Assembly (NCBI RefSeq): GCF_038562415.1 | Contig: NZ_JBCFBA010000001.1 | Coordinates: forward strand, 124,001-188,000 | Source of the DNA: Solidesulfovibrio sp. | GTDB lineage: Bacteria; Desulfobacterota; Desulfovibrionia; Desulfovibrionales; Desulfovibrionaceae | Length of the DNA stretch: 64,000 bases | Direction: 5' to 3' | Shown here: positions 1-64,000 of the stretch, piece by piece | How the letters are laid out: every line of letters begins with the position of its first letter | Position numbering within the stretch: position 1 is the first letter of the stretch | The notes under the pieces: generated by a model | What the model was told of the DNA's origin: nothing | Databases searched by the model: none | The model's input: the letters and a program-made list of their open reading frames with translations, nothing else | Translations under genes and position numbers: made by a program

Positions 1-205
1 CCGGTTGCAGGGCGCGGGTGTCGGCCATGGCCGCCTCGTCGCCTTCCCAATAGATTTCCCGCAGGGCAAGCCCCGAGGCCTTCTCGGCCAGCGTCCACAG
101 TTCGGCCGCCTCGGCGGACGCTTCCGCCAGGGCGCGGCCCATGCCCTTTTCCTGGGAACCCTGGCCGGGAAACAGTACGGCCAGGCGGTTTTGCCTTGCG
201 CTCAC
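1..205 (-). CDS. fabD: Malonyl-CoA:ACP transacylase, N-terminal fragment
   Basis: This is the first 68 codons of a gene that runs off the left edge. FabD moves malonyl from CoA to acyl carrier protein to supply fatty acid synthesis in the cytoplasm. The visible part has the family's N-terminal signature, LFPGQGSQ at residues 11-18, followed by a helical stretch typical of FabD. The start is GTG at 205, preceded by AAGGAG about 8 bases upstream. It is divergent from rsmG. The catalytic GHSLG serine region lies outside the window, so the assignment rests on the N-terminus alone. Confidence 0.85.
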
Positions 206-288
206 GTTCGCCACTCCTTAACAGCGTTGCATGTCTTTTCGGCCGCGATTGGTAGAGCAACGGGCCAAAATGTGCAACGGACAATTTG

Positions 289-1008
289 ATGGGGAAATCC
301 ATGCGGAACAAGGCCGTGGCCGGAAGCTTCCCGCCGCCGGACGCGCCGGCCGTGACCCGGGAGGCGGCGGCCCTCGGGCGGCGGCTGACCCGGGAACAGG
401 CGACGCTTCTGGCCGGCTACCTGCAGCTTGTGGAACGCTTTCGCGGCAAGGTCAACCTGGTCGGCCCGGCCGACTGGCCGACCGTCCTGGCGACGCTTGT
501 GGCCGATTCCTGGCATCTGGCCGATTTTCTGGCCGGCCCGGCCGTTTCGCGCCTGCTGCCGCCGGCGGGCGCCCCGGTCGCCTGCCTCGATTTCGGGGCC
601 GGAGCGGGCCTGCCCGGCATCCCGCTGCGGGCCTTCTGGAACCGGGGGCCCTATTATCTGCTGGAGGCCCGCCGGAAACGCTGCGTGTTTCTCACCGAGG
701 CCGTGGCCCGGCTGGGGCTGGCCGGCCTGGCCGTGGCCGAGGGCGACGTGGCCCGCATCGTGCCGGCCGTGCTGGCCGGCCGGGGGGAAGGCTTCGTGCT
801 GTGCGTAAGCCGCGCCTTCGCGCCGTGGCGGGAGTTCCTGGCCGTCTGCCGGGCGCTCGTGCCGCCGCCCATGGCCGTTGTGACCATGACCGGCGAGGCC
901 TGCCGGGATGACGCCCCGGGGTTTGGCCTGGCCGCCGCCGCCGCCTATCCGGTGGGCGGCAGGACGCGCCATCTGTCGCTTTATTCGCCCGCGGTGCCTT
1001 CCATGTAG
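289..1008 (+). CDS. rsmG: 16S rRNA (guanine-N7) methyltransferase RsmG
   Basis: RsmG (GidB) methylates N7 of G527 in 16S rRNA using S-adenosylmethionine. The 239-residue product has the conserved NLVG stretch near residue 57, the SAM-binding loop FGAGAGLPGIPL near 100-112, and the SRAFAPW segment expected late in the family. The start is ATG at 289; TTG at 286 and ATG at 301 are also possible because no strong ribosome binding site decides between them. It is divergent from fabD, and its last 28 bases overlap a small gene on the other strand. Confidence 0.9.
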   Translation: MGKSMRNKAVAGSFPPPDAPAVTREAAALGRRLTREQATLLAGYLQLVERFRGKVNLVGPADWPTVLATLVADSWHLADFLAGPAVSRLLPPAGAPVACLDFGAGAGLPGIPLRAFWNRGPYYLLEARRKRCVFLTEAVARLGLAGLAVAEGDVARIVPAVLAGRGEGFVLCVSRAFAPWREFLAVCRALVPPPMAVVTMTGEACRDDAPGFGLAAAAAYPVGGRTRHLSLYSPAVPSM

Positions 1009-1199
1009 GCGTCCTTGAAAATCAGGCGCGTGGCCGTGGCGTCGGCCAGTTCGGCCAGGTCCATGAGCGTTTCCAGGAAATCGAGGATCTCGCCCTTGAC
1101 CTCCTCGGAGCCGTTTTCGAAGTCGAAGCGCAGGTCGCCGGAGGCGAAATAGGCGCGCAGTTTTTCCAGGTAGGCCGCGTCGAGGAGTGGCAGGGGCAT
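981..1199 (-). CDS. Small acidic conserved protein
   Basis: This 72-residue acidic protein is predicted to be mostly helical, with no signal peptide, membrane segment or metal motif. I do not recognise a family. It sits 21 bases downstream of rlmH on the same strand, so the two are probably cotranscribed, and its 3' end overlaps rsmG by 28 bases. Codon use is strongly G/C at third positions as in its neighbours, and the start is a clean ATG. Being placed between two rRNA methyltransferase genes hints at a translation-related role, but that is a guess. Confidence 0.65.
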   Translation of the reverse strand: MPLPLLDAAYLEKLRAYFASGDLRFDFENGSEEVKGEILDFLETLMDLAELADATATRLIFKDAYMEGTAGE

Positions 1200-1220
1200 G
1201 GGGACCGCCTTTGGCTGGGG

Positions 1221-1685
1221 TTAATGGTGATAGGGCGAGCCGGCCAGGATGGCCGCCGCCCGGTAGAGTTGTTCGTACAGGACCACCCGGGCCAGTTCGT
1301 GGGGCAGGGTGCCCGGCCCCAGGGCCAGGGTCAGGTCGGCCCGGTCGAGGACGGCCCGGGCCAGGCCATGGGCGCCGCCGACGACGAAGCAGGGCACCCG
1401 GCCCGGGTCCTCGATCAGGCCCGAGAGCTTGGCGGCCAAGGCGCGCGAGGGCAGCGAGATGCCGTGCTCGTCGAGCACGACGACGCAGTCGCGCGGCGAG
1501 AGTTTCGCCAACAGGGCCTTGCCTTCCTCGTCCCGCCGCCGGGTCGGGTCGGAGGCCTTGCCGTCGCGCACGACGATCTCCTCGACCGGCAGGTAGCGCC
1601 GCAGGGCCGTCAGATAGTGGGCGGCGGCGTCGCGAAAAAAGGGGGCCTTGGCGGCGCCGACGACATGCAGGCGAAGGGGTTTCAT
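1221..1685 (-). CDS. rlmH: 23S rRNA (pseudouridine1915-N3) methyltransferase RlmH
   Basis: RlmH is a small SPOUT-class methyltransferase that modifies pseudouridine 1915 in helix 69 of 23S rRNA on assembled 70S ribosomes. The product has 154 residues, the usual family size. Visible signatures are LDEHG at 71-75, the SAM-knot loop VVGGAHGL at 101-108 and the C-terminal HELARVVL-EQLYRA block ending in PYHH. It is followed by the small acidic gene and is divergent from the DUF4390 gene. Confidence 0.93.
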   Translation of the reverse strand: MKPLRLHVVGAAKAPFFRDAAAHYLTALRRYLPVEEIVVRDGKASDPTRRRDEEGKALLAKLSPRDCVVVLDEHGISLPSRALAAKLSGLIEDPGRVPCFVVGGAHGLARAVLDRADLTLALGPGTLPHELARVVLYEQLYRAAAILAGSPYHH

Positions 1686-1780
1686 GGGGCGTGGCGGCGA
1701 CGGGACGCCGGTGGGCCGGGTGTTAGCCGAGCCCCGGGGCTGTTGTCAAAGCGGGCTGCTTGGATTAGGCCCATTACCGC

Positions 1781-2386
1781 ATGGATTGTCCGTCCCCCGA
1801 AACATACGGCCTGCCGCGAACGGCGCCTCCGCTTGGCCGCCTGCTTGCGGCCGTGGCCGTGTTTCTGGCCGCGACCCTGTGGGCCGCCGCGCCGGCCCGG
1901 GCTCAGGAACTGCTGCTGAGCAACCTGGTGCTCAACAATTTCGAGGGCAAGATCCGGGTGCGCTTCGGCGTGGAGCCCACGGGCATCGAACCCATCCGCC
2001 AGGCCCTGGCCGCCGGCGAGCGGCTGGCGCTGACCTGCAAGGCCCGGCTTTCGGTCAAGCGCGACTACGTCTGGAACCAGGAAGTGACCAAGGCCGCCTG
2101 GCAAAGCGAGTTGCGACGGCTTAAAGGCGGCGATTTCATCGCCTCTCTGCCCGGGCAGGGCACGGTTGCCGACAAGGACCTGCGCACGCTTTTCCGCAAG
2201 GCCTGGGGCGAGATCCTCATCGACCTCGGCCCCTGGGACCGCCTGGAACGGGGGCAGACCTACGTGCTGACCCTGGAGCTTTCCCTGCAGCGCCCGGACA
2301 TTTCCCCGTGGCTTCGCAAGGGGCTTTTCTTCTGGCCCTTCGACGCCGCCGCGCCCGTCTCCTACCAGCTCGATTTCACCTACTGA
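1781..2386 (+). CDS. DUF4390 family exported protein
   Basis: This 201-residue protein has an N-terminal hydrophobic segment (about residues 20-40) ending in a likely signal peptidase I site after ARA, so it is probably exported or anchored. The rest matches the DUF4390 pattern as I recall it: a beta-rich body with alternating hydrophobics, a WDRL-like segment, and a C-terminal stretch with PWLRKGLFF and a closing DFTY. The function is unknown. In other bacteria DUF4390 genes often lie near two-component or cell-envelope genes. It is divergent from rlmH and followed by the TIGR01777 epimerase gene. Confidence 0.75.
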   Translation: MDCPSPETYGLPRTAPPLGRLLAAVAVFLAATLWAAAPARAQELLLSNLVLNNFEGKIRVRFGVEPTGIEPIRQALAAGERLALTCKARLSVKRDYVWNQEVTKAAWQSELRRLKGGDFIASLPGQGTVADKDLRTLFRKAWGEILIDLGPWDRLERGQTYVLTLELSLQRPDISPWLRKGLFFWPFDAAAPVSYQLDFTY

Positions 2387-2400
2387 ACGGCCAGGATCGG

Positions 2401-2428
2401 TTGCTTTTACCGCCGGTTGCCGTATGAT
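2401..2428 (+). promoter_or_regulatory. Candidate sigma-70 promoter for the TIGR01777 gene
   Basis: TTGCTT at 2401-2406 and TATGAT at 2423-2428 are separated by 16 bases. The -10 matches five of six consensus positions and the -35 three of six. It lies in the 80-base gap after the DUF4390 gene, about 39 bases before the next start codon. Called by eye only. Confidence 0.45.
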
Positions 2429-2466
2429 GGCCCGGTGATTCCCATCTCTTTCGCCAAGGAGGCCCC

Positions 2467-3396
2467 ATGCGAGTGGTCATCGCCGGCGGCACGGGTTTCA
2501 TCGGCCGGGCGCTGGTTCGATCATTGACGGACGACGGGCACGAGGCCGTGGTCCTGTCGCGCACGGCCTCGGGACACCGGTCGCGGCCGGGTGTGACGTT
2601 CGCGCCTTTTGACGGCCGCACGGCCACGGGCTGGGGCCATCTGCTCGACGGCGCCGGCGCCCTGGTCAACCTGGCCGGGGAGAACATCGCCTCGGGCTAC
2701 TGGACCAGGGCCCGCAAGGGGCGCCTTCGCGACAGCCGCCTTTTCGCCGGCCAGGCGGTCATGGAGGCGCTTTCGGGCGTGGCCGCGCCGCCGGCCGTGC
2801 TCGTCCAGGGCTCGGCCACGGGCTATTACGGCGACCGGGGGGAACTGCCCACGGACGAGTCCGCGCCGTGCGGCCAGGGCTTTCTGGCCGGCCTGGCCAG
2901 GGACTGGGAAGCCTCCACGGCCGGGGCCGAAGCGTTGGGGATTCGCCGGGTGGTGGCGCGCACGGCCGTGGTCCTCGGGGCCGGCGGCGGGGCCCTGCCC
3001 CGGATGCTCGCCCCCTACCGATATTTCCTCGGCGGCCCCCTGGGCAGCGGCCGGCAGTATTTCCCCTGGATCCATCTCCACGACGAAGTGGCGGCCATCC
3101 GCTTTCTCCTGGACGAGCCGCGGGCCTCGGGCCCCTTCAACCTGGCCGCGCCCGGGGCCGTCAGCCAAGACGAGCTGGCCGGGGCGCTGGGCCGGGCCCT
3201 TGGCCGGCCGTCCTTCCTGCGTGTCCCCGAGGCCGCCCTGCGCCTTTTGCTGGGGGAGATGGGGCGGGAACTCTTTCTCAGCGGCGTGCGGGCCGTGCCG
3301 GCGAAGCTTTCGGCCCTCGGTTTCGTCTTCCGCCATCCCTCCCTGGGCGCGGCCCTGGCCGACCTCCTGGCCGGGGCGGGAGGCTTCCGTGGATAA
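2467..3396 (+). CDS. TIGR01777-type NAD(P)-dependent epimerase (SDR39U1-like)
   Basis: This 309-residue extended short-chain dehydrogenase belongs to the TIGR01777/YfcH family. The Rossmann glycine motif GGTGFIG is at residues 7-13, NLAGENI near 73, and GYYG near 119 carries the catalytic-type tyrosine. The C-terminal DUF1731-like end (LGFVFRHPSL) is also typical. The physiological substrate is unknown; a sugar-nucleotide or other cofactor-dependent oxidoreductase role is inferred. A ribosome binding site (AAGGAGG) precedes the ATG. The gene overlaps the start of the downstream response regulator by 8 bases. Confidence 0.88.
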   Translation: MRVVIAGGTGFIGRALVRSLTDDGHEAVVLSRTASGHRSRPGVTFAPFDGRTATGWGHLLDGAGALVNLAGENIASGYWTRARKGRLRDSRLFAGQAVMEALSGVAAPPAVLVQGSATGYYGDRGELPTDESAPCGQGFLAGLARDWEASTAGAEALGIRRVVARTAVVLGAGGGALPRMLAPYRYFLGGPLGSGRQYFPWIHLHDEVAAIRFLLDEPRASGPFNLAAPGAVSQDELAGALGRALGRPSFLRVPEAALRLLLGEMGRELFLSGVRAVPAKLSALGFVFRHPSLGAALADLLAGAGGFRG

Positions 3397-4756
3397 GGCG
3401 GCGGCCGCCCCCGAACCGACCCGCGTGGTGGTCGTCGAGGACGAGGCCGTGGTGGTCATGGACATCCGCCGGCGGCTGGCGCGCCTGGGCCACGAGGTCG
3501 TGGCCGTGGTCGACTCCGGGGAGGAAGCCGTGCGCGTGGTTTTGGAAACCGCGCCGGACATCGTCCTGATGGACATCATGTTGCGGGGGGAAATGGACGG
3601 CATCGAGGCGGCCGGGCGCATCCGGGACCAGGGCGGCCCGCCGGTGGTGTTCCTGACCGCCCACACCGACGGGCAAACCCTGAAGCGGGCCGGGGAGACG
3701 GGGCCGTACGGCTATGTCATCAAGCCGTTCGAGGAGCGCGAACTGGGCGCGACCCTGGACATCGCCCTGTACAAGTCGCGCATGGAACGCCGGCTGACCG
3801 AAACCGAGCGCTGGATGAGCATGACCCTGGCCCACCTGGGCGAAGGGGTGTTGACCGTCGATCCGGGGGGGCTGGTCCGGTTCGCCAATCCCGAGGCCTT
3901 GCGGCTGCTTGGCGAGGAAGCCGCCGGCCTGTCCGGCCGCGAGCTGCGGTCGGTCTACCGCACGCGCACCGTCTTTTGCCCGGCCTCGGCCGAGGCCGCT
4001 TCCGACAAACGGGAACGCAGCGCCCTGTTGTGCCGCAAGGACGGAACACACCTGCCCATCGAGCAGACCCGCTCCCCCATCGTCGACGACCGGGGGAAAA
4101 CGCTCGGCACGGTGGTGGTTTTCCGCGACATCAGCCACCACCGCAACGTGGAGCAGGCCTTGCGCCGGTCCCTGGCCAACCTGCGCCGCACCCTGGAGGA
4201 AACGGTCAACGCGCTCACCGTGACCTCGGAAACCCGCGATCCCTTCACCGCCGGCCACCAGCAGCGCGTTTCCCGCCTGGCCCACGCCCTGGCCGTGGAA
4301 CTGGGGTTCGAGGCCGAAGGGCGCGAGGCCGTGCGCCTGGCCGGGCTCGTCCACGACATCGGCAAGATCCACGTGCCCTCGGAGATCCTGGCCAAGCCCG
4401 AAGTCCTCACCCCCATCGAGATGGGCATCGTGCGCGACCACAGCCGGGTCGGCCACGACATCCTCCGGGACATCCCCTTTCCCTGGCCCGTGGCCCGGAT
4501 GGTGCTCGAACACCACGAGCGCCTGGACGGTTCGGGCTATCCCGGCGGGCTTCGCGGCGAGGACCTGCTGCCCGGTTCGCGCGTCCTGGCCGTGGCCGAC
4601 GTGGTCGAGGCCATGACCGCCCACCGGCCCTACCGGGCGGCGTTGCGCCTCGATACCGCCCTGGGCGAGATCAGCCAGGGCCGGGGCGTCCGTTACGACC
4701 CGGATGTGGTGGACGCCTGCCTGCTTCTCTTCGAACGGGGGGGCTTTCGGTTCTAA
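3389..4756 (+). CDS. Response regulator with REC, PAS and HD-GYP domains
   Basis: This 455-residue cytoplasmic regulator has three modules. A receiver domain (about 10-125) carries an intact acidic pocket, phospho-acceptor Asp62 and a conserved KPF lysine. A PAS sensor follows (about 140-255). The C-terminal HD-GYP domain (about 275-450) has HDIGKI near 320 and GSGYPGG near 381. HD-GYP enzymes hydrolyse cyclic di-GMP, so the protein probably lowers that messenger in response to phosphorylation and a PAS signal. The start is GTG at 3389, overlapping the upstream gene by 8 bases with GGGAGG just before it. No cognate kinase is adjacent. Confidence 0.9.
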   Translation: MDKAAAAPEPTRVVVVEDEAVVVMDIRRRLARLGHEVVAVVDSGEEAVRVVLETAPDIVLMDIMLRGEMDGIEAAGRIRDQGGPPVVFLTAHTDGQTLKRAGETGPYGYVIKPFEERELGATLDIALYKSRMERRLTETERWMSMTLAHLGEGVLTVDPGGLVRFANPEALRLLGEEAAGLSGRELRSVYRTRTVFCPASAEAASDKRERSALLCRKDGTHLPIEQTRSPIVDDRGKTLGTVVVFRDISHHRNVEQALRRSLANLRRTLEETVNALTVTSETRDPFTAGHQQRVSRLAHALAVELGFEAEGREAVRLAGLVHDIGKIHVPSEILAKPEVLTPIEMGIVRDHSRVGHDILRDIPFPWPVARMVLEHHERLDGSGYPGGLRGEDLLPGSRVLAVADVVEAMTAHRPYRAALRLDTALGEISQGRGVRYDPDVVDACLLLFERGGFRF

Positions 4757-4766
4757 ACCCGGCGCG

Positions 4767-5474
4767 TTACGGCCGGATCCAGATGAGGCTGGCCTGCCGG
4801 CCGGCGGTTTTGTCGCGCCGGTAGGAGAAAAAAAGCGGCAGGCTCCTGGTGCACAGGTCCAGGCCGAAGATCCGGTCGCGGGAAAGGCCCGCCGCCACGA
4901 GCTGGTCGCGGGTGAGCCGCCACAGGTCGACCCGGCGGGTGCGGTGGTCGAAATAGGGGCGGAAGGCCTCGCCGAATTCCGCCTCGAAGTTGGTGAATTC
5001 CGATTCCCCCGGCCCCAGGCTCGGGCCGCGCACGGCGAAAAGCTCGCGCGGATCGAGGCCGTAGCGCACGCACAGCGACCGCACCCCCCGAGCGCAGAAA
5101 TCGGCCACGTTGCCCCGCCAGCCCACATGCAGGGCGGCGATGAACTCCTGGGACTCGTGGGCGAGGAGCACCGGCTGGCAATCGGCGGTCTTGACGGCCA
5201 GGGCCCGGCCCGGCCGGCTCTCGGCCAGGCCGTCGCCGGCTTCGATGCTCGGGCGGTCGAGGGTGTCGAACTCCGGCTCGAAAACCATGTGCACGCCGTG
5301 CACCTGCTTGAGCGAATGCCAATGGCCGAAGCCGAGCTCGCGCTGGAGGGCTTGGCGGGTCGCCGTGACGGCGGCCGGGTCCGGGGCGCCGGTGAAGGCC
5401 ATGGTGCGCGGGCCGCAGCCGAAAGCGCAGCCGATGCGGGGCAGGCCGGGAAAGGCGAAGGGAATGTGGTTCAT
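4767..5474 (-). CDS. pgeF: Purine nucleoside phosphorylase / YfiH (laccase-domain) family
   Basis: This 235-residue protein belongs to the YfiH/PgeF/DUF152 family, once called polyphenol oxidases. Family studies describe purine nucleoside phosphorylase and adenosine deaminase activity and, in E. coli, editing of peptidoglycan precursors. The conserved copper/zinc-site blocks are visible: KQVHG near 56-60, TADCQP near 96-101 and HVGWRG near 116-121, with DLCTRS near the C-terminus. Its start codon overlaps the end of the upstream cyclo-ligase gene by 4 bases, so the two are translationally coupled. Confidence 0.88.
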   Translation of the reverse strand: MNHIPFAFPGLPRIGCAFGCGPRTMAFTGAPDPAAVTATRQALQRELGFGHWHSLKQVHGVHMVFEPEFDTLDRPSIEAGDGLAESRPGRALAVKTADCQPVLLAHESQEFIAALHVGWRGNVADFCARGVRSLCVRYGLDPRELFAVRGPSLGPGESEFTNFEAEFGEAFRPYFDHRTRRVDLWRLTRDQLVAAGLSRDRIFGLDLCTRSLPLFFSYRRDKTAGRQASLIWIRP

Positions 5475-6073
5475 GCGGGCCTATGGAGGGTTTGCTGTTC
5501 GGTGACCACGGCGTCCACGGGCTTGTCCCAAGCCTCGCGCGGCAGCCGGGGCACGATCTGGAAGTCGTAGGCCAGGCCCACGACGAAAGTCCCCGCCGTC
5601 GTGGGCAGGGAAAGCAGCCGGTCGTAGTAGCCGCCGCCGTAGCCCAGGCGCCCCCCCGTCGGGTCGAAGGCCAGCCCCGGGACCAGGATGACGTCCGGGG
5701 AAAAGGCCTCGGCCGGCCGGCAGGCGTCCGGGCACGGCTCCAGGATGCCGAAACTGCCCGGTTCCAGGTCGTCCAGGCGGGTGACGCAGCCGAGGTCCAT
5801 CACCCCGGGCGAGCCGGGGCGGCAACGGGGCAGGAGCAGCCTTTTGCCCAGGGACAGGGCGAGGCGGGCGGCAAAGCCGGCATCCACCTCGTTGCGGATG
5901 GGCAGGTAGGCCAGGATTTCCGTGGCCGAAGCCAGCCGGGGCTGCTCGAAAAGCCGTTTGGCCACGGTTTCGCTGGCCGTTTTCACGAATTCCCGGGGCA
6001 AGGCCGTGCGGCGGGCGCGCATTTCGCGGCGGATGGCCGCCTTTTGGACCGCGAATTCGCCGTATGGTTGCAT
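5471..6073 (-). CDS. 5-formyltetrahydrofolate cyclo-ligase
   Basis: This enzyme converts 5-formyl-tetrahydrofolate to 5,10-methenyl-THF using ATP and returns the storage folate to the one-carbon pool. The 200-residue product has the N-terminal basic helix (KAAIRREMRARR) and the C-terminal signature FDPTGGRLGYGGGYYDR with its glycine-rich loop. The start is ATG at 6073; an in-frame GTG at 6082 would add three residues, and no clear ribosome binding site decides. It is the first gene of a two-gene unit with pgeF. Confidence 0.9.
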   Translation of the reverse strand: MQPYGEFAVQKAAIRREMRARRTALPREFVKTASETVAKRLFEQPRLASATEILAYLPIRNEVDAGFAARLALSLGKRLLLPRCRPGSPGVMDLGCVTRLDDLEPGSFGILEPCPDACRPAEAFSPDVILVPGLAFDPTGGRLGYGGGYYDRLLSLPTTAGTFVVGLAYDFQIVPRLPREAWDKPVDAVVTEQQTLHRPA

Positions 6074-6154
6074 TGTTTTCACAACGGCCGCATACTAACA
6101 GGGCATACCCGGCAGGGGAAGAGCGGTCTGGATGGTTACCACCCGGGAGGACGC

Positions 6155-6826
6155 ATGGGCGAGGGCGCATACTGGATCGGCATCGGCGACATCCACGACG
6201 ACACGCGGGCCATCGACCGGTTGCCGGGCCTTGCGGCGGCGGCGGGAGTGGTCATTTCCGGCGACCTGACCGTGAAGGGCGGTGCCCCGGCGGCCAGGGC
6301 GGTCATCGAGGCCGTGCGCCGCCACAACGCCGTGATCCTGGCGCAGATCGGCAACATGGACAAGGCCGACGTGGACAGCTACCTCTCCGGCGAGGGCGTG
6401 AACATCCACGCCACCGGCCGGGTCACGCCCCAAGGCGTGGGCTTTTTCGGCTGCGGCTGGTCCACGCCCACCCCCTTCGGCACGCCCAGCGAAGCCGGCG
6501 AGGAGCGCATCGCGGCCTGGCTCGACGCCGCCCACGCCGCCGTGGCCCACTGCCCCCACCTGGTCATGGTCTGCCACACCCCGCCCTACGGCACGGCCAC
6601 GGACGTGGTCGGCGGCGGGACCCACGTGGGCAGCCGGGCGGTGCGGGCCTTCATCGAGCGCGTCCAGCCGGCGGTGTGCCTCACCGGCCACATCCACGAA
6701 GCCCGGGCCGTGGACGCCATCGGCGCCACGACCGTCGTCAACCCCGGCGCCCTGGCCGGCGGCGGCTACGCCCGGGTGACCTTCGACGGGCGGCTGCTCG
6801 GGGCCGAGCTGCTGGCGTTCGCCTGA
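6155..6826 (+). CDS. Calcineurin-like metallophosphoesterase
   Basis: This 223-residue cytoplasmic phosphoesterase has the ordered metal motifs of the calcineurin-like fold: GDIHDD near residue 9, SGDLT near 37, a GNMD motif near 67 in place of the usual GNHD/E, a single His in CHTPP near 142, and GHIHEA near 180. The GNM variant keeps the metal-bridging Asn but lacks the catalytic-type His, a state seen in small Icc/YfcE-like subfamilies. The substrate is unknown. The ATG at 6155 is preceded by GGGAGG. It is divergent from the cyclo-ligase gene and is followed by a response regulator. Confidence 0.85.
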   Translation: MGEGAYWIGIGDIHDDTRAIDRLPGLAAAAGVVISGDLTVKGGAPAARAVIEAVRRHNAVILAQIGNMDKADVDSYLSGEGVNIHATGRVTPQGVGFFGCGWSTPTPFGTPSEAGEERIAAWLDAAHAAVAHCPHLVMVCHTPPYGTATDVVGGGTHVGSRAVRAFIERVQPAVCLTGHIHEARAVDAIGATTVVNPGALAGGGYARVTFDGRLLGAELLAFA

Positions 6827-6898
6827 GCCTTGCGCCGCGTCCATGGAACGTGACCGACGATACGACGACGCCTGGCCGCGCGGGCCGGGGAGGTGGTG

Positions 6899-8656
6899 AT
6901 GTACGTCGTCAATGTCATCGACATCGTCTTCTACCGGGCGTTTTTGTCCAAGATCTATCTCACGGCCGGCGTGGACTACGTGTTCGCCTTTCCCGAGGAA
7001 GGGGCCGTGGACCTCCCCCTGACGGACCCGGCCCCGGATGCCGTGCTGCTCCAGGACTCCTACATGAGCCTGGACAGCGCCCAGTGCATCGAGCGCATCC
7101 GGGCGGCGGCCCGGACGGCCGGCCGCGGCATCCCCATCCTCTACCTGCTGCCCTTCGACGCGGGCGATGCCGCGGGCATGGCCGCCGTGCCCGAGGGCCG
7201 CGACATCCATCCGGTCAACCGCCACAACCTGGCCAGGGTGCTCGACGACATCCATAGACGCGGCCAGACGCCGCCCCAGACCGCCCGACGGCGCATCCTG
7301 TTCGTGGACGCCGGCCGGACCCTGCTGCACGTGGTGCGGGCGGCCCTGTCCGAGGCGGGGTTTCAGGTCGTGGCCGCCCACGACGCCGGACAGGCCCTGT
7401 CGCTTTGCCGCAAGCACCCCTACGAGCTGGTGCTGACCAGCGTCCTTCTGCCCGGCGGCCTGTCCGGGCTCGACCTGTGCCGGCGGCTCAAGGAGGAAAA
7501 CCCGGGCCGCTATCTGCCGGTCGTCATCCTGTCGAGCAGCGACGATCCCCTGGACATGGAAACGGCCTTCGGCTGCGGGGCCGACGACTACCTGCTCAAA
7601 TCCTTCACCCCGGAGATGCTGGCCGCCAAGGTGTCCGAACACCTGGACCTGGTGGAACGCAAGCGCCACAACAAGATCCTGATCGCCGACGACACCAAGC
7701 TCATCCGGGAGATGCTGCGCCACAGCTTCATCAAGAGCGGGCACTGCGTGCTGACCGCCGCCGACGGCCGCGAGGCCTACGAACTGGCCCTGGCCCACCG
7801 GCCCGACGTGGTGGTCACGGACATCGAGATGCCGGTCATGGACGGCTACGCCCTGTGCGAGAAGCTGCGCGACGAGCCGGAACTGCGCCACACCCTGGTG
7901 GTCATCATGAGCGCCCGGGGCCGGCAAAGCGACATCCTGCGCGGCGAGCGCCTGGGCGTGTCGCGCTATTTCGTCAAACCCTTCGACGTGGAGAAGATGC
8001 AGCTCGTGGTGGAACAACTGCTCGCCGAAAGCTACCGGCACGCCAAAAAGGAGCACGAGCACGTCCTGGCCAGCATGTCCGCGCTCATCACCGCCCTGGA
8101 GGCCCGCGACGAATACACCAAGGGCCACACGGCCCGGGTCTCGCGCATGGCCATGCGCCTGGGCCGGGCCCTGGAGCTCGACGACCGGGCCCTGCGGGAA
8201 CTCGAAATCGCGGCCAACCTCCACGACATCGGCAAGATCGGCGTGCGCGACGCCGTGCTGCTCAAGCCCGGCAAACTCACGCCCGAGGAATACGCCAAGA
8301 TCCAGGAGCACGCCGTCATCGGCGCCGAGATCCTGCGCCCCATCATTTCCCTGGCCCACGTCCTGCCGCTGATCCTGCTGCACCACGAGCGCTGGGACGG
8401 CCGGGGCTACCCCACGGCCATCATGGGCGAGGACATTCCGCTCGGCGCCCGCGTCATCGCCATCGCCGACGCCTTCGACGCCATGACCACGGACCGGCCC
8501 TACCGCCGGGGCATGCCCCTGGCCGAGGCCCTGCGCATCATCGAGGAGGAGGCCGGCCGGCAGTTCTGCCCGGTCTGCGCCCAGGCCTTTCTGGACATGA
8601 TGCACGACGACGAACCGACCGGGGAATTCCTGGAGGAAACGGGTTTACCACAATGA
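6899..8656 (+). CDS. Multi-receiver HD-GYP response regulator with degenerate REC domains
   Basis: This 585-residue regulator is built from an N-terminal REC-like fold without acidic residues (about 1-120), a second receiver (about 130-250), a third canonical receiver (about 255-375) and an HD-GYP domain (about 390-575). The third receiver has Asp308, VIMSA and VKPF. The second has Ser181 where the phospho-acceptor Asp should be, and its first acidic pair is reduced to VDAG. HDIGKI near 442 and GRGYP near 500 suggest cyclic di-GMP phosphodiesterase activity. Only one of three receivers can be phosphorylated, so the others probably dimerise or bind a partner. ATG at 6899 follows GGGGAGG. Confidence 0.9.
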   Translation: MYVVNVIDIVFYRAFLSKIYLTAGVDYVFAFPEEGAVDLPLTDPAPDAVLLQDSYMSLDSAQCIERIRAAARTAGRGIPILYLLPFDAGDAAGMAAVPEGRDIHPVNRHNLARVLDDIHRRGQTPPQTARRRILFVDAGRTLLHVVRAALSEAGFQVVAAHDAGQALSLCRKHPYELVLTSVLLPGGLSGLDLCRRLKEENPGRYLPVVILSSSDDPLDMETAFGCGADDYLLKSFTPEMLAAKVSEHLDLVERKRHNKILIADDTKLIREMLRHSFIKSGHCVLTAADGREAYELALAHRPDVVVTDIEMPVMDGYALCEKLRDEPELRHTLVVIMSARGRQSDILRGERLGVSRYFVKPFDVEKMQLVVEQLLAESYRHAKKEHEHVLASMSALITALEARDEYTKGHTARVSRMAMRLGRALELDDRALRELEIAANLHDIGKIGVRDAVLLKPGKLTPEEYAKIQEHAVIGAEILRPIISLAHVLPLILLHHERWDGRGYPTAIMGEDIPLGARVIAIADAFDAMTTDRPYRRGMPLAEALRIIEEEAGRQFCPVCAQAFLDMMHDDEPTGEFLEETGLPQ

Positions 8657-9417
8657 TTTTGCTTAGCTGGAACGTCAACGGCCTGCGGGCCGTGGTGCAG
8701 AAGGGGTTCTGGGACTGGCTTGGCGGCTGCGGCGCGGATGTGGTCGGCGTCCAGGAATCCAAGATCCAGATCGGCCATGAGGCGGATTTCGGCCACACCG
8801 AGGCCTACAAGACCGTCTGGTCCAGTTCCACGGTGAAAAAGGGCTATTCCGGCGTGGGCTGCTTCTACCGGGTGGAACCGCTGGCCATTTCCCTGGAATT
8901 GCCGGACCCGGCCTTCGGCGGCGAGGGACGGCTGATCCGGATGGAATTCAACGAGTTCTACTTCTTCAACGTCTATTTCCCCAACGGCGGCCGGGGACCC
9001 GAACGCCTGGCCTACAAGTTGGCCTTCTACGACGCCTTCCTGGCCCAGGCCGAGGAGCTGCGCCGTCGCAAGCCCATCGTGGTCTGCGGCGACTTCAACA
9101 CCGCCCACACCGCCCTGGACCTCAAAAACGCCAAGGCCAACGAAAAGACCTCGGGATTTTTGCCCGAGGAACGGGCCTGGCTCGACGCCTTCACGGCCGC
9201 CGGCTACGTGGACACCTTCCGGATGTTTACCAAGGAGGGCGGGCACTACACCTGGTGGGACTACCGCTTCAAGGCCCGGGACCGCAACGTGGGCTGGCGC
9301 ATCGACTATTTCTTCGTCTCCGAGGAGCTGCGCGGCAAGGTGCGCCGGGCCTGGATCGACAATACGGTCTTCGGCTCGGACCACTGCCCGGTGGGCCTCG
9401 ACCTCGACGCGACCTAA
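8653..9417 (+). CDS. xth: Exodeoxyribonuclease III / AP endonuclease
   Basis: This 254-residue enzyme of the ExoIII/APE1 family cuts DNA at abasic sites and removes 3' blocks during base excision repair. Conserved parts are the N-terminal SWNVNGLRA, QESKIQ with the metal-binding Glu, CGDFNTAH with the Asp-Asn pair, WWDYRF, and the C-terminal GSDHCP with the catalytic Asp-His. The start codon overlaps the stop of the upstream HD-GYP gene (ATGA), so the two are coupled. Its 3' end overlaps the convergent MFS-like gene by 4 bases. Confidence 0.93.
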   Translation: MILLSWNVNGLRAVVQKGFWDWLGGCGADVVGVQESKIQIGHEADFGHTEAYKTVWSSSTVKKGYSGVGCFYRVEPLAISLELPDPAFGGEGRLIRMEFNEFYFFNVYFPNGGRGPERLAYKLAFYDAFLAQAEELRRRKPIVVCGDFNTAHTALDLKNAKANEKTSGFLPEERAWLDAFTAAGYVDTFRMFTKEGGHYTWWDYRFKARDRNVGWRIDYFFVSEELRGKVRRAWIDNTVFGSDHCPVGLDLDAT

Positions 9418-10886
9418 AGCCCCAGTCCCAGCCCCAGCCATTCCACCGGGGCGTGGTCGTCGGTGAGCGGCACCGCGTCCGTGCCGGCCGGGTCGTCGAT
9501 GCGCCCGGCCAGGAAGGCCCGGGCCTCGGCGTTTGCCGGGACCGGCGCCGGGCCGGGTTCGCGCCTGGCCGTGAGCATGACGTTTTGTTCCTCGCCGGCC
9601 CGCCCCGGCCCGGCCAGGGCGTAGACGGCCGTCTCGGCGAAGACGTCGGCGAAGGTGGCGGCCAGGGAGCGCAGAAAGCGCCCGCCCGGCCCGGCCGGCG
9701 CGCCGATGGCGTTGACCACGACCACGCCCCCCGGGGCGAGCAGGGCCGACAGCCGCCTGGCCGCCTCGCGCGTGACCACGTGGAAGGGCGGCAGGTAGTC
9801 CGTGCCGAAGACATCCAGATAGATCAGGTCGTAGGGGCCGCTGTCCCGGTTGACGAAGGCCCGGGCATCCTCGTGGGCGATGGTCAGGCGCGGGTCGTCG
9901 GCCAGTCCGAAGTGCTTGCGGGCGATGGCCGTGACCCCGGGGTCGAGCTCGACCACGGTGACGGCGGCCTGGGGGAAGGCGGACAGCACATGGCGCGGAA
10001 AGCTGTAGCCCCCGCCGCCCAGGACCAGGACGCGCCTCGGTTGCTCGACCATGGTCAGGGCCAGGGCGAAAAAGCGGGTGTAGGGCAGGGCGAGTTCGTC
10101 CGGCGCATCGAGGTAGACGGCCGACTGGCAGCGGCTGGGGCCCGTGGTCATGAGGCGGATGGGGCGGCCGCTTTCCGGTGCGATGCCCTGGTAGACGAGC
10201 AGGCGGCCGTAGGCCGTGTCGATGTCCTCGACCCCGGCGGCGGCCAGCGAGGCGTCGTTGGCCCAAAGCCCCAGGCCGCACAGGGCGATGACCGCTCCGA
10301 CCGCGATTTTCGCCTTGATCCCGCCCCGCCAGGCGAGCAGCGACAAAAGCAGCAGGAAGGCGGCCACGGCAAGCAGGATGGCCGTGGTGCCGAGCGCCGC
10401 GATGAGGTAGAAGCCGGCGGCGAAGGTGCCGACGATGCTGCCGGCCGTGGACAGGGCGTAGAGCCGGCCGCTGGTCGCCCCGGCCGAGGCGGCGTCGCGC
10501 ACGGCCAGGCGCACGGCGAAGGGCGAGACCATGCCGAGCAGGGCGGCCGCCGGGGCGAACAGCGCCAGCGTCGCCCCGAGGACCATGAGTCTGGGCCCGG
10601 TTTCGCGGCTGGCCAAGAATTCCAGCAACGGAATCTTGGTGACCGCCGTGGCCGCCACCAGCACGGCGGCCAGGGCGATCAGGCCCGACAGCACCCTGGC
10701 CTCGGGCCGGCGGTCGGCGAGCTTGCCGCCGAGCCAGTAGCCCAGGGCCAGGCTGGCCATGACCAGGCCGATCAGCCCGGTCCAGACTACGAGCGAGGTG
10801 CCGCAAAACGGGGCCAGGATGCGCGCCCCGACCAGTTCCAGGACCATGACCGCCGCGCCGCAGCCGAAAACGACGACTTCCAGCAT
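9414..10886 (-). CDS. Membrane protein fused to a spermidine synthase-like domain
   Basis: This 490-residue protein has an N-terminal membrane half (about 1-230, six or more hydrophobic helices, MFS-like) and a C-terminal cytoplasmic SpeE-like methyltransferase-fold half. The second half shows VLGGGGYSF, VELDPG, HEDARAF and IYLDVFG in the order of the aminopropyltransferase site. The family is often annotated as fused MFS/spermidine synthase. Since canonical DxxGP after the catalytic Asp is not obvious (FGTDYLPP here), the substrate is uncertain. ATG at 10886 begins the first membrane helix. It is convergent with xth and divergent from the carbonic anhydrase gene. Confidence 0.82.
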   Translation of the reverse strand: MLEVVVFGCGAAVMVLELVGARILAPFCGTSLVVWTGLIGLVMASLALGYWLGGKLADRRPEARVLSGLIALAAVLVAATAVTKIPLLEFLASRETGPRLMVLGATLALFAPAAALLGMVSPFAVRLAVRDAASAGATSGRLYALSTAGSIVGTFAAGFYLIAALGTTAILLAVAAFLLLLSLLAWRGGIKAKIAVGAVIALCGLGLWANDASLAAAGVEDIDTAYGRLLVYQGIAPESGRPIRLMTTGPSRCQSAVYLDAPDELALPYTRFFALALTMVEQPRRVLVLGGGGYSFPRHVLSAFPQAAVTVVELDPGVTAIARKHFGLADDPRLTIAHEDARAFVNRDSGPYDLIYLDVFGTDYLPPFHVVTREAARRLSALLAPGGVVVVNAIGAPAGPGGRFLRSLAATFADVFAETAVYALAGPGRAGEEQNVMLTARREPGPAPVPANAEARAFLAGRIDDPAGTDAVPLTDDHAPVEWLGLGLGL

Positions 10887-10991
10887 GAAAGGCTCCGAGG
10901 GATGCGCCGCGCCAAGGGCGCGCCAGCGCGTGTCCTTTTCCTGTAACCGTCCCCGGTCCCGGGCGCAAGGCGGGCCGGGCCAAGGATTGCT

Positions 10992-11021
10992 TTGACCACG
11001 GCCGCCATTTTGGCGTAAGAC
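10992..11021 (+). promoter_or_regulatory. Candidate sigma-70 promoter for the carbonic anhydrase gene
   Basis: TTGACC at 10992-10997 and TAAGAC at 11016-11021 are separated by 18 bases in the 172-base divergent gap. The -35 matches five of six consensus bases and the -10 about three. The start codon follows 37 bases later, with GGAGGGAGGAG just before it. Confidence 0.4.
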
Positions 11022-11058
11022 GGTCGGAGCCATATCCGCAACGGAGGGAGGAGCTGCG

Positions 11059-11772
11059 ATGAAACGAGTTTTTTCGACGATGGTCACGGTTGTCGTGTGT
11101 CTGGGGCTTGCCGCGTTGTCCCTGGCCTCTTCCGGGGGAAGCGGGCTCGGCGCCGACGAGGCCCTGACCAAACTCAAGGAAGGCAACGGCCGCTACGTGG
11201 CCGGGGCGACCGTGGCGCCGCACCAGGACGCCGCCCGCCGCCACGAGACCGCAACCGGCGGCCAGCATCCGTTCGCCACCGTGCTGTCCTGCGCCGATTC
11301 GCGCGTGCCCGTGGAAGTGGTCTTCGACCAGGGCGTGGGCGATATCTTCGTGGTGCGCGTGGCCGGCAACGTGGCCGCCGTGGACGAGATCGGCACCATG
11401 GAGTACGGCGCCGAGCACCTGGGCGTGCCGCTGATTGTCGTCCTGGCCCACACCAAGTGCGGCGCGGTCACGGCCGTGGTCAAAAACGAGCCCGTCACCG
11501 AGAACATCGGCCAGCTCGTGGCCCCCATCGTGCCGGCGGTCAAGGCCGTCAAGGCGCGTTTCGCCTCCGACAGCCTCGACGACGTCATCAACAAGTCCAT
11601 CGAGGCCAACATGTGGCAGGCCATCAGCGACATTTACGCCAAAAGCCCGATGCTCAAGCAAATGGCCGCCGCCGGCAAGGTCAAGGTCGTGGGCGCGCTC
11701 TACGACATCGACTCCGGCCAGGTGCGCTGGTTCGGCGAGCATCCGAGCCAGGCCAACCTGCTCGCCAAATAA
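11059..11772 (+). CDS. Exported beta-class carbonic anhydrase
   Basis: This 237-residue zinc enzyme interconverts CO2 and bicarbonate. The beta-class zinc site is complete: Cys78 and Asp80 in CADSR, then His131 and Cys134 in HTKC. The N-terminus MKRVF followed by a hydrophobic run to about residue 25 is a clear signal peptide, so the enzyme should act in the periplasm. An exported carbonic anhydrase could help CO2/bicarbonate exchange and pH balance near periplasmic hydrogenases and formate dehydrogenases; that link is inference. A strong ribosome binding site (GGAGGGAGGAG) precedes the ATG and a hairpin terminator follows the stop. Confidence 0.93.
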   Translation: MKRVFSTMVTVVVCLGLAALSLASSGGSGLGADEALTKLKEGNGRYVAGATVAPHQDAARRHETATGGQHPFATVLSCADSRVPVEVVFDQGVGDIFVVRVAGNVAAVDEIGTMEYGAEHLGVPLIVVLAHTKCGAVTAVVKNEPVTENIGQLVAPIVPAVKAVKARFASDSLDDVINKSIEANMWQAISDIYAKSPMLKQMAAAGKVKVVGALYDIDSGQVRWFGEHPSQANLLAK

Positions 11773-11797
11773 CCTTCCCGTCCCCGTGCCCCATCGC

Positions 11798-11830
11798 AAG
11801 CGGCTCCTTCGCGGGGGCCGCTTTTTCTTT
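11798..11830 (+). terminator. Rho-independent terminator after carbonic anhydrase
   Basis: An AAGCGGC arm pairs with GCCGCTT across a short TTCGC-type loop and runs straight into a T-rich tract. It lies 26 bases after the carbonic anhydrase stop codon and isolates that gene from the permease gene. Confidence 0.75.
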
Positions 11831-11864
11831 TGGAATTCGGCCGGGAAACTGGTAGGCCCGGGGC

Positions 11865-13070
11865 GTGCGCGCCATCGTTGTTGCCGTTTTCGTGCTGGTC
11901 TACGCGGCCATGGCCCTGGGCCGCCTGCCGGGGCTGGCCCTGGACCGGGCCGGCGCGGCCGTGCTGGGGGCCATCGTGTTGGTCGTCTCGGGCCTGCTCA
12001 CCGTGCCCGAGGCCTGGAACGCCGCCGACGTCCCCACCCTGGCCCTGCTGTTCGGGCTCATGGTCGTTTCGGCCCAGTTGCGCCTGGGCGGCTTCTACAC
12101 CGCCGTCTCCCGCCGTCTCATCGCCGCTTCGGCCTCGCCGGCCGGCCTGCTCGCCCGGATCATGGCCGCCGCCGCCGTGCTGTCCGCCGTGTTGGCCAAC
12201 GACATCGTCTGCCTGGCCATGGCCCCCATCCTGGTCGAGGCGACCCTGGCCCGGGGGCTTTCGCCCCTGCCCTATCTCCTGGGCCTGGCCCTGGCCGCCA
12301 ACATCGGCTCGGCCGCAACCGTCATCGGCAACCCGCAAAACATGCTCATCGGCCAGATGGCCCGTTTGTCCTTCACGGGCTATTTCGCCGCCGTGTGGCC
12401 GTGCGTGCTGGCCTCCCTGGCCTTAGCCTGGGCCGGCGTGGTGTTCGCCTATCGCGGCCGCTTCGCCGGCCCCCGGGTGACCCTGGCCGTGGCCGCGCCG
12501 CCGTTTCACGCCTGGCAGTCGGCCAAGGGGCTTTTGGCCATCGGCGCCTGCATGCTCCTTTTCTGCCTGGGCGGCGTTCCCCGCGAGAACGTGGCCCTGG
12601 CCTGCGCCGGGGCCCTGCTCTTGAGCCGCCGCATGGCCTCGCGCGAGACGCTGGCCCTGGTCGACTGGCAGTTGCTGCTGCTTTTTCTGGGGCTTTTCGT
12701 GGTCAACCGCGAGGTGGCGGCGGCCGGGTTCCTGGCCGACCTCCACGCCTGGCTCGCCGGCGTCGGCATCGACCTCGGCCGGCCCGGCTGGCTTTTCGCC
12801 GTCACGGCCGGGCTGTCCAACATCGTCTCCAACGTGCCGGCCGTGATGCTCCTGCTGCCCGGCCACGAAAGCCCGCAGCAGGCCACCGTGCTCGCCGTGT
12901 CCAGTACGCTTGCCGGCAACCTGATCCTGCCCGGCAGCATCGCCAACCTCATCGTGGCCGACCAGGCCCTCGCCCTGGGCGTGCGCCTGGACTTCGCGCG
13001 CCACGCCAGGGTGGGCCTGCCCGTGACCCTGGCCAGCCTGGGCGTGAGCGCCTGGTGGCTGCTCGGCTGA
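11865..13070 (+). CDS. Anion permease of the ArsB/NhaD/SLC13 (IT) superfamily
   Basis: This 401-residue integral membrane protein has about 10-12 hydrophobic helices. Two inverted half-repeats each carry a helix-break motif typical of the ion transporter superfamily: ANIGSAATVIGNPQN near residues 145-160 in the first half, and NIVSNVPAVMLL near 320 with a GNLILPGS segment near 350 in the second. It should move an anion or organic acid across the cytoplasmic membrane; the substrate cannot be read from sequence. The start is GTG at 11865, as an in-frame stop lies just upstream. The next gene, a PLP decarboxylase, starts 19 bases later. Confidence 0.82.
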   Translation: MRAIVVAVFVLVYAAMALGRLPGLALDRAGAAVLGAIVLVVSGLLTVPEAWNAADVPTLALLFGLMVVSAQLRLGGFYTAVSRRLIAASASPAGLLARIMAAAAVLSAVLANDIVCLAMAPILVEATLARGLSPLPYLLGLALAANIGSAATVIGNPQNMLIGQMARLSFTGYFAAVWPCVLASLALAWAGVVFAYRGRFAGPRVTLAVAAPPFHAWQSAKGLLAIGACMLLFCLGGVPRENVALACAGALLLSRRMASRETLALVDWQLLLLFLGLFVVNREVAAAGFLADLHAWLAGVGIDLGRPGWLFAVTAGLSNIVSNVPAVMLLLPGHESPQQATVLAVSSTLAGNLILPGSIANLIVADQALALGVRLDFARHARVGLPVTLASLGVSAWWLLG

Positions 13071-13089
13071 TTTCCCGCGAGGACCCGCC

Positions 13090-14349
13090 ATGGAGTTGTA
13101 TCGCAAGGCCCGCGACGCCGGCCTGATCCGGGAAGGCGACACCGCCGTGATACTCTACGATCTCGACCGCCTGGAGGCGCGCTTCCTTGGCCTTTGCGAG
13201 GCCTTCGGAGCCCAGGCGCGCCACGCCGTGGCGATCAAGGCCAATCCGCTGCCGCCCGTCCTGGCCTTTCTGGCCGGACTTGGGGCCTTCGCGGAAGCGG
13301 CCAGCCTGCCGGAATTGCACCTGGCCCTGGAGGCCGGCTTTTCCCCCGGCCGCATCGTCTTCGACTCCCCGGCCAAGACCGTGGAGGAACTGCGCCTGGC
13401 CGTGACCCTCGGCATCGCCCTAAACGCCGACAACCTGGACGAACTGGCCCGGCTGGCCGCGGTGGCCTCGGAACTTGGCATTGCGCCCCGGGCCGGGCTT
13501 CGCCTCAACCCGCAGGTGGGCCTTGGCCGCATCCGGGCCACGAGCGTGGCCGGCGGCTACTCCAAGTTCGGCGTGCCCCTGGAGCAGCGCCAGGCCATTG
13601 TCGGCGCCTTTCGCCGCTATCCGTGGCTCACCGACCTGCATGTCCACATCGGCTCCCAGGGCTGTCCCCTGGAGCTGCTCGTGGCCGGGGTGGGGGCCGT
13701 GTACGACCTGGCCGGGGAGATCGACGCCGCCTGCGGCGGGCGTCTCCAGCGCCTGGACATCGGCGGCGGACTGCCCGTGGCCTATCGGGAGACGGACGCG
13801 CCGCCGACCCCGGCCGCCTATGTCGCGGCCTTGAAGGCCCGCTGCCCGGGCATCCTGTCGGGCCGCTTGGAGGTGGTGACGGAATTCGGGCGCTACCTGC
13901 ACGCACCCTGCGCCGTGGCCGCGAGTTCCGTGGAATACGTCAAGCGCCAGAAAGGGCACCGCACGGCCGTGATCCACCTCGGCGCGGACATGTTCGTGCG
14001 CGAGTGCTACAATCCCCGCGACTGGCCCCACAAGGTCCGGCTGCTCGGCCCGGACGGCCGGGACAAGCCCGGCCGTCCGGGCCTGTGGCATCTGGCCGGC
14101 CCGTTGTGTTTTTCCGGGGATTTCCCGATTTTCCGGGCCAGGCTTCCCGAGGTCGCGCCCGGCGACGTGGTCGTCATCGAGGATGTGGGCGCCTACACCC
14201 TGGCCATGTGGTCGCGCTACAACAGCCGGCAGATGCCCCGGGTCATCGGGGCGCGGGGCGGCCGTTTCGCCGTGTTGCGCGAGCGCGAGACCCCCCGGGA
14301 CCTGATCCGGTTCTGGCTGGGGCCGCAGCCGCCAAGCGCCGGCCAGTAG
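13090..14349 (+). CDS. Fold-type III PLP-dependent decarboxylase (DapDC/ODC-like)
   Basis: This 419-residue enzyme of the alanine-racemase-like TIM-barrel group binds pyridoxal phosphate on Lys50 (AIKANP). HIGSQG near 191, GGGLP near 222, EFGR near 264 and GPLCFSGD near 337 correspond to the cofactor and active-site blocks of diaminopimelate decarboxylase. The final YNSR-type block is also present. A canonical lysA lies elsewhere in the window, and this protein differs at the C-terminal substrate block (AMWSRYNSR rather than SMSSNYNSR), so it probably acts on another amino acid. It follows the anion permease by 19 bases, suggesting substrate-product exchange. Confidence 0.82.
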   Translation: MELYRKARDAGLIREGDTAVILYDLDRLEARFLGLCEAFGAQARHAVAIKANPLPPVLAFLAGLGAFAEAASLPELHLALEAGFSPGRIVFDSPAKTVEELRLAVTLGIALNADNLDELARLAAVASELGIAPRAGLRLNPQVGLGRIRATSVAGGYSKFGVPLEQRQAIVGAFRRYPWLTDLHVHIGSQGCPLELLVAGVGAVYDLAGEIDAACGGRLQRLDIGGGLPVAYRETDAPPTPAAYVAALKARCPGILSGRLEVVTEFGRYLHAPCAVAASSVEYVKRQKGHRTAVIHLGADMFVRECYNPRDWPHKVRLLGPDGRDKPGRPGLWHLAGPLCFSGDFPIFRARLPEVAPGDVVVIEDVGAYTLAMWSRYNSRQMPRVIGARGGRFAVLRERETPRDLIRFWLGPQPPSAGQ

Positions 14350-14364
14350 GGGCGGGGCGGCCGG

Positions 14365-14847
14365 TCAATGCGCGGGCGGGCAGGCGGCCAGCCCGGGCAG
14401 GGCGACGCGGCCGAGCAGGAAATCGATTTCCTCGCGGGTGAGCAGGCCGCCGGAGGGTTTCGGCCTTGCGCCGAGGCTTGGCTCCGGGCCAAGGGCCGCC
14501 CGGGTCTGGGCCAGGAGGTCCTCGTCGGCCACGGGCAGCGTCCGCACGGCGCCAAGCAGGCCCGTGGCGGCCGCCTCGCGCAGGGACTCGGGCCAGGGCG
14601 GGCGGATGAGGGCGATGACCGTCAGGCCCGGCCGGACAGCCTTGAGCGTCCGGGCCGCCTCCAGGACGCCCCCGGCATCCCGGCCCAGGCCGCAGTAGGC
14701 CAGCCGGCAACCCGGACAGGCGCGCACCAGGCCGACCGCCTCGTCGAGATCCCCGGCGGCCAGGACCGTATGGCGCGGCGACAGCACCCGGACCAGGGCG
14801 GCGCGGTCTTTGGCATGGGGCGATAGGACCAGCACGCAGGGGGACAA
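14365..14847 (-). CDS. Degenerate receiver-like protein with FliM-like C-terminal peptide
   Basis: This 160-residue protein has a CheY-like fold by pattern (VLVLSPHAKDR, then LAYCGLG where a receiver has its phospho-Asp strand, then VIALIRP and VRTLPV), but the acidic pocket is missing, so phosphorylation is unlikely. Residues 135-146 read LLTREEIDFLLG, close to the CheY-binding peptide at the start of FliM (pattern L-S/T-x-x-E-I-D-x-L-L-x-G). A sigma-54-type promoter lies upstream, which fits a flagellar context. It could act as a decoy or adaptor for CheY. No close named relative comes to mind. Confidence 0.7.
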   Translation of the reverse strand: MSPCVLVLSPHAKDRAALVRVLSPRHTVLAAGDLDEAVGLVRACPGCRLAYCGLGRDAGGVLEAARTLKAVRPGLTVIALIRPPWPESLREAAATGLLGAVRTLPVADEDLLAQTRAALGPEPSLGARPKPSGGLLTREEIDFLLGRVALPGLAACPPAH

Positions 14848-14862
14848 GGCGACCTCCTCTCC

Positions 14863-14932
14863 GGTGAATCCGTGTGCCGGCCGCTCGCCCGGGCGAGCGC
14901 GGGGCCGGCGGTTCGGGGTTCACCGAAGTGAA
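14863..14932. repeat. Nested inverted repeats in the leader of the receiver-like gene
   Basis: GGTGAATCC at 14863-14871 pairs with GGGGTTCACC near 14915-14924. Inside lies the perfect 18-base palindrome CGCTCGCCCGGGCGAGCG at 14882-14899. A further small hairpin, TTCAC/GTGAA, spans 14919-14932. Together they would fold most of the 5' untranslated leader of the minus-strand gene that starts at 14847. Confidence 0.6.
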
Positions 14933-14947
14933 GCAAGACGTATGCCA
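14932..14947 (-). promoter_or_regulatory. Sigma-54-type (-24/-12) promoter
   Basis: On the minus strand this reads TGGCATACGTCTTGCT. It has the invariant GG and GC dinucleotides at the required spacing and matches TGGCA and TTGCW. Transcription would start near 14924, about 77 bases before the ATG of the receiver-like gene. Sigma-54 commonly drives flagellar genes in deltaproteobacterial sulfate reducers. Confidence 0.6.
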
Positions 14948-15006
14948 CTTCTGCGATAACGACGGGTTGGACGAGGCCGGGGCCGGGCCGGGAAAGTTCT
15001 GCCGCC

Positions 15007-15930
15007 CTAGCGGCAATGCCCCTCGGCCTTGAAACTCTTGAAGAAGTCGCAGTCCCCCAGGTCGCACGCCTTTTTGTAGTCGGCGCAGGCCTTGTCCTGG
15101 TTACCCAGTCGTTCGTGGGCCAGTCCCCGGTTGGTGTAGGAGACGGCGTCGCCGCCGCGCAGGGCGATGGCCTTGTCGTAGTCGGCCAGGGCCTCGCGGG
15201 GCTTGCCCATGTTGCTGACGATATTGCCCCGGTTGTTGTAGAGGTCGGGGTCGCTCGGGTCGGCGGCGATGGCTTCGCCGAGCATGGTCAGGGCGGTCTT
15301 GTTGTCCCCGGCCGAGGCCGCCTTGGTGGCCATGGCCGCCAGGGAGGCCGCCGTGGCCGGATCGCGCTCCCGGGACGGGGCATTGATGGGCGTTGACCCG
15401 GAGGAGGCGTTGATGGGGGTCGATCCGGACGGGGCGTTGATGGGGGTCGATCCGGACGGGGCCGGTTTGGCGGCGACGGGTTCGGGCCGCACGAGGGCCG
15501 GGGCGGGGGCGGACGCCACGGGCTCGGGCCGGGTCACGACAGGGGCGGGCGCCACGGGCTCGGGCGCCTTGGCCGGGGCCGGTGTCGCAACGGTCGATGC
15601 CGGGGCCGCTTTCGGCGCGGGCGCGGCGGCCTGGCCAGGGGCCTTGGCCGGCGTCTGCCACAGGCCGCCCTTGGGATCGGGCGAGCCCGGGCGCGGGGGC
15701 TCGGGGATGGTCAGGGTCTCGGTGGCGGCATTGGGGGGAGCGCTGCTGACGGCGCCGGCGTTTTGCCGGTTGAGCTCCTGGCGATCCTGCTCCTCGGCGC
15801 GCATTTCCGGTTCGGCCTGGCGCATCTTGTCCAGGCGGCGCTTGAGGATCTCTTCCTGGGTCAGGGCATGGGACGCGGTGGCCGCGACGAAAAGCACCGC
15901 GGCCGCAAACAGGCAGGAAAGCCATCGCAT
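15007..15930 (-). CDS. Exported TPR protein with proline/alanine linker and 9-residue repeats
   Basis: The 307-residue protein begins with a signal peptide (cleavage likely after SHA near residue 22). A short charged helical region follows, then a long Pro/Ala-rich low-complexity linker (about 70-165), three near-identical 9-residue repeats (SGSTPINAP type), and a C-terminal block of tetratricopeptide repeats (about 190-300) ending in a cysteine-containing segment. TPRs bind peptides, and the linker probably spans periplasm or peptidoglycan. The gene starts 30 bases after the EF-hand/LysM lipoprotein gene, so the two probably form an operon. Confidence 0.75.
   Translation of the reverse strand: MRWLSCLFAAAVLFVAATASHALTQEEILKRRLDKMRQAEPEMRAEEQDRQELNRQNAGAVSSAPPNAATETLTIPEPPRPGSPDPKGGLWQTPAKAPGQAAAPAPKAAPASTVATPAPAKAPEPVAPAPVVTRPEPVASAPAPALVRPEPVAAKPAPSGSTPINAPSGSTPINASSGSTPINAPSRERDPATAASLAAMATKAASAGDNKTALTMLGEAIAADPSDPDLYNNRGNIVSNMGKPREALADYDKAIALRGGDAVSYTNRGLAHERLGNQDKACADYKKACDLGDCDFFKSFKAEGHCR
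15380..15460. repeat. Three tandem 27-bp repeats
   Basis: Three direct copies of a 27-base unit (GCGTTGATGGGGGTCGATCC plus 7 bases) occupy 15380-15406, 15407-15433 and 15434-15460. The last two are identical and the first differs at a few bases. They encode the repeated SGSTPINAP-type nonapeptide in the TPR protein, and copy number may vary between strains. Confidence 0.85.
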
Positions 15931-15960
15931 GGCGCCGTATCCTTCTCCGCACGCGACCCG

Positions 15961-16581
15961 CTAGGGGCGGGCCGGGATGTTGATGACCTGGCCGTCGCGC
16001 AGGGTGTCGGGGTTCATGTTGCCGTTGGCCCGGGTGATGTCCTCGACGCTGACGCCGAACTTGTGGGCGATGCGCGAGAGGTGGTCGCCGCGCTGAATGG
16101 TGTATTGCGTCGCTTCGCCCTTCTTGGCGTTGTCCGTCTTGCCCTTGGCGTCCTTGGTGTCCTTCTTGCCTTTCTCGCTCTTGCCCTTGGCCGGCTGTTC
16201 GCTGCCCGGGGCGGGGATCTCGATGACTTCCTCGCCGCGGTACGGCACGGCCATTTGCGTCGCCTCGCCCGGGCGGGGCGACTGGCCCATGGGCGGCGGG
16301 ACCGGGGCGCGCGGCGTGGTCGGCGCGGGCTGGGACGGGGCGGTGGCCTCGCCCTTCAGGAAGGCCTTGTATTCTTCCTCGGACAGCGAACCGTCGCCGT
16401 CGGTGTCCAGGCGGGCGAACACGTCCGGCCGCACGTCCGGAAAGACGAAAAGCAGTTCCTCGTAGGAGATCTTGCCGTTTTTGTCGTGGTCGACATTGCG
16501 GTAGGCGTCCTTGTCCCCTCCGGAACAGGCGCAAAGCCCGGCGCAAAGGGCAAGCGCCAGACTGGCGATGATTGGCCGCAT
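15961..16581 (-). CDS. Lipoprotein with paired EF-hands and a LysM domain
   Basis: The 206-residue protein has an N-terminal signal with a plausible lipobox ending at Cys19. Two EF-hand calcium loops follow at 31-42 (DHDKNGKISYEE) and 59-70 (DTDGDGSLSEEE). Next come a Pro-rich stretch, a Lys/Asp-rich stretch of about 25 residues, and a C-terminal LysM domain (about 160-206) with the YTIQRGDHL start typical of peptidoglycan binding. It probably sits in the outer membrane or periplasm and attaches to the cell wall, with calcium controlling the N-terminal part. The combination is uncommon. It is upstream of the TPR gene on the same strand. Confidence 0.78.
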   Translation of the reverse strand: MRPIIASLALALCAGLCACSGGDKDAYRNVDHDKNGKISYEELLFVFPDVRPDVFARLDTDGDGSLSEEEYKAFLKGEATAPSQPAPTTPRAPVPPPMGQSPRPGEATQMAVPYRGEEVIEIPAPGSEQPAKGKSEKGKKDTKDAKGKTDNAKKGEATQYTIQRGDHLSRIAHKFGVSVEDITRANGNMNPDTLRDGQVINIPARP

Positions 16582-16834
16582 AGGCTCCTCGTTTCTGGCG
16601 TTGGAAGGCGGCGCGTTGGCCGACGTTCGATGCTGGCGCTTACCATGGGGGTGAAGGCCAAGTCACGTGAAAAAAAAGAGTGTGTTCCGGGGTTGCGGCA
16701 CCGCGAGGGCGGCGGGGAACCGCCTGGCGCCGGGCCGGGGCTTGCTCCGCCTGCCGGGCGGGGATAGGACAGCCGCTGGCCGGACTGCCCGACGCGGCCC
16801 GGGAATCCTCATTTTCGCGATACGGGAGGCACCG

Positions 16835-17863
16835 ATGGATCTGAAGATGCTGCGCCAAAAGGCCAGGGAGGAACTCAAGGGATTTTGCCGGGTCTGTCCG
16901 GTGTGCGACGGCCGGGTCTGCGCCGGCGAGGCCCCGGGCATGGGCGGCATGGGCACGGGCGCCTCGTTCGCCGCCAACATGGCCGCCCTGGCCGCCTGGC
17001 GGCTCAACATGCGCACCCTGCACGAGGTCAAGGCCGCCGACACGGCGGTGACCCTTTTCGGCCGCGCGCTGGCCATGCCCATCCTGGCCGCGCCCATGAC
17101 CGGCGTGCTCTACAACATGGGCGGCAAGCTTTCCGAAGAGGCCTTCATCGCCATGATCATCGACGGCGCGGCCCAGGCCGGCACCATCGGCCTGTGCGGC
17201 GACGGGGCCGACCCGGCCATGTACGGCAGCGGCTTGCAGGCCATCGAGGCCCGGGGCGGCTGCGGCATCCCCATCGTCAAGCCCCGGGCCCAGGCGGTCG
17301 CCAAGGACATGCTGGCCAGGGCGGCGGCGGCCGGGGTGGCGGCCGTGGGCATGGACGTCGACGGCGCCGGGCTGTTGGTCATGGCCCTCAAGGGCCAGCC
17401 CGTCTCCCCGAAAACGCCCCGGGAACTGGCGGAACTGGTCGGCGCGACGCAGCTTCCCTTCCTGGTCAAGGGCATCATGACCGCCGACGAGGCGAGCATC
17501 GCCTTCGACGCCGGCGCGGCCGGCATCGTGGTCTCCAACCACGGCGGCCGGGTGCTGGACCACGCCCCGGGCGCGGCCGAGGTGCTGCCGGAGATCGCCC
17601 GGGCGGTCAAGGGGCGCGGGGTCATCCTGGCCGACGGCGGCGTGCGCAGCGGCGCCGACGTGCTCAAATACCTGGCCCTGGGGGCCGACGCGGTGCTGGT
17701 GGGTCGGCCGCTGGTGGTCGGGGCCTTCGGCGGCGGGGCCGACGGGGTCGCCTTTTTGCTCGACAAATTGAAGGCCGAACTGACGGCGGCCATGCTGCTG
17801 ACCGGCACGGCCTCGGTGCGCAATGTTTCGCCGCGCATCCTGCGCCCGGCGCCGGGCATCTGA
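16835..17863 (+). CDS. FMN-dependent alpha-hydroxy-acid dehydrogenase
   Basis: This 342-residue TIM-barrel flavoprotein of the lactate oxidase/glycolate oxidase family would oxidise an alpha-hydroxy acid such as lactate. PILAAPMTG near residue 75, VKGIMTADEA near 210, SNHGGR near 234 with the catalytic His, DGGVRSGADVLK near 268 and ALVG-like GADAVLVGRP near 285 are the FMN and substrate blocks. The N-terminal cysteine cluster (CPVCDGRVC, 21-29) is unusual for the family and could bind a metal or iron-sulfur centre. Start ATG at 16835 follows GGGAGG. A strong terminator lies downstream. Confidence 0.85.
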   Translation: MDLKMLRQKAREELKGFCRVCPVCDGRVCAGEAPGMGGMGTGASFAANMAALAAWRLNMRTLHEVKAADTAVTLFGRALAMPILAAPMTGVLYNMGGKLSEEAFIAMIIDGAAQAGTIGLCGDGADPAMYGSGLQAIEARGGCGIPIVKPRAQAVAKDMLARAAAAGVAAVGMDVDGAGLLVMALKGQPVSPKTPRELAELVGATQLPFLVKGIMTADEASIAFDAGAAGIVVSNHGGRVLDHAPGAAEVLPEIARAVKGRGVILADGGVRSGADVLKYLALGADAVLVGRPLVVGAFGGGADGVAFLLDKLKAELTAAMLLTGTASVRNVSPRILRPAPGI

Positions 17864-17900
17864 CGTTTCGGCCGTTCCGGCCACGGACGAAAAAAACGAA

Positions 17901-17933
17901 CCCTCCCGACACAAGGCGTCGGGAGGGTTTTTT
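17901..17933. terminator. Strong terminator after the FMN dehydrogenase gene
   Basis: A perfect 10-base stem, CCCTCCCGAC paired with GTCGGGAGGG around a 7-base loop, is followed by a T run. An A-run on the upstream side lets it also serve the convergent amphi-Trp gene. Confidence 0.9.
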
Positions 17934-17962
17934 GCGGCTTGGGCCGGAAGGGGCGGCGAGGG

Positions 17963-18217
17963 CTACTCGGCGCCGTCCGCTTCCTTCCAGGACAGCTCGA
18001 TGGACAGCTTGTGCTTGGATTTGCCGGGTTTGACCTTCTGTTTGAAGCTGATCTCCAGCTCGGCCAGAAGCGGCAGATCGACGCAGACGGGGCCGTCCTC
18101 GGTCGTGGCGGTGAGTTTGCGCTGGCGCAGGCCGTCCACGATTTTTTCCAGCACGACGGCGGCGTCGTAGGTCAGCATTTTTTCATCGCAGTGGAACAGG
18201 TCGGACTTCTCGCTCAT
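17963..18217 (-). CDS. Amphi-Trp domain protein
   Basis: This 84-residue protein matches the amphi-Trp domain (TIGR04354) as I recall it: a mixed alpha/beta protein with LTYDAAVVLEKIVDGLR, a CVDLP strand, and a C-terminal strand with a conserved tryptophan (ELSWKE). The role of the family is unknown. It is usually a stand-alone small cytoplasmic protein, as here. The start is ATG at 18217 with AAGGAG upstream. It shares a bidirectional terminator with the FMN dehydrogenase gene. Confidence 0.72.
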   Translation of the reverse strand: MSEKSDLFHCDEKMLTYDAAVVLEKIVDGLRQRKLTATTEDGPVCVDLPLLAELEISFKQKVKPGKSKHKLSIELSWKEADGAE

Positions 18218-18336
18218 GATGCGCTCCTTATGGCATGGCACGGGTTGTATCGCGGACCCTCGCCTTCCCATAACCACTCCCGCCGTCCTTGTCATGACGG
18301 CGGCGTGAAAAAGCGGCCGCGAGCCCGGGGCCGGCC

Positions 18337-18663
18337 TCAGGCCGGCAGGAAATCGTAGGCGCCCGGCCCCTGGAGGAGCAGCAGCCGGGCCTTGTCCGGG
18401 CCGGGGTTGGCCACGGTGTGGACCCGTCCCGGCGGGACGCTGGACCGGTCGCCGGGCCGCAGGGTGACGGTTTCGGGCGGGTCGCACAGGCTGAGGACGG
18501 CCGTGCCGGCCAGGCAGAAAGTGTGGTCGGTGACGTGGCTGTGGCGGTGGGGCGGGATGGACTGGCCGGGGTCCAAGGTCATGAGCGTGGCCCGGGCCTC
18601 GGCCGTGGCCAGGATGGTTTCCTTGCCGGCGATGGCGTAGGGGGGCGTGTTGGGGTCCGGCAT
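18337..18663 (-). CDS. Small cupin-domain protein
   Basis: This 108-residue single-domain cupin has the first motif with PPHRHSHVTDHTFCLAG (metal-binding His residues near 38-46) and a second motif with PGRVHTVANPG near 78-88. It probably binds one divalent metal. Single-domain cupins include isomerases, dioxygenases and sensory proteins, and I cannot choose among them. It follows the SGNH hydrolase gene by 16 bases on the same strand. Confidence 0.75.
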   Translation of the reverse strand: MPDPNTPPYAIAGKETILATAEARATLMTLDPGQSIPPHRHSHVTDHTFCLAGTAVLSLCDPPETVTLRPGDRSSVPPGRVHTVANPGPDKARLLLLQGPGAYDFLPA

Positions 18664-18679
18664 GGCCGCCTCCTTGGGG

Positions 18680-19216
18680 TCACATCTGGCTGACGATGAG
18701 TTTTTTCCAGAGCGAATAGCCGTTTTTGGTCAGATGGATGCCGTCCTCGGTGAAATTGGGGCCGAGCTTGCCGTCGTCGGCCAGGAAGGAATCGTAGAGG
18801 TCGAGGTAGCGCACGAAGCGGTTGTGGCGGGCGCACAATTCCTTGAGGCGGTTGTTGGTGGCCACGATGTCGGCGTTGTCGATGGCCTGGCTGCGGGTCG
18901 GCAGGATGCTTTGCACATAGATGAGCGTGTACGGGGAAAGCTCTTGAATCTTGCGCAGGATCTTGTCGTAGTTGTCGATGATGCGGTTCTGGGCCTTGAT
19001 TTCGTTGATGCCGATCATCAGGAAGAGCTTGTGCGGCTTTTTTTGGGCAATGGCTTCGATGCGCTTGAGGATATCCGCGCTGGTGCAGGATTCGACGCCG
19101 TTGATGTACACCTTGCTTGGCTGGTCGAACAGGTTGTAGAGCTCCCAGCCCTTGGTGATGCTGTCGCCGCAAAAGACGATCTGCATGGCCAGGAGCACGG
19201 GCAGGGCGGCATTCAC
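18680..19216 (-). CDS. SGNH/GDSL-family hydrolase
   Basis: This 178-residue esterase/lipase-type hydrolase has block I VFCGDSITKG with the nucleophilic Ser near residue 19, block III GINE near 69, and block V DGIHLT near 163 carrying the Asp-His pair. Substrates of the family range from acyl esters to acetylated sugars. GTG at 19216 has GGAGGA about 10 bases upstream; an internal ATG at codon 11 (MQIVFCGDS) is a good alternative and would remove any hydrophobic N-terminus. It is upstream of the cupin gene. Confidence 0.8.
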   Translation of the reverse strand: MNAALPVLLAMQIVFCGDSITKGWELYNLFDQPSKVYINGVESCTSADILKRIEAIAQKKPHKLFLMIGINEIKAQNRIIDNYDKILRKIQELSPYTLIYVQSILPTRSQAIDNADIVATNNRLKELCARHNRFVRYLDLYDSFLADDGKLGPNFTEDGIHLTKNGYSLWKKLIVSQM

Positions 19217-19296
19217 GGCAAGGCGTCCTCCGTTTGCGCGGGCAGGGGCGGCTGGCCCGGGAACCGAGGCGCGGCGACGGTCCCCCAGGCTGCCTT

Positions 19297-19325
19297 ACGG
19301 TAATGACGCCGGGCGGTTCGGTCAA
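19297..19325 (-). promoter_or_regulatory. Candidate sigma-70 promoter for the SGNH hydrolase gene
   Basis: On the minus strand TTGACC (19320-19325) and TACCGT (19297-19302) are separated by 17 bases. The -35 matches five of six consensus bases and the -10 three. It lies about 80 bases upstream of the GTG start. Confidence 0.4.
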
Positions 19326-19335
19326 GGCGGCCGAA

Positions 19336-19384
19336 AAACAAGCCGCGTCCCCGCAATCCGTCCGGTGGGACAGCGGGGACGCGG
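19336..19384 (-). terminator. Terminator after lysA
   Basis: A 12-base perfect stem (CCGCGTCCCCGC with GCGGGGACGCGG) surrounds an 18-base loop, and on the minus strand the hairpin is followed by CTTGTTTTTC. It lies 30 bases past the lysA stop. Confidence 0.75.
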
Positions 19385-19414
19385 CGGCAAAAACCGGTCG
19401 GCGCGGGGGCCGGC

Positions 19415-20653
19415 CTAGCGCTCCAGGCTGATGAGGTCCTCGTAGGTCTCGCGGCGGCGGGCCAGGGTGACCTTGTCGCCGTCCACCAGCACCTCGGCGG
19501 CGCGCGGCCGGGAGTTGTAGTTGGAGGACATGGTGAAGCCGTAGGCGCCGGCGGAATAGACGGCCAGAAGCTCCCCGGGGGCCACGGCCGGAAGTTCCCG
19601 GTCCCGGGCCAGGAAATCGCCGGATTCGCAGATGGGGCCGACGACGTCGACGGAAAGCGTTTCCCGGCCGGCCGGCCGGACCTCGCGGATGGCGTGGAAG
19701 GAGTCGTAGAGCGACGGCCGGATGAGGTCGTTCATGGCCGCGTCCACGATGACGAAATCCTTGCTCGGCGTCTTCTTGGTGTAGACCACCTCGGTGACCA
19801 GGATGCCGGCGTTGCCGACGATGACCCGGCCGGGCTCCAGGATGAGCGTCAGCGGCGTATCGCCCAGGGCCTTGGTCAGGGCCTGGCCGAATTCGCGCGG
19901 ATGGGGCGGCTCCTCCTCGTTGTACTGGATGCCCAGGCCCCCGCCGAGGTCGAGGTAGCGGGTCGCGATGCCCATGGCCGTCAGCTTGTCCCGGAAGGCC
20001 AGGATCTTGGCCAGGGCCTCCAGGAACGGCTCGATGGAAGTGAGCTGGGAGCCGATGTGGCAGTCGATGCCCACGGGCTCGATGCCGGGCAGCTCGCGGG
20101 CCTTGGCGTAGGCGGCCAGGGACGTTTCGATATCCAGGCCGAACTTGTTCTTTTTAAGCCCGGTGGAAATGTAGGGATGGGTCTTGGGGTCCACGTCGGG
20201 GTTGATGCGCAGGCTGACTTGGGCCGTCTTGCCCAGGCGCGAGGCGATGCGGCTGATGCGTTCCAGTTCGCCCATGGACTCGACGTTGAACATGAGGATG
20301 CCGGCGCTAAGCGCCTGTTCGATCTCGGCGGCGCGCTTGCCCACGCCCGAATAGACGATCTTGGCCGGGTCCACGCCGGCGGCCAAAGCCCGGTAGAGCT
20401 CCCCGCCCGAGACGATGTCCACGCCGGCGCCCTGCTCGGCCAGGGTTTTGAGCACGGCCAGGTTGGAATTGGCCTTGACGGAAAAGCAGGTCAAATGGGG
20501 CAGGCTGGAAAAGGCCGAATCGAAGGCCGTGAAATGGCGGCGCAGGGTGGCAGCACTGTAGACGTACAGCGGCGTGCCGTAGGCGGCGACCAGGGTGGAT
20601 ACGGGTACGTCCTCGGCGTAGAGTTCGCCGCCCCGGTACTCGAAATGATGCAT
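19415..20653 (-). CDS. lysA: Diaminopimelate decarboxylase
   Basis: LysA removes CO2 from meso-diaminopimelate to give lysine, the last step of that pathway, and uses pyridoxal phosphate. The 412-residue protein shows the PLP lysine at Lys60 (FSVKANSN), KFGLD, HIGSQ near 203, DLGGGLGI near 236, EPGR near 283, GPICESGD near 340 and the terminal SSNYNSRPR block, all as expected for a true LysA. It starts 3 bases after mutS ends, so it is the last gene of a five-gene minus-strand unit. A terminator follows. Confidence 0.95.
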
Positions 20654-20656
20654 GGG

Positions 20657-23317
20657 TCAGTCTCCTTGGGGGGATGCGTTGCCGCCGAAGCGGTTTTTCC
20701 AGTCGCACAGTTTCGTGAGCGCCTCGAGTGGCGTCATCCGGTCTAGTTCGAGGCGGGAGAGTTCGTCAAGAAGCAGGCTTTCGGCCTGGTGCGGGGGGGC
20801 GTCGTTCGTCGCGGCCGCCGTCTGGGCCAGCAGCCCCGGCAGGGTCGGCTGGCCCCGTTCGCGGCCGGCGGCGGCCGCCTTGCCCGGCTCGCGGCTGCGC
20901 TCCAGCTCGGAGAGGATCTCCCGGGCGCGCTTGACCACGTTTCGCGGCACGCCGGCCAGCTTGGCCACCTCCACCCCGTAGCTGCGGTCGGCCGGGCCGG
21001 GCAGCAACCGGCGCAGGAAGACGATGTCGCCCTTCCACTCCTTGACCGCGATGTTGGCGTTGCGAAGCCCTGGCAGGCGGCCTTCCAGGGCCGTGAGCTC
21101 GTGGTAGTGGGTGGCGAACAGCGTGCGCACGCCGAGGTTCTCGTCGCGGCCGCACAAATCCTCGACCACGGCCCAGGCGAGCGCCAGGCCGTCGAAGGTG
21201 GCCGTGCCCCGGCCGATCTCGTCGAGGATGATGAGGCTTCGCCGGCCGGCCTGGCGCAGGATGCGGGCCGTTTCCATCATCTCGACCATGAAGGTGGACT
21301 GGCCCTGGGCCAGGTTGTCCGAGGCGCCCACCCGGCAGAAGACCCGGTCCACCAGGCCCAGTTCCGCCTGGGCCGCCGGCACGAAGGAGCCGATCTGGGC
21401 CAGGATGGCGATAAGCGCCGTCTGGCGCAGCACCGTGGATTTGCCGGCCATGTTGGGGCCGGTGATGAGCAGGACCTTGGCCGATTCGGGCAGGTGCACG
21501 TCGTTGGGGACGTAGTTGCCGATCCCCTGGACGGCCTCGACCACGGGATGGCGGCCGGCCCGGATGGCGATGGACAGGTCCTGGCGCAGCGCGGGCCGCG
21601 TCCAGTCGCCGGCGACCGCCGCCGTGGCCAGGCCCTGCCAGACGTCCAGGCGGGCCACCCGGGCGGCGGTCTCCATCACCCGGTCGCGAAGCCCGGCGAT
21701 GGTGGCGCGCAGTTCGCCAAAAAGATTGTATTCCAGGCTCTTGCGCTTGTCGCCGGCGGCGGTGAGCTTTTCCTCCAGGTCCTTGAGGGCCGGGGTGACG
21801 TAGCGTTCGCAGTTGGCCAGGGTCTGGCGGCGTTCGAAGTGCTCGGGCGGGTAGCCGGCGGCGCGCGAGAGCTCGAAATAATAGCCGAAGACCCGGTTGA
21901 AGCCGAGCTTGAGCTTGGGCAGGGAGCAGGCCGCGCGTTCGCTTTCGAGCAACTCCTGGATGCGGGCCTCGCCGTGCTCGGTCAGTTCCATCAGTTCGTC
22001 GAGCTCGGGATGGTAGCCCTGGCGGAACAGCCCGCCCTCGGTAACAAGCGTGGGCGGCGTGTCCACCAGGGCCCGGTCGAGGAGCTCCCGGGCGTCGTCC
22101 AGGTCGTCCCAGCCGGCGAGCAGCTCGCGCGCCGCTCCCGGGACGTCCGGGCCGGCCGCGGCCCGTTCGCGCAGGGCCGGCAGGGCGCGCAGGGACTGGC
22201 GCAACGCGGTGAAATCGCGCGGCGCGGCCCGATTGAGGAAGATGCGCGTGGTCAGCCGCTCCAGGTCGTGGACGCCGGCGAGGGCCTCGGCGAGGGCCTC
22301 GCGGCGGGCGGTGTCCTCCACCAGCCAGGCCACGGCCTCCTGGGTTTCGAGGATGGGGGCGAGGTCCAGCCAGGGCTGGCGCAGCAGGGATTCGAGCAGC
22401 CGGCCGCCCATGGCCGTGACCGTGCGGTCCAGGACCTGCCACAGCGTGCCCTTGCCCTTGCGGCCGTCCAGGCGACGGAAGATCTCCAGGTTGCGCTCGG
22501 TCACCTCGTCCAAGAGCATGTGCCGGCCGAGGTTGACGGGCTTAAACGGCCGCAGGTGGCCGAGGTCGCGCATCTGCGTGGTGGCCAGATAGGTTAAAAG
22601 CGCCCCCATGGCCCGCACGAGCTGGGGCTTGTCGCCCACATCCAGGGCGGCCAGGTCGGCCACGGACTGGGCCTTCAGCACCCTGTCGCGGCCGGCGGCG
22701 AGGTCGAAATGGGGCTTGACGGGAAAATGGCTGATGTGGACGCCGTCGCGGGGGATGTCCCGGGGCGGTTCCAGGCCGTCGGGCAGCAGCAGCTCGCGCG
22801 GGCCGATCTTGACCAGCCACTGCCACAGCCTGGCCGCGTCGCGGGAGAAAAGCCCGGACCATTCGCCCGTGGAGAAATCGACCCAGGCCAGGCCGCCGGC
22901 CCGTTCCTCGGCGTCGTAGTAGAGGGCGGCCAGGAAGTTGTGCTCCTTGGCCCGCAGGTTGCCCTCTTCCACGGCCGTGCCCGGGGTGAGCACCCGGGTC
23001 ACGGCCCGCTTGACCAGGCCCTTGGCCTGCTTGGGGTCCTCGATCTGGTCGCACACCGCGACCTTGAAGCCTTTTTCCAGCAGCTCGGCCAGGTAGCCTT
23101 CGGCGGCCTGGTGGGGCACGCCGCACATGGGAATGGGCGATTCGGCCTCGGGATTGCGCGAGGTGAGCGTGAGTTGCAGTTCGCGGGCCGCCGTGACGGC
23201 GTCCTCGAAAAACATCTCGTAGAAATCCCCCATGCGATAGAACAGCAAGGCGTCGGGGTGTTCCCCCTTGGCGCGCAGGTACTGCTCCAGCATGGGGGTC
23301 ATCTTGATTTCCCCCAC
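20657..23317 (-). CDS. mutS: DNA mismatch repair ATPase MutS
   Basis: MutS recognises base mismatches and small loops and recruits MutL. The 886-residue protein has the N-terminal mismatch-binding domain with GDFYEMF (Phe and Glu that contact the mismatch) near 27-33, connector and lever domains, and the C-terminal ATPase with GPNMAGKST near 626, a Walker B DEIGRGT near 705 and THYHEL near 738. The C-terminus includes a short tetramerisation-type tail. It lies between the LapA-like gene and lysA, tightly spaced. Confidence 0.97.
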   Translation of the reverse strand: MGEIKMTPMLEQYLRAKGEHPDALLFYRMGDFYEMFFEDAVTAARELQLTLTSRNPEAESPIPMCGVPHQAAEGYLAELLEKGFKVAVCDQIEDPKQAKGLVKRAVTRVLTPGTAVEEGNLRAKEHNFLAALYYDAEERAGGLAWVDFSTGEWSGLFSRDAARLWQWLVKIGPRELLLPDGLEPPRDIPRDGVHISHFPVKPHFDLAAGRDRVLKAQSVADLAALDVGDKPQLVRAMGALLTYLATTQMRDLGHLRPFKPVNLGRHMLLDEVTERNLEIFRRLDGRKGKGTLWQVLDRTVTAMGGRLLESLLRQPWLDLAPILETQEAVAWLVEDTARREALAEALAGVHDLERLTTRIFLNRAAPRDFTALRQSLRALPALRERAAAGPDVPGAARELLAGWDDLDDARELLDRALVDTPPTLVTEGGLFRQGYHPELDELMELTEHGEARIQELLESERAACSLPKLKLGFNRVFGYYFELSRAAGYPPEHFERRQTLANCERYVTPALKDLEEKLTAAGDKRKSLEYNLFGELRATIAGLRDRVMETAARVARLDVWQGLATAAVAGDWTRPALRQDLSIAIRAGRHPVVEAVQGIGNYVPNDVHLPESAKVLLITGPNMAGKSTVLRQTALIAILAQIGSFVPAAQAELGLVDRVFCRVGASDNLAQGQSTFMVEMMETARILRQAGRRSLIILDEIGRGTATFDGLALAWAVVEDLCGRDENLGVRTLFATHYHELTALEGRLPGLRNANIAVKEWKGDIVFLRRLLPGPADRSYGVEVAKLAGVPRNVVKRAREILSELERSREPGKAAAAGRERGQPTLPGLLAQTAAATNDAPPHQAESLLLDELSRLELDRMTPLEALTKLCDWKNRFGGNASPQGD

Positions 23318-23338
23318 GACGGAATCGCGACGACGGGC

Positions 23339-23743
23339 CTAGGCGTCGGCTTTCTTGTCCGTCGAGGCGCCCGCGTCGGCGGCGGCGGCCACGGTCGCCG
23401 CCCCGGCGGCGGCGTAGCTCGGGGTCACGAGGGGCGCGGCCACCGTGGACTTCTTCTGGCTGGCCAGCTGCTTTTCCATGGCGTTGACCTTGTTTTGCAG
23501 GCTGCGCACGCTGGTGGCCAAGCGGACCTTCTCGGCCAGGAAGTACAGGGTGCAAAACAGGCCGCCGGCCACGAAGGCAATCAGGAGCACCACGTAAAAG
23601 GGCACGGCCGGGCTTTGCACCATGAAGCCGAAGGCACCGAGCTTGAGCAGCAGGGGCGTTTCCAGGATAGCGGTGTTCTGCACGAAAAAGAGCATGCAAA
23701 CGAAGAAGAACACCAGCAGGAAGAGCACTTTGATCACGCGCAT
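23339..23743 (-). CDS. LapA-domain membrane protein
   Basis: This 134-residue protein has two hydrophobic helices (about 5-22 and 48-70) separated by a short loop with the QNT motif, then a coiled-coil-like segment (SLQNKVNAMEKQLAS) and an Ala-rich tail ending in Lys/Asp residues. This is the LapA (lipopolysaccharide assembly protein A, DUF1049) arrangement. E. coli LapA works with LapB in controlling lipopolysaccharide synthesis; no lapB is adjacent here. It lies 13 bases after the HIT gene and 21 before mutS. Confidence 0.78.
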   Translation of the reverse strand: MRVIKVLFLLVFFFVCMLFFVQNTAILETPLLLKLGAFGFMVQSPAVPFYVVLLIAFVAGGLFCTLYFLAEKVRLATSVRSLQNKVNAMEKQLASQKKSTVAAPLVTPSYAAAGAATVAAAADAGASTDKKADA

Positions 23744-23756
23744 GGAGGCCTCCTTG

Positions 23757-24257
23757 TCACGACGTAACGGTTGCGAGGTAATCCGTAAACAACGGGAAAA
23801 GCCGATCGTAGGTGGAAAGCAGCAACTGCGGGACCACCCGCGTCTCTCCGAAAACGGCCATGAACGAGGCGTCGCCGTTCCAGCGCGGCACCATCTGGAA
23901 ATGCAGGTGGGCGGCGATGCCGGCCCCGGCCGCCTCGCCGAGGTTGAGGCCGATGTTGATCCCTTGCGGGCGCATGGCTTCCTGCATGGCCTTGGTGCAG
24001 TAGGTCAGCCCCCTGGTCAGTTCCAGCGCTTCCTCCGGGGTCAACTCCGTCAGGCAACTGGCATGGCGAAAGGGTGTGACCATCAAGTGCCCGGAATTGT
24101 ACGGAAACTTGTTCATGATCACGAAGGTGTGCCGCCCCCTGGCCAGAACCAGCCGCTGCCGGTCGCCGTCCGTGTCCTTGGGCAGGCAGAACACGCAGGC
24201 ATCGGGCTTCGGCCCGAGTATGTAGTCCATGCGCCAGGGCGCCCACAACACATCCAT
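23757..24257 (-). CDS. HIT-family protein (Ap4A phosphorylase-like)
   Basis: This 166-residue histidine-triad protein has the DYILGPKPDACVFC block with a CxxC-like zinc site near the N-terminus, FPYNSGHLMV near 52-61, and the triad near 116-120, which reads HLHFQ rather than the usual HxHxH. The last triad His is therefore Gln, as in GalT and yeast Apa2 phosphorylase-type enzymes, which points towards nucleotidyl transfer or phosphorolysis rather than simple hydrolysis. VPRWNGD follows. It is in the operon with the LOG-like, LapA-like and mutS genes. Confidence 0.85.
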   Translation of the reverse strand: MDVLWAPWRMDYILGPKPDACVFCLPKDTDGDRQRLVLARGRHTFVIMNKFPYNSGHLMVTPFRHASCLTELTPEEALELTRGLTYCTKAMQEAMRPQGINIGLNLGEAAGAGIAAHLHFQMVPRWNGDASFMAVFGETRVVPQLLLSTYDRLFPLFTDYLATVTS

Positions 24258-24277
24258 GCGAAAAAAACTCCGAAAGA

Positions 24278-24748
24278 TTAGGCATCGCCCAGAAGCGCCG
24301 CGACCAGGGCCACGGCCTCCTCGGGTCCCCGGGCCGGGCGTACCCCGTCCAGGGCGCCGTAAGGCCCCAGGGCCACGACGGGCTTGCCGAGCTTGAGCGC
24401 CAGCCCGATTTCCGACAGGGTGCCGGCCCCGCCGGCCACGGCGATGACCGCCTGGCCGTTTTTCACCACCAAGACGTTGCGCGCGATGCCAAGGCCCGTC
24501 ACCACCGGCACGTCGACGAAGGGGTTGGCCTCGTCGGGGTCGTCGCCGGCCAGGATGCCGATGGTCCGGCCGCCGGCTTCCCTGGCCCCCTGGCAGGCCC
24601 CGGCCATGACGCCGCCGCGTCCGCCGCACACGATTTCATAGCCCCGCCCGGCGGCCAGGGCGCCCACCGCCCGAGCCGTCGCGTAGACGAGGTCGTCGCA
24701 GGCTCCCGCGCCGATGACCGCAATCCGCCTGGGCCGTGCCGTTTGCAT
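24278..24748 (-). CDS. LOG-like / TIGR00725-family phosphoribohydrolase
   Basis: This 156-residue Rossmann-like protein has the family signature GGRGGVMAGACQGA near 41-54, where LOG proteins carry the PGGxGTxxE and nucleotide-binding elements, and a later GGAGTLSEIGLAL near 106-118. LOG enzymes hydrolyse ribose 5-phosphate from nucleoside monophosphates; bacterial TIGR00725 relatives are poorly characterised and may bind molybdenum-cofactor-like or nucleotide ligands. It begins the five-gene minus-strand unit that ends in lysA. Confidence 0.82.
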   Translation of the reverse strand: MQTARPRRIAVIGAGACDDLVYATARAVGALAAGRGYEIVCGGRGGVMAGACQGAREAGGRTIGILAGDDPDEANPFVDVPVVTGLGIARNVLVVKNGQAVIAVAGGAGTLSEIGLALKLGKPVVALGPYGALDGVRPARGPEEAVALVAALLGDA

Positions 24749-24827
24749 GTCCGCTCATCCCTACACGCGTCTTTCTCCAAGAGCAAGGGAGCCTTAGCCA
24801 AAAGGCGGAAGGTTGCCGGGCCGGGGC

Positions 24828-24856
24828 TTGAGTCCAACCGGCCGCCGGGCTATCCT
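24828..24856 (+). promoter_or_regulatory. Candidate sigma-70 promoter for uvrC
   Basis: TTGAGT at 24828-24833 and TATCCT at 24851-24856 are separated by 17 bases. Each matches four of six consensus positions. The predicted start of transcription, near 24863, is almost at the uvrC ATG (24865), and there is no Shine-Dalgarno sequence, so a leaderless mRNA is possible. Confidence 0.45.
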
Positions 24857-24864
24857 AGCCCGCC

Positions 24865-26778
24865 ATGTTTCCCTTTGTCACACAAAATTATCCCACTTCC
24901 CCGGGCGTTTACCTCATGAAGGGGCCGCGGGGGAAAATCCTCTACGTCGGCAAGGCCAAAAACCTGCGGGCCAGGCTCTCGTCCTATTTTCGCGGCGACG
25001 CCGGCCTGTCCGTCAAGACCGCCGCGCTGGTGGCCAAGGTCGCGGCCGTGGAAGTGCTGTTGACCGCCTCGGAAAAGGAGGCCCTGCTCCTCGAGGCCAG
25101 CCTGATCAAGAAGCACCGGCCGCGCTACAACATCGTCCTGAAAGACGACAAGAACTACATCCTCTTCAAGCTCGACAAGCGCTCGCCCTTTCCGCGCCTG
25201 GCCTTCACCCGGCGGGTCGCGCGCGACGGCGCGGCCTATTTCGGCCCCTTCACCTCGGCCGCCGCCGCCCGGGCCACCTGGAAGGAGCTGGGCCGGGTGT
25301 TTCCCCTGCGCAAGTGCGGCGACCGGGCCCTGGCCAACCGGGTGCGGCCGTGTTTGTACCATTTCATCGGCCAGTGCCTGGCCCCGTGTGTGAAGGCCGT
25401 GGACCCGGACGACTACGCCGCCCTGGTGCGCCGGGTGGAGGCTTTTTTGACCGGCCGGTCGGCCGAGGTCATCAAAACCGTGCAAAAGGACATGGAAGCG
25501 GCGGCCGAGGCCCTGGAATTCGAGAAGGCGGCCGGGCTGCGCGACCTGCTTACGGCCATGCGCCGCACGGTGGAAGGGCAGGCCACGGTGCTCACCCGCC
25601 TAGTGGACCTGGACGTGGTGGGTTTTGCGGCCACGGACCACGGCGTCGGGCTTTGCATTCTCTTCGTGCGCCAGGGCCGGCTGCTCGACCGCAAGACCTT
25701 CTTTTTCCCGGGTGTCGACGCCGAGGAGGCGCTTTCGGCCGCCGGCAGCGCCCTGGTCCAGTTCTACCGGCCCGAGAGTTTCATTCCGCCGCGCGTGGTC
25801 GTGCCCGAGTCCCTGGCGCCGGTGGCGGCCCTTGCCGCATCCCGCGAAGGCGTCGGCGCGGGGGGGGGCGGCCCGTCGGGCGGGCCGGTGACGGACGAAG
25901 CGGCGGCCGGCGAACGGGCGGCCGACGCCCGGGCCCTGGCCGAGATCCTGGAGGAGCGCCGGGGCGGTGCCGTGCGCCTGGGGCCGCCGCGCGGGCGCGA
26001 GGAGCGCAAGCTCCTGGAAATGGCGGCGGTCAACGCCCGGCGGGCCGCCGAGGAGGCGGTCAAGGCGGCCGAGCGCGACGTCCTGCCGTCGCTTGCCGCC
26101 GCGTTCGGCCTGGCCGGCCTGTCGCGCATCGAGGCCGTGGACGTCTCCCACCTGGGCGGCCGCGGCGTGCGGGTGGGGCTGGTCGTCTTCGAGGACGGCG
26201 CGCCCAGAAAACGCGACTACCGGGCCTACGCCTTCCCGGAATTGGAGGGCACCTCCGACGACTATCTGGCCCTGGCGTCCTTTGCCGCCAGGCGCGCCGC
26301 CGCCGGCCCGCCCTGGCCGGACCTGCTGCTCGTCGACGGCGGCAAGGGCCAGCTCGAGGCCGTTGCCCGGGCGCTGGGCGAGGCCGGGGCGGGCGGGGCC
26401 TTCGCCCTGGCCGCCATTGCCAAGGGCGACACGCGTTCCCAAAACGAGATGCACGACGTCATCTACGTGCCCGGGCGCAAAAATCCCCTGTCGCTGCGGC
26501 CGGGGTCGCCGGAACTGCTTTTTTTGCAGCGCGTGCGCGACGCGGTCCACGATTTTTCCGTGGGCCGCCAGCGGGCCGCCCGCAACAAGGCGGGGCTGTC
26601 GAGCGACGTGCTGGCCCTGCCGGGCGTGGGCCCCAAGACCGCGAAAATACTCTGGGAAGCCTTCGGGTCGGTGGCGGCCATGAAGGCGGCCGGGGTCGAG
26701 GCCATTGCCGCCCGAACGGGCCTTGGCCCCAAACGGGCCGCGACCGTGGCCGAGGCCTTGTCGACGTTGCCCGGTTGA
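24865..26778 (+). CDS. uvrC: Excinuclease ABC subunit C
   Basis: UvrC makes the two incisions in nucleotide excision repair after UvrA/UvrB find damage. The 637-residue protein has the GIY-YIG nuclease domain (PGVYLM and LYVGKAKNLR, 12-37), a cysteine cluster around 150-180, a UvrB-binding segment (DMEAAAEALEFEKAAGLRDLL, split here near 210-230), the RNase H-like second nuclease with DVSHLGG near 427 and DGGKGQLE near 491, and C-terminal helix-hairpin-helix motifs (LPGVGPKTAK). A Gly- and Ala-rich linker at about 329-355 is longer than usual. Confidence 0.95.
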   Translation: MFPFVTQNYPTSPGVYLMKGPRGKILYVGKAKNLRARLSSYFRGDAGLSVKTAALVAKVAAVEVLLTASEKEALLLEASLIKKHRPRYNIVLKDDKNYILFKLDKRSPFPRLAFTRRVARDGAAYFGPFTSAAAARATWKELGRVFPLRKCGDRALANRVRPCLYHFIGQCLAPCVKAVDPDDYAALVRRVEAFLTGRSAEVIKTVQKDMEAAAEALEFEKAAGLRDLLTAMRRTVEGQATVLTRLVDLDVVGFAATDHGVGLCILFVRQGRLLDRKTFFFPGVDAEEALSAAGSALVQFYRPESFIPPRVVVPESLAPVAALAASREGVGAGGGGPSGGPVTDEAAAGERAADARALAEILEERRGGAVRLGPPRGREERKLLEMAAVNARRAAEEAVKAAERDVLPSLAAAFGLAGLSRIEAVDVSHLGGRGVRVGLVVFEDGAPRKRDYRAYAFPELEGTSDDYLALASFAARRAAAGPPWPDLLLVDGGKGQLEAVARALGEAGAGGAFALAAIAKGDTRSQNEMHDVIYVPGRKNPLSLRPGSPELLFLQRVRDAVHDFSVGRQRAARNKAGLSSDVLALPGVGPKTAKILWEAFGSVAAMKAAGVEAIAARTGLGPKRAATVAEALSTLPG

Positions 26779-26829
26779 TATCCGGGACATCTTGGGGCAT
26801 TCTGTCCCATCCCCTCACCTGGAGACCCC

Positions 26830-27519
26830 ATGCCCCCTTTGCAGGAATTCCTGGCCCTGGCCGGAGCCATCGCGCCGGAACACCGCTACCGCACCGTGTA
26901 CGACACGGATTTTTCCGTCCTCGTGCCGGGCAAGGAGCCCATCGACGCCGACACCCTGGCATCGTTCGCCCGCATCGGCTTTGCCGGCCGCACGGTGGTC
27001 GACCTCGGCTGCAATTTCGGCTTTTTCACCTTCCAGGCCAGTCGGCTGGGCGCGGCCAGCGTCCTTGGCGTGGACCGCGAATCCCGCGTGCTCGAAGGCT
27101 GCGAATTGCTCAAGCGGCACTTTAACATCGCCGGCGTCACCTTCGAGCGCCACGACCTCGACGACGGGCAAAGCCCGCTGCTGTCCCGGCGTTTCGACAT
27201 CGCCATGCTGGTGGAATTTATCGGCAAGACCTTCGTGGTCGAGAACCGGGTGGCCCCGGCCCTGGCCTTTCTGGAGCGACTGTCGCAACGGGAGCTCGTC
27301 GTCTCGGTCCAGAAGATCTACTGGATCCGCAAGGAGCTTCGCACCACGCCGCAACGCCTCAAGGCGCTCTATCCGGCGCGCTACGTTTCGGGGGGGGATT
27401 TCCTGCTGCTCGAGTACGTGCGGGATTTTTTCGCCCCGCGCTGGCGCATGGAGGCCCTGTCGCCCATGGGCGAGGGCTACGAGAAACCGCGCAAGTTCCT
27501 GCGCTTCACACCCGCCTGA
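26830..27519 (+). CDS. Class I SAM-dependent methyltransferase
   Basis: The 229-residue protein has a Rossmann-type methyltransferase core: motif I VDLGCNFGFFTF at 57-68, a following acidic strand end VLGVDRES near 78-85, and HDLDD near 112. The substrate is unknown. In overall arrangement it resembles CmoB-type or small-molecule methyltransferases. ATG at 26830 is preceded by GGAGA. It follows uvrC by 51 bases, and YwbE starts 3 bases downstream. Confidence 0.8.
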   Translation: MPPLQEFLALAGAIAPEHRYRTVYDTDFSVLVPGKEPIDADTLASFARIGFAGRTVVDLGCNFGFFTFQASRLGAASVLGVDRESRVLEGCELLKRHFNIAGVTFERHDLDDGQSPLLSRRFDIAMLVEFIGKTFVVENRVAPALAFLERLSQRELVVSVQKIYWIRKELRTTPQRLKALYPARYVSGGDFLLLEYVRDFFAPRWRMEALSPMGEGYEKPRKFLRFTPA

Positions 27520-27522
27520 GCC

Positions 27523-27729
27523 ATGGCCGATGGGACCGTGCGCGCCGACATCCGGCCGGGGATGCACGTGGCCATCGTGCTCAAAAAGGACCAGCGCAGC
27601 GGGGCGCTCACCCAGGGCGTGGTCAAGGACATCCTGACCAAGGCGCCGTTCCACTCGCGGGGCATCAAGGTGCGCCTGACCGACGGCCGCATCGGCCGGG
27701 TGCGGGAGATCGTCGGCCAGGGGCCGTGA
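27523..27729 (+). CDS. YwbE family protein
   Basis: This 68-residue protein closely fits the YwbE family: an IRPGMHVAIVLKKDQRSG opening, LTQGVVKDIL, and a C-terminal FHSRGIKVRL segment ending in a GRVREI motif. Members are short basic proteins with an SH3-like KOW appearance and no assigned function; nucleic-acid binding is an inference. It follows the methyltransferase stop by 3 bases and is convergent with the next gene. Confidence 0.85.
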   Translation: MADGTVRADIRPGMHVAIVLKKDQRSGALTQGVVKDILTKAPFHSRGIKVRLTDGRIGRVREIVGQGP

Positions 27730-27751
27730 CGCGTCCCGGCCGGGCGCCGGG

Positions 27752-28003
27752 CTACTCGGCCTTCCACAGGGTCTGCACCGGGGTGAAATAGGCGTCCAGC
27801 GCCGGGCTCACTTCCACGGTGACCTCCTCCGCGCCCCGCGCCAGGCGGATGTTGGCCTCCGGGGCCAGCCCGGCCTCCCGGGCGATGCCGGTCCAGCGTT
27901 CCACCTCGGCCGTCACCAACTCCTCGAACACCGGCTCGGGCCGGCAGGGCCGGCAGAAGCTCGATACCGTCACCCAGGCGTTTCGCTCCTCGGATTGGCT
28001 CAT
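27752..28003 (-). CDS. Small protein of unknown function
   Basis: This is an 83-residue acidic protein. The first third contains a short cysteine pair (SSFCRPCRP, a CxxC arrangement) and the rest is predicted helical followed by two short strands. I do not recognise a family. A strong ribosome binding site (GGAGGT) sits about 7 bases before the ATG at 28003, and codon use matches the neighbours, so the gene looks real. It lies between ywbE and the DUF488 gene. Confidence 0.6.
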   Translation of the reverse strand: MSQSEERNAWVTVSSFCRPCRPEPVFEELVTAEVERWTGIAREAGLAPEANIRLARGAEEVTVEVSPALDAYFTPVQTLWKAE

Positions 28004-28059
28004 CTCCGTACCTCCTTGTTTCCCGGCAGTGGCCGGCGTGTTGTTCGTGCGGCCGGGCT

Positions 28060-28560
28060 TCAACGCGGCTCCTGGTCGCCGGTCAGGCAGGCCATGGCGA
28101 AGTCGGTCCAGGCCGGGGTGTGGGGCTCCAGGCGTCCGTCGCCCCGGATGTGCACCACTTTCGCCCCCCGGGCGAGCAGGGCCGGGGCGATGCGGCCGGC
28201 CCGGTGGCAGCGCCGGGGGTCCTCCTCGGCGCAAAAAAGCGCCAGGCGGTAGGCTTGCCGCCAGGCGTCCATGATCCGGTCCACGCCCCGGGCGAAGGAA
28301 ACCGCGTCCTCGATGCCCCGCCCCATGGCGCGCCCGCCGAGCTCCCGGCCGAGGTGCAGGTAGCCCACGCCCCAGGAGCGCAACGAGGCCGAAAGCGCCT
28401 CCTTGGAAAACTGCGGCATGTACCGCGAATAGGGGTTCGTGCGCACGTCCACCAGCAGGTTGACGCCCTGGCAGGCGAGCAGGCTCAAGAAGGCCGCCCG
28501 CTCGTGGCTGTCGTGGCCGATGGTGAAGATCGGCCCGCGTGCTATCGGTTCCCGGAGCAT
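28060..28560 (-). CDS. DUF488 family protein
   Basis: This 166-residue protein has the complete DUF488 pattern: FTIGHDSHERAAFL near 12-25, LLVDVRTNPYSRYMPQFS near 35-52, YLHLGRELGG near 67-76, and LFCAEEDPRRCHR near 108-120, with HIRGDG near 137. The conserved Asp, Arg, Cys and His residues look like a catalytic or metal site but the reaction is unknown. The start codon overlaps the stop of tag by one base (ATGA arrangement), so this is the second gene of a coupled repair-linked pair. Confidence 0.85.
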   Translation of the reverse strand: MLREPIARGPIFTIGHDSHERAAFLSLLACQGVNLLVDVRTNPYSRYMPQFSKEALSASLRSWGVGYLHLGRELGGRAMGRGIEDAVSFARGVDRIMDAWRQAYRLALFCAEEDPRRCHRAGRIAPALLARGAKVVHIRGDGRLEPHTPAWTDFAMACLTGDQEPR

Positions 28561-29147
28561 CAGGACGCCCCGGCGAGCTCCCGGAAGCGGAAGCAACCCG
28601 TCAGATGGTCGTTGACCAGACCCGCCGATTGCATGAAGGCGTAGACGATGGTCGGGCCGACGAAACCGAAGCCGCGTGCCTTCAGGTCGCGGCTGACGGT
28701 TTCGGCCAGGGGCGTGGTGGCCGGCACCTGGCGCATGTCGCGCACGTTGCCGACCACGGGCTTGCCGTCCACGAAGCGCCAGAAATAGGCGTCAAAGGAG
28801 CCGAAGGCCTCGCGCACGGCCAGGAAGGCCCTGGCGTTGGCCACCGAGGCGGCGATCTTGGCCCGGTTGCGGATGATGCGGGCATCGACGGCCAGCTCGG
28901 CCAGCTTGGGCGGGCCGTAGGCCGCCACCTTCTCGGGGTCGAAGCCGTCGTAGGCCGCCCGGTAGCCCTCCCGGCGCTTGAGGATGGTGTACCAGGACAG
29001 CCCGGCCTGCGCCCCCTCCAGGATGAGCAGTTCGAAAAACGCGCGGTCGTCGTGCAGGGGCGTGCCCCATTCCCGGTCGTGGTAGTCCACGTACAGCGGG
29101 TCGGTGCCGCACCAGGGGCAGCGCGCCCGGAGGTCGCCCTCGGCCAT
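28560..29147 (-). CDS. tag: DNA-3-methyladenine glycosylase I
   Basis: Tag excises 3-methyladenine from alkylated DNA. The 195-residue product has the zinc-binding residues near the ends, Cys in RCPWC at the N-terminus and YHDREWG, plus the C-terminal HLTGCFR. The central helix-hairpin-helix and the Glu-containing substrate pocket (EGAQAGLSW near 44-52) are also visible. It starts at ATG 29147, two bases after the ubiD-like gene ends, and is coupled to the DUF488 gene. Confidence 0.95.
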   Translation of the reverse strand: MAEGDLRARCPWCGTDPLYVDYHDREWGTPLHDDRAFFELLILEGAQAGLSWYTILKRREGYRAAYDGFDPEKVAAYGPPKLAELAVDARIIRNRAKIAASVANARAFLAVREAFGSFDAYFWRFVDGKPVVGNVRDMRQVPATTPLAETVSRDLKARGFGFVGPTIVYAFMQSAGLVNDHLTGCFRFRELAGAS

Positions 29148-29149
29148 GG

Positions 29150-30595
29150 CTACAGCCCCAGCCCGTCCCACAGGGCGTCGATGCGGGCCTTGACCGCGGC
29201 GGACATGGTCAGCGAATCGGGCCACTCGCGCAGGTGCCCGTCCTCGGGGCCCTTTTTCGTGGCGTCGATGCCCATCTTGCCGCCGTAGCAGGGCAGGGGC
29301 GCGGCATGGTCCAGGGCGTCGAGCGGCCCGTCCACGATGACCACGTCGCGCCGGGGGTCGACGTTGTTACCCAGCCGCCACAGGACCTCGGCGGTGTTGT
29401 GCACGTTGACATTCGCGTCCACCACCACGATGACCTTGGTGAACATCATCTGGCCCAGGCCCCAGATGGCGTACATGATCTTGCGCGTCTGGCCGGGGTA
29501 GCGCTTGTCGATGGAGACGAAGCAGAAGTTGTGGAACACGCCTTCGAGCGGCAGGCTCATGTCCACGATTTCCGGCAATTGCTTCTTGATGAGCGGTAAA
29601 AACAGGCGCTCGGTGGCCTTGCCCATGTAGCAGTCCTCCATGGGCGGCGGCCCGACCAGGGTGGCCGGATACACGGCATCGGCGCGGTGGGTGAGCGCCG
29701 TCACGTGGAAGACCGGGTAGTCGTCGGCCAGGGAATAGTAGCCGGTGTGGTCGCCGAAGGGGCCTTCCCGGCGCAGTTCGCCGGGCTCGACGTAGCCTTC
29801 CAGCACGAACTGGCTGTTGGCCGGCACCTCCAGGTCCACGGTCTTGCAGCGCACCAGTTCCACCGGGGACTGGCGCAAAAAGCCGGCGAACAGGAACTCG
29901 TCGATGTCGTCGGGCAGCGGCGCCGTGGCGGCGTAGGTGCAGGCCGGATCGGGACCGATGGCCACGGCCACGGGCAGACGCTCGCCGCGCTTTTTCGAGC
30001 CGTGGAAGTGGGCCGCGCCGCCCTTGTGGCGATGCCAGTGCATGCCGGTGGTGTTCTTGTCGTAGACCTGCATGCGGTACATGCCGACGTTGCGCTTGCC
30101 GCTGGCCGGGTCCCTGGTCACGACCACGGGCAGGGTGATGAACGGCCCGGCGTCGCCCGGCCAGGTGGTCAGGACGGGCAGGATGGAGAGATCGACGGCG
30201 TCACCGGTCAAAACCACGTCCTGGCAGCGGCCGCTCCCGACGGTTTTCGGAAAGATGCCGGCCATCTTGGCCAGCTTGGGCAACAGCTTGAGCTTGTCGA
30301 TGAGCCCTTCGGGCTTTTCCATTTCCAGCACGGCGTCGATGCGCCGGCCCAGGGCGTCGAGGTCGTCGCAGGCAAGGGCCAGGTGCATGCGGGGAAACGA
30401 GCCGAAAGCGTTGGTGACCACGGGAAAGCGCGAACCCTTGGGGTTCTCGAAAAAAAGGGCCGGGCCCACGGCCTTGGACACCCGGTCCGTGACCTCGGCG
30501 ATTTCGAGGCAGGGGTCGAGTGCGGCCGCGATGCGCCGCAGTTCGCCCTTTTTCTCCAAAAGCTTCAGAAATTCCTGCAAGTCCTTGTACGCCAT
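29150..30595 (-). CDS. UbiD-family decarboxylase (menaquinone-type)
   Basis: This 481-residue enzyme belongs to the UbiD decarboxylases, which use prenylated FMN. Conserved blocks include NPKGSR near 51, GMYRMQVYDKNTTGMHWHRHKGG near 171-193 (cited in parts), EGPFGDHTGYY near 275 and TLVGPPPMEDCYMGKA near 312-327. In organisms that make menaquinone through the futalosine route, a UbiD homologue is thought to decarboxylate a late intermediate; that role here is inferred from the lineage. A separate promoter lies in front of it. Tag begins 2 bases downstream. Confidence 0.88.
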   Translation of the reverse strand: MAYKDLQEFLKLLEKKGELRRIAAALDPCLEIAEVTDRVSKAVGPALFFENPKGSRFPVVTNAFGSFPRMHLALACDDLDALGRRIDAVLEMEKPEGLIDKLKLLPKLAKMAGIFPKTVGSGRCQDVVLTGDAVDLSILPVLTTWPGDAGPFITLPVVVTRDPASGKRNVGMYRMQVYDKNTTGMHWHRHKGGAAHFHGSKKRGERLPVAVAIGPDPACTYAATAPLPDDIDEFLFAGFLRQSPVELVRCKTVDLEVPANSQFVLEGYVEPGELRREGPFGDHTGYYSLADDYPVFHVTALTHRADAVYPATLVGPPPMEDCYMGKATERLFLPLIKKQLPEIVDMSLPLEGVFHNFCFVSIDKRYPGQTRKIMYAIWGLGQMMFTKVIVVVDANVNVHNTAEVLWRLGNNVDPRRDVVIVDGPLDALDHAAPLPCYGGKMGIDATKKGPEDGHLREWPDSLTMSAAVKARIDALWDGLGL

Positions 30596-30648
30596 CGGGA
30601 ATGCTCCAGGTGTCGGTCGGTGGTTTTGCCGCGAGGCCGATGCCGGCC

Positions 30649-30676
30649 TTTATACCCGAAGCCGCAAGCCCGTAAA
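30649..30676 (-). promoter_or_regulatory. Candidate sigma-70 promoter for the ubiD-like gene
   Basis: On the minus strand TTTACG (30671-30676) and TATAAA (30649-30654) are separated by 16 bases. The -10 matches five of six positions. It overlaps the end of the upstream gene and would start RNA near 30642, 47 bases before the ATG. Confidence 0.5.
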
Positions 30677-31540
30677 GGGCCGGGCGGCCACGGCCAAAAG
30701 CCTGGCCAGAAAGCCCGAGGCCAGCTCGTCGGGCAGCGGGCCGACGGCCAGGCAGGCCGGCGCGATGGCGGCTCGGCCGAAACGGATGGCGGACAGGGCC
30801 AGGCGCAGGGATTCGGCCTGGTCTGGGCGCTCCGCCATGAGCCGATAAGCGGTCTGGCCGGGGCGCCAGGTGGCGACGGCGGCCACGAACCCGGCCGCTT
30901 CCAGGCGGCCGCACAGGCGCAGGGTGTAGCCCGGGCCGCCGTCGGCCGGGCCGTGTCGCGCGGCCAGGATCTCGGACTGGGCCAGCCCCGGAAAGACCCA
31001 GGGCGCGTACACGGGCCGGCCTTCCCTGGCCGGGATCAGGGAGGCGGCCTGGGCGAAGGCCCGGCGCAAGGCGTCGTAGGCGGCCCGGGCGTCCGGGTCG
31101 GCGGCCAGGAAGGCGGCGAAGCGCCGGCGGGCGGCGGTCAGGTCCAGGGGCGGGCCGGGAAGCCCGGACGGCGGGGAGGGCGCGGCGGCCCCGGCCAGGC
31201 GGCGCTCGAACCGCGACCGGGCCTCGGTCAGGGCGGCCAGGAGCAGCGACGGGTCCGAGGCGGCCGAGGGCGGTGGCGTGATGTCCTTGAGCACCAGTTC
31301 CGGGACGAGGGCCTCGATGCGGAACACGAGCTCCCGGCCGGGCAGGGGTTGGTGGTCCAGGGCGGCCAGCAGCCTGTGGCCGGCGACGACCACCCAGTAC
31401 AGTCCGCCCGGCCCCGGGGCCGACAGCCGGCCGCGCACGGTCTGGCCGACCTTGCGGCCGCGCCGGAAGGCCTCGGGATCGGAGCGGTCCTTCTCGCCGG
31501 GCGCCTGACCGCCGCCGCCGCCCTGGCCGGTGATGCGCAT
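30650..31540 (-). CDS. FliK-like protein at the end of the flagellar unit
   Basis: This 296-residue protein is not one I can name with certainty. Residues 30-85 follow a pattern (G-x-x-V-x-G-x-L, then YWVVVAGHRLLA, then PLPGRELVFRIE) seen in the N-terminal beta domain of flagellar hook-length control proteins (FliK-related). The middle is Ala/Pro rich and helical, and the C-terminus has beta-strand patterns (TLRLCGRLEAAGF). It is the last gene of the flagellar minus-strand unit, 135 bases after the DUF2802-like gene. The FliK-like call is inference. Confidence 0.55.
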   Translation of the reverse strand: MRITGQGGGGGQAPGEKDRSDPEAFRRGRKVGQTVRGRLSAPGPGGLYWVVVAGHRLLAALDHQPLPGRELVFRIEALVPELVLKDITPPPSAASDPSLLLAALTEARSRFERRLAGAAAPSPPSGLPGPPLDLTAARRRFAAFLAADPDARAAYDALRRAFAQAASLIPAREGRPVYAPWVFPGLAQSEILAARHGPADGGPGYTLRLCGRLEAAGFVAAVATWRPGQTAYRLMAERPDQAESLRLALSAIRFGRAAIAPACLAVGPLPDELASGFLARLLAVAARPFTGLRLRV

Positions 31541-31675
31541 GGCCGTTTTCCTGGGGGCCGGGAGTGTCCCGGGTAGGAGGTTGGGGCGGGAACGGGGGCT
31601 TGCCGGTCGGGGCCGTCACCGGCGGGGCAAGGCCCCGGGCCGGTCGGGGCGGGCGGCGGATGGGCGCGGCCCGGT

Positions 31676-32095
31676 TCAGGCCCGGTTCTGGGTCAGGATC
31701 AACTCCACTTCGTCCAGGGACAGGCCCGTGGCCTTGGCCAGGGCCAGGGGACTTTGGCCGCGCTTGGCGCCGTTGATGATGATCTGGCGCAAAAATTCAG
31801 GGGATCGGCTGAATTCCTTGGCTTTTTTAACCAGTTTTTCCAGTTCCGCCCGCCGCTCCTCCAGCTTCTGGTCGAGCTCGGCCAGCTCGGCCTGGCGTTT
31901 CCGGAAGCTGCCCACCAGCTCCTGTTCGAGCTTGGCGTTGAAATCGAGCTTGTTAAGCAGCGCATCCTGGTTTTTCTGGAGCTTGGCCAGCAGGTCCTCG
32001 GAGCGGCGCAGGCGCGAGAAGAAAAGCACCACGAGCAGCAGCAGGACCAGCTCGCACACCGTGAGGAAGATGACCAGGAGGGAATAGCCGTTCAT
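31676..32095 (-). CDS. DUF2802-like membrane-anchored coiled-coil protein
   Basis: This 139-residue protein has one N-terminal membrane helix (about 5-27), a long charged coiled coil (about 28-95) and a C-terminal helix-turn-helix-like module (LALAKATGLSLDEVELIL). That layout resembles DUF2802 proteins, which occur beside flagellar and chemotaxis genes in Pseudomonas and relatives. The start is ATG at 32095, where the membrane helix begins. It sits in the flagellar unit between the 104-residue gene and the FliK-like gene. Function unknown. Confidence 0.68.
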   Translation of the reverse strand: MNGYSLLVIFLTVCELVLLLLVVLFFSRLRRSEDLLAKLQKNQDALLNKLDFNAKLEQELVGSFRKRQAELAELDQKLEERRAELEKLVKKAKEFSRSPEFLRQIIINGAKRGQSPLALAKATGLSLDEVELILTQNRA

Positions 32096-32161
32096 GACGT
32101 GTTGCCCGGCAGCATACGCCGCCCGCCCGGGCCAAGGCAAGGGCCTTGGCGGGGCGCGGCC

Positions 32162-32476
32162 CTAGATCTTGCGGTCGACGATGTGGCCGGCGAAGGGCGA
32201 GGCGTTGCTGGCTTGGGTCTGTTCGGGTTCGGGCTGGGGCCGGCGGCGTCCCCGGGGCTGGTGCTGGCCGGGGGCCTGCCGTTCCCGGTCGTCCTTGACG
32301 GCATCCATGGCGTCCTGCTGGTCGATCTTCTGGGGCTGCTTGGCCTGGTCGGCCAGGGCCTGACGGGCCATCTCCTGGGAAGCGGCCAGGGCGGCCTGGG
32401 GCTGGACCAGTTCGGCGTGGGCCACGTTTTGCACGTAGGGCATGGTCTGGAAGACCGTGGTCAGGTCGATGGGCAT
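32162..32476 (-). CDS. Small flagellar-locus protein of unknown function
   Basis: This is a 104-residue protein. The first 45 residues are helical and Ala/Gln rich, and the rest is a Gln/Arg/Pro-rich disordered tail ending in a hydrophobic FAGHIVDRKI. No known domain is visible. The gene starts immediately after the fliL stop codon with no gap, so translation is coupled to fliL. A structural accessory role in the flagellum is possible because of the location; there is no motif support. Confidence 0.6.
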   Translation of the reverse strand: MPIDLTTVFQTMPYVQNVAHAELVQPQAALAASQEMARQALADQAKQPQKIDQQDAMDAVKDDRERQAPGQHQPRGRRRPQPEPEQTQASNASPFAGHIVDRKI

Positions 32477-33175
32477 CTACTTCACCAGGAAATCCTCGAT
32501 GAGCAGGTTATCCAGCGGTTGCACCCCAATGAACTGGTTGATGACCGACAGGACGTCCTTTTTGAGCGCCTCGGCGTTCTGCTTGTCGGCAAGGAACGCC
32601 AGGTTCTTGTTTTTGAGATAATAATACACGGCGTCGCGCACGACAATGAGGTTGCGCTTCAATTCCAGCTCCACGGTCGGCTCCTGGGTCACGGCCGTGA
32701 AGCGGATGGTCAGAAAACGCGTGCGCCCGCCGGCGTCGGCCAGTTCGATGAGGAACGGATCCAGGGGGATGACGATTTCCCGTTTGGGCGCGGGCGGTTC
32801 CGGCGGCGGCGGTGTCGGCGTCACGGAGGGGGGTGGCGCGGTTTCCTCCTGGGGCGGCGGTGGCGGCGGGGGCGGGGGTTTTTTGAAGAGAAGGAAAGAG
32901 GCGGCCAGGCCGGCCCCGAGCAGGACGACGGCCGCGCCGATGAGGAGCAAGCGTTTCTTGCGGGAGGGTTTCGCCTGCTCGACGGCCGGCTCGGCAAAGG
33001 GGGAGGCGGTTTCTTCCTGGGGCGGCGGGGCGGCTTCCTCGGCCTCGTCCTCGAGAAACGGGGCGTCGTCGAGGTCGAGATCGACCTTCTGCAACGCCTT
33101 GGGCAGGTCGTCGGACAGTTCGCTGTCGTCGAGCTTGGCTTTGAGTTGGGAATCGAGGCTGTCGTCGGCAACCAT
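32477..33175 (-). CDS. fliL: Flagellar basal body-associated protein FliL
   Basis: FliL surrounds the stator at the flagellar basal body and supports torque or stator stability. The 232-residue protein has an acidic N-terminal cytoplasmic segment (about 1-65), one membrane helix (about 76-98), a long proline-rich linker (about 100-130) and a C-terminal FliL core with VIPLDPFLIELAD and RFTAVT near 140-165 and a terminal DNLLIEDFLVK. The cytoplasmic extension is longer than in E. coli. ATG at 33175 was preferred over one eight codons upstream. Confidence 0.85.
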   Translation of the reverse strand: MVADDSLDSQLKAKLDDSELSDDLPKALQKVDLDLDDAPFLEDEAEEAAPPPQEETASPFAEPAVEQAKPSRKKRLLLIGAAVVLLGAGLAASFLLFKKPPPPPPPPPQEETAPPPSVTPTPPPPEPPAPKREIVIPLDPFLIELADAGGRTRFLTIRFTAVTQEPTVELELKRNLIVVRDAVYYYLKNKNLAFLADKQNAEALKKDVLSVINQFIGVQPLDNLLIEDFLVK

Positions 33176-33238
33176 GGGGGCCTCGCGGCGGGCCGGCACC
33201 CGGGCCGTGGCGGCGACGGGGCGGCCCGGGCGTTACGC

Positions 33239-33254
33239 GGCAAAGGATCGGCCT
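33239..33254 (-). promoter_or_regulatory. Possible sigma-54 promoter before fliL
   Basis: On the minus strand AGGCCGATCCTTTGCC keeps the GG and GC dinucleotides at the sigma-54 spacing and the TTTGC element, but the -24 side is weak. It lies in the 203-base gap between cheY and fliL, the longest within the flagellar unit. Confidence 0.3.
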
Positions 33255-33378
33255 GCCCGGAAATGTCCCGCCGGCGCGGTCAACCGGCCTTCCCCGGCGC
33301 GTCCCCGGCCATGCGGTTGCGGGCGTCCGGCCGGCACGCGGCGCACCCCCGCGCCGTCCCGTGGGTCGTCCCGGTCGG

Positions 33379-33762
33379 CTATTTGTCGAAAATCTTGTCG
33401 ATCTTCTGGCCGAGGGTCTCGGCCGTGAAGGGCTTGACGATGTAGTTGGACACCTTGGCCTGGACGGCCTCGATGATGTTTTCCTGTTGCGCCTCGGCCG
33501 TGACCATGAGGAAGGGCGTGGCGGCGAAGTCCTCGCTGGCGCGCACCTTGCGCAGCAGTTCGATGCCGGGCATGTTGGGCATGTTCCAGTCGGAGATGAT
33601 GAAGTCGATCTTGTCCTTGTTGAGGGTTTCCCAGGCCGTGCTGCCGTCGTCGGCTTCGATGATGTTGTTGAAGCCCAGTTGCCTGAGAATGTTTTTTATG
33701 ATCCTGCGCATGGTGGAAAAATCGTCGACGACCAGGATGCGCATTTCTTTGTTGGCGGCCAT
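33379..33762 (-). CDS. cheY: Chemotaxis response regulator CheY
   Basis: CheY is phosphorylated by CheA and binds the flagellar switch to change rotation. The 127-residue single-domain receiver has [10 protein letters not shown] with the acidic pair near 11-12, phospho-acceptor Asp in ISDWNMPNM near 57, the Thr in VTAEA near 87, and the Lys in VKPFTAE near 109. This matches enteric CheY closely. It is between fliA and fliL in the flagellar unit. The gene's own chemosensory kinase is encoded some 13 kb away in the cheA operon. Confidence 0.95.
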
Positions 33763-33851
33763 GGTTTTCTCCTGTTCTTCCCTGTCGTCATCGACACCGG
33801 GGGCAACCGACGGCCGTTTGCCCGGGGCGCCGGCCGCCCGAGCGGGCCGGG

Positions 33852-34646
33852 TCAATGCTGCTCGATATTGAACTGGGCTTTGAACTTCTGCCGGAGCCGG
33901 GACAGGGCCTGGGAATGCAGCTGCGACACGCGCCCCTCGGTGATGCCCATGACCTCGGAAGTCTCCCGCATATTCAGTTCCTCACCGTAATAGAGCGACA
34001 ATACCAACTTTTCCCGGGGAGTCAAATCATCGATGAGGGAGGCGAGCTTGTCCACCAGCTCCTTGAATTCGGCGGATTTGTAGGGCTCGTTTTCCAGCTG
34101 GTTCTTCTGGTAGGAGGAGATGTTCTCGGTGATGGCGTCCAGGCTCAGGCACAGCTGGTTTTGCAGCGCCTCCAGGCCTTGGGTCACCTCGCGTTCGGTC
34201 AGGCCCGTGGCCTCGGCCAACTGCTCCACGGTGGCGGCCTGGCCCGAGTCGCCCTCGATGCGCCGGGAGGCCTCCTCCAGGGTGCGCACGCGGTGGCGCT
34301 GGCCGCGCGAGAACCAGTCCATGCGGCGCAGGTCGTCGAGCATGGCGCCCTTGATGCGGGATTCGGCGTAGGTTTCGAACTTGATGCCCAGTTCCGGCCG
34401 GAAGCGCCCCAGGGCCTCCAGCAGCCCCATGGCCCCGGCGCTCAGGAGTTCGCCGAGCTCCACCGACTGGGGCAGCTTGGCCTTGAGCCGCGTGGCCACG
34501 ATCTTGATCTTGGGCGAGTAGTGGCGCACGATCTCCTGGCGATCGCGCGCGTCGAACGCGTCCCACTTCGCGGCTCCGGATTCGAGCCTAAGCCAGGGGC
34601 TGTTCCTGGAACAGGAGCTTTTTCCAGAAGAATTTGATGTTTCCAT
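33852..34646 (-). CDS. fliA: Flagellar sigma factor FliA (sigma-28)
   Basis: FliA directs transcription of late flagellar, motility and chemotaxis genes. The 264-residue protein has sigma-70 regions 2, 3 and 4: an [10 protein letters not shown] start, [37 protein letters not shown], and the region 4 [18 protein letters not shown][22 protein letters not shown] (read in parts). The only usable start is ATG at 34646, which overlaps the end of flhG by 59 bases. Translation is therefore probably coupled to flhG. Confidence 0.95.
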
Positions 34647-35460
34647 CGAGCTTGGCGTCCACGTCCCAGGAATCGATCGTTTGGGCCAGCTCCATGAGCT
34701 TCTTGCTGGCCGCGGCCTCTGGCGTCAAAGCGCAAAAGGGCTTCTGGCGGATGACCGCGCTTTTGACGGCCGCGTCAGCCGGCACCACCCCGGTGAAATC
34801 CAGGGAAATGCCCGACAGGAAATGGTCGCAGGCCGTGGAGAGCTTTTCGTACACCGCCTTGGCCGCCTTGAGGCTCGGCGCCATGTTCACCACCACCCGG
34901 AACCGGTGCACGTCGTGGTGCAGGTGCATGACCTTGATCAGCGCGTACGCGTCGGTCAGCGAAGTCGGCTCGGTGGTCAGCACGAGCAGCCGTTCCTGGG
35001 CGGCCAGATTGAAATAAATCACATTATCATTGATTCCGGCCCCGGTGTCCACAATCAAATAATTGATGCGGGTCTCCAGGTAGTCCATGGCCTCGAGCAG
35101 GTCGAGCTTCTGGCCGGTGGACAGGGCCAGCATGTCGCTCACCCCGGAGGAGGCCGGCAGGATGGAAAAGCCGAACGGCGTTTCCATGAGCACTTGCTTG
35201 AGGTCCACGCCCTCGTGGAAGAGGTGGAACAGGTTCATCGTGGGGGTCAGGCCCAGCAGGATGTCGACGTTGGCCAGGCCCAGGTCGGCGTCGAGCAGCA
35301 CCACCTTGCGGCCGAGCTTGGACAGGCAATAGGCGAGGTTGACCGAAATGTTGGTCTTGCCGACGCCCCCCTTGCCCGAAGTGACGGAAAGCACCCGGGG
35401 AATTTGCGCCGCCGGGAGGTCGCGGCGGGGGATACGCGTATCGGTTTCGCGGATAGACAT
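34588..35460 (-). CDS. flhG: Flagellar number regulator FlhG (FleN), MinD/ParA-type ATPase
   Basis: FlhG works with FlhF to set the number and place of polar flagella. The 290-residue protein has the deviant Walker A motif SGKGGVGKTN near residues 28-37, LLDADLGLANVDILLG near 54-69, and a typical IVDTGAG near 135-141. Its position downstream of flhF, upstream of fliA and in reach of fliR/flhB/flhA matches the arrangement in polar flagellates. Confidence 0.95.
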   Translation of the reverse strand: MSIRETDTRIPRRDLPAAQIPRVLSVTSGKGGVGKTNISVNLAYCLSKLGRKVVLLDADLGLANVDILLGLTPTMNLFHLFHEGVDLKQVLMETPFGFSILPASSGVSDMLALSTGQKLDLLEAMDYLETRINYLIVDTGAGINDNVIYFNLAAQERLLVLTTEPTSLTDAYALIKVMHLHHDVHRFRVVVNMAPSLKAAKAVYEKLSTACDHFLSGISLDFTGVVPADAAVKSAVIRQKPFCALTPEAAASKKLMELAQTIDSWDVDAKLDGNIKFFWKKLLFQEQPLA

Positions 35461-35469
35461 GCGTCGTCC

Positions 35470-36624
35470 TTAGGCCCTGGCGTCGGCATCGGCGTAGTCG
35501 CCGGGCAGCTGGTGTTTGAACAGCAGTTTCCAGACCGCCTTGCCCGAGGCCGGCGCCATGCCATGGGTCAGTTCCGGCCCGTGGGCCAGGGCCGAAACGG
35601 GCAGGGACGAGGCGTGCGCCATGTTGACAAGGCTTCCGTAATTACAGGCTTCGTCGAGCTTCGTCCAGACGAGACTGGCCAGCGGCGGACACTGGTAGAC
35701 CCGCAGGTAGTGGGCCGTCTGGGCCGGGGAGAAGACCGGCGAGAGCACCAGGTGGGCCCGCAGGTTGCGGGGCGCGCCAAGGCCCATGGAGGCGCACCAG
35801 GCGGCCATGGCCCCTTCGCCGCGAAGGCTCGGCGCGTCGATGAACACGGCCTCGCCGGCCCCGGCCGCGTCAAGAAGCCGGCGGAAATCCTCGGGGCCGT
35901 CGACCTCGGCGTAGTCGAGGCCCGAGAGTTCGGCGAAATGGCGCAGCAGCATCCGGCCCTTGCCCCGGCCGCCGTCGGCGTTGGCCACGGTCACGCGCGC
36001 CGACGGCGTCGCCGCCCGGGCGGCCAGGGCCAGGCGCAACAGGATGGTGGTCTTGCCCACGCCGCTTGGCCCCACGAACAGGTGGGCCACCCCGGGCCAG
36101 GCTTCCGGCGTCAGGGGTTTGACACGCACCAGGCGCGACAGGGCCGGGATGACCGTGTCCTCGCCGCGTTCGACGATCGAGCGGAAAATGGCCAGCACCG
36201 AGGCCTCGTCCACGCCCTCGCGCTCCAGGTATTCGAGCGCCAGGCGCTGGCGCGGCGAGAGGGCGGAAAAGTCCATGCGCGGCCGCAGCAGCGCCAGCAG
36301 ATGGCCCTTGATTTCGCCCCATTCCCGGTTCCAGTCGCCGCTCGGGCCGGGCTGGGCCGTGGCCGGGGCGGGCTGGGCCTGGCCGGCGGTGGCCTTGCCG
36401 TTGCCGCCGTTGCCGCCCTTGGCGGCGACGGATCGGGTGGCGGCCGGGGAGCGCGCCGGGGACGCGGCCTCGGGCTGCTCCAGGGCGGCCATGACTTCGC
36501 ACAACGTCCGGCCGTCCTCGCGCACGCTCTGGCTGCCGAGGATCACGGCCTCCTTGCCGAGTTCCTGGCGGACCAGGCTCAGGCAGTCCGCCATGGAGGG
36601 GGCGCGAAAGGTCTTAACCCGCAT
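35470..36624 (-). CDS. flhF: Flagellar biosynthesis SRP-type GTPase FlhF (divergent)
   Basis: FlhF is an SRP-related GTPase that places the flagellum at the pole. The 384-residue protein has a disordered basic/Ala-Pro-rich N-terminus (50-100), an N-domain-like helical part (about 105-175) and a G domain. G1 (VGPSGVGKTT, 184-193) and G4 (TKLDE, 321-325) are intact. The usual G2 block (DTFR) reads NADGGRGKG near 215-223, and G3 (DTAGR) reads IDAPSL near 262-267, so GTP hydrolysis may be altered. It overlaps flhA by 11 bases. Confidence 0.85.
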   Translation of the reverse strand: MRVKTFRAPSMADCLSLVRQELGKEAVILGSQSVREDGRTLCEVMAALEQPEAASPARSPAATRSVAAKGGNGGNGKATAGQAQPAPATAQPGPSGDWNREWGEIKGHLLALLRPRMDFSALSPRQRLALEYLEREGVDEASVLAIFRSIVERGEDTVIPALSRLVRVKPLTPEAWPGVAHLFVGPSGVGKTTILLRLALAARAATPSARVTVANADGGRGKGRMLLRHFAELSGLDYAEVDGPEDFRRLLDAAGAGEAVFIDAPSLRGEGAMAAWCASMGLGAPRNLRAHLVLSPVFSPAQTAHYLRVYQCPPLASLVWTKLDEACNYGSLVNMAHASSLPVSALAHGPELTHGMAPASGKAVWKLLFKHQLPGDYADADARA

Positions 36625-38716
36625 TGCCGAGTCCTACGTTGGCCACGGATTGGAGCTTGATCTCGGCCGGGATCTCGGCCTGGGAGATCACCGGCAGGTT
36701 GGGGATGAAACGGGCCAGAAGCTGGGCCAGGTGGGGCCGCACCAGGGGGCTGGTCAGCAGGACCGGCTGGCCCTCGGAGACAAGCGCCTTGTCCATGGCC
36801 CGCTGGATGGCCTGGATGATGCGCTGGGCCAGGCCCGGCTCCATGGCCAGGTAGGCGCCGTGGTCGGTCTGGCGCACGCTTTCCTGGATGGCCCCCTCGA
36901 CCTTGGGCTGGAGGTTCAGGATGGGCAGGGCGCCTTCGGGTGTCAGATAGGGCTTGACGATGGTGCGGCCCATGCGGGAGCGCACGTACTCCGTGAGCTG
37001 GTCCGGGTCCTTCACCGAGGCGCCGTAGTCGGCCATGGTTTCCACCACGGTCAGCAGGTCGCGGATGGACACGCCTTCTTTCACCAGGTTTTGCAGGACC
37101 TTCTGGACGCCGCCCAGGTTCATGGCCCCGGGCACCAGGTCCTCCACGGCCTTGGGGGCGCGCTTGGCCAGGTTGTCGAGCAGGATCTGCACTTCCTGGC
37201 GGCCCAGGAACTCGTGCAGGTGGCGCTTGAAGACTTCCGTCAGGTGGGTGGCGATGACGGTGGCCGGATCGACCACGGTGTAGCCGGCCAGCATGGCCTC
37301 GTCCTTGTGCAGCTCCGGCACCCACAGGGCCGGCAGGTTGAAGGCCGGCTCGCGGGTCTCCACGCCCTGGATGCGGTGCTTGGCGTCGCCGGGGTCCATG
37401 GCCAGGTAGTGGTCGATGAGGATCTCGGCCGAGGCCACCTCGTTGCCCTTTATAAGGACCACGTACTGGCCGGGGCGCAACTGGAGGTTGTCGCGCAGGT
37501 GCAGCGAGGGGATGACCACGCCCATGTCCAGGGCGAACTGGCGGCGGATGGAGCGGATGCGCGAGAGCAGGTTGCCGTTTTGCTCCTCGTCGACCAGGGG
37601 AATGAGGCCGTAGCCCACTTCGAGCTCCAGGGCGTCCAGGGGCAGCAGGGCCTGGACCTCCTCCGGGGTTTCCAGTTCCGGGTCGGGCTTCTTGTCCTTC
37701 TTGTCGGACTCGGTCTGGAGCATCTCCTGCTGGCGGGCGGAAAGCCGGGCCACCAGGAACAGCAGGGCCGACATGACCAGGAAGGGCAGGGTCGGCAGGC
37801 CCGGCACGATGGCGAATAAAAGCAGCATGCCCGACACCAGGCGCAGGGCCTTGGGGTGGAAGGTCAGCTGGGCCAGGAATTCCTCGCCCATCCGGGCCTC
37901 GGCCGCGGCCCGGGACACGATCAGGCCGGCCGAGGTGGAGATGATGATGGAGGGGATGATGGAGACCAGGCCGTCACCGATGGTCAAGAGGGTGTAGGTC
38001 TGGGCGGCGGCCTTCCAGTCCATGCCCTTTTGCAGGACGCCGATGAGGAAGCCGCCGACGATGTTGATGGCCGTGATGAGGATGGTGGCGGTGACGTCTC
38101 CGGAGACGAACTTGCCCGCGCCGTCCATGGCGCCGTAGAAGTCGGCTTCCTTGCGGATGGCCTCGCGGCGGTCGATGGCCTGTTTTTCGTTGATGAGCCC
38201 GGCGTTGAGGTCCGCCTCGATGGCCATCTGCTTGCCGGGCATGGCGTCGAGGGTGAAGCGGGCGGCCACTTCGGCGATGCGGGTGGTACCGGCGACGATG
38301 ACCTTCTTGTTGATGGAGAAAAGCACCAGGAAGATGACGCAGCCGACGACGTAGTTGCCGCCGACCACGAACTGGCCGAAGGCCTGGATCACGTGTCCGG
38401 CGGCCGAGGGGCCCTCGTCGCCGTGCAGCAGGATCAGGCGGGTGGAGGCCACGTTCATGGACAGGCGCATCATGGTGGTGACCAAAAGCAACGACGGGTA
38501 GATGGAGAATTCCAGGGGCGAGCCCATGAACATGCTGGTGACCAGGACCACCAGGCTGATCGAGATGGAGAAGGTGAGCATCAGGTCGATGAACGCCGGC
38601 GGAATGGGCACGAGCATCACGAACAGGATGACCACCACGCCCGCGGCCAGCATGAAGTCGCCCTGGCGGGTGAAGCTCTCGTAGTTGAATTTGACCGGAT
38701 CGGCTGTCTTCGCCAT
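36614..38716 (-). CDS. flhA: Flagellar export gate protein FlhA
   Basis: FlhA forms the nonameric ring of the flagellar type III export gate. The 700-residue protein has about eight N-terminal membrane helices (about 20-320), a conserved cytoplasmic loop with the FHIPEP-type motif RFTLDAMPGKQMAIEADLNAG (read in parts, near 155-175), and a large C-terminal cytoplasmic domain (about 360-700). It starts 32 bases after flhB and overlaps flhF by 11 bases. Confidence 0.97.
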   Translation of the reverse strand: MAKTADPVKFNYESFTRQGDFMLAAGVVVILFVMLVPIPPAFIDLMLTFSISISLVVLVTSMFMGSPLEFSIYPSLLLVTTMMRLSMNVASTRLILLHGDEGPSAAGHVIQAFGQFVVGGNYVVGCVIFLVLFSINKKVIVAGTTRIAEVAARFTLDAMPGKQMAIEADLNAGLINEKQAIDRREAIRKEADFYGAMDGAGKFVSGDVTATILITAINIVGGFLIGVLQKGMDWKAAAQTYTLLTIGDGLVSIIPSIIISTSAGLIVSRAAAEARMGEEFLAQLTFHPKALRLVSGMLLLFAIVPGLPTLPFLVMSALLFLVARLSARQQEMLQTESDKKDKKPDPELETPEEVQALLPLDALELEVGYGLIPLVDEEQNGNLLSRIRSIRRQFALDMGVVIPSLHLRDNLQLRPGQYVVLIKGNEVASAEILIDHYLAMDPGDAKHRIQGVETREPAFNLPALWVPELHKDEAMLAGYTVVDPATVIATHLTEVFKRHLHEFLGRQEVQILLDNLAKRAPKAVEDLVPGAMNLGGVQKVLQNLVKEGVSIRDLLTVVETMADYGASVKDPDQLTEYVRSRMGRTIVKPYLTPEGALPILNLQPKVEGAIQESVRQTDHGAYLAMEPGLAQRIIQAIQRAMDKALVSEGQPVLLTSPLVRPHLAQLLARFIPNLPVISQAEIPAEIKLQSVANVGLGNAG

Positions 38717-38748
38717 GATTTTGACGCCCCTTCCCGGAGCTCGCCCGA

Positions 38749-39822
38749 TCAGCGGGGACGGCCGGGACGCTTGAACTTGTCGAGCTGGGCCAGGACCGAA
38801 GCCACCGCCTGGTAGAGGTCTTCGGGGATGGTCTGGCCGATTTCCACGTTCCTATACAAGGCTTGTGCCAGGGGCTTGTTCTCGCGGATGGGGATGCGGT
38901 GCTCCCGGGCGATTTCCTTGATCTTCTCGGCCAGGTTGTCGGCGCCCTTGGCCAGCAGCAGCGGCGCCGGCGACTCCTTGGGGTCGTAGCGCAGGGCGCA
39001 GGCCAGGTGGGTGGGGTTGGTGATGACCACGTCGGCCCGGGGCACGTCCTGGAGCATGCGCTGCTGCATGAACTCCATCATTTTCCGTTTCTGCTGCTGC
39101 TTGATGACCGGGTCGCCCATGGCCTGCTTGGTCTCGTCCTTGATCTCGTCCTTGCTCATCTTGAGGTTTTCCTCGTAATCCCAGCGCGTGTACCAGGTGT
39201 CGAGGACGGCGATGACCAGCATCGGGGCCAGGGTGTACACGACCATGGTGAAGCCGTTGCCGAGCAGGAAGGCGGCGAAGGTTTCCGTGGTCTGATAGAA
39301 CAGCGGCAGGAACTCGTCGAACTTCCGTTTGAGGATGAGGTAGGGCGCCACGGCGATGGCCGCGGCCATGGCCACCTGCTTGCCGAGCTGGATGAAGGTG
39401 CGAGGGTTGATGAGCAGTTTGTTGACCGCGCCCATCGGATTGAACAGCTTGCTGAAATCGGGATCGAACAGCTTGTTGTGCCAGACCTTGCCCACCTGCA
39501 GGCGCTGGGTGACGTAGGCCACGATGGCCATGGCCAGCAGCAGCGGCAAGAGCATCAGGGCCAGCTTGCCGGAGAGCGTCCACAGCAGCGCGCTGACGCC
39601 GTTGGGCGTGGCCTCGAACCGCACCTTCTGGCCGAGGAACTCGATGAAGAGGGCCTTGAGGTCGTCGCCGAGGCCGCCGATGATGATGCGCATGGTGAAA
39701 AGCCCGGCCATGAGCACGGTGAGCTTGGGCAGTTCCTGGCTGCGCGGGACCGACCCCTTTTCGCGCGCCTTGCTGCGGCGTTTCGGGGTGGCTTTTTCTG
39801 TTTTGCTGGGATCCCTGGACAC
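38749..39822 (-). CDS. flhB: Flagellar export switch protein FlhB
   Basis: FlhB controls the switch in substrate specificity of flagellar export from rod/hook to filament proteins. The 357-residue protein has four membrane helices (about 35-210), a charged linker, and the autocleavage motif NPTH at 269-272, followed by the conserved C-terminal domain (ALRYDPKESPAP, then IPEDLYQAVASVLAQL). The N-terminus is rich in Lys/Arg as expected. It is between fliR and flhA, the canonical order. Confidence 0.97.
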   Translation of the reverse strand: MSRDPSKTEKATPKRRSKAREKGSVPRSQELPKLTVLMAGLFTMRIIIGGLGDDLKALFIEFLGQKVRFEATPNGVSALLWTLSGKLALMLLPLLLAMAIVAYVTQRLQVGKVWHNKLFDPDFSKLFNPMGAVNKLLINPRTFIQLGKQVAMAAAIAVAPYLILKRKFDEFLPLFYQTTETFAAFLLGNGFTMVVYTLAPMLVIAVLDTWYTRWDYEENLKMSKDEIKDETKQAMGDPVIKQQQKRKMMEFMQQRMLQDVPRADVVITNPTHLACALRYDPKESPAPLLLAKGADNLAEKIKEIAREHRIPIRENKPLAQALYRNVEIGQTIPEDLYQAVASVLAQLDKFKRPGRPR

Positions 39823-39840
39823 CGGATGCCCCCGTTCCCC

Positions 39841-40623
39841 TTACTGGCCCGAGGCCTTGAGCACCAGCCGGTACATGGGCACCAGCTCGTCGATGTAGCG
39901 GCCGACGTACAGGGCCATGGCCGAAAACACCAGGGTCATGAACAGGAAGCCGACGCCGATTTTCAGCGGAAAGCCGATGAAAAGCACGTTCATCTGCGGC
40001 GCCGCCCTGGCCACCAGGGCCAGGGCCAGGTCCACCAGGAACAGCGAGGCCATGATGGGCGAGGCGATTTTCAGCGCGATGACGAACATCTGGCTCGAAA
40101 AGGCGATGAGGTGCTCGCCCAGCGCCGGGTTGACGAGCAGCCCCCCCGGCGGCACCACCCGGAAGCTCTCGGCCAGGCCGCCGATGAGGACCAGATGGCC
40201 GTTTAAGCACAAAAACATCATGGTCGTCACCTGGTTCATCAGGTGGCCCAGGCCCGATTCCGAGGCCCCGGTCATGGGGTCGACGCTGTTCATGAGGGTA
40301 AAGCCCATGGAAAAGCCCATGATGGACCCGGCGCATTGCACGGCGGAAAAAAGGAGCAGGACAAGGATGTTGAGCAAAAGCCCCATGAGCACCTCGCCCA
40401 GAAACATGAGGGCCAGGGTCCAGGGGTTGGCCGGCATGAGCGCGCCGGGAAAATGCAGCACGGGATAGAGCGCCAGGGCCATGACAAGGCACAGGGCGCC
40501 CTTGACCGAGGTCGGCAGCATGTTGCCCCCGAAAAAGGGCAGCAAAAACAGGATGACGCTGATGCGCATCAGCGTCAGCAGGAAGGAGAAGACCACCGCC
40601 GGGTTGAAGGGAAAGAGCTCCAT
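39841..40623 (-). CDS. fliR: Flagellar export protein FliR
   Basis: FliR is a membrane component of the export gate complex with FliP, FliQ and FlhB. The 260-residue protein is almost wholly hydrophobic, with six membrane helices and conserved blocks such as GFSMGFTLMNSVDP near 107-120 and FIGFPLKIGVGF near 211-222. Start chosen as ATG 40623; TTG at 40635 would add four residues. fliP and fliQ are not in the window. A very good sigma-54-like motif lies just upstream. Confidence 0.92.
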   Translation of the reverse strand: MELFPFNPAVVFSFLLTLMRISVILFLLPFFGGNMLPTSVKGALCLVMALALYPVLHFPGALMPANPWTLALMFLGEVLMGLLLNILVLLLFSAVQCAGSIMGFSMGFTLMNSVDPMTGASESGLGHLMNQVTTMMFLCLNGHLVLIGGLAESFRVVPPGGLLVNPALGEHLIAFSSQMFVIALKIASPIMASLFLVDLALALVARAAPQMNVLFIGFPLKIGVGFLFMTLVFSAMALYVGRYIDELVPMYRLVLKASGQ

Positions 40624-40634
40624 GCCGCCAGGCA

Positions 40635-40650
40635 AGCAAAAGCCGGGCCA
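40635..40650 (-). promoter_or_regulatory. Near-consensus sigma-54 motif before fliR
   Basis: On the minus strand TGGCCCGGCTTTTGCT differs from the sigma-54 consensus TGGCACGGnnnTTGCT at one conserved base. It lies in the 39-base gap between the M23-like gene and fliR. A transcription start 12 bases past the GC would be at about 40624, one base before the fliR ATG, so it would make a leaderless message, which weakens the call. Confidence 0.35.
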
Positions 40651-40662
40651 GGACCCGGGCGC

Positions 40663-41559
40663 CTATTCCAGGATGTAGCGAAGGGGGCTCACGGGCACGC
40701 CGCCCAGGCGCGTCTCGTAGTGCAGGTGAGGTCCGCCCGGCCGGCCCAGGTCGCCCACATGGCCCAGGAGCTGGCCCCGGGCCACGGGCTGGCCCTTGGT
40801 CACGGCCACGTCGCGAAGCCCGCCGTAGACCGTGGCCAGGCCGGCCTGGTGGTCGACGGCCAGCCCGAAGCCGCCTTCGTCGACCTCGCCGGCGAACGTC
40901 ACCACGCCCTCGCCCGGGGCCAGGACGGGCGTGCCCACCGGGGCGGCGATGTCCAGGCCCTTGCTCATGACCTTTTTGCCCGTGAAAGGTGAAACCTGCT
41001 CGCCGAAGGGGGTGACGATCCAGCCCTCCACCGGCCAGGCGGCGGGCATGGCGGCCAGCCGGGCCTTGCCCGTGCCCAGGGCGGCCAGCAGTTCCCCCTG
41101 GCGCAGCCGCTCCCCGGCCGCGTCCTCGGCCAGGGCGTCGAGATAGCGGTGGAGCTTGCGGGTGAGCATTTCCTGGCGATACAGCGGCAGGTACTTCTTT
41201 TCGAAGTCCCTGTCCTCGCCGCCGGACGGCGACACCTCCCGGGGCTCCTGGTCCAGGCCCACCATCAGGCGCAGCTTGGCGTCGAAGCCGCGCAGCCGCG
41301 ACAAATCGGCCTCCAGGGCCTTTATCTTGTCGGAAAGGCCGGCAATCTGGGCGTCCTGGTCCCTGGCCCGGCTTTCCAGGGCCTCGGCCTCGCGCTGTAT
41401 CCGTTTAAAATTGTAATAATATTGCACCAGATACGCATCCGCGGCCACCAGGCCCGCCAGGGCCAGCAGGATGGCCGCGAACAGCCAGCCCCGAAACCGC
41501 AGCTTGCGACAGGCGCCGTGGTGGTCGCGGAAGATGACGATCTGGTAGTTTTTAAACAT
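40663..41559 (-). CDS. M23-family (LytM-like) membrane protein with incomplete zinc site
   Basis: The 298-residue protein has one N-terminal membrane helix (about 25-42), a coiled coil (about 48-100) and a C-terminal M23/LytM domain (about 165-298). Active M23 peptidases need His in an HxGxD motif, Asp, and the second His of HxH. Here the HxGxD block reads SKGLD (Ser189 in place of His, Asp193 kept), YGHL reads YGGL (237), while HLHYE is kept. It may therefore be a LytM regulator like EnvC rather than a peptidase. It overlaps the preceding PP-loop gene by 8 bases and precedes fliR. Confidence 0.82.
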   Translation of the reverse strand: MFKNYQIVIFRDHHGACRKLRFRGWLFAAILLALAGLVAADAYLVQYYYNFKRIQREAEALESRARDQDAQIAGLSDKIKALEADLSRLRGFDAKLRLMVGLDQEPREVSPSGGEDRDFEKKYLPLYRQEMLTRKLHRYLDALAEDAAGERLRQGELLAALGTGKARLAAMPAAWPVEGWIVTPFGEQVSPFTGKKVMSKGLDIAAPVGTPVLAPGEGVVTFAGEVDEGGFGLAVDHQAGLATVYGGLRDVAVTKGQPVARGQLLGHVGDLGRPGGPHLHYETRLGGVPVSPLRYILE

Positions 41560-42340
41560 CGGGCACCTCGGGATGGCGGGGCGCGGCGTCCCGGTCGCGC
41601 TGCCAGCGCCCCAGGGCGTGCAGGAGGTTGACCGAACGCTTCTTCCCGCCGGCGCAGATGCCCTGGACCCAGGTCTCGGCCTCGTGGCGCATGGACTTGC
41701 CGGCCATGGGGCAGGGATTGGAAAAGACCGGCAGCTCCCAGGCCTTGGCCGCCCGGACGATGGTTTTCTTGTCCACGAGCAGCAGGGGCCGGATGACCGT
41801 GAGGCGGCCGTCGAAAAAGGCTTCCCGGCAGGACAGCCCATCCACCCGGCCGTTTTGGAACATGTTGAGGAAAAAGGTGGCGGCCAGGTCGTCGGCGTTG
41901 TGGCCAAAGGCCAGATGGGTCAGGCCATAGCGGGCGCACAGGTCGAACAGCCGCTTGCGGCGCAGCCAGGCGCAGTAGAAACAGGCGGATTTCTTCTTGT
42001 TCTCGTCGGAAAAGGCCCTTGGGCCGAAATCCGTCACCTCGATGTGGGCGGCGATGCCGAGGCCGGCGCACAGTGCGGCCAGGGGCGCATGGTTGGACGG
42101 ATCGAAACCGGGGTTTAGGTGCAGGAGCATCAGCTCCACCGGAAAGGGCACGATGCGCCGGCGCACGTGCATCACGGCCAGCATGACCAGGCTGTCCACG
42201 CCGCCGGACACGGCCAGGCCCAGCCGGGCCCGGGGGGCGAGCTGGCCCGTTTCCATCATGAGCTTGCCGGCCTTGGCCACGCAGACCCGTTGGGCGTAGC
42301 CCAGGTCCCTGGCCCGCAGGGGATGGGTGGAGGGTGTCAT
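41552..42340 (-). CDS. PP-loop tRNA-thiolation-like protein (TtcA-like)
   Basis: This 262-residue ATP-pyrophosphatase has the PP-loop SGGVDS near residue 44, the pair CFYC near 117 in ACFYCAWLRRKR, GHNADD near 140 and a further Cys in NPCP near 205. That layout is like the TtcA/TtuA family, which thiolate tRNA bases using a [4Fe-4S] cluster on three cysteines. Start chosen as ATG 42340; a GTG at 42355 would overlap the upstream gene by 4 bases. The neighbourhood (HDOD, M23, flagellar) does not explain it. Confidence 0.8.
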   Translation of the reverse strand: MTPSTHPLRARDLGYAQRVCVAKAGKLMMETGQLAPRARLGLAVSGGVDSLVMLAVMHVRRRIVPFPVELMLLHLNPGFDPSNHAPLAALCAGLGIAAHIEVTDFGPRAFSDENKKKSACFYCAWLRRKRLFDLCARYGLTHLAFGHNADDLAATFFLNMFQNGRVDGLSCREAFFDGRLTVIRPLLLVDKKTIVRAAKAWELPVFSNPCPMAGKSMRHEAETWVQGICAGGKKRSVNLLHALGRWQRDRDAAPRHPEVPDV

Positions 42341-42351
42341 TGACCTGCCTG

Positions 42352-43206
42352 TCACAGGGGCTGTTCCATGAGGATTTCGCGGACCTCGGCGATCTGTTCG
42401 AGGATGGCGGCCATGACGTTCTCCATCTGGAGGGGGCTTATGTCGAGGCGGGCGAACACGGCCTGGGAGGGCGCGTACTGCATGCCGTCGATGCCCATGC
42501 CGATGCCCGTCATCTTGGCGATCACGTCGCCCACGTGCACGAGGTCCAGGGCCAGGTCGGGTTCGGGGCAGTCGTCGGGGCGCAGCCGGTAGCGCACCAC
42601 GTTGACGATGGGGACGGGGATGGACCAGCGTTCCAGGAGGATGGCCCCGAGCTCGGCGTGGTTGATGCCAAGCACCTCCTCCTCGGCCTTTTCGAAGGGG
42701 ATCTGGCGCTGGTGGGCCAGTTCGAGGATGGGGCCGGCGTCCACTTCCAGAAACGAGCCCATGACGGTCTTGCCGATGTTGACGAGCAGGCCGGCGGTGA
42801 AGGTGTGGGGAGGGGCAGTGAGGTCCAGTTCCCGGGCCAGGGTTTCCGAAGCCGTGGCCACGGCCACGGAGTGTTCCAGGAGCCCGCCGGGGGGCAGGCC
42901 GTAGCCCTTGATTTCGTAGCGCGTCATGGGCGCCACGCCCGAAGCGATCACCAGCTGGTAGACCCGGTTGAGCCCCAGGCGGGCCAGGGCCTCGCGCACC
43001 GAGGCCACCTTGCCGCTGCCGCCGAAAAAGGCCGAATTGGCCATGCGCAGCACGTTGACGGTCAGCCCCGGGTCGTATTCGATGATCTTGGCCAACTGGC
43101 GCAGGTCGGCGTCCGGATTGCCGATGTAGGCCAGGACCTTCTGCACGGGCATGGGCATTTGCGGAATGGCAAAGGCCTTTTGGATGATTTCCTCGCGTCG
43201 GCTCAT
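42352..43206 (-). CDS. HDOD-domain protein
   Basis: This 284-residue protein has the HDOD pattern, an HD-related output domain lacking catalytic HD residues. Blocks MPMPVQKVLAYIGNPDAD near 18-35, LTVNVLRMANSAFFG near 48-62 and GLLVNIGKTVMG near 144-155 are characteristic. HDOD proteins act in signal transduction, often beside chemotaxis and cyclic di-GMP genes. The start codon overlaps the cheD stop (ATGA), so they are coupled. Confidence 0.88.
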   Translation of the reverse strand: MSRREEIIQKAFAIPQMPMPVQKVLAYIGNPDADLRQLAKIIEYDPGLTVNVLRMANSAFFGGSGKVASVREALARLGLNRVYQLVIASGVAPMTRYEIKGYGLPPGGLLEHSVAVATASETLARELDLTAPPHTFTAGLLVNIGKTVMGSFLEVDAGPILELAHQRQIPFEKAEEEVLGINHAELGAILLERWSIPVPIVNVVRYRLRPDDCPEPDLALDLVHVGDVIAKMTGIGMGIDGMQYAPSQAVFARLDISPLQMENVMAAILEQIAEVREILMEQPL

Positions 43207-43676
43207 AACTCCCAGGACCTCCCGCAAGATGAGATCACAACCCGGCCCGTTTCCGCGTAAAGGCGCATGGTGCGCGGTATGGTGCCACCCACGTCTTCGG
43301 CGGCCAGACGCATGTCATTGACCTGCAGCAGCTTTTCCAGTGCCGCGAAATTGTTGGCTCCCGTGTCGAACTGGTTGGAAATGTGCATCATGCGGCCGCA
43401 GCCCGCCGCCTTGAGGATGAGGTTTTCCCGGCTGGCCCCGCGGCCGAACATGGCCCGCATCATCTGCGGCACGCCGGTGTTGACGTACATGTAGGGGTTT
43501 TTGAGCGTCGCCTTGCCGTCGCGGGCCAGGGGGAGCAGGCAATGGATGAGCCCGGCCACGCCGGCCCGGGGGTCGTAGGCGGCCAGACCCAGGCAGGAGC
43601 CCAGGGCATGGGTGACCAGGACGTCCTTGGCCCGTCCGGTGACTTTCATGTCGGAGATGCTGACGACGATCTCCAT
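43203..43676 (-). CDS. cheD: Chemoreceptor glutamine deamidase CheD
   Basis: CheD deamidates glutamines on chemoreceptors and in some species helps CheC act on CheY-P. The 157-residue protein has the catalytic triad in THALGSCLGL (Thr22, Cys28) and GLIHCLLP (His45), the normal arrangement. It is the first gene of the long minus-strand flagellar unit. Confidence 0.93.
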   Translation of the reverse strand: MEIVVSISDMKVTGRAKDVLVTHALGSCLGLAAYDPRAGVAGLIHCLLPLARDGKATLKNPYMYVNTGVPQMMRAMFGRGASRENLILKAAGCGRMMHISNQFDTGANNFAALEKLLQVNDMRLAAEDVGGTIPRTMRLYAETGRVVISSCGRSWEL

Positions 43677-43736
43677 GGGTGCTAATCCGCGAGGGTTCCT
43701 TGAATTGCTGGGGTGGGTCATCGGCCCGAAGGCGGC

Positions 43737-43770
43737 AACCTAGCCGGAAAGCCCGGCAAGGACAAGGCCG
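43737..43770 (-). promoter_or_regulatory. Candidate promoter(s) for the cheD-flagellar unit
   Basis: On the minus strand TTGTCC (43760-43765) and TAGGTT (43737-43742), 17 bases apart, form a moderate sigma-70 candidate. Overlapping it, CGGCCTTGTCCTTGCC (43755-43770) has sigma-54 GG/GC spacing. Both are weak; one of them could start the 13-kb unit. Confidence 0.3.
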
Positions 43771-43867
43771 CCGCCACAAGGAGGTGGACAGAAACCGGCC
43801 GAGCGAATACCTTGCCCCGGCTTTCAGGTCTGCAAGGCGGGGCGGCCGGCCTCGCGGGGAGTGGGCG

Positions 43868-44446
43868 ATGTCCATCGAGTTCCTCAAACAGGTCATCGAG
43901 CAGTACGGCTATCTGGCGCTCTTCATCGGGACGTTCCTGGAAGGGGAGACCATCCTCCTTTTGGCGGGTTTCGCCGCCCAGTCGCCGCAGTTCGGCCTGG
44001 ACCTGCGCTGGGTCGTCCTGTCGGCCTTCGCCGGCAGCCTGGCCGGGGACCAGACGGCCTTTTTCATCGGCCGCCACTACGGGCGCAAGCTTGTGGCCAA
44101 AAGCGAAAAATGGCGGGCCCGCTCGGAAAAGGTCCACGGCATGCTCGCCAAATACCACGAGGTCCTCATCCTGTCCTTCCGCTTTTTCTACGGCTTGCGC
44201 AACCTGACGCCCTTCGTGCTGGGCACGGCCGAGATTTCCGTGCGCAAGTTCTTCCTTCTTAACGCCATCGGCGCGGCCGTGTGGGCCGTGGCCTTCGCCC
44301 TGACGGGCTATGTCTTCGGCAGCCTGCTGGAAAACGTCCTGACGCGGGTCATCGACAACGTCCACCATGCGGAACTGGCCGTTCTGGGCCTGGTGGCCGT
44401 GGCCATGGCCGTGCTGTGGGTGGTCAGGCGGGTGCGCCGCCGTTGA
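43868..44446 (+). CDS. DedA-family membrane protein
   Basis: This 192-residue protein has four to five membrane helices and the DedA signature region (FIGTFLEGETILLLAG near 18-33, GDQTAFFIGRHYGRK near 60-74, and RFFYGLRNLTPFVLGT near 103-118). DedA proteins are proposed to move undecaprenyl phosphate or phospholipids across the membrane. It is divergent from cheD and followed 224 bases later by the chemosensory operon. ATG at 43868. Confidence 0.88.
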   Translation: MSIEFLKQVIEQYGYLALFIGTFLEGETILLLAGFAAQSPQFGLDLRWVVLSAFAGSLAGDQTAFFIGRHYGRKLVAKSEKWRARSEKVHGMLAKYHEVLILSFRFFYGLRNLTPFVLGTAEISVRKFFLLNAIGAAVWAVAFALTGYVFGSLLENVLTRVIDNVHHAELAVLGLVAVAMAVLWVVRRVRRR

Positions 44447-44670
44447 GGCCCCGGCCTCCAGCTTCCCGGCCTGCCGCGCCCGGCGCCGGACGTTTCCCGT
44501 TGCCGCCCGCGCCGTGGCCGACGGCAACGAACCGTTTGTTTTTTACGTGGAAAAGTGTAAGTGCGACAGAGTCCCGATGCCTTCTTCTGGGGACGTGTTT
44601 CGCGCCGGATGCCGTCGTGCGGGAATCGCGGCGCACAGCTTCTGTAATGCCGAAGACGGAGCCGGAGACA

Positions 44671-46467
44671 ATGGGCGATACCAGCCAGAACACGCGCGCG
44701 GCGGCCACGGCCCTGAACCGGTGCCGCAAGGCGCTTGGCGGCGTGGAACAAGGACTGTCCGATCTCATGCGGGGGCGCGAGCGGGTTTTTCTCGACCTCG
44801 GCAACGACCTCATGCGCCTGGAATCCGGGTGCGAGGGCCTTTCCCAAAACGCCGGGGAACTGGCGGCCTGCTCCTCGGGGCTGGACCTGCACGAGGCCCT
44901 GGACCGCTCGGCGGGTGAACTGGCCGCCCTGACCTCGGCCGCCTCGGACGAGGCCGGCCAGGAGAGCCTGCGGGATATCGGCGCCGTGGCCGGCATCATC
45001 GAGGAGCTCTCGAGCATCGTCTCGGCCTTCGCCAGGGTCGTCAAGCACCTCTCCATGCTCGGCATCGCCACCCGCATCGAAAGCGCCCGGCTCGGCGGCG
45101 ACGGCCGCGGCTTTTCCACCCTGGCCGACGACGTGGAAAAGCTCGCCCACCAGATCGTCGAGCACTGCGCCGGCATCGCCGCCAAGGTCGAGGCCTTGCG
45201 CGGCCACGTGGCCTCGGCCCGGGAAAGCACGCTGTCCATCATCCGGGCCCAGGAGAAGTGCTTCGAACTCATCTCCCGGGAGCTCACGGCCAATTTCGCC
45301 GACCTGGCCGCCATGTCGGAACGTTCGGCGCAGCTGTCCGACGAACTGGCGCGTAGCGCCGCGGCCATCCGGGCCGATATCGGCCAGGCGGTCAGGTCCT
45401 TGCAGTTCCACGACATCGTGCGCCAGCAGATCGAGCATGTCGCCCAGGCCCTGTCCGAGGTGAACCGGGAGATCGACGAGGCCCAAACCGAGGACCACGA
45501 GGACCTCCTCGACCTGGCCGCCTTCGTGGCCGACGTGCTGGCCCTGCAGGATTCCCAGCTCGACAGCGCGGACACGCATTTCACCGATGCCGCCAACCGC
45601 CTGCGCGATTCCTTGAGCTCGCTTGCCGAGCGCATCCGGGGCATCGCCGCGGCCATCGTCGCCACCGTCGGCGAAAAGGCCGGGGACAGCCCCCTGGGCC
45701 GCGTCGAGGCCGGCATCGCCACGGTCAAGGGGCAGATGGGGGATTTCGCCGCCCAAGGCGAGGCCCTGGGCGGCATCATGGATTCCGTGGCCGCCACCAT
45801 CTCCGGCATGGGCGGCACCATCGAGGCCATCGAGGACGTGGGCGCGGAAATCGAACTGATCGCCATAAACGCCAGCATCAAGGCCGCCCATACCGGCACG
45901 GCCGGCGCGGCCCTGGGCGTCCTGGCCCTGGCCATCCAGCGCCTGTCGGTCGATGCCCGACGCCTGACCGACGACGTGGCCCGCATCCTCAAGACGATTT
46001 TCGAGGCCTCGCGCACGTTGCAGGAGACCGCCAGCCGGCACAACGACCAGTCGGCCTCCCGGCGCGTGGTGGACGAACTCGATGGCGCCCTGGGCGGGAC
46101 CAGGGCCTGTTCCGAACGCAGCCTGACGCTTTTCGCCGACCTGCGCGACCAAAGCGCCGCCTTGGGCGAGCGGGCGGCCGGCATCGCCCGGGGCATCGAT
46201 TTCGACAAGGACATCGGGGCGCGGCTGGCGGCCATCCGCCGGACCCTGACCGAACAGGCGGCCGTGGCCGGCGACCACGCCCCTCCCGGCGGCGGCCGCA
46301 GCGCCCGGCTGCGCGGCCTCTACGACCGCTACACCATGGAGGCCGAGCGGGCCGTGCACGAGGCGGCCTTCGGCCTGGCCCCGGGGGCGGCGGCGAAACC
46401 GGCCGCCGGCCCGGCCGCGGCCACGGACACCGCGGGAGCGTTCGGAGACAATGTCGAACTGTTCTGA
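44671..46467 (+). CDS. Soluble chemoreceptor-like protein, two signalling-tip-like modules
   Basis: This 598-residue protein has no membrane helix. It contains long alpha-helical coiled-coil regions with two parts that resemble the methyl-accepting signalling tip, GIATRIESARLGG near 131-143 with GRGFSTLADDVEKLA, and AINASIKAAHTGTAGAALGVLALAIQRL near 397-424 (read in parts). Between them is FHDIVRQQIEHV. The C-terminus ends in GDNVELF, an acidic-hydrophobic tail. It is the first gene of an operon with cheA, cheW, cheR and cheB, so it probably feeds this kinase from the cytoplasm. Confidence 0.8.
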   Translation: MGDTSQNTRAAATALNRCRKALGGVEQGLSDLMRGRERVFLDLGNDLMRLESGCEGLSQNAGELAACSSGLDLHEALDRSAGELAALTSAASDEAGQESLRDIGAVAGIIEELSSIVSAFARVVKHLSMLGIATRIESARLGGDGRGFSTLADDVEKLAHQIVEHCAGIAAKVEALRGHVASARESTLSIIRAQEKCFELISRELTANFADLAAMSERSAQLSDELARSAAAIRADIGQAVRSLQFHDIVRQQIEHVAQALSEVNREIDEAQTEDHEDLLDLAAFVADVLALQDSQLDSADTHFTDAANRLRDSLSSLAERIRGIAAAIVATVGEKAGDSPLGRVEAGIATVKGQMGDFAAQGEALGGIMDSVAATISGMGGTIEAIEDVGAEIELIAINASIKAAHTGTAGAALGVLALAIQRLSVDARRLTDDVARILKTIFEASRTLQETASRHNDQSASRRVVDELDGALGGTRACSERSLTLFADLRDQSAALGERAAGIARGIDFDKDIGARLAAIRRTLTEQAAVAGDHAPPGGGRSARLRGLYDRYTMEAERAVHEAAFGLAPGAAAKPAAGPAAATDTAGAFGDNVELF

Positions 46468-46509
46468 TGCGCCGCGAGCGCGGCCGTCGGGAGGGGAGGG
46501 GGCCCGGCC

Positions 46510-48633
46510 ATGATTTCCCAGGAAGAGGCCCATCGTGCCGCGTTTGTGGAAGAGGCCCGCGACCTGCTGGCCGAGCTGGAAACCTCGCTTCTGGAACTCG
46601 AGCGCGCGCCCGACGACCTCGACCTCCTGCACAAGATCTTCCGCGCCCTGCACACGATCAAGGGCTCCGGAGCCATGTTCGGCTTCGACGACATCACCGC
46701 CTTCACCCACGACGTGGAAAGCGTCTTCGACCGCTTGCGCAACGGACTTTTTCGGGTCAACCGCCAACTGCTCGACCTGTCGCTGCGGGCCTGCGACCAC
46801 ATCCGCGCCCTGCTGGACATCCCGCCGGGACAGGAGGCCGGGCTGGCCCGGGACGGTCGGGACATCCTCGACGGGCTGCGGGCCTTTGGCGGCGAACCCG
46901 AGCCTGCCGCGCCGCCCCGGACCGCCGAACCCGCCCCCGGCGCGCGTCCGGCCGCCCCCCGTATCTTCCGGCTGCGCTTCAAGCCCCGGGCCGACATGCT
47001 GGCCACGGGCAACAACCCCCTGCACCTCATCGAAGATGTCCGGGCCATGGGCGACTGCCGGCTCTACGTCCACGTGGAGGACGTCCCGGAGCTTGCGGCC
47101 CTTAAACCCGAGGCCTGCCTGGTCTGGTGGGACTGCGTGCTGCGCGCCGAGGCCGACCGGTCCAGCCTGGCCGACGTGTTCGTTTTCGTCGAGGACGACT
47201 GCGACCTGACCGTGGATGTCCTCGACGACGGCGGCGCCCCGGACGGCGCGTTCATCCACCGCCGGCTGGGCGAGATCCTGGTGGCCCGCGGCGACATCGC
47301 CCAGGCCGACCTGGAGGAGGCCCTGTCCTCCCAGCGCCGGCTGGGCGACATCCTGTCCGACAGGGGGCTCGTGCACCCCGAGGCCGTGGCCTCGGCGCTG
47401 TGCGAGCAGCAGGCCGTGCTGGAACTGGCCCAGAAGACCCCCGAGCGCGAGAAGACGGCCAGCATTCGGGTGGCCGCCGACAAGCTCGACACCCTGGTCG
47501 ACCTCGTGGGCGAACTGGTCATCGTCCAGGCGCAGATCCGCCAGGCCGTGGAAGTCTGCGGCGACCCCGGCCTGCGCGGCCTGGCCGAACACCTGGAACG
47601 CCTGGGCGACAGCCTGCGCGATTCCACGCTGTCCATCCGCATGCTGCCCATCGGCGCCACCTTCGCCAAGTTCCGCCGCCTGGTCCGCGACCTGGCCGGC
47701 GAACTGGGCAAGGAGGTCGAACTCGTCACCCAGGGCGAGGAGACCGAGCTCGACAAGACCGTCATCGAACGGCTGGGCGACCCGCTGGTCCATCTGCTAC
47801 GCAACAGCATCGACCACGGCATCGAGCCGCCGGGCGTCCGGCAGGCCGCCGGCAAGCCCCGCGGCGGCGTCATCCGCCTCAGCGCCGCCCACGCCGGCGG
47901 CGAGGTGGTCATCCGCGTGGCCGACGACGGCGCCGGCCTCGACGCCGAGGCCATCCGCCACCGGGCCGTGGAACGCGGCCTTTTGCCCCCCGACGCCGAG
48001 GCCGGCCCCAGGGAGGTCTACAACCTCATTTTCCTGCCGGGCTTTTCCACGGCCAGGGCCGTCACCAACGTTTCCGGCCGGGGCGTGGGCATGGACGTGG
48101 TCAAGCGGGCCATCGAGGGCCTTCGCGGCTCGGTGGAAATCGACTCCGTCCCCGGCCGGGGCGCGTCGGTTTCCGTGCGCCTGCCCCTGACCCTGGCCAT
48201 CATCGACGGCTTGCAGGTGCAGGTGGGCGCGGAGTATTACGTTGTCCCGCTGGAGTTGGTCGAGGAGTGCGTGGAAAGGACCCGGTCCGGGGATCGGGCC
48301 GAACCCGGCGTGCTGCGCCTGCGCGGCGAGGCGGTGCCGTGCCTGCGCCTGCGCCGGGCCTTCGCCATCGCCGGGGAGCCGCCGGCCATCGAGCCCATCG
48401 TGGTGGCCACGGTGGACGGCGAGCGGGTGGGGCTGGTCGTGGACAGGGTCGTGGGCGAGCATCAGACCGTCATCAAGGGCCTGGGGCCGCTGTACCGCGA
48501 CATCGTGGAATTTTCCGGAGCCACCATCCGGGGGGACGGCCGCATGGCCCTGATCCTGGACGTGGCGGCGCTGGTGCGCCGGGCGGCCGGCGAGGACGGG
48601 GGACGCGCGTCCTTCGCCCACGACGGCGCCTGA
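46510..48633 (+). CDS. cheA: Chemotaxis histidine kinase CheA
   Basis: The 707-residue kinase has P1 (1-105) with phospho-acceptor His48 in LHTIKGSG, a P2-like binding domain (about 155-240), an extra helical module near 248-300 (RLGEILVARGDIAQADLEEAL) that resembles the MshEN/GspE N-terminal repeat, P3 dimerisation (about 317-375), P4 with HLLRNSIDHG, DDGAGLD and GRGVGMDVV, and P5 (CheW-like, about 560-690). It phosphorylates CheY and CheB. ATG at 46510. It is 42 bases after the receptor gene and 42 before cheW. Confidence 0.95.
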   Translation: MISQEEAHRAAFVEEARDLLAELETSLLELERAPDDLDLLHKIFRALHTIKGSGAMFGFDDITAFTHDVESVFDRLRNGLFRVNRQLLDLSLRACDHIRALLDIPPGQEAGLARDGRDILDGLRAFGGEPEPAAPPRTAEPAPGARPAAPRIFRLRFKPRADMLATGNNPLHLIEDVRAMGDCRLYVHVEDVPELAALKPEACLVWWDCVLRAEADRSSLADVFVFVEDDCDLTVDVLDDGGAPDGAFIHRRLGEILVARGDIAQADLEEALSSQRRLGDILSDRGLVHPEAVASALCEQQAVLELAQKTPEREKTASIRVAADKLDTLVDLVGELVIVQAQIRQAVEVCGDPGLRGLAEHLERLGDSLRDSTLSIRMLPIGATFAKFRRLVRDLAGELGKEVELVTQGEETELDKTVIERLGDPLVHLLRNSIDHGIEPPGVRQAAGKPRGGVIRLSAAHAGGEVVIRVADDGAGLDAEAIRHRAVERGLLPPDAEAGPREVYNLIFLPGFSTARAVTNVSGRGVGMDVVKRAIEGLRGSVEIDSVPGRGASVSVRLPLTLAIIDGLQVQVGAEYYVVPLELVEECVERTRSGDRAEPGVLRLRGEAVPCLRLRRAFAIAGEPPAIEPIVVATVDGERVGLVVDRVVGEHQTVIKGLGPLYRDIVEFSGATIRGDGRMALILDVAALVRRAAGEDGGRASFAHDGA

Positions 48634-48675
48634 TGCCCCTTGTCCGTAAACGCCCGACATCGGGAGGACCCTGTC

Positions 48676-49188
48676 ATGGCCGAGGCCGTACAAACGAACG
48701 ACAACCAGTACCTGACCTTCACCCTCGAACGCGAGCAGTTCGCCCTGGACATCGCCTCGGTGCGCGAGGTCCTCGAACTCGTCAACATCACCCGCGTGCC
48801 CCGCACCCCGGACTACATCCGCGGCGTCATCAACCTGCGCGGCCGGGCCGTGCCCGTGGTCGACCTCAAGCTCAAGTTCGGCATGGGCGCCACCGCGCGC
48901 ACGGTCAATACCTGCATCATCATCGTGGAGGTCACCCTCGACGGCGAGGCGACCGTGCTCGGCGCCCTGGCCGACTCGGTCCAGGAGGTCTACGAGATGG
49001 AGTCCTCCCAGATCGAGCCCACCCCGCGCATGGGCACCCCCATCCGGGCCGAGTTCATCCGGGGCATGGGCAAATCCGGGGACCAGTTCATCATCATCCT
49101 CGACATCGGCAAGGTCTTCACCGCCCTGGAACTGGCCGGCCTGGCCCAGGCCATGGGCGAGACGGCCCCCGAGAGCGTGGAGGCCTGA
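48676..49188 (+). CDS. cheW: Chemotaxis coupling protein CheW
   Basis: CheW couples receptors to CheA. The 170-residue protein has the family blocks YLTFTLEREQFALDI near 10-24, VREVLEL, VPRTPDYIRGVINLRG near 42-57 and VVDLKLKFG. ATG at 48676 has GGGAGG at proper spacing. It lies between cheA and cheR. Confidence 0.95.
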   Translation: MAEAVQTNDNQYLTFTLEREQFALDIASVREVLELVNITRVPRTPDYIRGVINLRGRAVPVVDLKLKFGMGATARTVNTCIIIVEVTLDGEATVLGALADSVQEVYEMESSQIEPTPRMGTPIRAEFIRGMGKSGDQFIIILDIGKVFTALELAGLAQAMGETAPESVEA

Positions 49189-49193
49189 TCCGC

Positions 49194-50054
49194 ATGGCCT
49201 CCAACGGCGGTTCCACCCGGGCCAGCGGCCTGACCTCCATGACGGAAAAGGAGTTCCGGCGCTTAAGCGACTTCATCCATACCGAAGTCGGGATCAAGCT
49301 GCCCCTGTCCAAGAAGGTCATGGTGGAGGCCCGGCTGCAAAAACGGCTGCGCCTGCTCGGCCTGTCCGGCTACGGCCCGTACTACGAATTCCTGTTCAGC
49401 CCCCGGGGCCTGGACGAGGAGCTTGTCCACTTAATCGACGTCATCACCACCAACACCACGGAATTTTTCCGCGAACCGCGCCATTTCGAGGTCCTGTCCC
49501 AGGACGTCCTGCCGTCCTGGCGCACCGCCCATGGCCCGGCCCGGCCCTTCCGGCTGTGGAGCGCCGGCTGCTCCACCGGCGAGGAGCCCTACACCCTGGC
49601 CATCGTGCTGTCCGAATACGCCCAGCGGGCCAGCGGGTTCCGCTTTTCCATCATGGCCACGGACATCTCCACCCGGGTCCTGAGCCTGGCCAGAAACGGC
49701 GTCTATCCGGAGGAACGGCTGGACAAGCTTCCCCTGGAAATCAAGCGGCGCTACTTCCTGCGCAGCAAGGACCGGTCGCGAAAGCTCGTGCGATTGATGC
49801 CGGAACTGCGTAAGGTTATTGATTTCAGACGGTTGAACTTCATGGAGCCCTTCAGCTTCCCCGAGCCCCTGGACACCATCTTCTGCCGCAACGTCATGAT
49901 CTATTTCGACCGGGTCACCCAGGAGCAGCTGCTCACGAAATTCTGCCTGCAACTGCGCTCCGGGGGGTTCCTTTTCATCGGCCATTCCGAAAGTCTCACG
50001 GGTATGGACTTGCCCTTGCGCCAGCATGCACCCACGGTATATAGAAAAGTTTGA
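49194..50054 (+). CDS. cheR: Chemoreceptor methyltransferase CheR
   Basis: CheR methylates receptor glutamates using SAM. The 286-residue protein has the N-terminal helical domain, ITTNTTEFFREPRHF near 84-98, WSAGCSTGEEPYTLA near 119-133 (SAM motif I), ATDIS, and NFMEPFSFPEPLDTIFCRNVMIYF near 223-246 (read in parts). ATG at 49194 is 5 bases after cheW. The C-terminal receptor-tethering tail is absent. Confidence 0.95.
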   Translation: MASNGGSTRASGLTSMTEKEFRRLSDFIHTEVGIKLPLSKKVMVEARLQKRLRLLGLSGYGPYYEFLFSPRGLDEELVHLIDVITTNTTEFFREPRHFEVLSQDVLPSWRTAHGPARPFRLWSAGCSTGEEPYTLAIVLSEYAQRASGFRFSIMATDISTRVLSLARNGVYPEERLDKLPLEIKRRYFLRSKDRSRKLVRLMPELRKVIDFRRLNFMEPFSFPEPLDTIFCRNVMIYFDRVTQEQLLTKFCLQLRSGGFLFIGHSESLTGMDLPLRQHAPTVYRKV

Positions 50055-51161
<1,107 letters not shown>

Positions 51162-51245
51162 CCGGCAAACCCTCTGGAAACCATCCGGTTTTGCGCCTAT
51201 GCAAGGCCTGCGGCGCTTCCCGTCGCGTCCGCTTTTCGCCAACCC

Positions 51246-51288
51246 CCGAAGACGCCGCGCGGGACCGTCTTCGGTCGCCATTTTCCCG
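51246..51288 (+). terminator. Possible terminator after cheB
   Basis: An 8-base perfect stem (CCGAAGAC at 51246-51253 and GTCTTCGG at 51267-51274) with a 13-base loop is followed by CATTTTCC. The T tract is short, so the call is weak. Confidence 0.35.
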
Positions 51289-51302
51289 CAAAGGTTCGCG
51301 GC

Positions 51303-52304
51303 ATGGACAAGGTATTGCTTGATTACGGCAGCGGCGGCCGGGCCTCCCACCGCTTCGTGGCCGACCTCTTTTTCCGCCATCTCGGCAACGACATCCTGGC
51401 CCGCATGGACGACGCCGCCGTGCTGGCCCTTTCCGGCCCGGTGGCCATGAGCACCGACAGCTTCGTGGTGGACCCGATCTTTTTCCCGGGCGGCGACATC
51501 GGCTCCCTGGCCGTGCACGGCACGGTCAACGACGTGGCCATGATGGGCGCCCGGCCCCTTTTCCTCACCTGCGGCTTCATCCTGGAGGAAGGGCTGCCCA
51601 TGGCCGATCTCGAGCGCATCGTGGCCTCCATGGGCCAGGCGGCGCGCGAGGCCGGGGTGCGCATCGTGGCCGGCGACACCAAGGTCGTGCCCAGGGGCGC
51701 GGCGGACAAGATCTTCATCAACACCACCGGTCTGGGCGAGATCCTGGTCGATCCGGCCCCCGGCGGCCACCGGGCCGCCCCGGGCGACGCCGTCCTCGTC
51801 TCCGGCTCCATGGGCGACCACGGCCTGACCATCCTGTCCACGCGCCAGGGGTTGTCCTTCGACGCGCCCGTGGCCAGCGACAGCGCTTCCCTCGGCGGGC
51901 TCGTGAGCCGGCTGCTGGCCGCCGTGCCCGACGTCCACGTGCTGCGCGACCCCACCCGGGGGGGGCTGGCCACCACCTTAAACGAAATCGCCGGCCAATC
52001 CGGGGTCGGCATCGAGCTGACCCAGGCGGCCATTCCCGTAACCCCCACCGTGGCCGGCGGCTGCGCCGTGCTGGGGCTCGATCCGCTCTATCTGGCCAAC
52101 GAGGGCAAGTGCATCTGCATCGTGCCCGAGGCAGCGGCGCCGGCGGCCCTCGACGCCTTGCGGGCCGATCCCCTGGGCGCGGGCGCGGCGGTCATCGGCC
52201 GGGTCGTGGCCGAGCATCCGGGCAAGGTGGCCCTGGTCACGCCCCTGGGCGGCAAGCGGCTCCTCGGCATGCTGGAGGGGGAACAGCTCCCCCGCATCTG
52301 CTGA
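51303..52304 (+). CDS. hypE: Hydrogenase maturation protein HypE
   Basis: HypE makes the cyanide ligands of [NiFe]-hydrogenase iron, dehydrating a carbamoyl group on its C-terminal cysteine using ATP. The 333-residue protein has the PurM-like fold with SGGRASH near 10-16, TDSFVVDP near 51-58, [11 protein letters not shown] near 73-83, VAGDTKVV near 121-128, and the diagnostic terminal PRIC with Cys333. No other hyp gene is beside it; hypF, hypC and hypD must lie elsewhere. It follows cheB by 141 bases and precedes dapB. Confidence 0.95.
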
Positions 52305-52345
52305 CGGGATTTTTCACCAACTTCTACGGCAAAGGGAGCGCGGAC

Positions 52346-53134
52346 ATGAGCGTGTGCGATGTGGTCATCATGGGCGCCTTGGGGCGCATGGGCGCGACCT
52401 TGGTTCGGCTGGCCAAGGGCGATCCGGACAACTACCGCCTGGTCGGGGCGCTGGAGCGCAGCGGCTGCACGGACGGGCTTTCGGGGCTGACCTGCGTGGT
52501 CGGGGACGACCTGGCCACGGTTTTGGCCAAATGCCCCGGCGCGGTGGTCATCGACTTCACCGCCCCGGTGGCCTCGGTGGCCTCGGCCGCCGTGTGCGCC
52601 CGGGCCGGCAACCCCATGGTCGTCGGCACCACGGGCATGAACCCGGAGCAGACCGCCGCCCTGGCCGAGTCCGCCAGGAAAACGCCGATCTTTTTCGCCC
52701 CCAACATGAGCGTGGGCCTTAACGTCCTGCTCACCGTCCTGCCCGACCTGGTGCGCAAGCTCGGCCCGGCCTACAACCTGGAGGTCATGGAGATCCACCA
52801 CAACAAGAAGGCCGACGCGCCCAGCGGCACGGCCATCAAGCTCGGCCAGTGCCTGGCCGGGGCCCGGGGCGCGGATTACGACGCGGTCAAGCGCCACGCC
52901 CGCGACGGCATCATCGGCCCGCGCCCGGCCGAGGAGATCGGCGTGGCCGCCCTTCGCGGCGGCGACGTGGTGGGCGACCACACGGTCTATTTCTTCGGCC
53001 CGGGCGAGCGCATCGAGGTGACCCACCGGGTGGGCACCCGCGAGACCTTCGCCCAGGGGGCGCTTCGGGCCGCCGCCTGGATCGCCGAACAACCGGCCGG
53101 CCGGCTCTACGCCATGGCCGACATGCTCGCCTGA
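52346..53134 (+). CDS. dapB: 4-hydroxy-tetrahydrodipicolinate reductase DapB
   Basis: DapB reduces 4-hydroxy-tetrahydrodipicolinate in diaminopimelate and lysine synthesis, which links it to lysA in this window. The 262-residue product has GALGRMG near 10-16 for NAD(P)H, VVGTTGMN near 92-99, and [13 protein letters not shown] near 152-164 with the catalytic His/Lys. ATG at 52346 follows AAAGGGAGCG. It starts 41 bases after hypE, and two perfect palindromes follow its stop codon. Confidence 0.94.
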
Positions 53135-53140
53135 TGTCGC

Positions 53141-53174
53141 GTTCTCGAAATTCGCGCAGGCGAATTTCGAGAAC
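53141..53174. repeat. Perfect 15-bp inverted repeat after dapB
   Basis: GTTCTCGAAATTCGC at 53141-53155 is followed by a GCAG loop and the exact reverse complement at 53160-53174. It is AT-richer than its surroundings and lacks a T tract on either 3' side, so it is not a typical rho-independent terminator. It lies between convergent dapB and the hybrid kinase gene. Confidence 0.9.
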
Positions 53175-53180
53175 GACCGG

Positions 53181-53206
53181 CCGGGAAGCGCCCGGGCGCT
53201 TCCCGG
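53181..53206. repeat. Perfect 26-bp palindrome without a loop
   Basis: CCGGGAAGCGCCC joins directly to its reverse complement GGGCGCTTCCCGG. On the plus strand an A-run (CAAAAAATCC) follows; in minus-strand reading the T-run comes before the palindrome, the wrong side for a terminator of the kinase gene. It starts 6 bases after the preceding inverted repeat. Confidence 0.9.
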
Positions 53207-53224
53207 CAAAAAATCCTCCACCGA

Positions 53225-55099
53225 TCAGCCGGGCGGGGCGTCCAGGCGCTCGCGCATGGCCAGCACCACCTCGCGCAGCTTTTCCTCCAGGGCGGCGAAA
53301 GCCACGCCGGCGCGTGGCGCGTCGCGGTCCCGGGCCGCCTGTTCCAGGTCGTGGCTGGCCTGGCGCAGGCAGGGCGCGCACATGGTGGCCGCCGCGCCCT
53401 TGAGCGAATGGGCCAGGAAGGTCAGCTGGTCGAAATCGGCCCGGGCCAGGGCCTCGCGGATGGTTTCCAGGCTCGTGGGCTGCTCGGCCACGAAGGCGGA
53501 AAAAAGCTTCCTGAGAAACCCGGTATTGCCCCGGGCCTTGGCCAACAATTCCTGCCAATCGAGCACATCGCGTTGCGCCCCGGCAGCCGGAGGCGGCGAT
53601 TGCGGCGCGGCCGGCACCGGGGCGCCCATGGCCCGGGCCAGGGCGGCGGCCAGGCTTTCGGGGCTGACGGGCTTGCTCAGGTATTCGTTCATGCCGGCCC
53701 GCAGGAAGGCCTCCCGGTCCCCCTTGAGGGCATGGGCCGTGAGCGCCACGATGGGAATATCCGGGTCGAAGTCGCCGCTTTGGTCGCTGCGGATGGCCCG
53801 GGTGGCCTCCAGGCCGTCCATCTCCGGCATCTGGATGTCCATGAGCACCACGTCGAAATGGCGGCGGCGAAGCCACTCCAGGGCCCGGCGGCCGGTGTGG
53901 GCCACCACCACGGCGTGGCCGTCGGCTTCCAGCAGCTCCTGGGCGTAGATCTGGTTGATGGGGTTGTCCTCGGCCAGCAAAACCGTCAGGGGGCGCGACG
54001 CCGAGGGCATGTCCGGGGAGGCCTGGGCAACGGCCGTTTCCGGCGGGGCCTCGGCCGGCAGGGCGAAGTCCAGGCTGAAGCTGAAGACGCTGCCCTGGCC
54101 CTCCTCGCTTTCCACGCCGTATTGGCCACCCTGCATTTCCACCAGATGGCGCACGATGGCCAGCCCCAGCCCGGCCCCCTGGTAGCGCCGGGCCGGGGAC
54201 ACGTCGGCCTGGGTGAAGCTGTCGAAGATGGCCTTGATCTTGTCGCGGGGAATGCCGATGCCGGTGTCGCGCACGGCGAAGCGCAGCCGGGTCTTGCCGG
54301 TCGGCGCCGCGTCGCCGGCGGACACGGCCAGGATCACGCTGCCGGAATCCGTGAATTTGACGGCGTTGCCGACCAGGTTGATCAGGATCTGGCGCAGCCG
54401 GCTGGCGTCGCCCACCAGCGTGCGCGGGATGTCGCCGATGAGCCGGTATTCCAGGGCCAGCCCCTTCTTGACGGCCAGGGGGCGAAAGACGCTGACGGCC
54501 TCCTCCACGGTGTCGTAAAGGTCGAAGGGCGTCTGGGCCAGCTCCAGGGCGCCCACCTCGATGCGGGCGTAGTCCACGATGTCGTTTAAAACCGTCAGCA
54601 GCGACCGGGCCGAGTGCCGGGCCATTTCCAGGTATTCGCGCTGCTTGGTCGAAAGCTCCGTGGACAGGGTCAGTTCCGTCATGCCCAGGATGCCGATCAT
54701 GGGCGTGCGGATCTCGTGGGTGATGTTGGCCAGGAAGTGGCTCTTGGCCCGTTCGCCGGCCCTGGCCGCCTTCTGGGCCGCGTCGAGTTTTTCCAGGGCC
54801 TCCTCGCGCTCGGTGACGTCGCGCAGCAGCACGCGCGTCAGCCCCAGGTCCGGAATGTCCAGGGGCTGGGCGCGAAGCGTTGCCCGGCACCCGGTGGCCA
54901 CCAGGCGCACCGGGGACTGCCGTCCCCCGTCCAGGGGCAGGCCGAAGGCGGCGCCCGTGAGCTGGCCGGCCGGCGTGCCGAGGAGCCGGCCGGCCAGCTC
55001 CGTGGCATGCAGGATGATGCCGTCCCTGTCCACGACGAGCAGGGCGTCGCCGGTCAGGTCGGCCAGGGCGTCGGTTTCCCGGATGAGGCGTTCGAGCAT
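53225..55099 (-). CDS. Hybrid histidine kinase with PAS, REC and Hpt domains
   Basis: This 624-residue cytoplasmic phosphorelay protein has an N-terminal PAS domain (about 10-100), a HisKA dimer with His128 in THEIRTPM, an ATPase domain with N-box NLVGNAVKF near 241-249, G1 DTGIGIP near 278, and G2 GAGLGL near 308. A receiver has the phospho-acceptor Asp421. The C-terminal Hpt domain has His564 in AHSLKGAA. All four phosphorelay sites are intact. It follows rtcB by 6 bases, so it is probably cotranscribed with the RNA ligase gene; no separate response regulator is adjacent. Confidence 0.92.
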   Translation of the reverse strand: MLERLIRETDALADLTGDALLVVDRDGIILHATELAGRLLGTPAGQLTGAAFGLPLDGGRQSPVRLVATGCRATLRAQPLDIPDLGLTRVLLRDVTEREEALEKLDAAQKAARAGERAKSHFLANITHEIRTPMIGILGMTELTLSTELSTKQREYLEMARHSARSLLTVLNDIVDYARIEVGALELAQTPFDLYDTVEEAVSVFRPLAVKKGLALEYRLIGDIPRTLVGDASRLRQILINLVGNAVKFTDSGSVILAVSAGDAAPTGKTRLRFAVRDTGIGIPRDKIKAIFDSFTQADVSPARRYQGAGLGLAIVRHLVEMQGGQYGVESEEGQGSVFSFSLDFALPAEAPPETAVAQASPDMPSASRPLTVLLAEDNPINQIYAQELLEADGHAVVVAHTGRRALEWLRRRHFDVVLMDIQMPEMDGLEATRAIRSDQSGDFDPDIPIVALTAHALKGDREAFLRAGMNEYLSKPVSPESLAAALARAMGAPVPAAPQSPPPAAGAQRDVLDWQELLAKARGNTGFLRKLFSAFVAEQPTSLETIREALARADFDQLTFLAHSLKGAAATMCAPCLRQASHDLEQAARDRDAPRAGVAFAALEEKLREVVLAMRERLDAPPG

Positions 55100-55105
55100 G
55101 GCGGA

Positions 55106-56536
55106 TTACCCCTTGATGCAGGCCAGGGGGCGCAGCCTGGCGGTTATGGCGGCCAGCCCAAGGGCGTGGACGGTCTGGGCCACGTCGTCGATGTCCTTGT
55201 AGGCGCCGGGGGCCTCCTCGCCCAGGGCGCGCCGGTCGTGGGCCCGGATGGCGATGCCCCGGCCGGCCAGTTCCGACAGGACGGATTTGGCCGAAAAACG
55301 CTTGAGGGCCTGTTTGCGGCTCATGGCCCGGCCGGCCCCGTGGCAGGCCGAGGAAAAGGCCAGCGCCTCGCCGGCGTCGGTGCCGGTCAGGAGAAACGAG
55401 GCCGTGCCCATGCTGCCGCCAACGGGCACCGGCTGGCCGATGCCGGAAAATCGCGGCGCGATGTCGGGATGCCCCGGCCCCAGGGCCCGGGTCGCCCCCT
55501 TGCGGTGCACGTAGAGCGTTTTTTGCCGGCCGCCCACGGCGTGGCGCTCCGCCCGGCAGAGGTTGTGGGACACGTCGGTGAGCAGCCGCAGCCGGGCCCC
55601 GGGAAAAATCCGGCCAAAGGCCTCGCGCACGAACTGGGTGATGACCTGCCGGCCGGCCAGGGCGCAGTTGGCCGCCGCGCGCATGGCCCCCAGATACCGG
55701 TTGGCCGTGTCCGAGCCCAGCGGCGCGCAGGCCAGTTCCCGGTCGGGCAGGGGAAACCCCAGGCGCGGCGCCTCGGCCAGCATGGCGGCCATGTGCTCCG
55801 TGGCCACCTGATGCCCCAGGCCCCGGGAGCCGCAGTGGACGGCGACGGCGATCCGCCCCGGGGAAAGCCCCAGGGCGTCGGCCTTTCCGGCGTCGCCGAC
55901 CGCGTCCACGTATTGGACTTCGAGGTAGTGGTTGCCGGAGCCGAGCGTACCCAGGGCGTCGCGCTGGCGCTCCCTGGCCCTGGCCGAGACCATGGCCGGG
56001 TCGGCCCCGGCCAGGCGCCCGCCGTCCTCGCAGCCGGCCAGGTCGGCCGCCTCGCCGAAGCCCCGGCCCACGGCCCAGGCCGCGCCGCCGTCGAGCATCC
56101 CGTCCATGTCCTTGTCGGAAAGCCGCAACCGGCCGCCGGTGCCGAGCCCGGCCGGCACGGCGGCGAACAGCGCGTCGGCCAAGGCCTCGCGCCGGGGCTC
56201 CACGTCCTGGCGGTCCAGGTCGGCCACGAGGACGCGCACGCCGCAGGCGATATCGAAGCCCACGCCCCCGGCGCTGACCAGGCCCCCGGCCCCGGGGTCG
56301 CTGGCGGCCACGCAGCCAATGGGAAAGCCGTAGCCGACATGGGCGTCGGGCATGGCCAGGACCGGGCCGACCAGGCCGGGCAGGGAGGCGACGTTGGCCA
56401 ACTGGGTCAGGACGCCGTCCTCCAGGGCTTCGAGCATGGCGGGGGAAGCGAAGATGCGGGCCGGCACGCGCATGGCTCCGGTTGGCGGCAACTCCCAGGT
56501 CAGCGCCTCGCCGCGCGTCAGGCTGCGCCGTTGCAT
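55106..56536 (-). CDS. rtcB: RNA-splicing ligase RtcB
   Basis: RtcB joins 2',3'-cyclic phosphate or 3'-phosphate RNA ends to 5'-OH ends using GTP and Mn2+, and repairs tRNA or ribosomal RNA breaks. The 476-residue protein has MPDAHVGYGFPIG near 63-75, GVGFDIACGVR near 91-101 with the metal-binding Asp and Cys, LGSGNHYLEVQ near 197-207, HCGSRGLGHQV near 234-244, and late HGAGRAMSR near 402-410, in which His is the GTP-bonding residue. No rtcA, archease or RtcR regulator is beside it. A promoter with a perfect -35 lies upstream. Confidence 0.95.
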   Translation of the reverse strand: MQRRSLTRGEALTWELPPTGAMRVPARIFASPAMLEALEDGVLTQLANVASLPGLVGPVLAMPDAHVGYGFPIGCVAASDPGAGGLVSAGGVGFDIACGVRVLVADLDRQDVEPRREALADALFAAVPAGLGTGGRLRLSDKDMDGMLDGGAAWAVGRGFGEAADLAGCEDGGRLAGADPAMVSARARERQRDALGTLGSGNHYLEVQYVDAVGDAGKADALGLSPGRIAVAVHCGSRGLGHQVATEHMAAMLAEAPRLGFPLPDRELACAPLGSDTANRYLGAMRAAANCALAGRQVITQFVREAFGRIFPGARLRLLTDVSHNLCRAERHAVGGRQKTLYVHRKGATRALGPGHPDIAPRFSGIGQPVPVGGSMGTASFLLTGTDAGEALAFSSACHGAGRAMSRKQALKRFSAKSVLSELAGRGIAIRAHDRRALGEEAPGAYKDIDDVAQTVHALGLAAITARLRPLACIKG

Positions 56537-56600
56537 GCCGTGTCCTTGGCTTGTCGGGACGGCGGGGGCCGTCGTCCGGGTGAAGGGTCGTATCCCCCCC

Positions 56601-56631
56601 CTCATAGCGCGCAAAGGCCATGCGTTGTCAA
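56601..56631 (-). promoter_or_regulatory. Candidate sigma-70 promoter for rtcB
   Basis: On the minus strand a perfect TTGACA (56626-56631) and TATGAG (56601-56606) are separated by 19 bases, a long but possible spacer. The -35 overlaps the stop codon of the SGNH gene, and RNA would start near 56594, about 58 bases before rtcB. It suggests rtcB and the kinase gene form their own unit. Confidence 0.45.
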
Positions 56632-57932
56632 GGCGTGGCCGGAGCGGCGGGGTGCGTGGGGCTTTCGTTTTCACCCGAGGCGAGGGCGTCGGCCAGGGCC
56701 CGGGCCACGGCGGCGTTGCCACGCGAGGTCAGATGGGTGTCCGTGGGCCAGTAGTAGCGGCCGGCGTCCGGGGCGTCCATGAAGCGGGGTTCCATGTCCA
56801 GGCCGGCGATGCCGGCTTCGTCGAGCATGACCAGCAGCCGGGCGGTCAGCGCGTTGAGGTTGCGGGTCATGTCCGCGGCCTTCCGGGCGAATTCCGACCG
56901 GCGGGGCACGGCGGCGAAGTCGATGCGCGGATACAGGACCTGCAAGGCCGTGGGCAGCACCACGGCGTACAGGCGAAAGGACCCCTTCTCGGCCAGGTCG
57001 CGCAAGTCGGCCAGCACCCGGCGGATGTCATCCGCCTCGGCCGGCCCGAACCAGTCCGTGTCGATGAAGCCGCGATAGAAGGGGTGGAAGGCGAAAGGCA
57101 GGCCGTTTTCCGTGGGCTCGGTCAGGGGCACGGGATAGGCGCCGCGGGTGTCCACGGCCGGCGTCGGGGCGGCGGCCAGGGCCTGGCCCGAACCCCGGGC
57201 CGCGTCGCGCAGGTAGCGGGCCAGCCGGCGCAGCGTGGTCAGGCGCCAGTGGCGCCACGGGCCGAGGCCTTCCTCGCGCAGCCGGTCCCGGTAGACGAAC
57301 AGGTCGGCGGCCAGGTCGTTGCCGACGTAGATCAGGACGACGACCGTCCGCCCCCGGAAGCGCTCCGGACCGTCCGGGGGCGCCTCCACGGTCAGCCGGC
57401 GCAGGATGTCGCGGTATTGCGGCAGGCCGTAGCCGTTCTTGCAGGCGGCGTAGACGGCCTGGCCCGTGGCGTTTTCGTACAGGGCCGGGATGCTCCGCGC
57501 CGTGCCGGAACCGGCGCCGTAACAGAAGGAGTCGCCGAGAAAAAGCACGTCGGCCTGGCCGGGCAGGCGGGCATTCCACCAGCCCAGGGCGTCGGTGCCG
57601 GAAACGTCGACGGCTGGCGCGTCGGCCAGGAACATGCCGTAGGCCCGGTAGGCGTCGTCGGCCGTGCCCCGGTGCGGCGGCAGGCCCGGCTCGTTGACGT
57701 AGCCGTGCAGCCATGGCCGGTAGAGGGGATTGGTGGCCGGATCGTAGACGCCGTAGGAATAGAGCAGTTCGCGGTGTTCGGGGGAAAACCGGTCCAGGCG
57801 CGGCAGCGTGCGGTAGACGAAGGCGTCGAGGCCGACCAGGGCCAGGTAGAGCATGGCCGCGAAAAGGCCCAGGCGGGCCAGGCGACGGGCGCGCCTGCCT
57901 GAGGGGAACGGCGGGGAACGGCGTACGGGCAT
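56628..57932 (-). CDS. Membrane-anchored SGNH hydrolase-like protein
   Basis: The 434-residue protein has a basic N-terminus and one membrane helix (about 19-40), then a large exported SGNH domain. Visible blocks are FLGDSFCYGAG near 136-146 with the nucleophile Ser, GND near 216-218 (YVGND), and WPTDTHLTSRGN near 398-409 with the Asp-His pair. These point to an acyl/acetyl esterase acting on envelope polysaccharide or lipid; the substrate is unknown. It lies between the ACT-domain gene and rtcB on the minus strand. Confidence 0.78.
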   Translation of the reverse strand: MPVRRSPPFPSGRRARRLARLGLFAAMLYLALVGLDAFVYRTLPRLDRFSPEHRELLYSYGVYDPATNPLYRPWLHGYVNEPGLPPHRGTADDAYRAYGMFLADAPAVDVSGTDALGWWNARLPGQADVLFLGDSFCYGAGSGTARSIPALYENATGQAVYAACKNGYGLPQYRDILRRLTVEAPPDGPERFRGRTVVVLIYVGNDLAADLFVYRDRLREEGLGPWRHWRLTTLRRLARYLRDAARGSGQALAAAPTPAVDTRGAYPVPLTEPTENGLPFAFHPFYRGFIDTDWFGPAEADDIRRVLADLRDLAEKGSFRLYAVVLPTALQVLYPRIDFAAVPRRSEFARKAADMTRNLNALTARLLVMLDEAGIAGLDMEPRFMDAPDAGRYYWPTDTHLTSRGNAAVARALADALASGENESPTHPAAPATP

Positions 57933-58053
57933 GGAAAAAAACCGGGGCGCGCGACCGACGGCTGGGCCTGGGAAGGGCGCCGGCCGTCAGGCGACGGCCG
58001 GCGCTCCGATCCGCTGTGAGGCCCGCACGGTCGCGGCGACCGCCGCGACGGCG

Positions 58054-58485
58054 TCAGATATTGTAGAGCTTGTCCCCGGGAATGATGGGGATGTTGTTTT
58101 TCTGCAAGAGTTCGATGGCCTGGTCGGTGCGGTCGAAACGGACGATGATGACCGCCGAGCGTTCGCACTGGTGCACGAAGGCGTACATGTATTCGACGTT
58201 GATGCCGCCGGCGCACAGCAGTTTCAGGATGGAATGGAGTCCCCCCGGGACGTCGGGGACTTCCACGGCCACCACGGCGTTGCGGCCCACGGTGAAGCCG
58301 TGTTCCTTGAGCGCCGCCTTGGCTTTTTCGTGGTCGCTGACGATCAGGCGCAGGATGCCGAAATCCGAGGTGTCGGCCAGGGACAGGGCGCGGATGCTGA
58401 TGCCGGCCTCGGCCAGGACGCGGGTGACTTCCTCCAGGCGTCCGGCCCGGTTTTCCAGGAAAATGGAAATCTGTTCGGCTTTCAT
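58054..58485 (-). CDS. ACT-domain protein paired with PaaK
   Basis: This 143-residue protein consists of two tandem ACT domains (about 1-70 and 72-143), small-molecule-binding folds that usually sense amino acids. The first has ENRAGRLEEVTRVLAEAGISIRALS (read in parts), the second VPGGLHSILKLLCAGGINVEYMY. It lies 32 bases downstream of paaK. In sulfate reducers and archaea such ACT proteins often accompany phenylacetate-CoA ligase genes, so it may sense an aromatic amino acid for that enzyme; this is inferred. Confidence 0.88.
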   Translation of the reverse strand: MKAEQISIFLENRAGRLEEVTRVLAEAGISIRALSLADTSDFGILRLIVSDHEKAKAALKEHGFTVGRNAVVAVEVPDVPGGLHSILKLLCAGGINVEYMYAFVHQCERSAVIIVRFDRTDQAIELLQKNNIPIIPGDKLYNI

Positions 58486-58517
58486 GGCGTTTCCCTCCGG
58501 ATGGCGCTTGCGGACGG

Positions 58518-59819
58518 TTAGGCGTGGCGCAGGTCGAGGACGCGCTTGGCCTTGCCCTCGGAACGCTGGATGCTGCGGGGCTCGACCAGCTTGACCAGGG
58601 CGGTGACACCCAGGAATTCCTTGATGTTCTTTTGTATCTTGCCTTCCAGGCGCTGGAGCTTCTTGATCTCGTCGGAGAAGAGCTTTTCGTCCACCTCGAC
58701 CTGCACGGTCAGGGTGTCGAGGTTGCCCTCGCGCTGGACCACGAGCTGGTAGTGGGGGGACAGGCCCTCGGTTTCGAGCAGGATGCTTTCGATTTGCGAC
58801 GGGAAGACGTTGACGCCCCGGATGATGAGCATGTCGTCGCTGCGGCCCTGGACGCGCACCATGCGGGCGAAGGTGCGGCCGCATTTGCACGGGGTCTTTT
58901 CCAGGCGGGTGATGTCGCGGGTGCGGTAGCGGATCAGCGGCTGGGCTTCCTTGGTCAGCGTGGTGATGACCAGTTCGCCGACCTCGCCGGGTTTGACCGG
59001 CTCCAGGGTCACCGGATCGATGACCTCGCACAGGAAGTGGTCTTCCTGGAGGTGGGCGCCGTGCTGGGCCTCGGCGCACTCGATGCCCACGCCCGGCCCC
59101 ATGATCTCGGACAGGCCGTAGATGTCGATGGCCTTGATGCCCATCTTGCTTTCGATGTCGCGGCGCATTTCCTCGGTCCAGGGCTCGGCCCCGAACACGC
59201 CGACACGCAGCGGCAGGTCCTTGAAATCGATGCCGGCTTCGAGCGCCGTTTCGTAGAGCACCAGGCTGTACGACGGCGTGCAGCACAGCACCGTGGCCCC
59301 GAAATCGCGCAGCAGCATGGCCTGGCGCCGGGTGCCGCCGCCCGAGACCGGAACCGTGGTCGCGCCCAGGCGTTCGGCGCCGTAGTGGGCGCCAAGGCCG
59401 CCGGTGAAAAGCCCGTAGCCGTAGGCCACGTGGATGATGTCGCGCCGGGTGGCCCCGGCCGCCGTCAGGCAGCGGGCCATCATGGTCGCCCAGTTGTTGA
59501 CGTCGCGCTGGGTGTAGCCGGACACGGTGGCCTTGCCCGTGGTGCCGGAGGAGGCGTGGATGCGCACCACGTTGTCCTTGGGCACGGCGAAAAGCCCGAA
59601 GGGATAGTGGTTGCGCATGTCCTGCTTTTCGGTAAACGGCAGGTAGCGCACGTCGGACAGGCTCTTGATGTCGGCCGGCTTGATGCCGGCCTCGTCAAAG
59701 GCCTTCCGGTAGAAGGCGACATTGGCGTAGACCCGATCGCACAGGCCCTGCAGGCGTTTGAGTTGCAACGCCTCGAGTTCTTCCCGGGGCAGGGTTTCGA
59801 TGTCCATGTCGAAGATCAT
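58518..59819 (-). CDS. paaK: Phenylacetate-CoA ligase
   Basis: PaaK activates phenylacetate or related aryl acids with ATP and CoA, here possibly in aromatic amino acid use. The 433-residue adenylate-forming enzyme has the AMP-binding loop [14 protein letters not shown] near 91-104, YGYGLFTGG near 130-138, GLSEIMGPG near 236-244, and the C-terminal [20 protein letters not shown] near 328-347. ATG at 59819 is the upstream gene of the pair with the ACT protein. It is divergent from rsfS. Confidence 0.92.
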
Positions 59820-59997
59820 GCGGCTTCCTCCATGACGCGTCCAATGGCGATACCTGCCCGAAAGCCGCCCGGCACGTCAAGGGAGTGGCCCCAAAAAACG
59901 GGCCAGCCGCCCGCGGCGTTTGCGGGACGGCCCCAAATCGGATAGACCACCGTCGTTTCCCGCTCAACGACGGGAACGCCATTTCCCCGGAGAGACG

Positions 59998-60408
59998 ATG
60001 CCCGACAAAAAATCCGCTTCCAATGCCCTGTCCGCCGTGGACAAGGCCGTCCTGGTCGCCGCCTGGCTGGCCGAGAAGAAAGCCAAGGACATCCTGGCCC
60101 TGGATGTCGCGCCCTTCAACCCCGTGTGCGAGGCCATGGTCGTGGCCTCGGCGGCCAGCCTGCGCCAGGCCAAGGCCCTGGCCGACCACGTGCTGGAGCG
60201 CTGCGGCGAGCACGGCTTTTCCTACCTCGGCATGGAAGGCTACCGTCACGGCCAGTGGGTGCTCCTCGATTTAAACGACGTCATGGTGCACATCTTCCAG
60301 GAAGACCTGCGCCCCTTCTACAATATCGAAGGCCTGTGGGCCGAGGGCAAGCGCATCGCCCTGCCGGCCCCGGCTTCCGCCACCGTCAAGGCCGAACCGG
60401 CCGAATAG
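59998..60408 (+). CDS. rsfS: Ribosome silencing factor RsfS
   Basis: RsfS binds ribosomal protein uL14 and prevents subunit joining during starvation. The 136-residue protein has the family blocks KKAKDILALDV near 26-36, MVVASAASLRQAKALADHV near 46-64, and YRHGQWVLLDLNDVMVHIF near 80-98. ATG at 59998 has GGAGAG upstream; another start further up is not needed for the domain. The gene directly precedes gpmI. Confidence 0.93.
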   Translation: MPDKKSASNALSAVDKAVLVAAWLAEKKAKDILALDVAPFNPVCEAMVVASAASLRQAKALADHVLERCGEHGFSYLGMEGYRHGQWVLLDLNDVMVHIFQEDLRPFYNIEGLWAEGKRIALPAPASATVKAEPAE

Positions 60409-60416
60409 GGCGCGCC

Positions 60417-61937
60417 ATGACACCCACCCTGCTGCTCATCCTCGACGGCTGGGGCCTGGCCCCGGCCGGCCCCGGCAATGCCGTGACCCTGGCCAGGACC
60501 CCCCACCTCGACCGCCTGCTGGCCGCCTATCCGGCCACGACCCTGGCCTGTTCGGGCCGGGCCGTGGGCCTGCCGGCCGGTTTCATGGGCAACTCCGAGG
60601 TCGGGCACATGAACATCGGCGCGGGCCGCGTCGTCTATCAGGACATGACCCGCATCGACATGGCCGTGGAGGAGGGGGCGCTGCCCCATAACCCCGTCCT
60701 GGCCGACCTGGCCGCCGCCGCCCAGGCCGCCGGCGGCCGGCTCCACCTCATGGGCCTGGTCTCGGACGGCGGGGTGCACAGCCACTTAAACCACCTCAAA
60801 GCCCTGGTGGCCGCCTTCGCCGCCCTGGGCCAAAGGGACATCCTGGTCCACGCCTTCCTGGACGGCCGCGACACCCCGCCCCAAAGCGGCGTCGGCTACG
60901 TCGAGGAGCTCGACGGCTTCCTGCGCGGGCAGGGCATCGGGCGCATCGCCACCCTGACCGGCCGGTTCTACGCCATGGACCGCGACAAGCGCTTCGACCG
61001 CGTGGCCGAAGCCTACGCCGCCCTGACCGAGGGGGTGGGCGAGCCCTTCGTCGACCCCGTGGCCGCCGTGGCCGCCGCCTATGCCGCCGGGCAGACCGAC
61101 GAGTTCGTCAAGCCCCGGGTGCTTCCTGGCGGGGACGGGGTCATGCGCGACGGCGACGCCGTCTTTTTCTTCAATTTCCGGGCCGACCGGGCCCGGGAGA
61201 TCACGGCGGCGCTCACGCGCGACGATTTCGACGGCTTCCCCCGGAAAGTCCGGCCCAGGCTCTCGGGTTTCGCCACCATGACCGAATACGACGGCTCCTT
61301 CGGCCTGCCCGTGGCCTTCGCCCCGCAAAGCCTCGCCGACGTCCTGGGCGAGGTCTATTCGCGGGCCGGCCTGACCCAGCTGCGCCTGGCCGAGACCGAA
61401 AAATACGCCCATGTCACCTATTTCATGAACTGCGGCCGCGAGGAGCCTTTCCCGGGCGAGGAGCGCGTCCTCGTGCCTTCGCCGCGCGACGTGCCCACCT
61501 ACGACCTCAAGCCGCAAATGAGCGCCGCGGCCGTGACCGACGCCTTCCTGGCCTCCCTGCCCAGGGGCCACGCCCTGGCCATCGTCAACCTGGCCAACTG
61601 CGACATGGTCGGGCATACGGGCGTGCTGCCGGCGGCCATCGCCGCCGTGGAGACCGTGGACGCCTGCGTGGGCCGCATCGTCGACGCCGCCCTCAAGGCC
61701 GGCTGGCGCCTGCTCGTCACCGCCGACCACGGCAACGCCGAGGAGATGCTCGCCCCGGACGGCGGCCCCATGACCGCCCACACCCTCAACCCCGTGCGCC
61801 TGATCCTCGTGGACGAGGCGAGAAAGGGCGCCAGGCTGGCCCAGGGCAGGCTCGGCGACATCGCCCCGACCATCCTGCGCCTGGCCGGGCTGCCCGTGCC
61901 GGCGGCCATGACCGGGCGCAGCCTCGTGACGGAGTAG
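60417..61937 (+). CDS. gpmI: 2,3-bisphosphoglycerate-independent phosphoglycerate mutase
   Basis: GpmI interconverts 3- and 2-phosphoglycerate in glycolysis with two Mn2+ ions. The 506-residue protein has LLLILDGWG near 4-12 (metal Asp), [14 protein letters not shown] near 58-71 with the phosphorylated Ser, the FLDGRDTPP block near 148-156, [11 protein letters not shown] near 252-262, and [10 protein letters not shown] near 440-449. The ATG is 8 bases after rsfS. The next small gene starts 3 bases downstream. Confidence 0.96.
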
Positions 61938-61940
61938 GGC

Positions 61941-62186
61941 ATGGCCAACGAATCGCGAAAGCCGCTCACTCCGGCCAAGCCCGTGGGCGTGGAGCTGGTG
62001 TTTTTGTATCCGTGTCCGTTTTGCCGCCGCGAGGTGCCGGTGGTGGCGCCGACCAAGCCCACCATGATCGCCTGCGACGCCTGCCGGGGCCGGTTTCCCA
62101 TCGTGCCCGTGGACGAGCGGTCGGTGCGCTTCGTCAAGATCATGCTGGCCGGCGGCAAGGCGGCGGTGGACCCGGATTTCATCTGA
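61941..62186 (+). CDS. Small zinc-ribbon protein
   Basis: This 81-residue protein has a CPFC pair near 25-28 and a CDAC pair near 45-48, a standard four-cysteine zinc ribbon, with a hydrophobic strand before it and a short helix after. The function is not evident; zinc ribbons of this size may bind nucleic acid or protein. It starts 3 bases after gpmI ends, so it is coupled to it, and it precedes the HTH/Zn-ribbon regulator gene by 23 bases. Confidence 0.75.
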
Positions 62187-62209
62187 CGCCGCCGGGAGCC
62201 GCTCTTGCC

Positions 62210-62602
62210 ATGCCCCGCAAGCGCCCGTCAGTCCCGGCCTGCCGGGAAACGACCCTGCCCCGGGCCCTGGCCGGCATCCTGGCGGCAAGCGACGCGCCGC
62301 TGACCGCCCTGGAACTGTCCGGCCTGGCCGGGTACGGCGAAAAGGCCGTGCTGGAGGCCCTGGCCCATCTGCGCCTGTCCCTGCGCCGCACGCCGCGCCC
62401 CTTGCGCCTGCATCCCGCCCGTTGCCTCGCCTGCGGCTTCGCCTTCGCCAAACGCGACCGGCCGGGCAAGCCCGGCAAGTGTCCGGCCTGCCGGGCCACC
62501 CACATCGAACCGCCCCGTTTTTCCCTCGAATCGTCGCCGGATGTGGACGCCCGCGCCGCTTTGGGTCACTCTACCGGCGCCCCATCCCAAGGAGGACTCC
62601 CC
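62210..62602 (+). CDS. COG3357-like HTH/zinc-ribbon regulator, frame open into pgm
   Basis: This reading frame starts at ATG 62210 after GGGAGCC. Residues about 15-60 form a winged-helix-like region ([34 protein letters not shown]). A zinc ribbon with CLAC near 68-71 and CPAC near 88-91 follows, and the domain should end near residue 107 (PPRFSLESS). This matches the COG3357 regulators as I recall them. There is no stop codon: the frame continues through the ribosome binding site of pgm and into its coding sequence, with a 22-residue bridge. The 3' coordinate is placed at the pgm start and is not a real stop. Confidence 0.7.
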
Positions 62603-64000
62603 ATGGCCATAAGCCCCCTTGCCGGCAAGCCGGCGCCCCGGTCCCTGCTCGTCAACGTGCCCCGGCTCGTCGCCTCCTATTACGCCATCACCCCCGATCC
62701 GTCCGACCCCTTGCAGCGCGTGTCCTTCGGCACCTCGGGCCATCGCGGCACGTCCTTCGACGGCTCCTTCAACGAGGCCCACATCCTGGCCACCACGCAA
62801 GCCATCTGCGACTACCGGGCCGGCCAGGGCATCGCCGGGCCGCTCTACCTTGGCATGGACACCCACGCCCTGTCCGAGCCGGCCTTTATCACCGCCCTGG
62901 AAGTGCTGGCCGCCAACGGCGTGGCCACGTTCATCCAGGCCGGCCGGGGCTATACCCCCACTCCCGTCATCTCCCACGCCATCCTGACCTTCAACCGCGA
63001 CCACAACGGCATCGTGGCCGACGGCATCGTCATCACGCCCTCCCACAACCCGCCGTCCGATGGCGGCTTCAAGTACAACCCGCCCTCGGGCGGCCCGGCC
63101 GACACCGACGTGACCGGCATCGTCCAGGACATGGCCAACGCCTACCTGGAAAAAAAGCTCGCGGGCGTGAAGCGTATGCCCTACGAAAGGGCGCTTCGGG
63201 CCGACTGCGTCACCCAATACGACTATGTCGCGCCCTATGTGGCCGACCTGGCCACCATGGTGGACATGGCCGCCATCCGGGATTCGGGCATCCGCATCGG
63301 CGTCGATCCGCTCGGCGGCTCGGGCATCGCCTTCTGGGAGCCCATGGTGGAGCGCTACGGCCTCGACCTGTCGCTTATAAGCGACGTGGTGGACCCGACC
63401 TTTTCGTTTATGACCGTGGACAAGGACGGCAAGATCCGCATGGACTGCTCCTCGCCCTACGCCATGGCCCGGCTCATCGAACACAAGGCCTCCTACGACA
63501 TCGCCTTCGGCAACGACCCGGACTACGACCGCCACGGCATCGTCACCAGGGGCGCCGGGTTGCTCAACCCCAACAACTACCTGGCCGTGGCCGTGAGCTA
63601 CCTGTTTTCCACCCGCCCGGGCTGGCGGGCCGACGCGGCCGTGGGCAAGACGCTGGTCTCGAGCGCCATGATCGACCGGGTGGCGGCGGCGCTTGGCCGG
63701 CGGCTGTGCGAGGTGCCGGTGGGGTTCAAATGGTTCGTGCCGGGGCTTCTCGACGGCTCCTTCGGCTTCGGCGGCGAGGAGAGCGCCGGGGCGTCCTTCC
63801 TGCGCCGCGACGGCACGGTCTGGACCACGGACAAGGACGGCATCGTCATGGACCTGCTGGCCGCCGAGATCACGGCCAAAACCGGCCAGGACCCGGCCGA
63901 GCACTACGCGGCCCTGACCGGGCGCTTCGGCCAGCCCCTCTACGAGCGCCTGGACGCCCCGGCGACCAAGGCCCAAAAGGCCGTGCTGTCCAGGCTTTCG
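62603..64000 (+). CDS. pgm: Phosphoglucomutase, alpha-D-glucose-specific (partial)
   Basis: Phosphoglucomutase interconverts glucose 1- and 6-phosphate. The first 466 residues are visible and the gene runs off the right edge. FGTSGHRG near 44-51, the phosphoserine loop [12 protein letters not shown] near 142-153, the metal loop [10 protein letters not shown] near 303-312 and the sugar-binding GGEESAG near 390-396 are all present. The ATG at 62603 has a very strong ribosome binding site (AAGGAGG, 8 bases before), which argues for separate initiation even though the upstream regulator frame is open into it. Confidence 0.93.

Follow-up and report, generated by a model that had tools for sequence, protein, structure and literature searches.

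The window analysed here, a stretch of 64,000 nucleotides from Solidesulfovibrio sp., was confirmed to contain a gene for a degenerate receiver with a FliM-like tail and a sigma-54 site. The best explanation, which is put forward tentatively, is that the encoded protein may be an adaptor with a pseudo-receiver and a docking helix that belongs to the flagellar regulon. The features of the locus are given below with the evidence for each of them.

14365..14847 (-), 160-aa pseudo-receiver gene with a TTG start: open reading frame, homologues, dN/dS.
14491..14847 (-), domain with a receiver fold at residues 1-119, without the phosphorylation residues: AlphaFold2, Foldseek, alignment.
14446..14490 (-), disordered linker, residues 120-134: pLDDT <50 at residues 124-134, 15% pairwise identity.
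14410..14445 (-), conserved tail LLTREEIDFLLG, residues 135-146, with a predicted helix at 138-144: alignment, AlphaFold2, tail counts, motif scan.
14852..14858 (-), Shine-Dalgarno sequence AGGAGGT: read from the sequence.
14933..14947 (-), sigma-54 promoter TGGCATACGTCTTGC, -24 TGGCAT, -12 TTGC: sequence, orthologue conservation, consensus (PMC4641369).
14991..15003 (-), candidate FlbD-type activator site (upstream activating sequence) GGCA-N5-TTCC, just past the stop of the TPR gene and with one half-site imperfect: orthologue conservation, motif (PMC3333781).

The open reading frame is protein-coding, and the ribosome binding site ends four bases ahead of its TTG start codon. The dN/dS values ranged between 0.21 and 0.68 over 11 pairs, the highest being found for a pair involving the window gene. 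The 160-aa protein had no match in Pfam at E<=1, a single weak and unrelated match in NCBIfam (E 0.17) and no match in a plasmid search. The gene belongs to no named family.

In the AlphaFold2 model, calculated with 21 homologues (mean pLDDT 84.1, pTM 0.71), residues 1-119 are predicted to form a (beta-alpha)5 receiver, for the most part with a pLDDT >90, followed by the disordered linker and the helix. For a second orthologue the same layout was obtained, the alignment being nearly identical, so that the two models are not independent; the confidence of the tail helix is moderate in both. A Foldseek search with the model matched receivers, with CpaE-type pilus-assembly proteins at the top and the CheY chains 4h60 and 7od9 among the matches listed. 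In a hand alignment, D12/D13 were found to be replaced by S-P, D57 by G, T87 by I and K109 by L, at positions which we take to be equivalent in CheY numbering. As regards the receiver domain PF00072, the predicted fold is thus present, and a profile match as well as the conserved D-D, D, T and K are absent. Both the replaced pocket residues and the predicted fold bear out the sequence-only reading, which had described a degenerate receiver without an acidic pocket. The consensus ALxRPPCP of the beta4-alpha4 region of the receiver is conserved as well as the tail helix being so in the same alignment.

The best-conserved stretch of the protein is the 12-residue tail, which is followed by 14 further residues. 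Over 20 rows its mean pairwise identity was 0.70, while the receiver reached 0.39, the linker 0.15 and the final 14 residues 0.20, and the conservation in orthologues on which the sequence-only reading had made its case depend was therefore found. In all 21 rows of the alignment, L136, T137, E139 and E140 are unchanged. The family pattern of the tail helix, which is short and amphipathic, was determined to be [ILV]L[TS]xEE[IV]x[FY]LL, with the near-invariant T-x-E-E as the mark of the pseudo-receiver family. The tail and identity counts exclude two plain receivers (L015 and L022) and L016, which is identical to L004 from the same genome; the tail counts additionally include L065, L057, L058 and L059.

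The FliM contacts to CheY have been described as hydrophobic at L6, I11 and L14, the polar ones including Q8 and D12 (PMC3774744), and the FliM peptide binds CheY in the groove of alpha4 and alpha5 (PMC9126983). In Caulobacter, a change of the Ile/Asp pair of FliM was described to stop reversals, and CleA and CleD lost binding or localisation (PMC5677366). In 24 distinct tails of the pseudo-receiver family, the L6 position is L in 24/24, I11 is I or V in 22/24 and L14 is L or I in 24/24; some of these positions are fixed by construction since the search pattern itself required those of L6 and L14, and the pattern-free alignment (21 rows) agrees on the hydrophobic contact positions. The Asp12 position is a D in 10/24 tails. 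The position of Gln8 is occupied by R (11), Q (6), S (2), P (2) and by N, M and A (one each), and that of Ala13 by F or Y in 24/24, the FliM of the genus having an Ala. Two second-genus orthologues have E-R-S in place of E-I-D. The window tail itself carries I-D and an R at the Gln8 position and matches LSQxEIDxLL except that R replaces Q and T replaces S; the FliM of the genus reads ILDQDEVDALLRG, and the own FliM of the window genome carries MSKILDQDEVDALLRG. In the pseudo-receiver the motif is located C-terminally on a receiver fold, and not N-terminally on FliM or FliY. The earlier proposal that the tail copies the FliM peptide for CheY-P is not supported in that form: the hydrophobic contacts are retained, but just one half of the Ile/Asp pair is, and Gln8 and Ala13 are mostly or always replaced. 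The CheY-P claim is weaker because the polar contacts Gln8 and Asp12 are not kept family-wide.

A motif scan covered 528,212 bases in six-frame open stretches of >=60 aa. These were the window, 99,859 bases from 30 of the 150 receiver matches in the window genome and 364,353 bases from 24 neighbourhood loci. The family-tail, FliM-like and EIDxLL-core patterns matched only members of the pseudo-receiver family, of which the family pattern misses one in L127. A search of 15 genomes with the tail peptide, which has a low sensitivity to looser FliM-like motifs, also returned family members only. A chance origin of the tail was ruled out by its conservation and by the family-restricted motif scan.

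In a search of 40 genomes, the protein was present in 14/14 genomes of the genus and in 0/10 other genomes of the same taxonomic family, and the lone match in the 16 order-level genomes was a plain receiver. Among 297 genomes of the class, the family was detected with a profile in 15, comprising 12 of the genus and G046, G055 and G204 of the same taxonomic family. The gene is located directly downstream of a TPR gene in 12/14 genus genomes. On the other side, a simple gene caller found a lysA-like gene in 9 of these 12 syntenic genomes; in G001, G002 and G013 it found only the next gene of the shared order. Further copies are located at other loci, and those of G055 and G046 also adjoin TPR/LysM-type genes. 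D57 was lost in the G046 copy. In the G055 copy (L057, second genus), D57 and K109 are kept according to the hand alignment, together with a significant receiver match. In G204 (L058; L129:7424-8446 (-)) a receiver is followed by GVLTAEEVAFLV and a GGDEF domain, the motif forming an internal linker. We infer that the tail predates the degeneration of the receiver.

No chemotaxis or flagellar gene was found among the three scanned neighbours, a lysA-like decarboxylase, the TPR protein and a LysM/EF-hand protein. The TPR protein upstream (15007-15930 (-)) contains tandem SGSTPINA(P/S) repeats, with DNA repeats near 15380-15450. In another genome the locus was found twice on one contig (L110 and L111; G002:C3), inverted and with identical gene layout, which may be a duplication or an assembly artefact.

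The sigma-54 site was identified at 14947-14933 as TGGCAT-N5-TTGC with GG-N10-GC spacing; the published Desulfovibrio consensus is tGGcacg/tTGCt (PMC4641369). The strict form TGGCAY-N5-TTGCT occurs once in the window with 0.15 expected. GG-N8-TTGC is kept in 14/14 syntenic orthologues examined, including two of the second genus; the motif with sigma-54 spacing that had been read from the sequence is therefore supported by its orthologues, and a chance site was ruled out by the same conservation. Upstream of this element, GGCA-N5-T[GT]CC was found in 12/12 syntenic orthologues of the genus and in 0/2 of the second genus, the half-site being TGCC in 8/12 and TTCC in 4/12 (the clade of the window). 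The gap between the activator site and the GG of the sigma-54 element is 44 or 45 nt in 12/12 despite a varying intergenic length, and the intergenic DNA of the 12 orthologues is diverged except for the activator site, the sigma-54 element and the ribosome binding site. The strict activator site was absent within 450 nt of nine non-syntenic copies of the genus and three copies outside it; sites with one mismatch were found for L007 and L018 only.

The upstream site resembles in its letters the FlbD-type site published for DVU1063, a FlbD homologue and flagellar activator with the motif GGCAxxxxTGCC; the Caulobacter FlbD motif is CCCGGCAxxxxxTGCCGGG (PMC3333781). The DVU1063 motif is spelled there with four x, so that the N5 of the pseudo-receiver gene differs by one base.

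Next, the joint pattern GGCA-N5-TGCC-N25..55-TGG-N8-TTGC was searched in 14 genus genomes, resulting in 42 matches vs 3 for the reversed-pattern control. A negative control with an N9 spacer gave 17 matches vs 13. Eight of the 42 matches belong to orthologues of the pseudo-receiver gene. Of the 30 sites fetched and inspected, three that were translated lead to FlgB-like proteins, one of which (L163) was scanned and has the NCBIfam name FlgB. Three sites (L166, L170 and L173) are embedded in long open frames of the same strand, and no gene was recognised at other repeated sites, e.g. GGCAGGCGTTGCC; some of the 42 matches are therefore likely due to chance. The strict pattern has 0 matches in the window genome, where the own site has a TTCC half. 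With the looser TTCC variant (104 matches vs 36 for the control), the window site was found again, as were the syntenic sites in G001, G002 and G009, and the letters of one G009 site are nearly those of the flgB promoters. The relaxed pattern TGG-N9-TTGC, with the N9 spacer of the negative control, occurs 10 times in the window vs 9.95 expected and GGCA-N5-TGCC twice vs 6.8, so that neither pattern is meaningful by itself.

In the window genome, a gene that is flgB-like by resemblance is preceded by GGAA-N5-TGCC and a sigma-54 site. The joint layout was absent at five flagellin loci and at the flgF and flgE-like loci of this genome: GGCA-N5-TGCC but no GG-N10-GC is present at the flgE-like locus, and at flgF and two of the flagellin loci GG-N10-GC is present with no upstream activator site. 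Furthermore, a small protein MATS...DVVNWAYQYSLASAKL (L162, L168, L175-L177, L181 and L188) has the same layout of activator site and sigma-54 element as flgB; one member was scanned and had no significant Pfam or NCBIfam match, and a TTCC variant with letters similar to these sites is located in the window genome at C18:72273. A second small protein, MKIQTDQLTALRQTTEQS... (L164 and L178), lies behind the same promoter layout and has no Pfam or NCBIfam match.

A flagellar or motility role is likely because the pair of sigma-54 and DVU1063-like sites also precedes flgB in genus genomes. From the promoter letters, flagellar regulation of the pseudo-receiver gene appears very likely, and a role of its protein in motility fairly likely. 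A FlbD-like activator and sigma-54 would have the protein made at the same time as the basal body of the flagellum. Its receiver domain would be a fixed scaffold, independent of phosphorylation, and the tethered tail helix would dock in a hydrophobic groove of a partner. Judged by the tether and the helix, docking on another molecule is probable. The groove would most likely be the alpha4-beta5-alpha5 face of a receiver, either CheY or a CheY-like protein; docking on such a face is favoured by the conservation of L6, I11 and L14, which are contact residues in FliM. A different receiver or the own domain is also a candidate because the polar FliM contacts are not kept family-wide, and CheY itself, though an obvious choice, would be a rather doubtful partner. 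Once docked, the protein may tune or recruit something at the motor. A more far-reaching possibility, which is unlikely, is that one protein combines both faces of the CheY-FliM pair, namely a CheY-like domain dead for phosphorylation and a FliM-like docking helix. Under FlbD/sigma-54 control it would appear with the basal body and tune the motor in this genus only, by bridging or buffering CheY at the switch.

The tail could also be a true FliM mimic, which binds CheY-P and competes with FliM. The nearness of the window tail to LSQxEIDxLL, the family-wide hydrophobic contacts and a control region of flagellar type fit this explanation, but the frequencies of Asp12 and Gln8, the aromatic residue for Ala and E-R-S in the two second-genus orthologues do not, and it is considered improbable. 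Slightly more improbable is a main rival, an intramolecular latch or self-assembly, where the tail would bind the alpha4-beta5-alpha5 face of its own or of a second copy and keep the domain closed or dimeric. The beta4-alpha4 region conserved alongside the tail is consistent with this, and the alpha4/alpha5 groove is the FliM peptide site on CheY (PMC9126983), whereas the lack of conservation in the linker and the moderate confidence of the tail helix in both models speak against it. An archaeal CheF precedent was dropped; CheF binds another face of CheY (PMC9126983).

That the gene is a sigma-54-regulated receiver-like gene with no motility role, e.g. one that acts with the neighbouring TPR or decarboxylase genes in controlling the envelope or metabolism, would agree with its position downstream of the TPR gene and with the non-flagellar targets that also exist for DVU1063 (PMC3333781). 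Since the promoter pair is common to flgB, this is quite improbable. The least probable explanation is a relic, in which the motif once formed the helix between the receiver and GGDEF domains of an ancestral protein whose output domain has been lost. Such an architecture exists in a genome of the same taxonomic family (L058/L129), and the second-genus L057 retains D57 and K109 in the hand alignment; however, the tail is conserved beyond the domain and the promoter geometry is kept, which argues against simple drift.

If the flagellar-regulon adaptor is real, the small, fast-evolving family would be a clean test of how motor tuners arise, and its tail peptide could be used directly to probe docking faces like that of CheY. 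The likely FlbD/sigma-54 flagellar regulon of these sulfate reducers would also be extended to genes without names. Few proteins, among them Cle and those of the YcgR type, are known to control the motor by a route other than the phosphorylation of CheY.

No description of a receiver with a FliM-like tail was found in searches of an open-access library. The tail is like the N-terminal peptide of FliM in being a short amphipathic helix on a flexible tether with the L6, I11 and L14 positions kept; it is unlike this peptide in its location near the C-end of a receiver, in Gln8 and Asp12, which are not conserved, and in its T-x-E-E and aromatic residue. The candidate GGCA-N5-TGCC-type site together with the sigma-54 promoter resembles the layout of the FlbD/DVU1063 flagellar regulon, whereas the pseudo-receiver gene has no named family and none of the neighbours scanned is flagellar. 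We know of no FliM-like tail for FrzS-like pseudo-receivers. FrzS is similarly a motility protein with a receiver that has no Asp phosphorylation site (PMC1974792), but is a different protein in a different setting.

The nearest known system in working principle is that of the Cle proteins. Their ARR peptide is arginine-rich; an extension of this type was not found in the window protein, whose tail is of the LTREEIDFLLG type with one R within residues 135-146. The Caulobacter Cle proteins are described as CheY-like and controlled by c-di-GMP, with phosphorylation not needed, and act at the flagellar switch (PMC5677366). The pseudo-receiver is like them in having a receiver with a C-terminal extension, for which the link to the motor is here presumed; it differs in that the Cle ARR tails bind c-di-GMP (PMC5677366), whereas its own tail is acidic and FliM-like.
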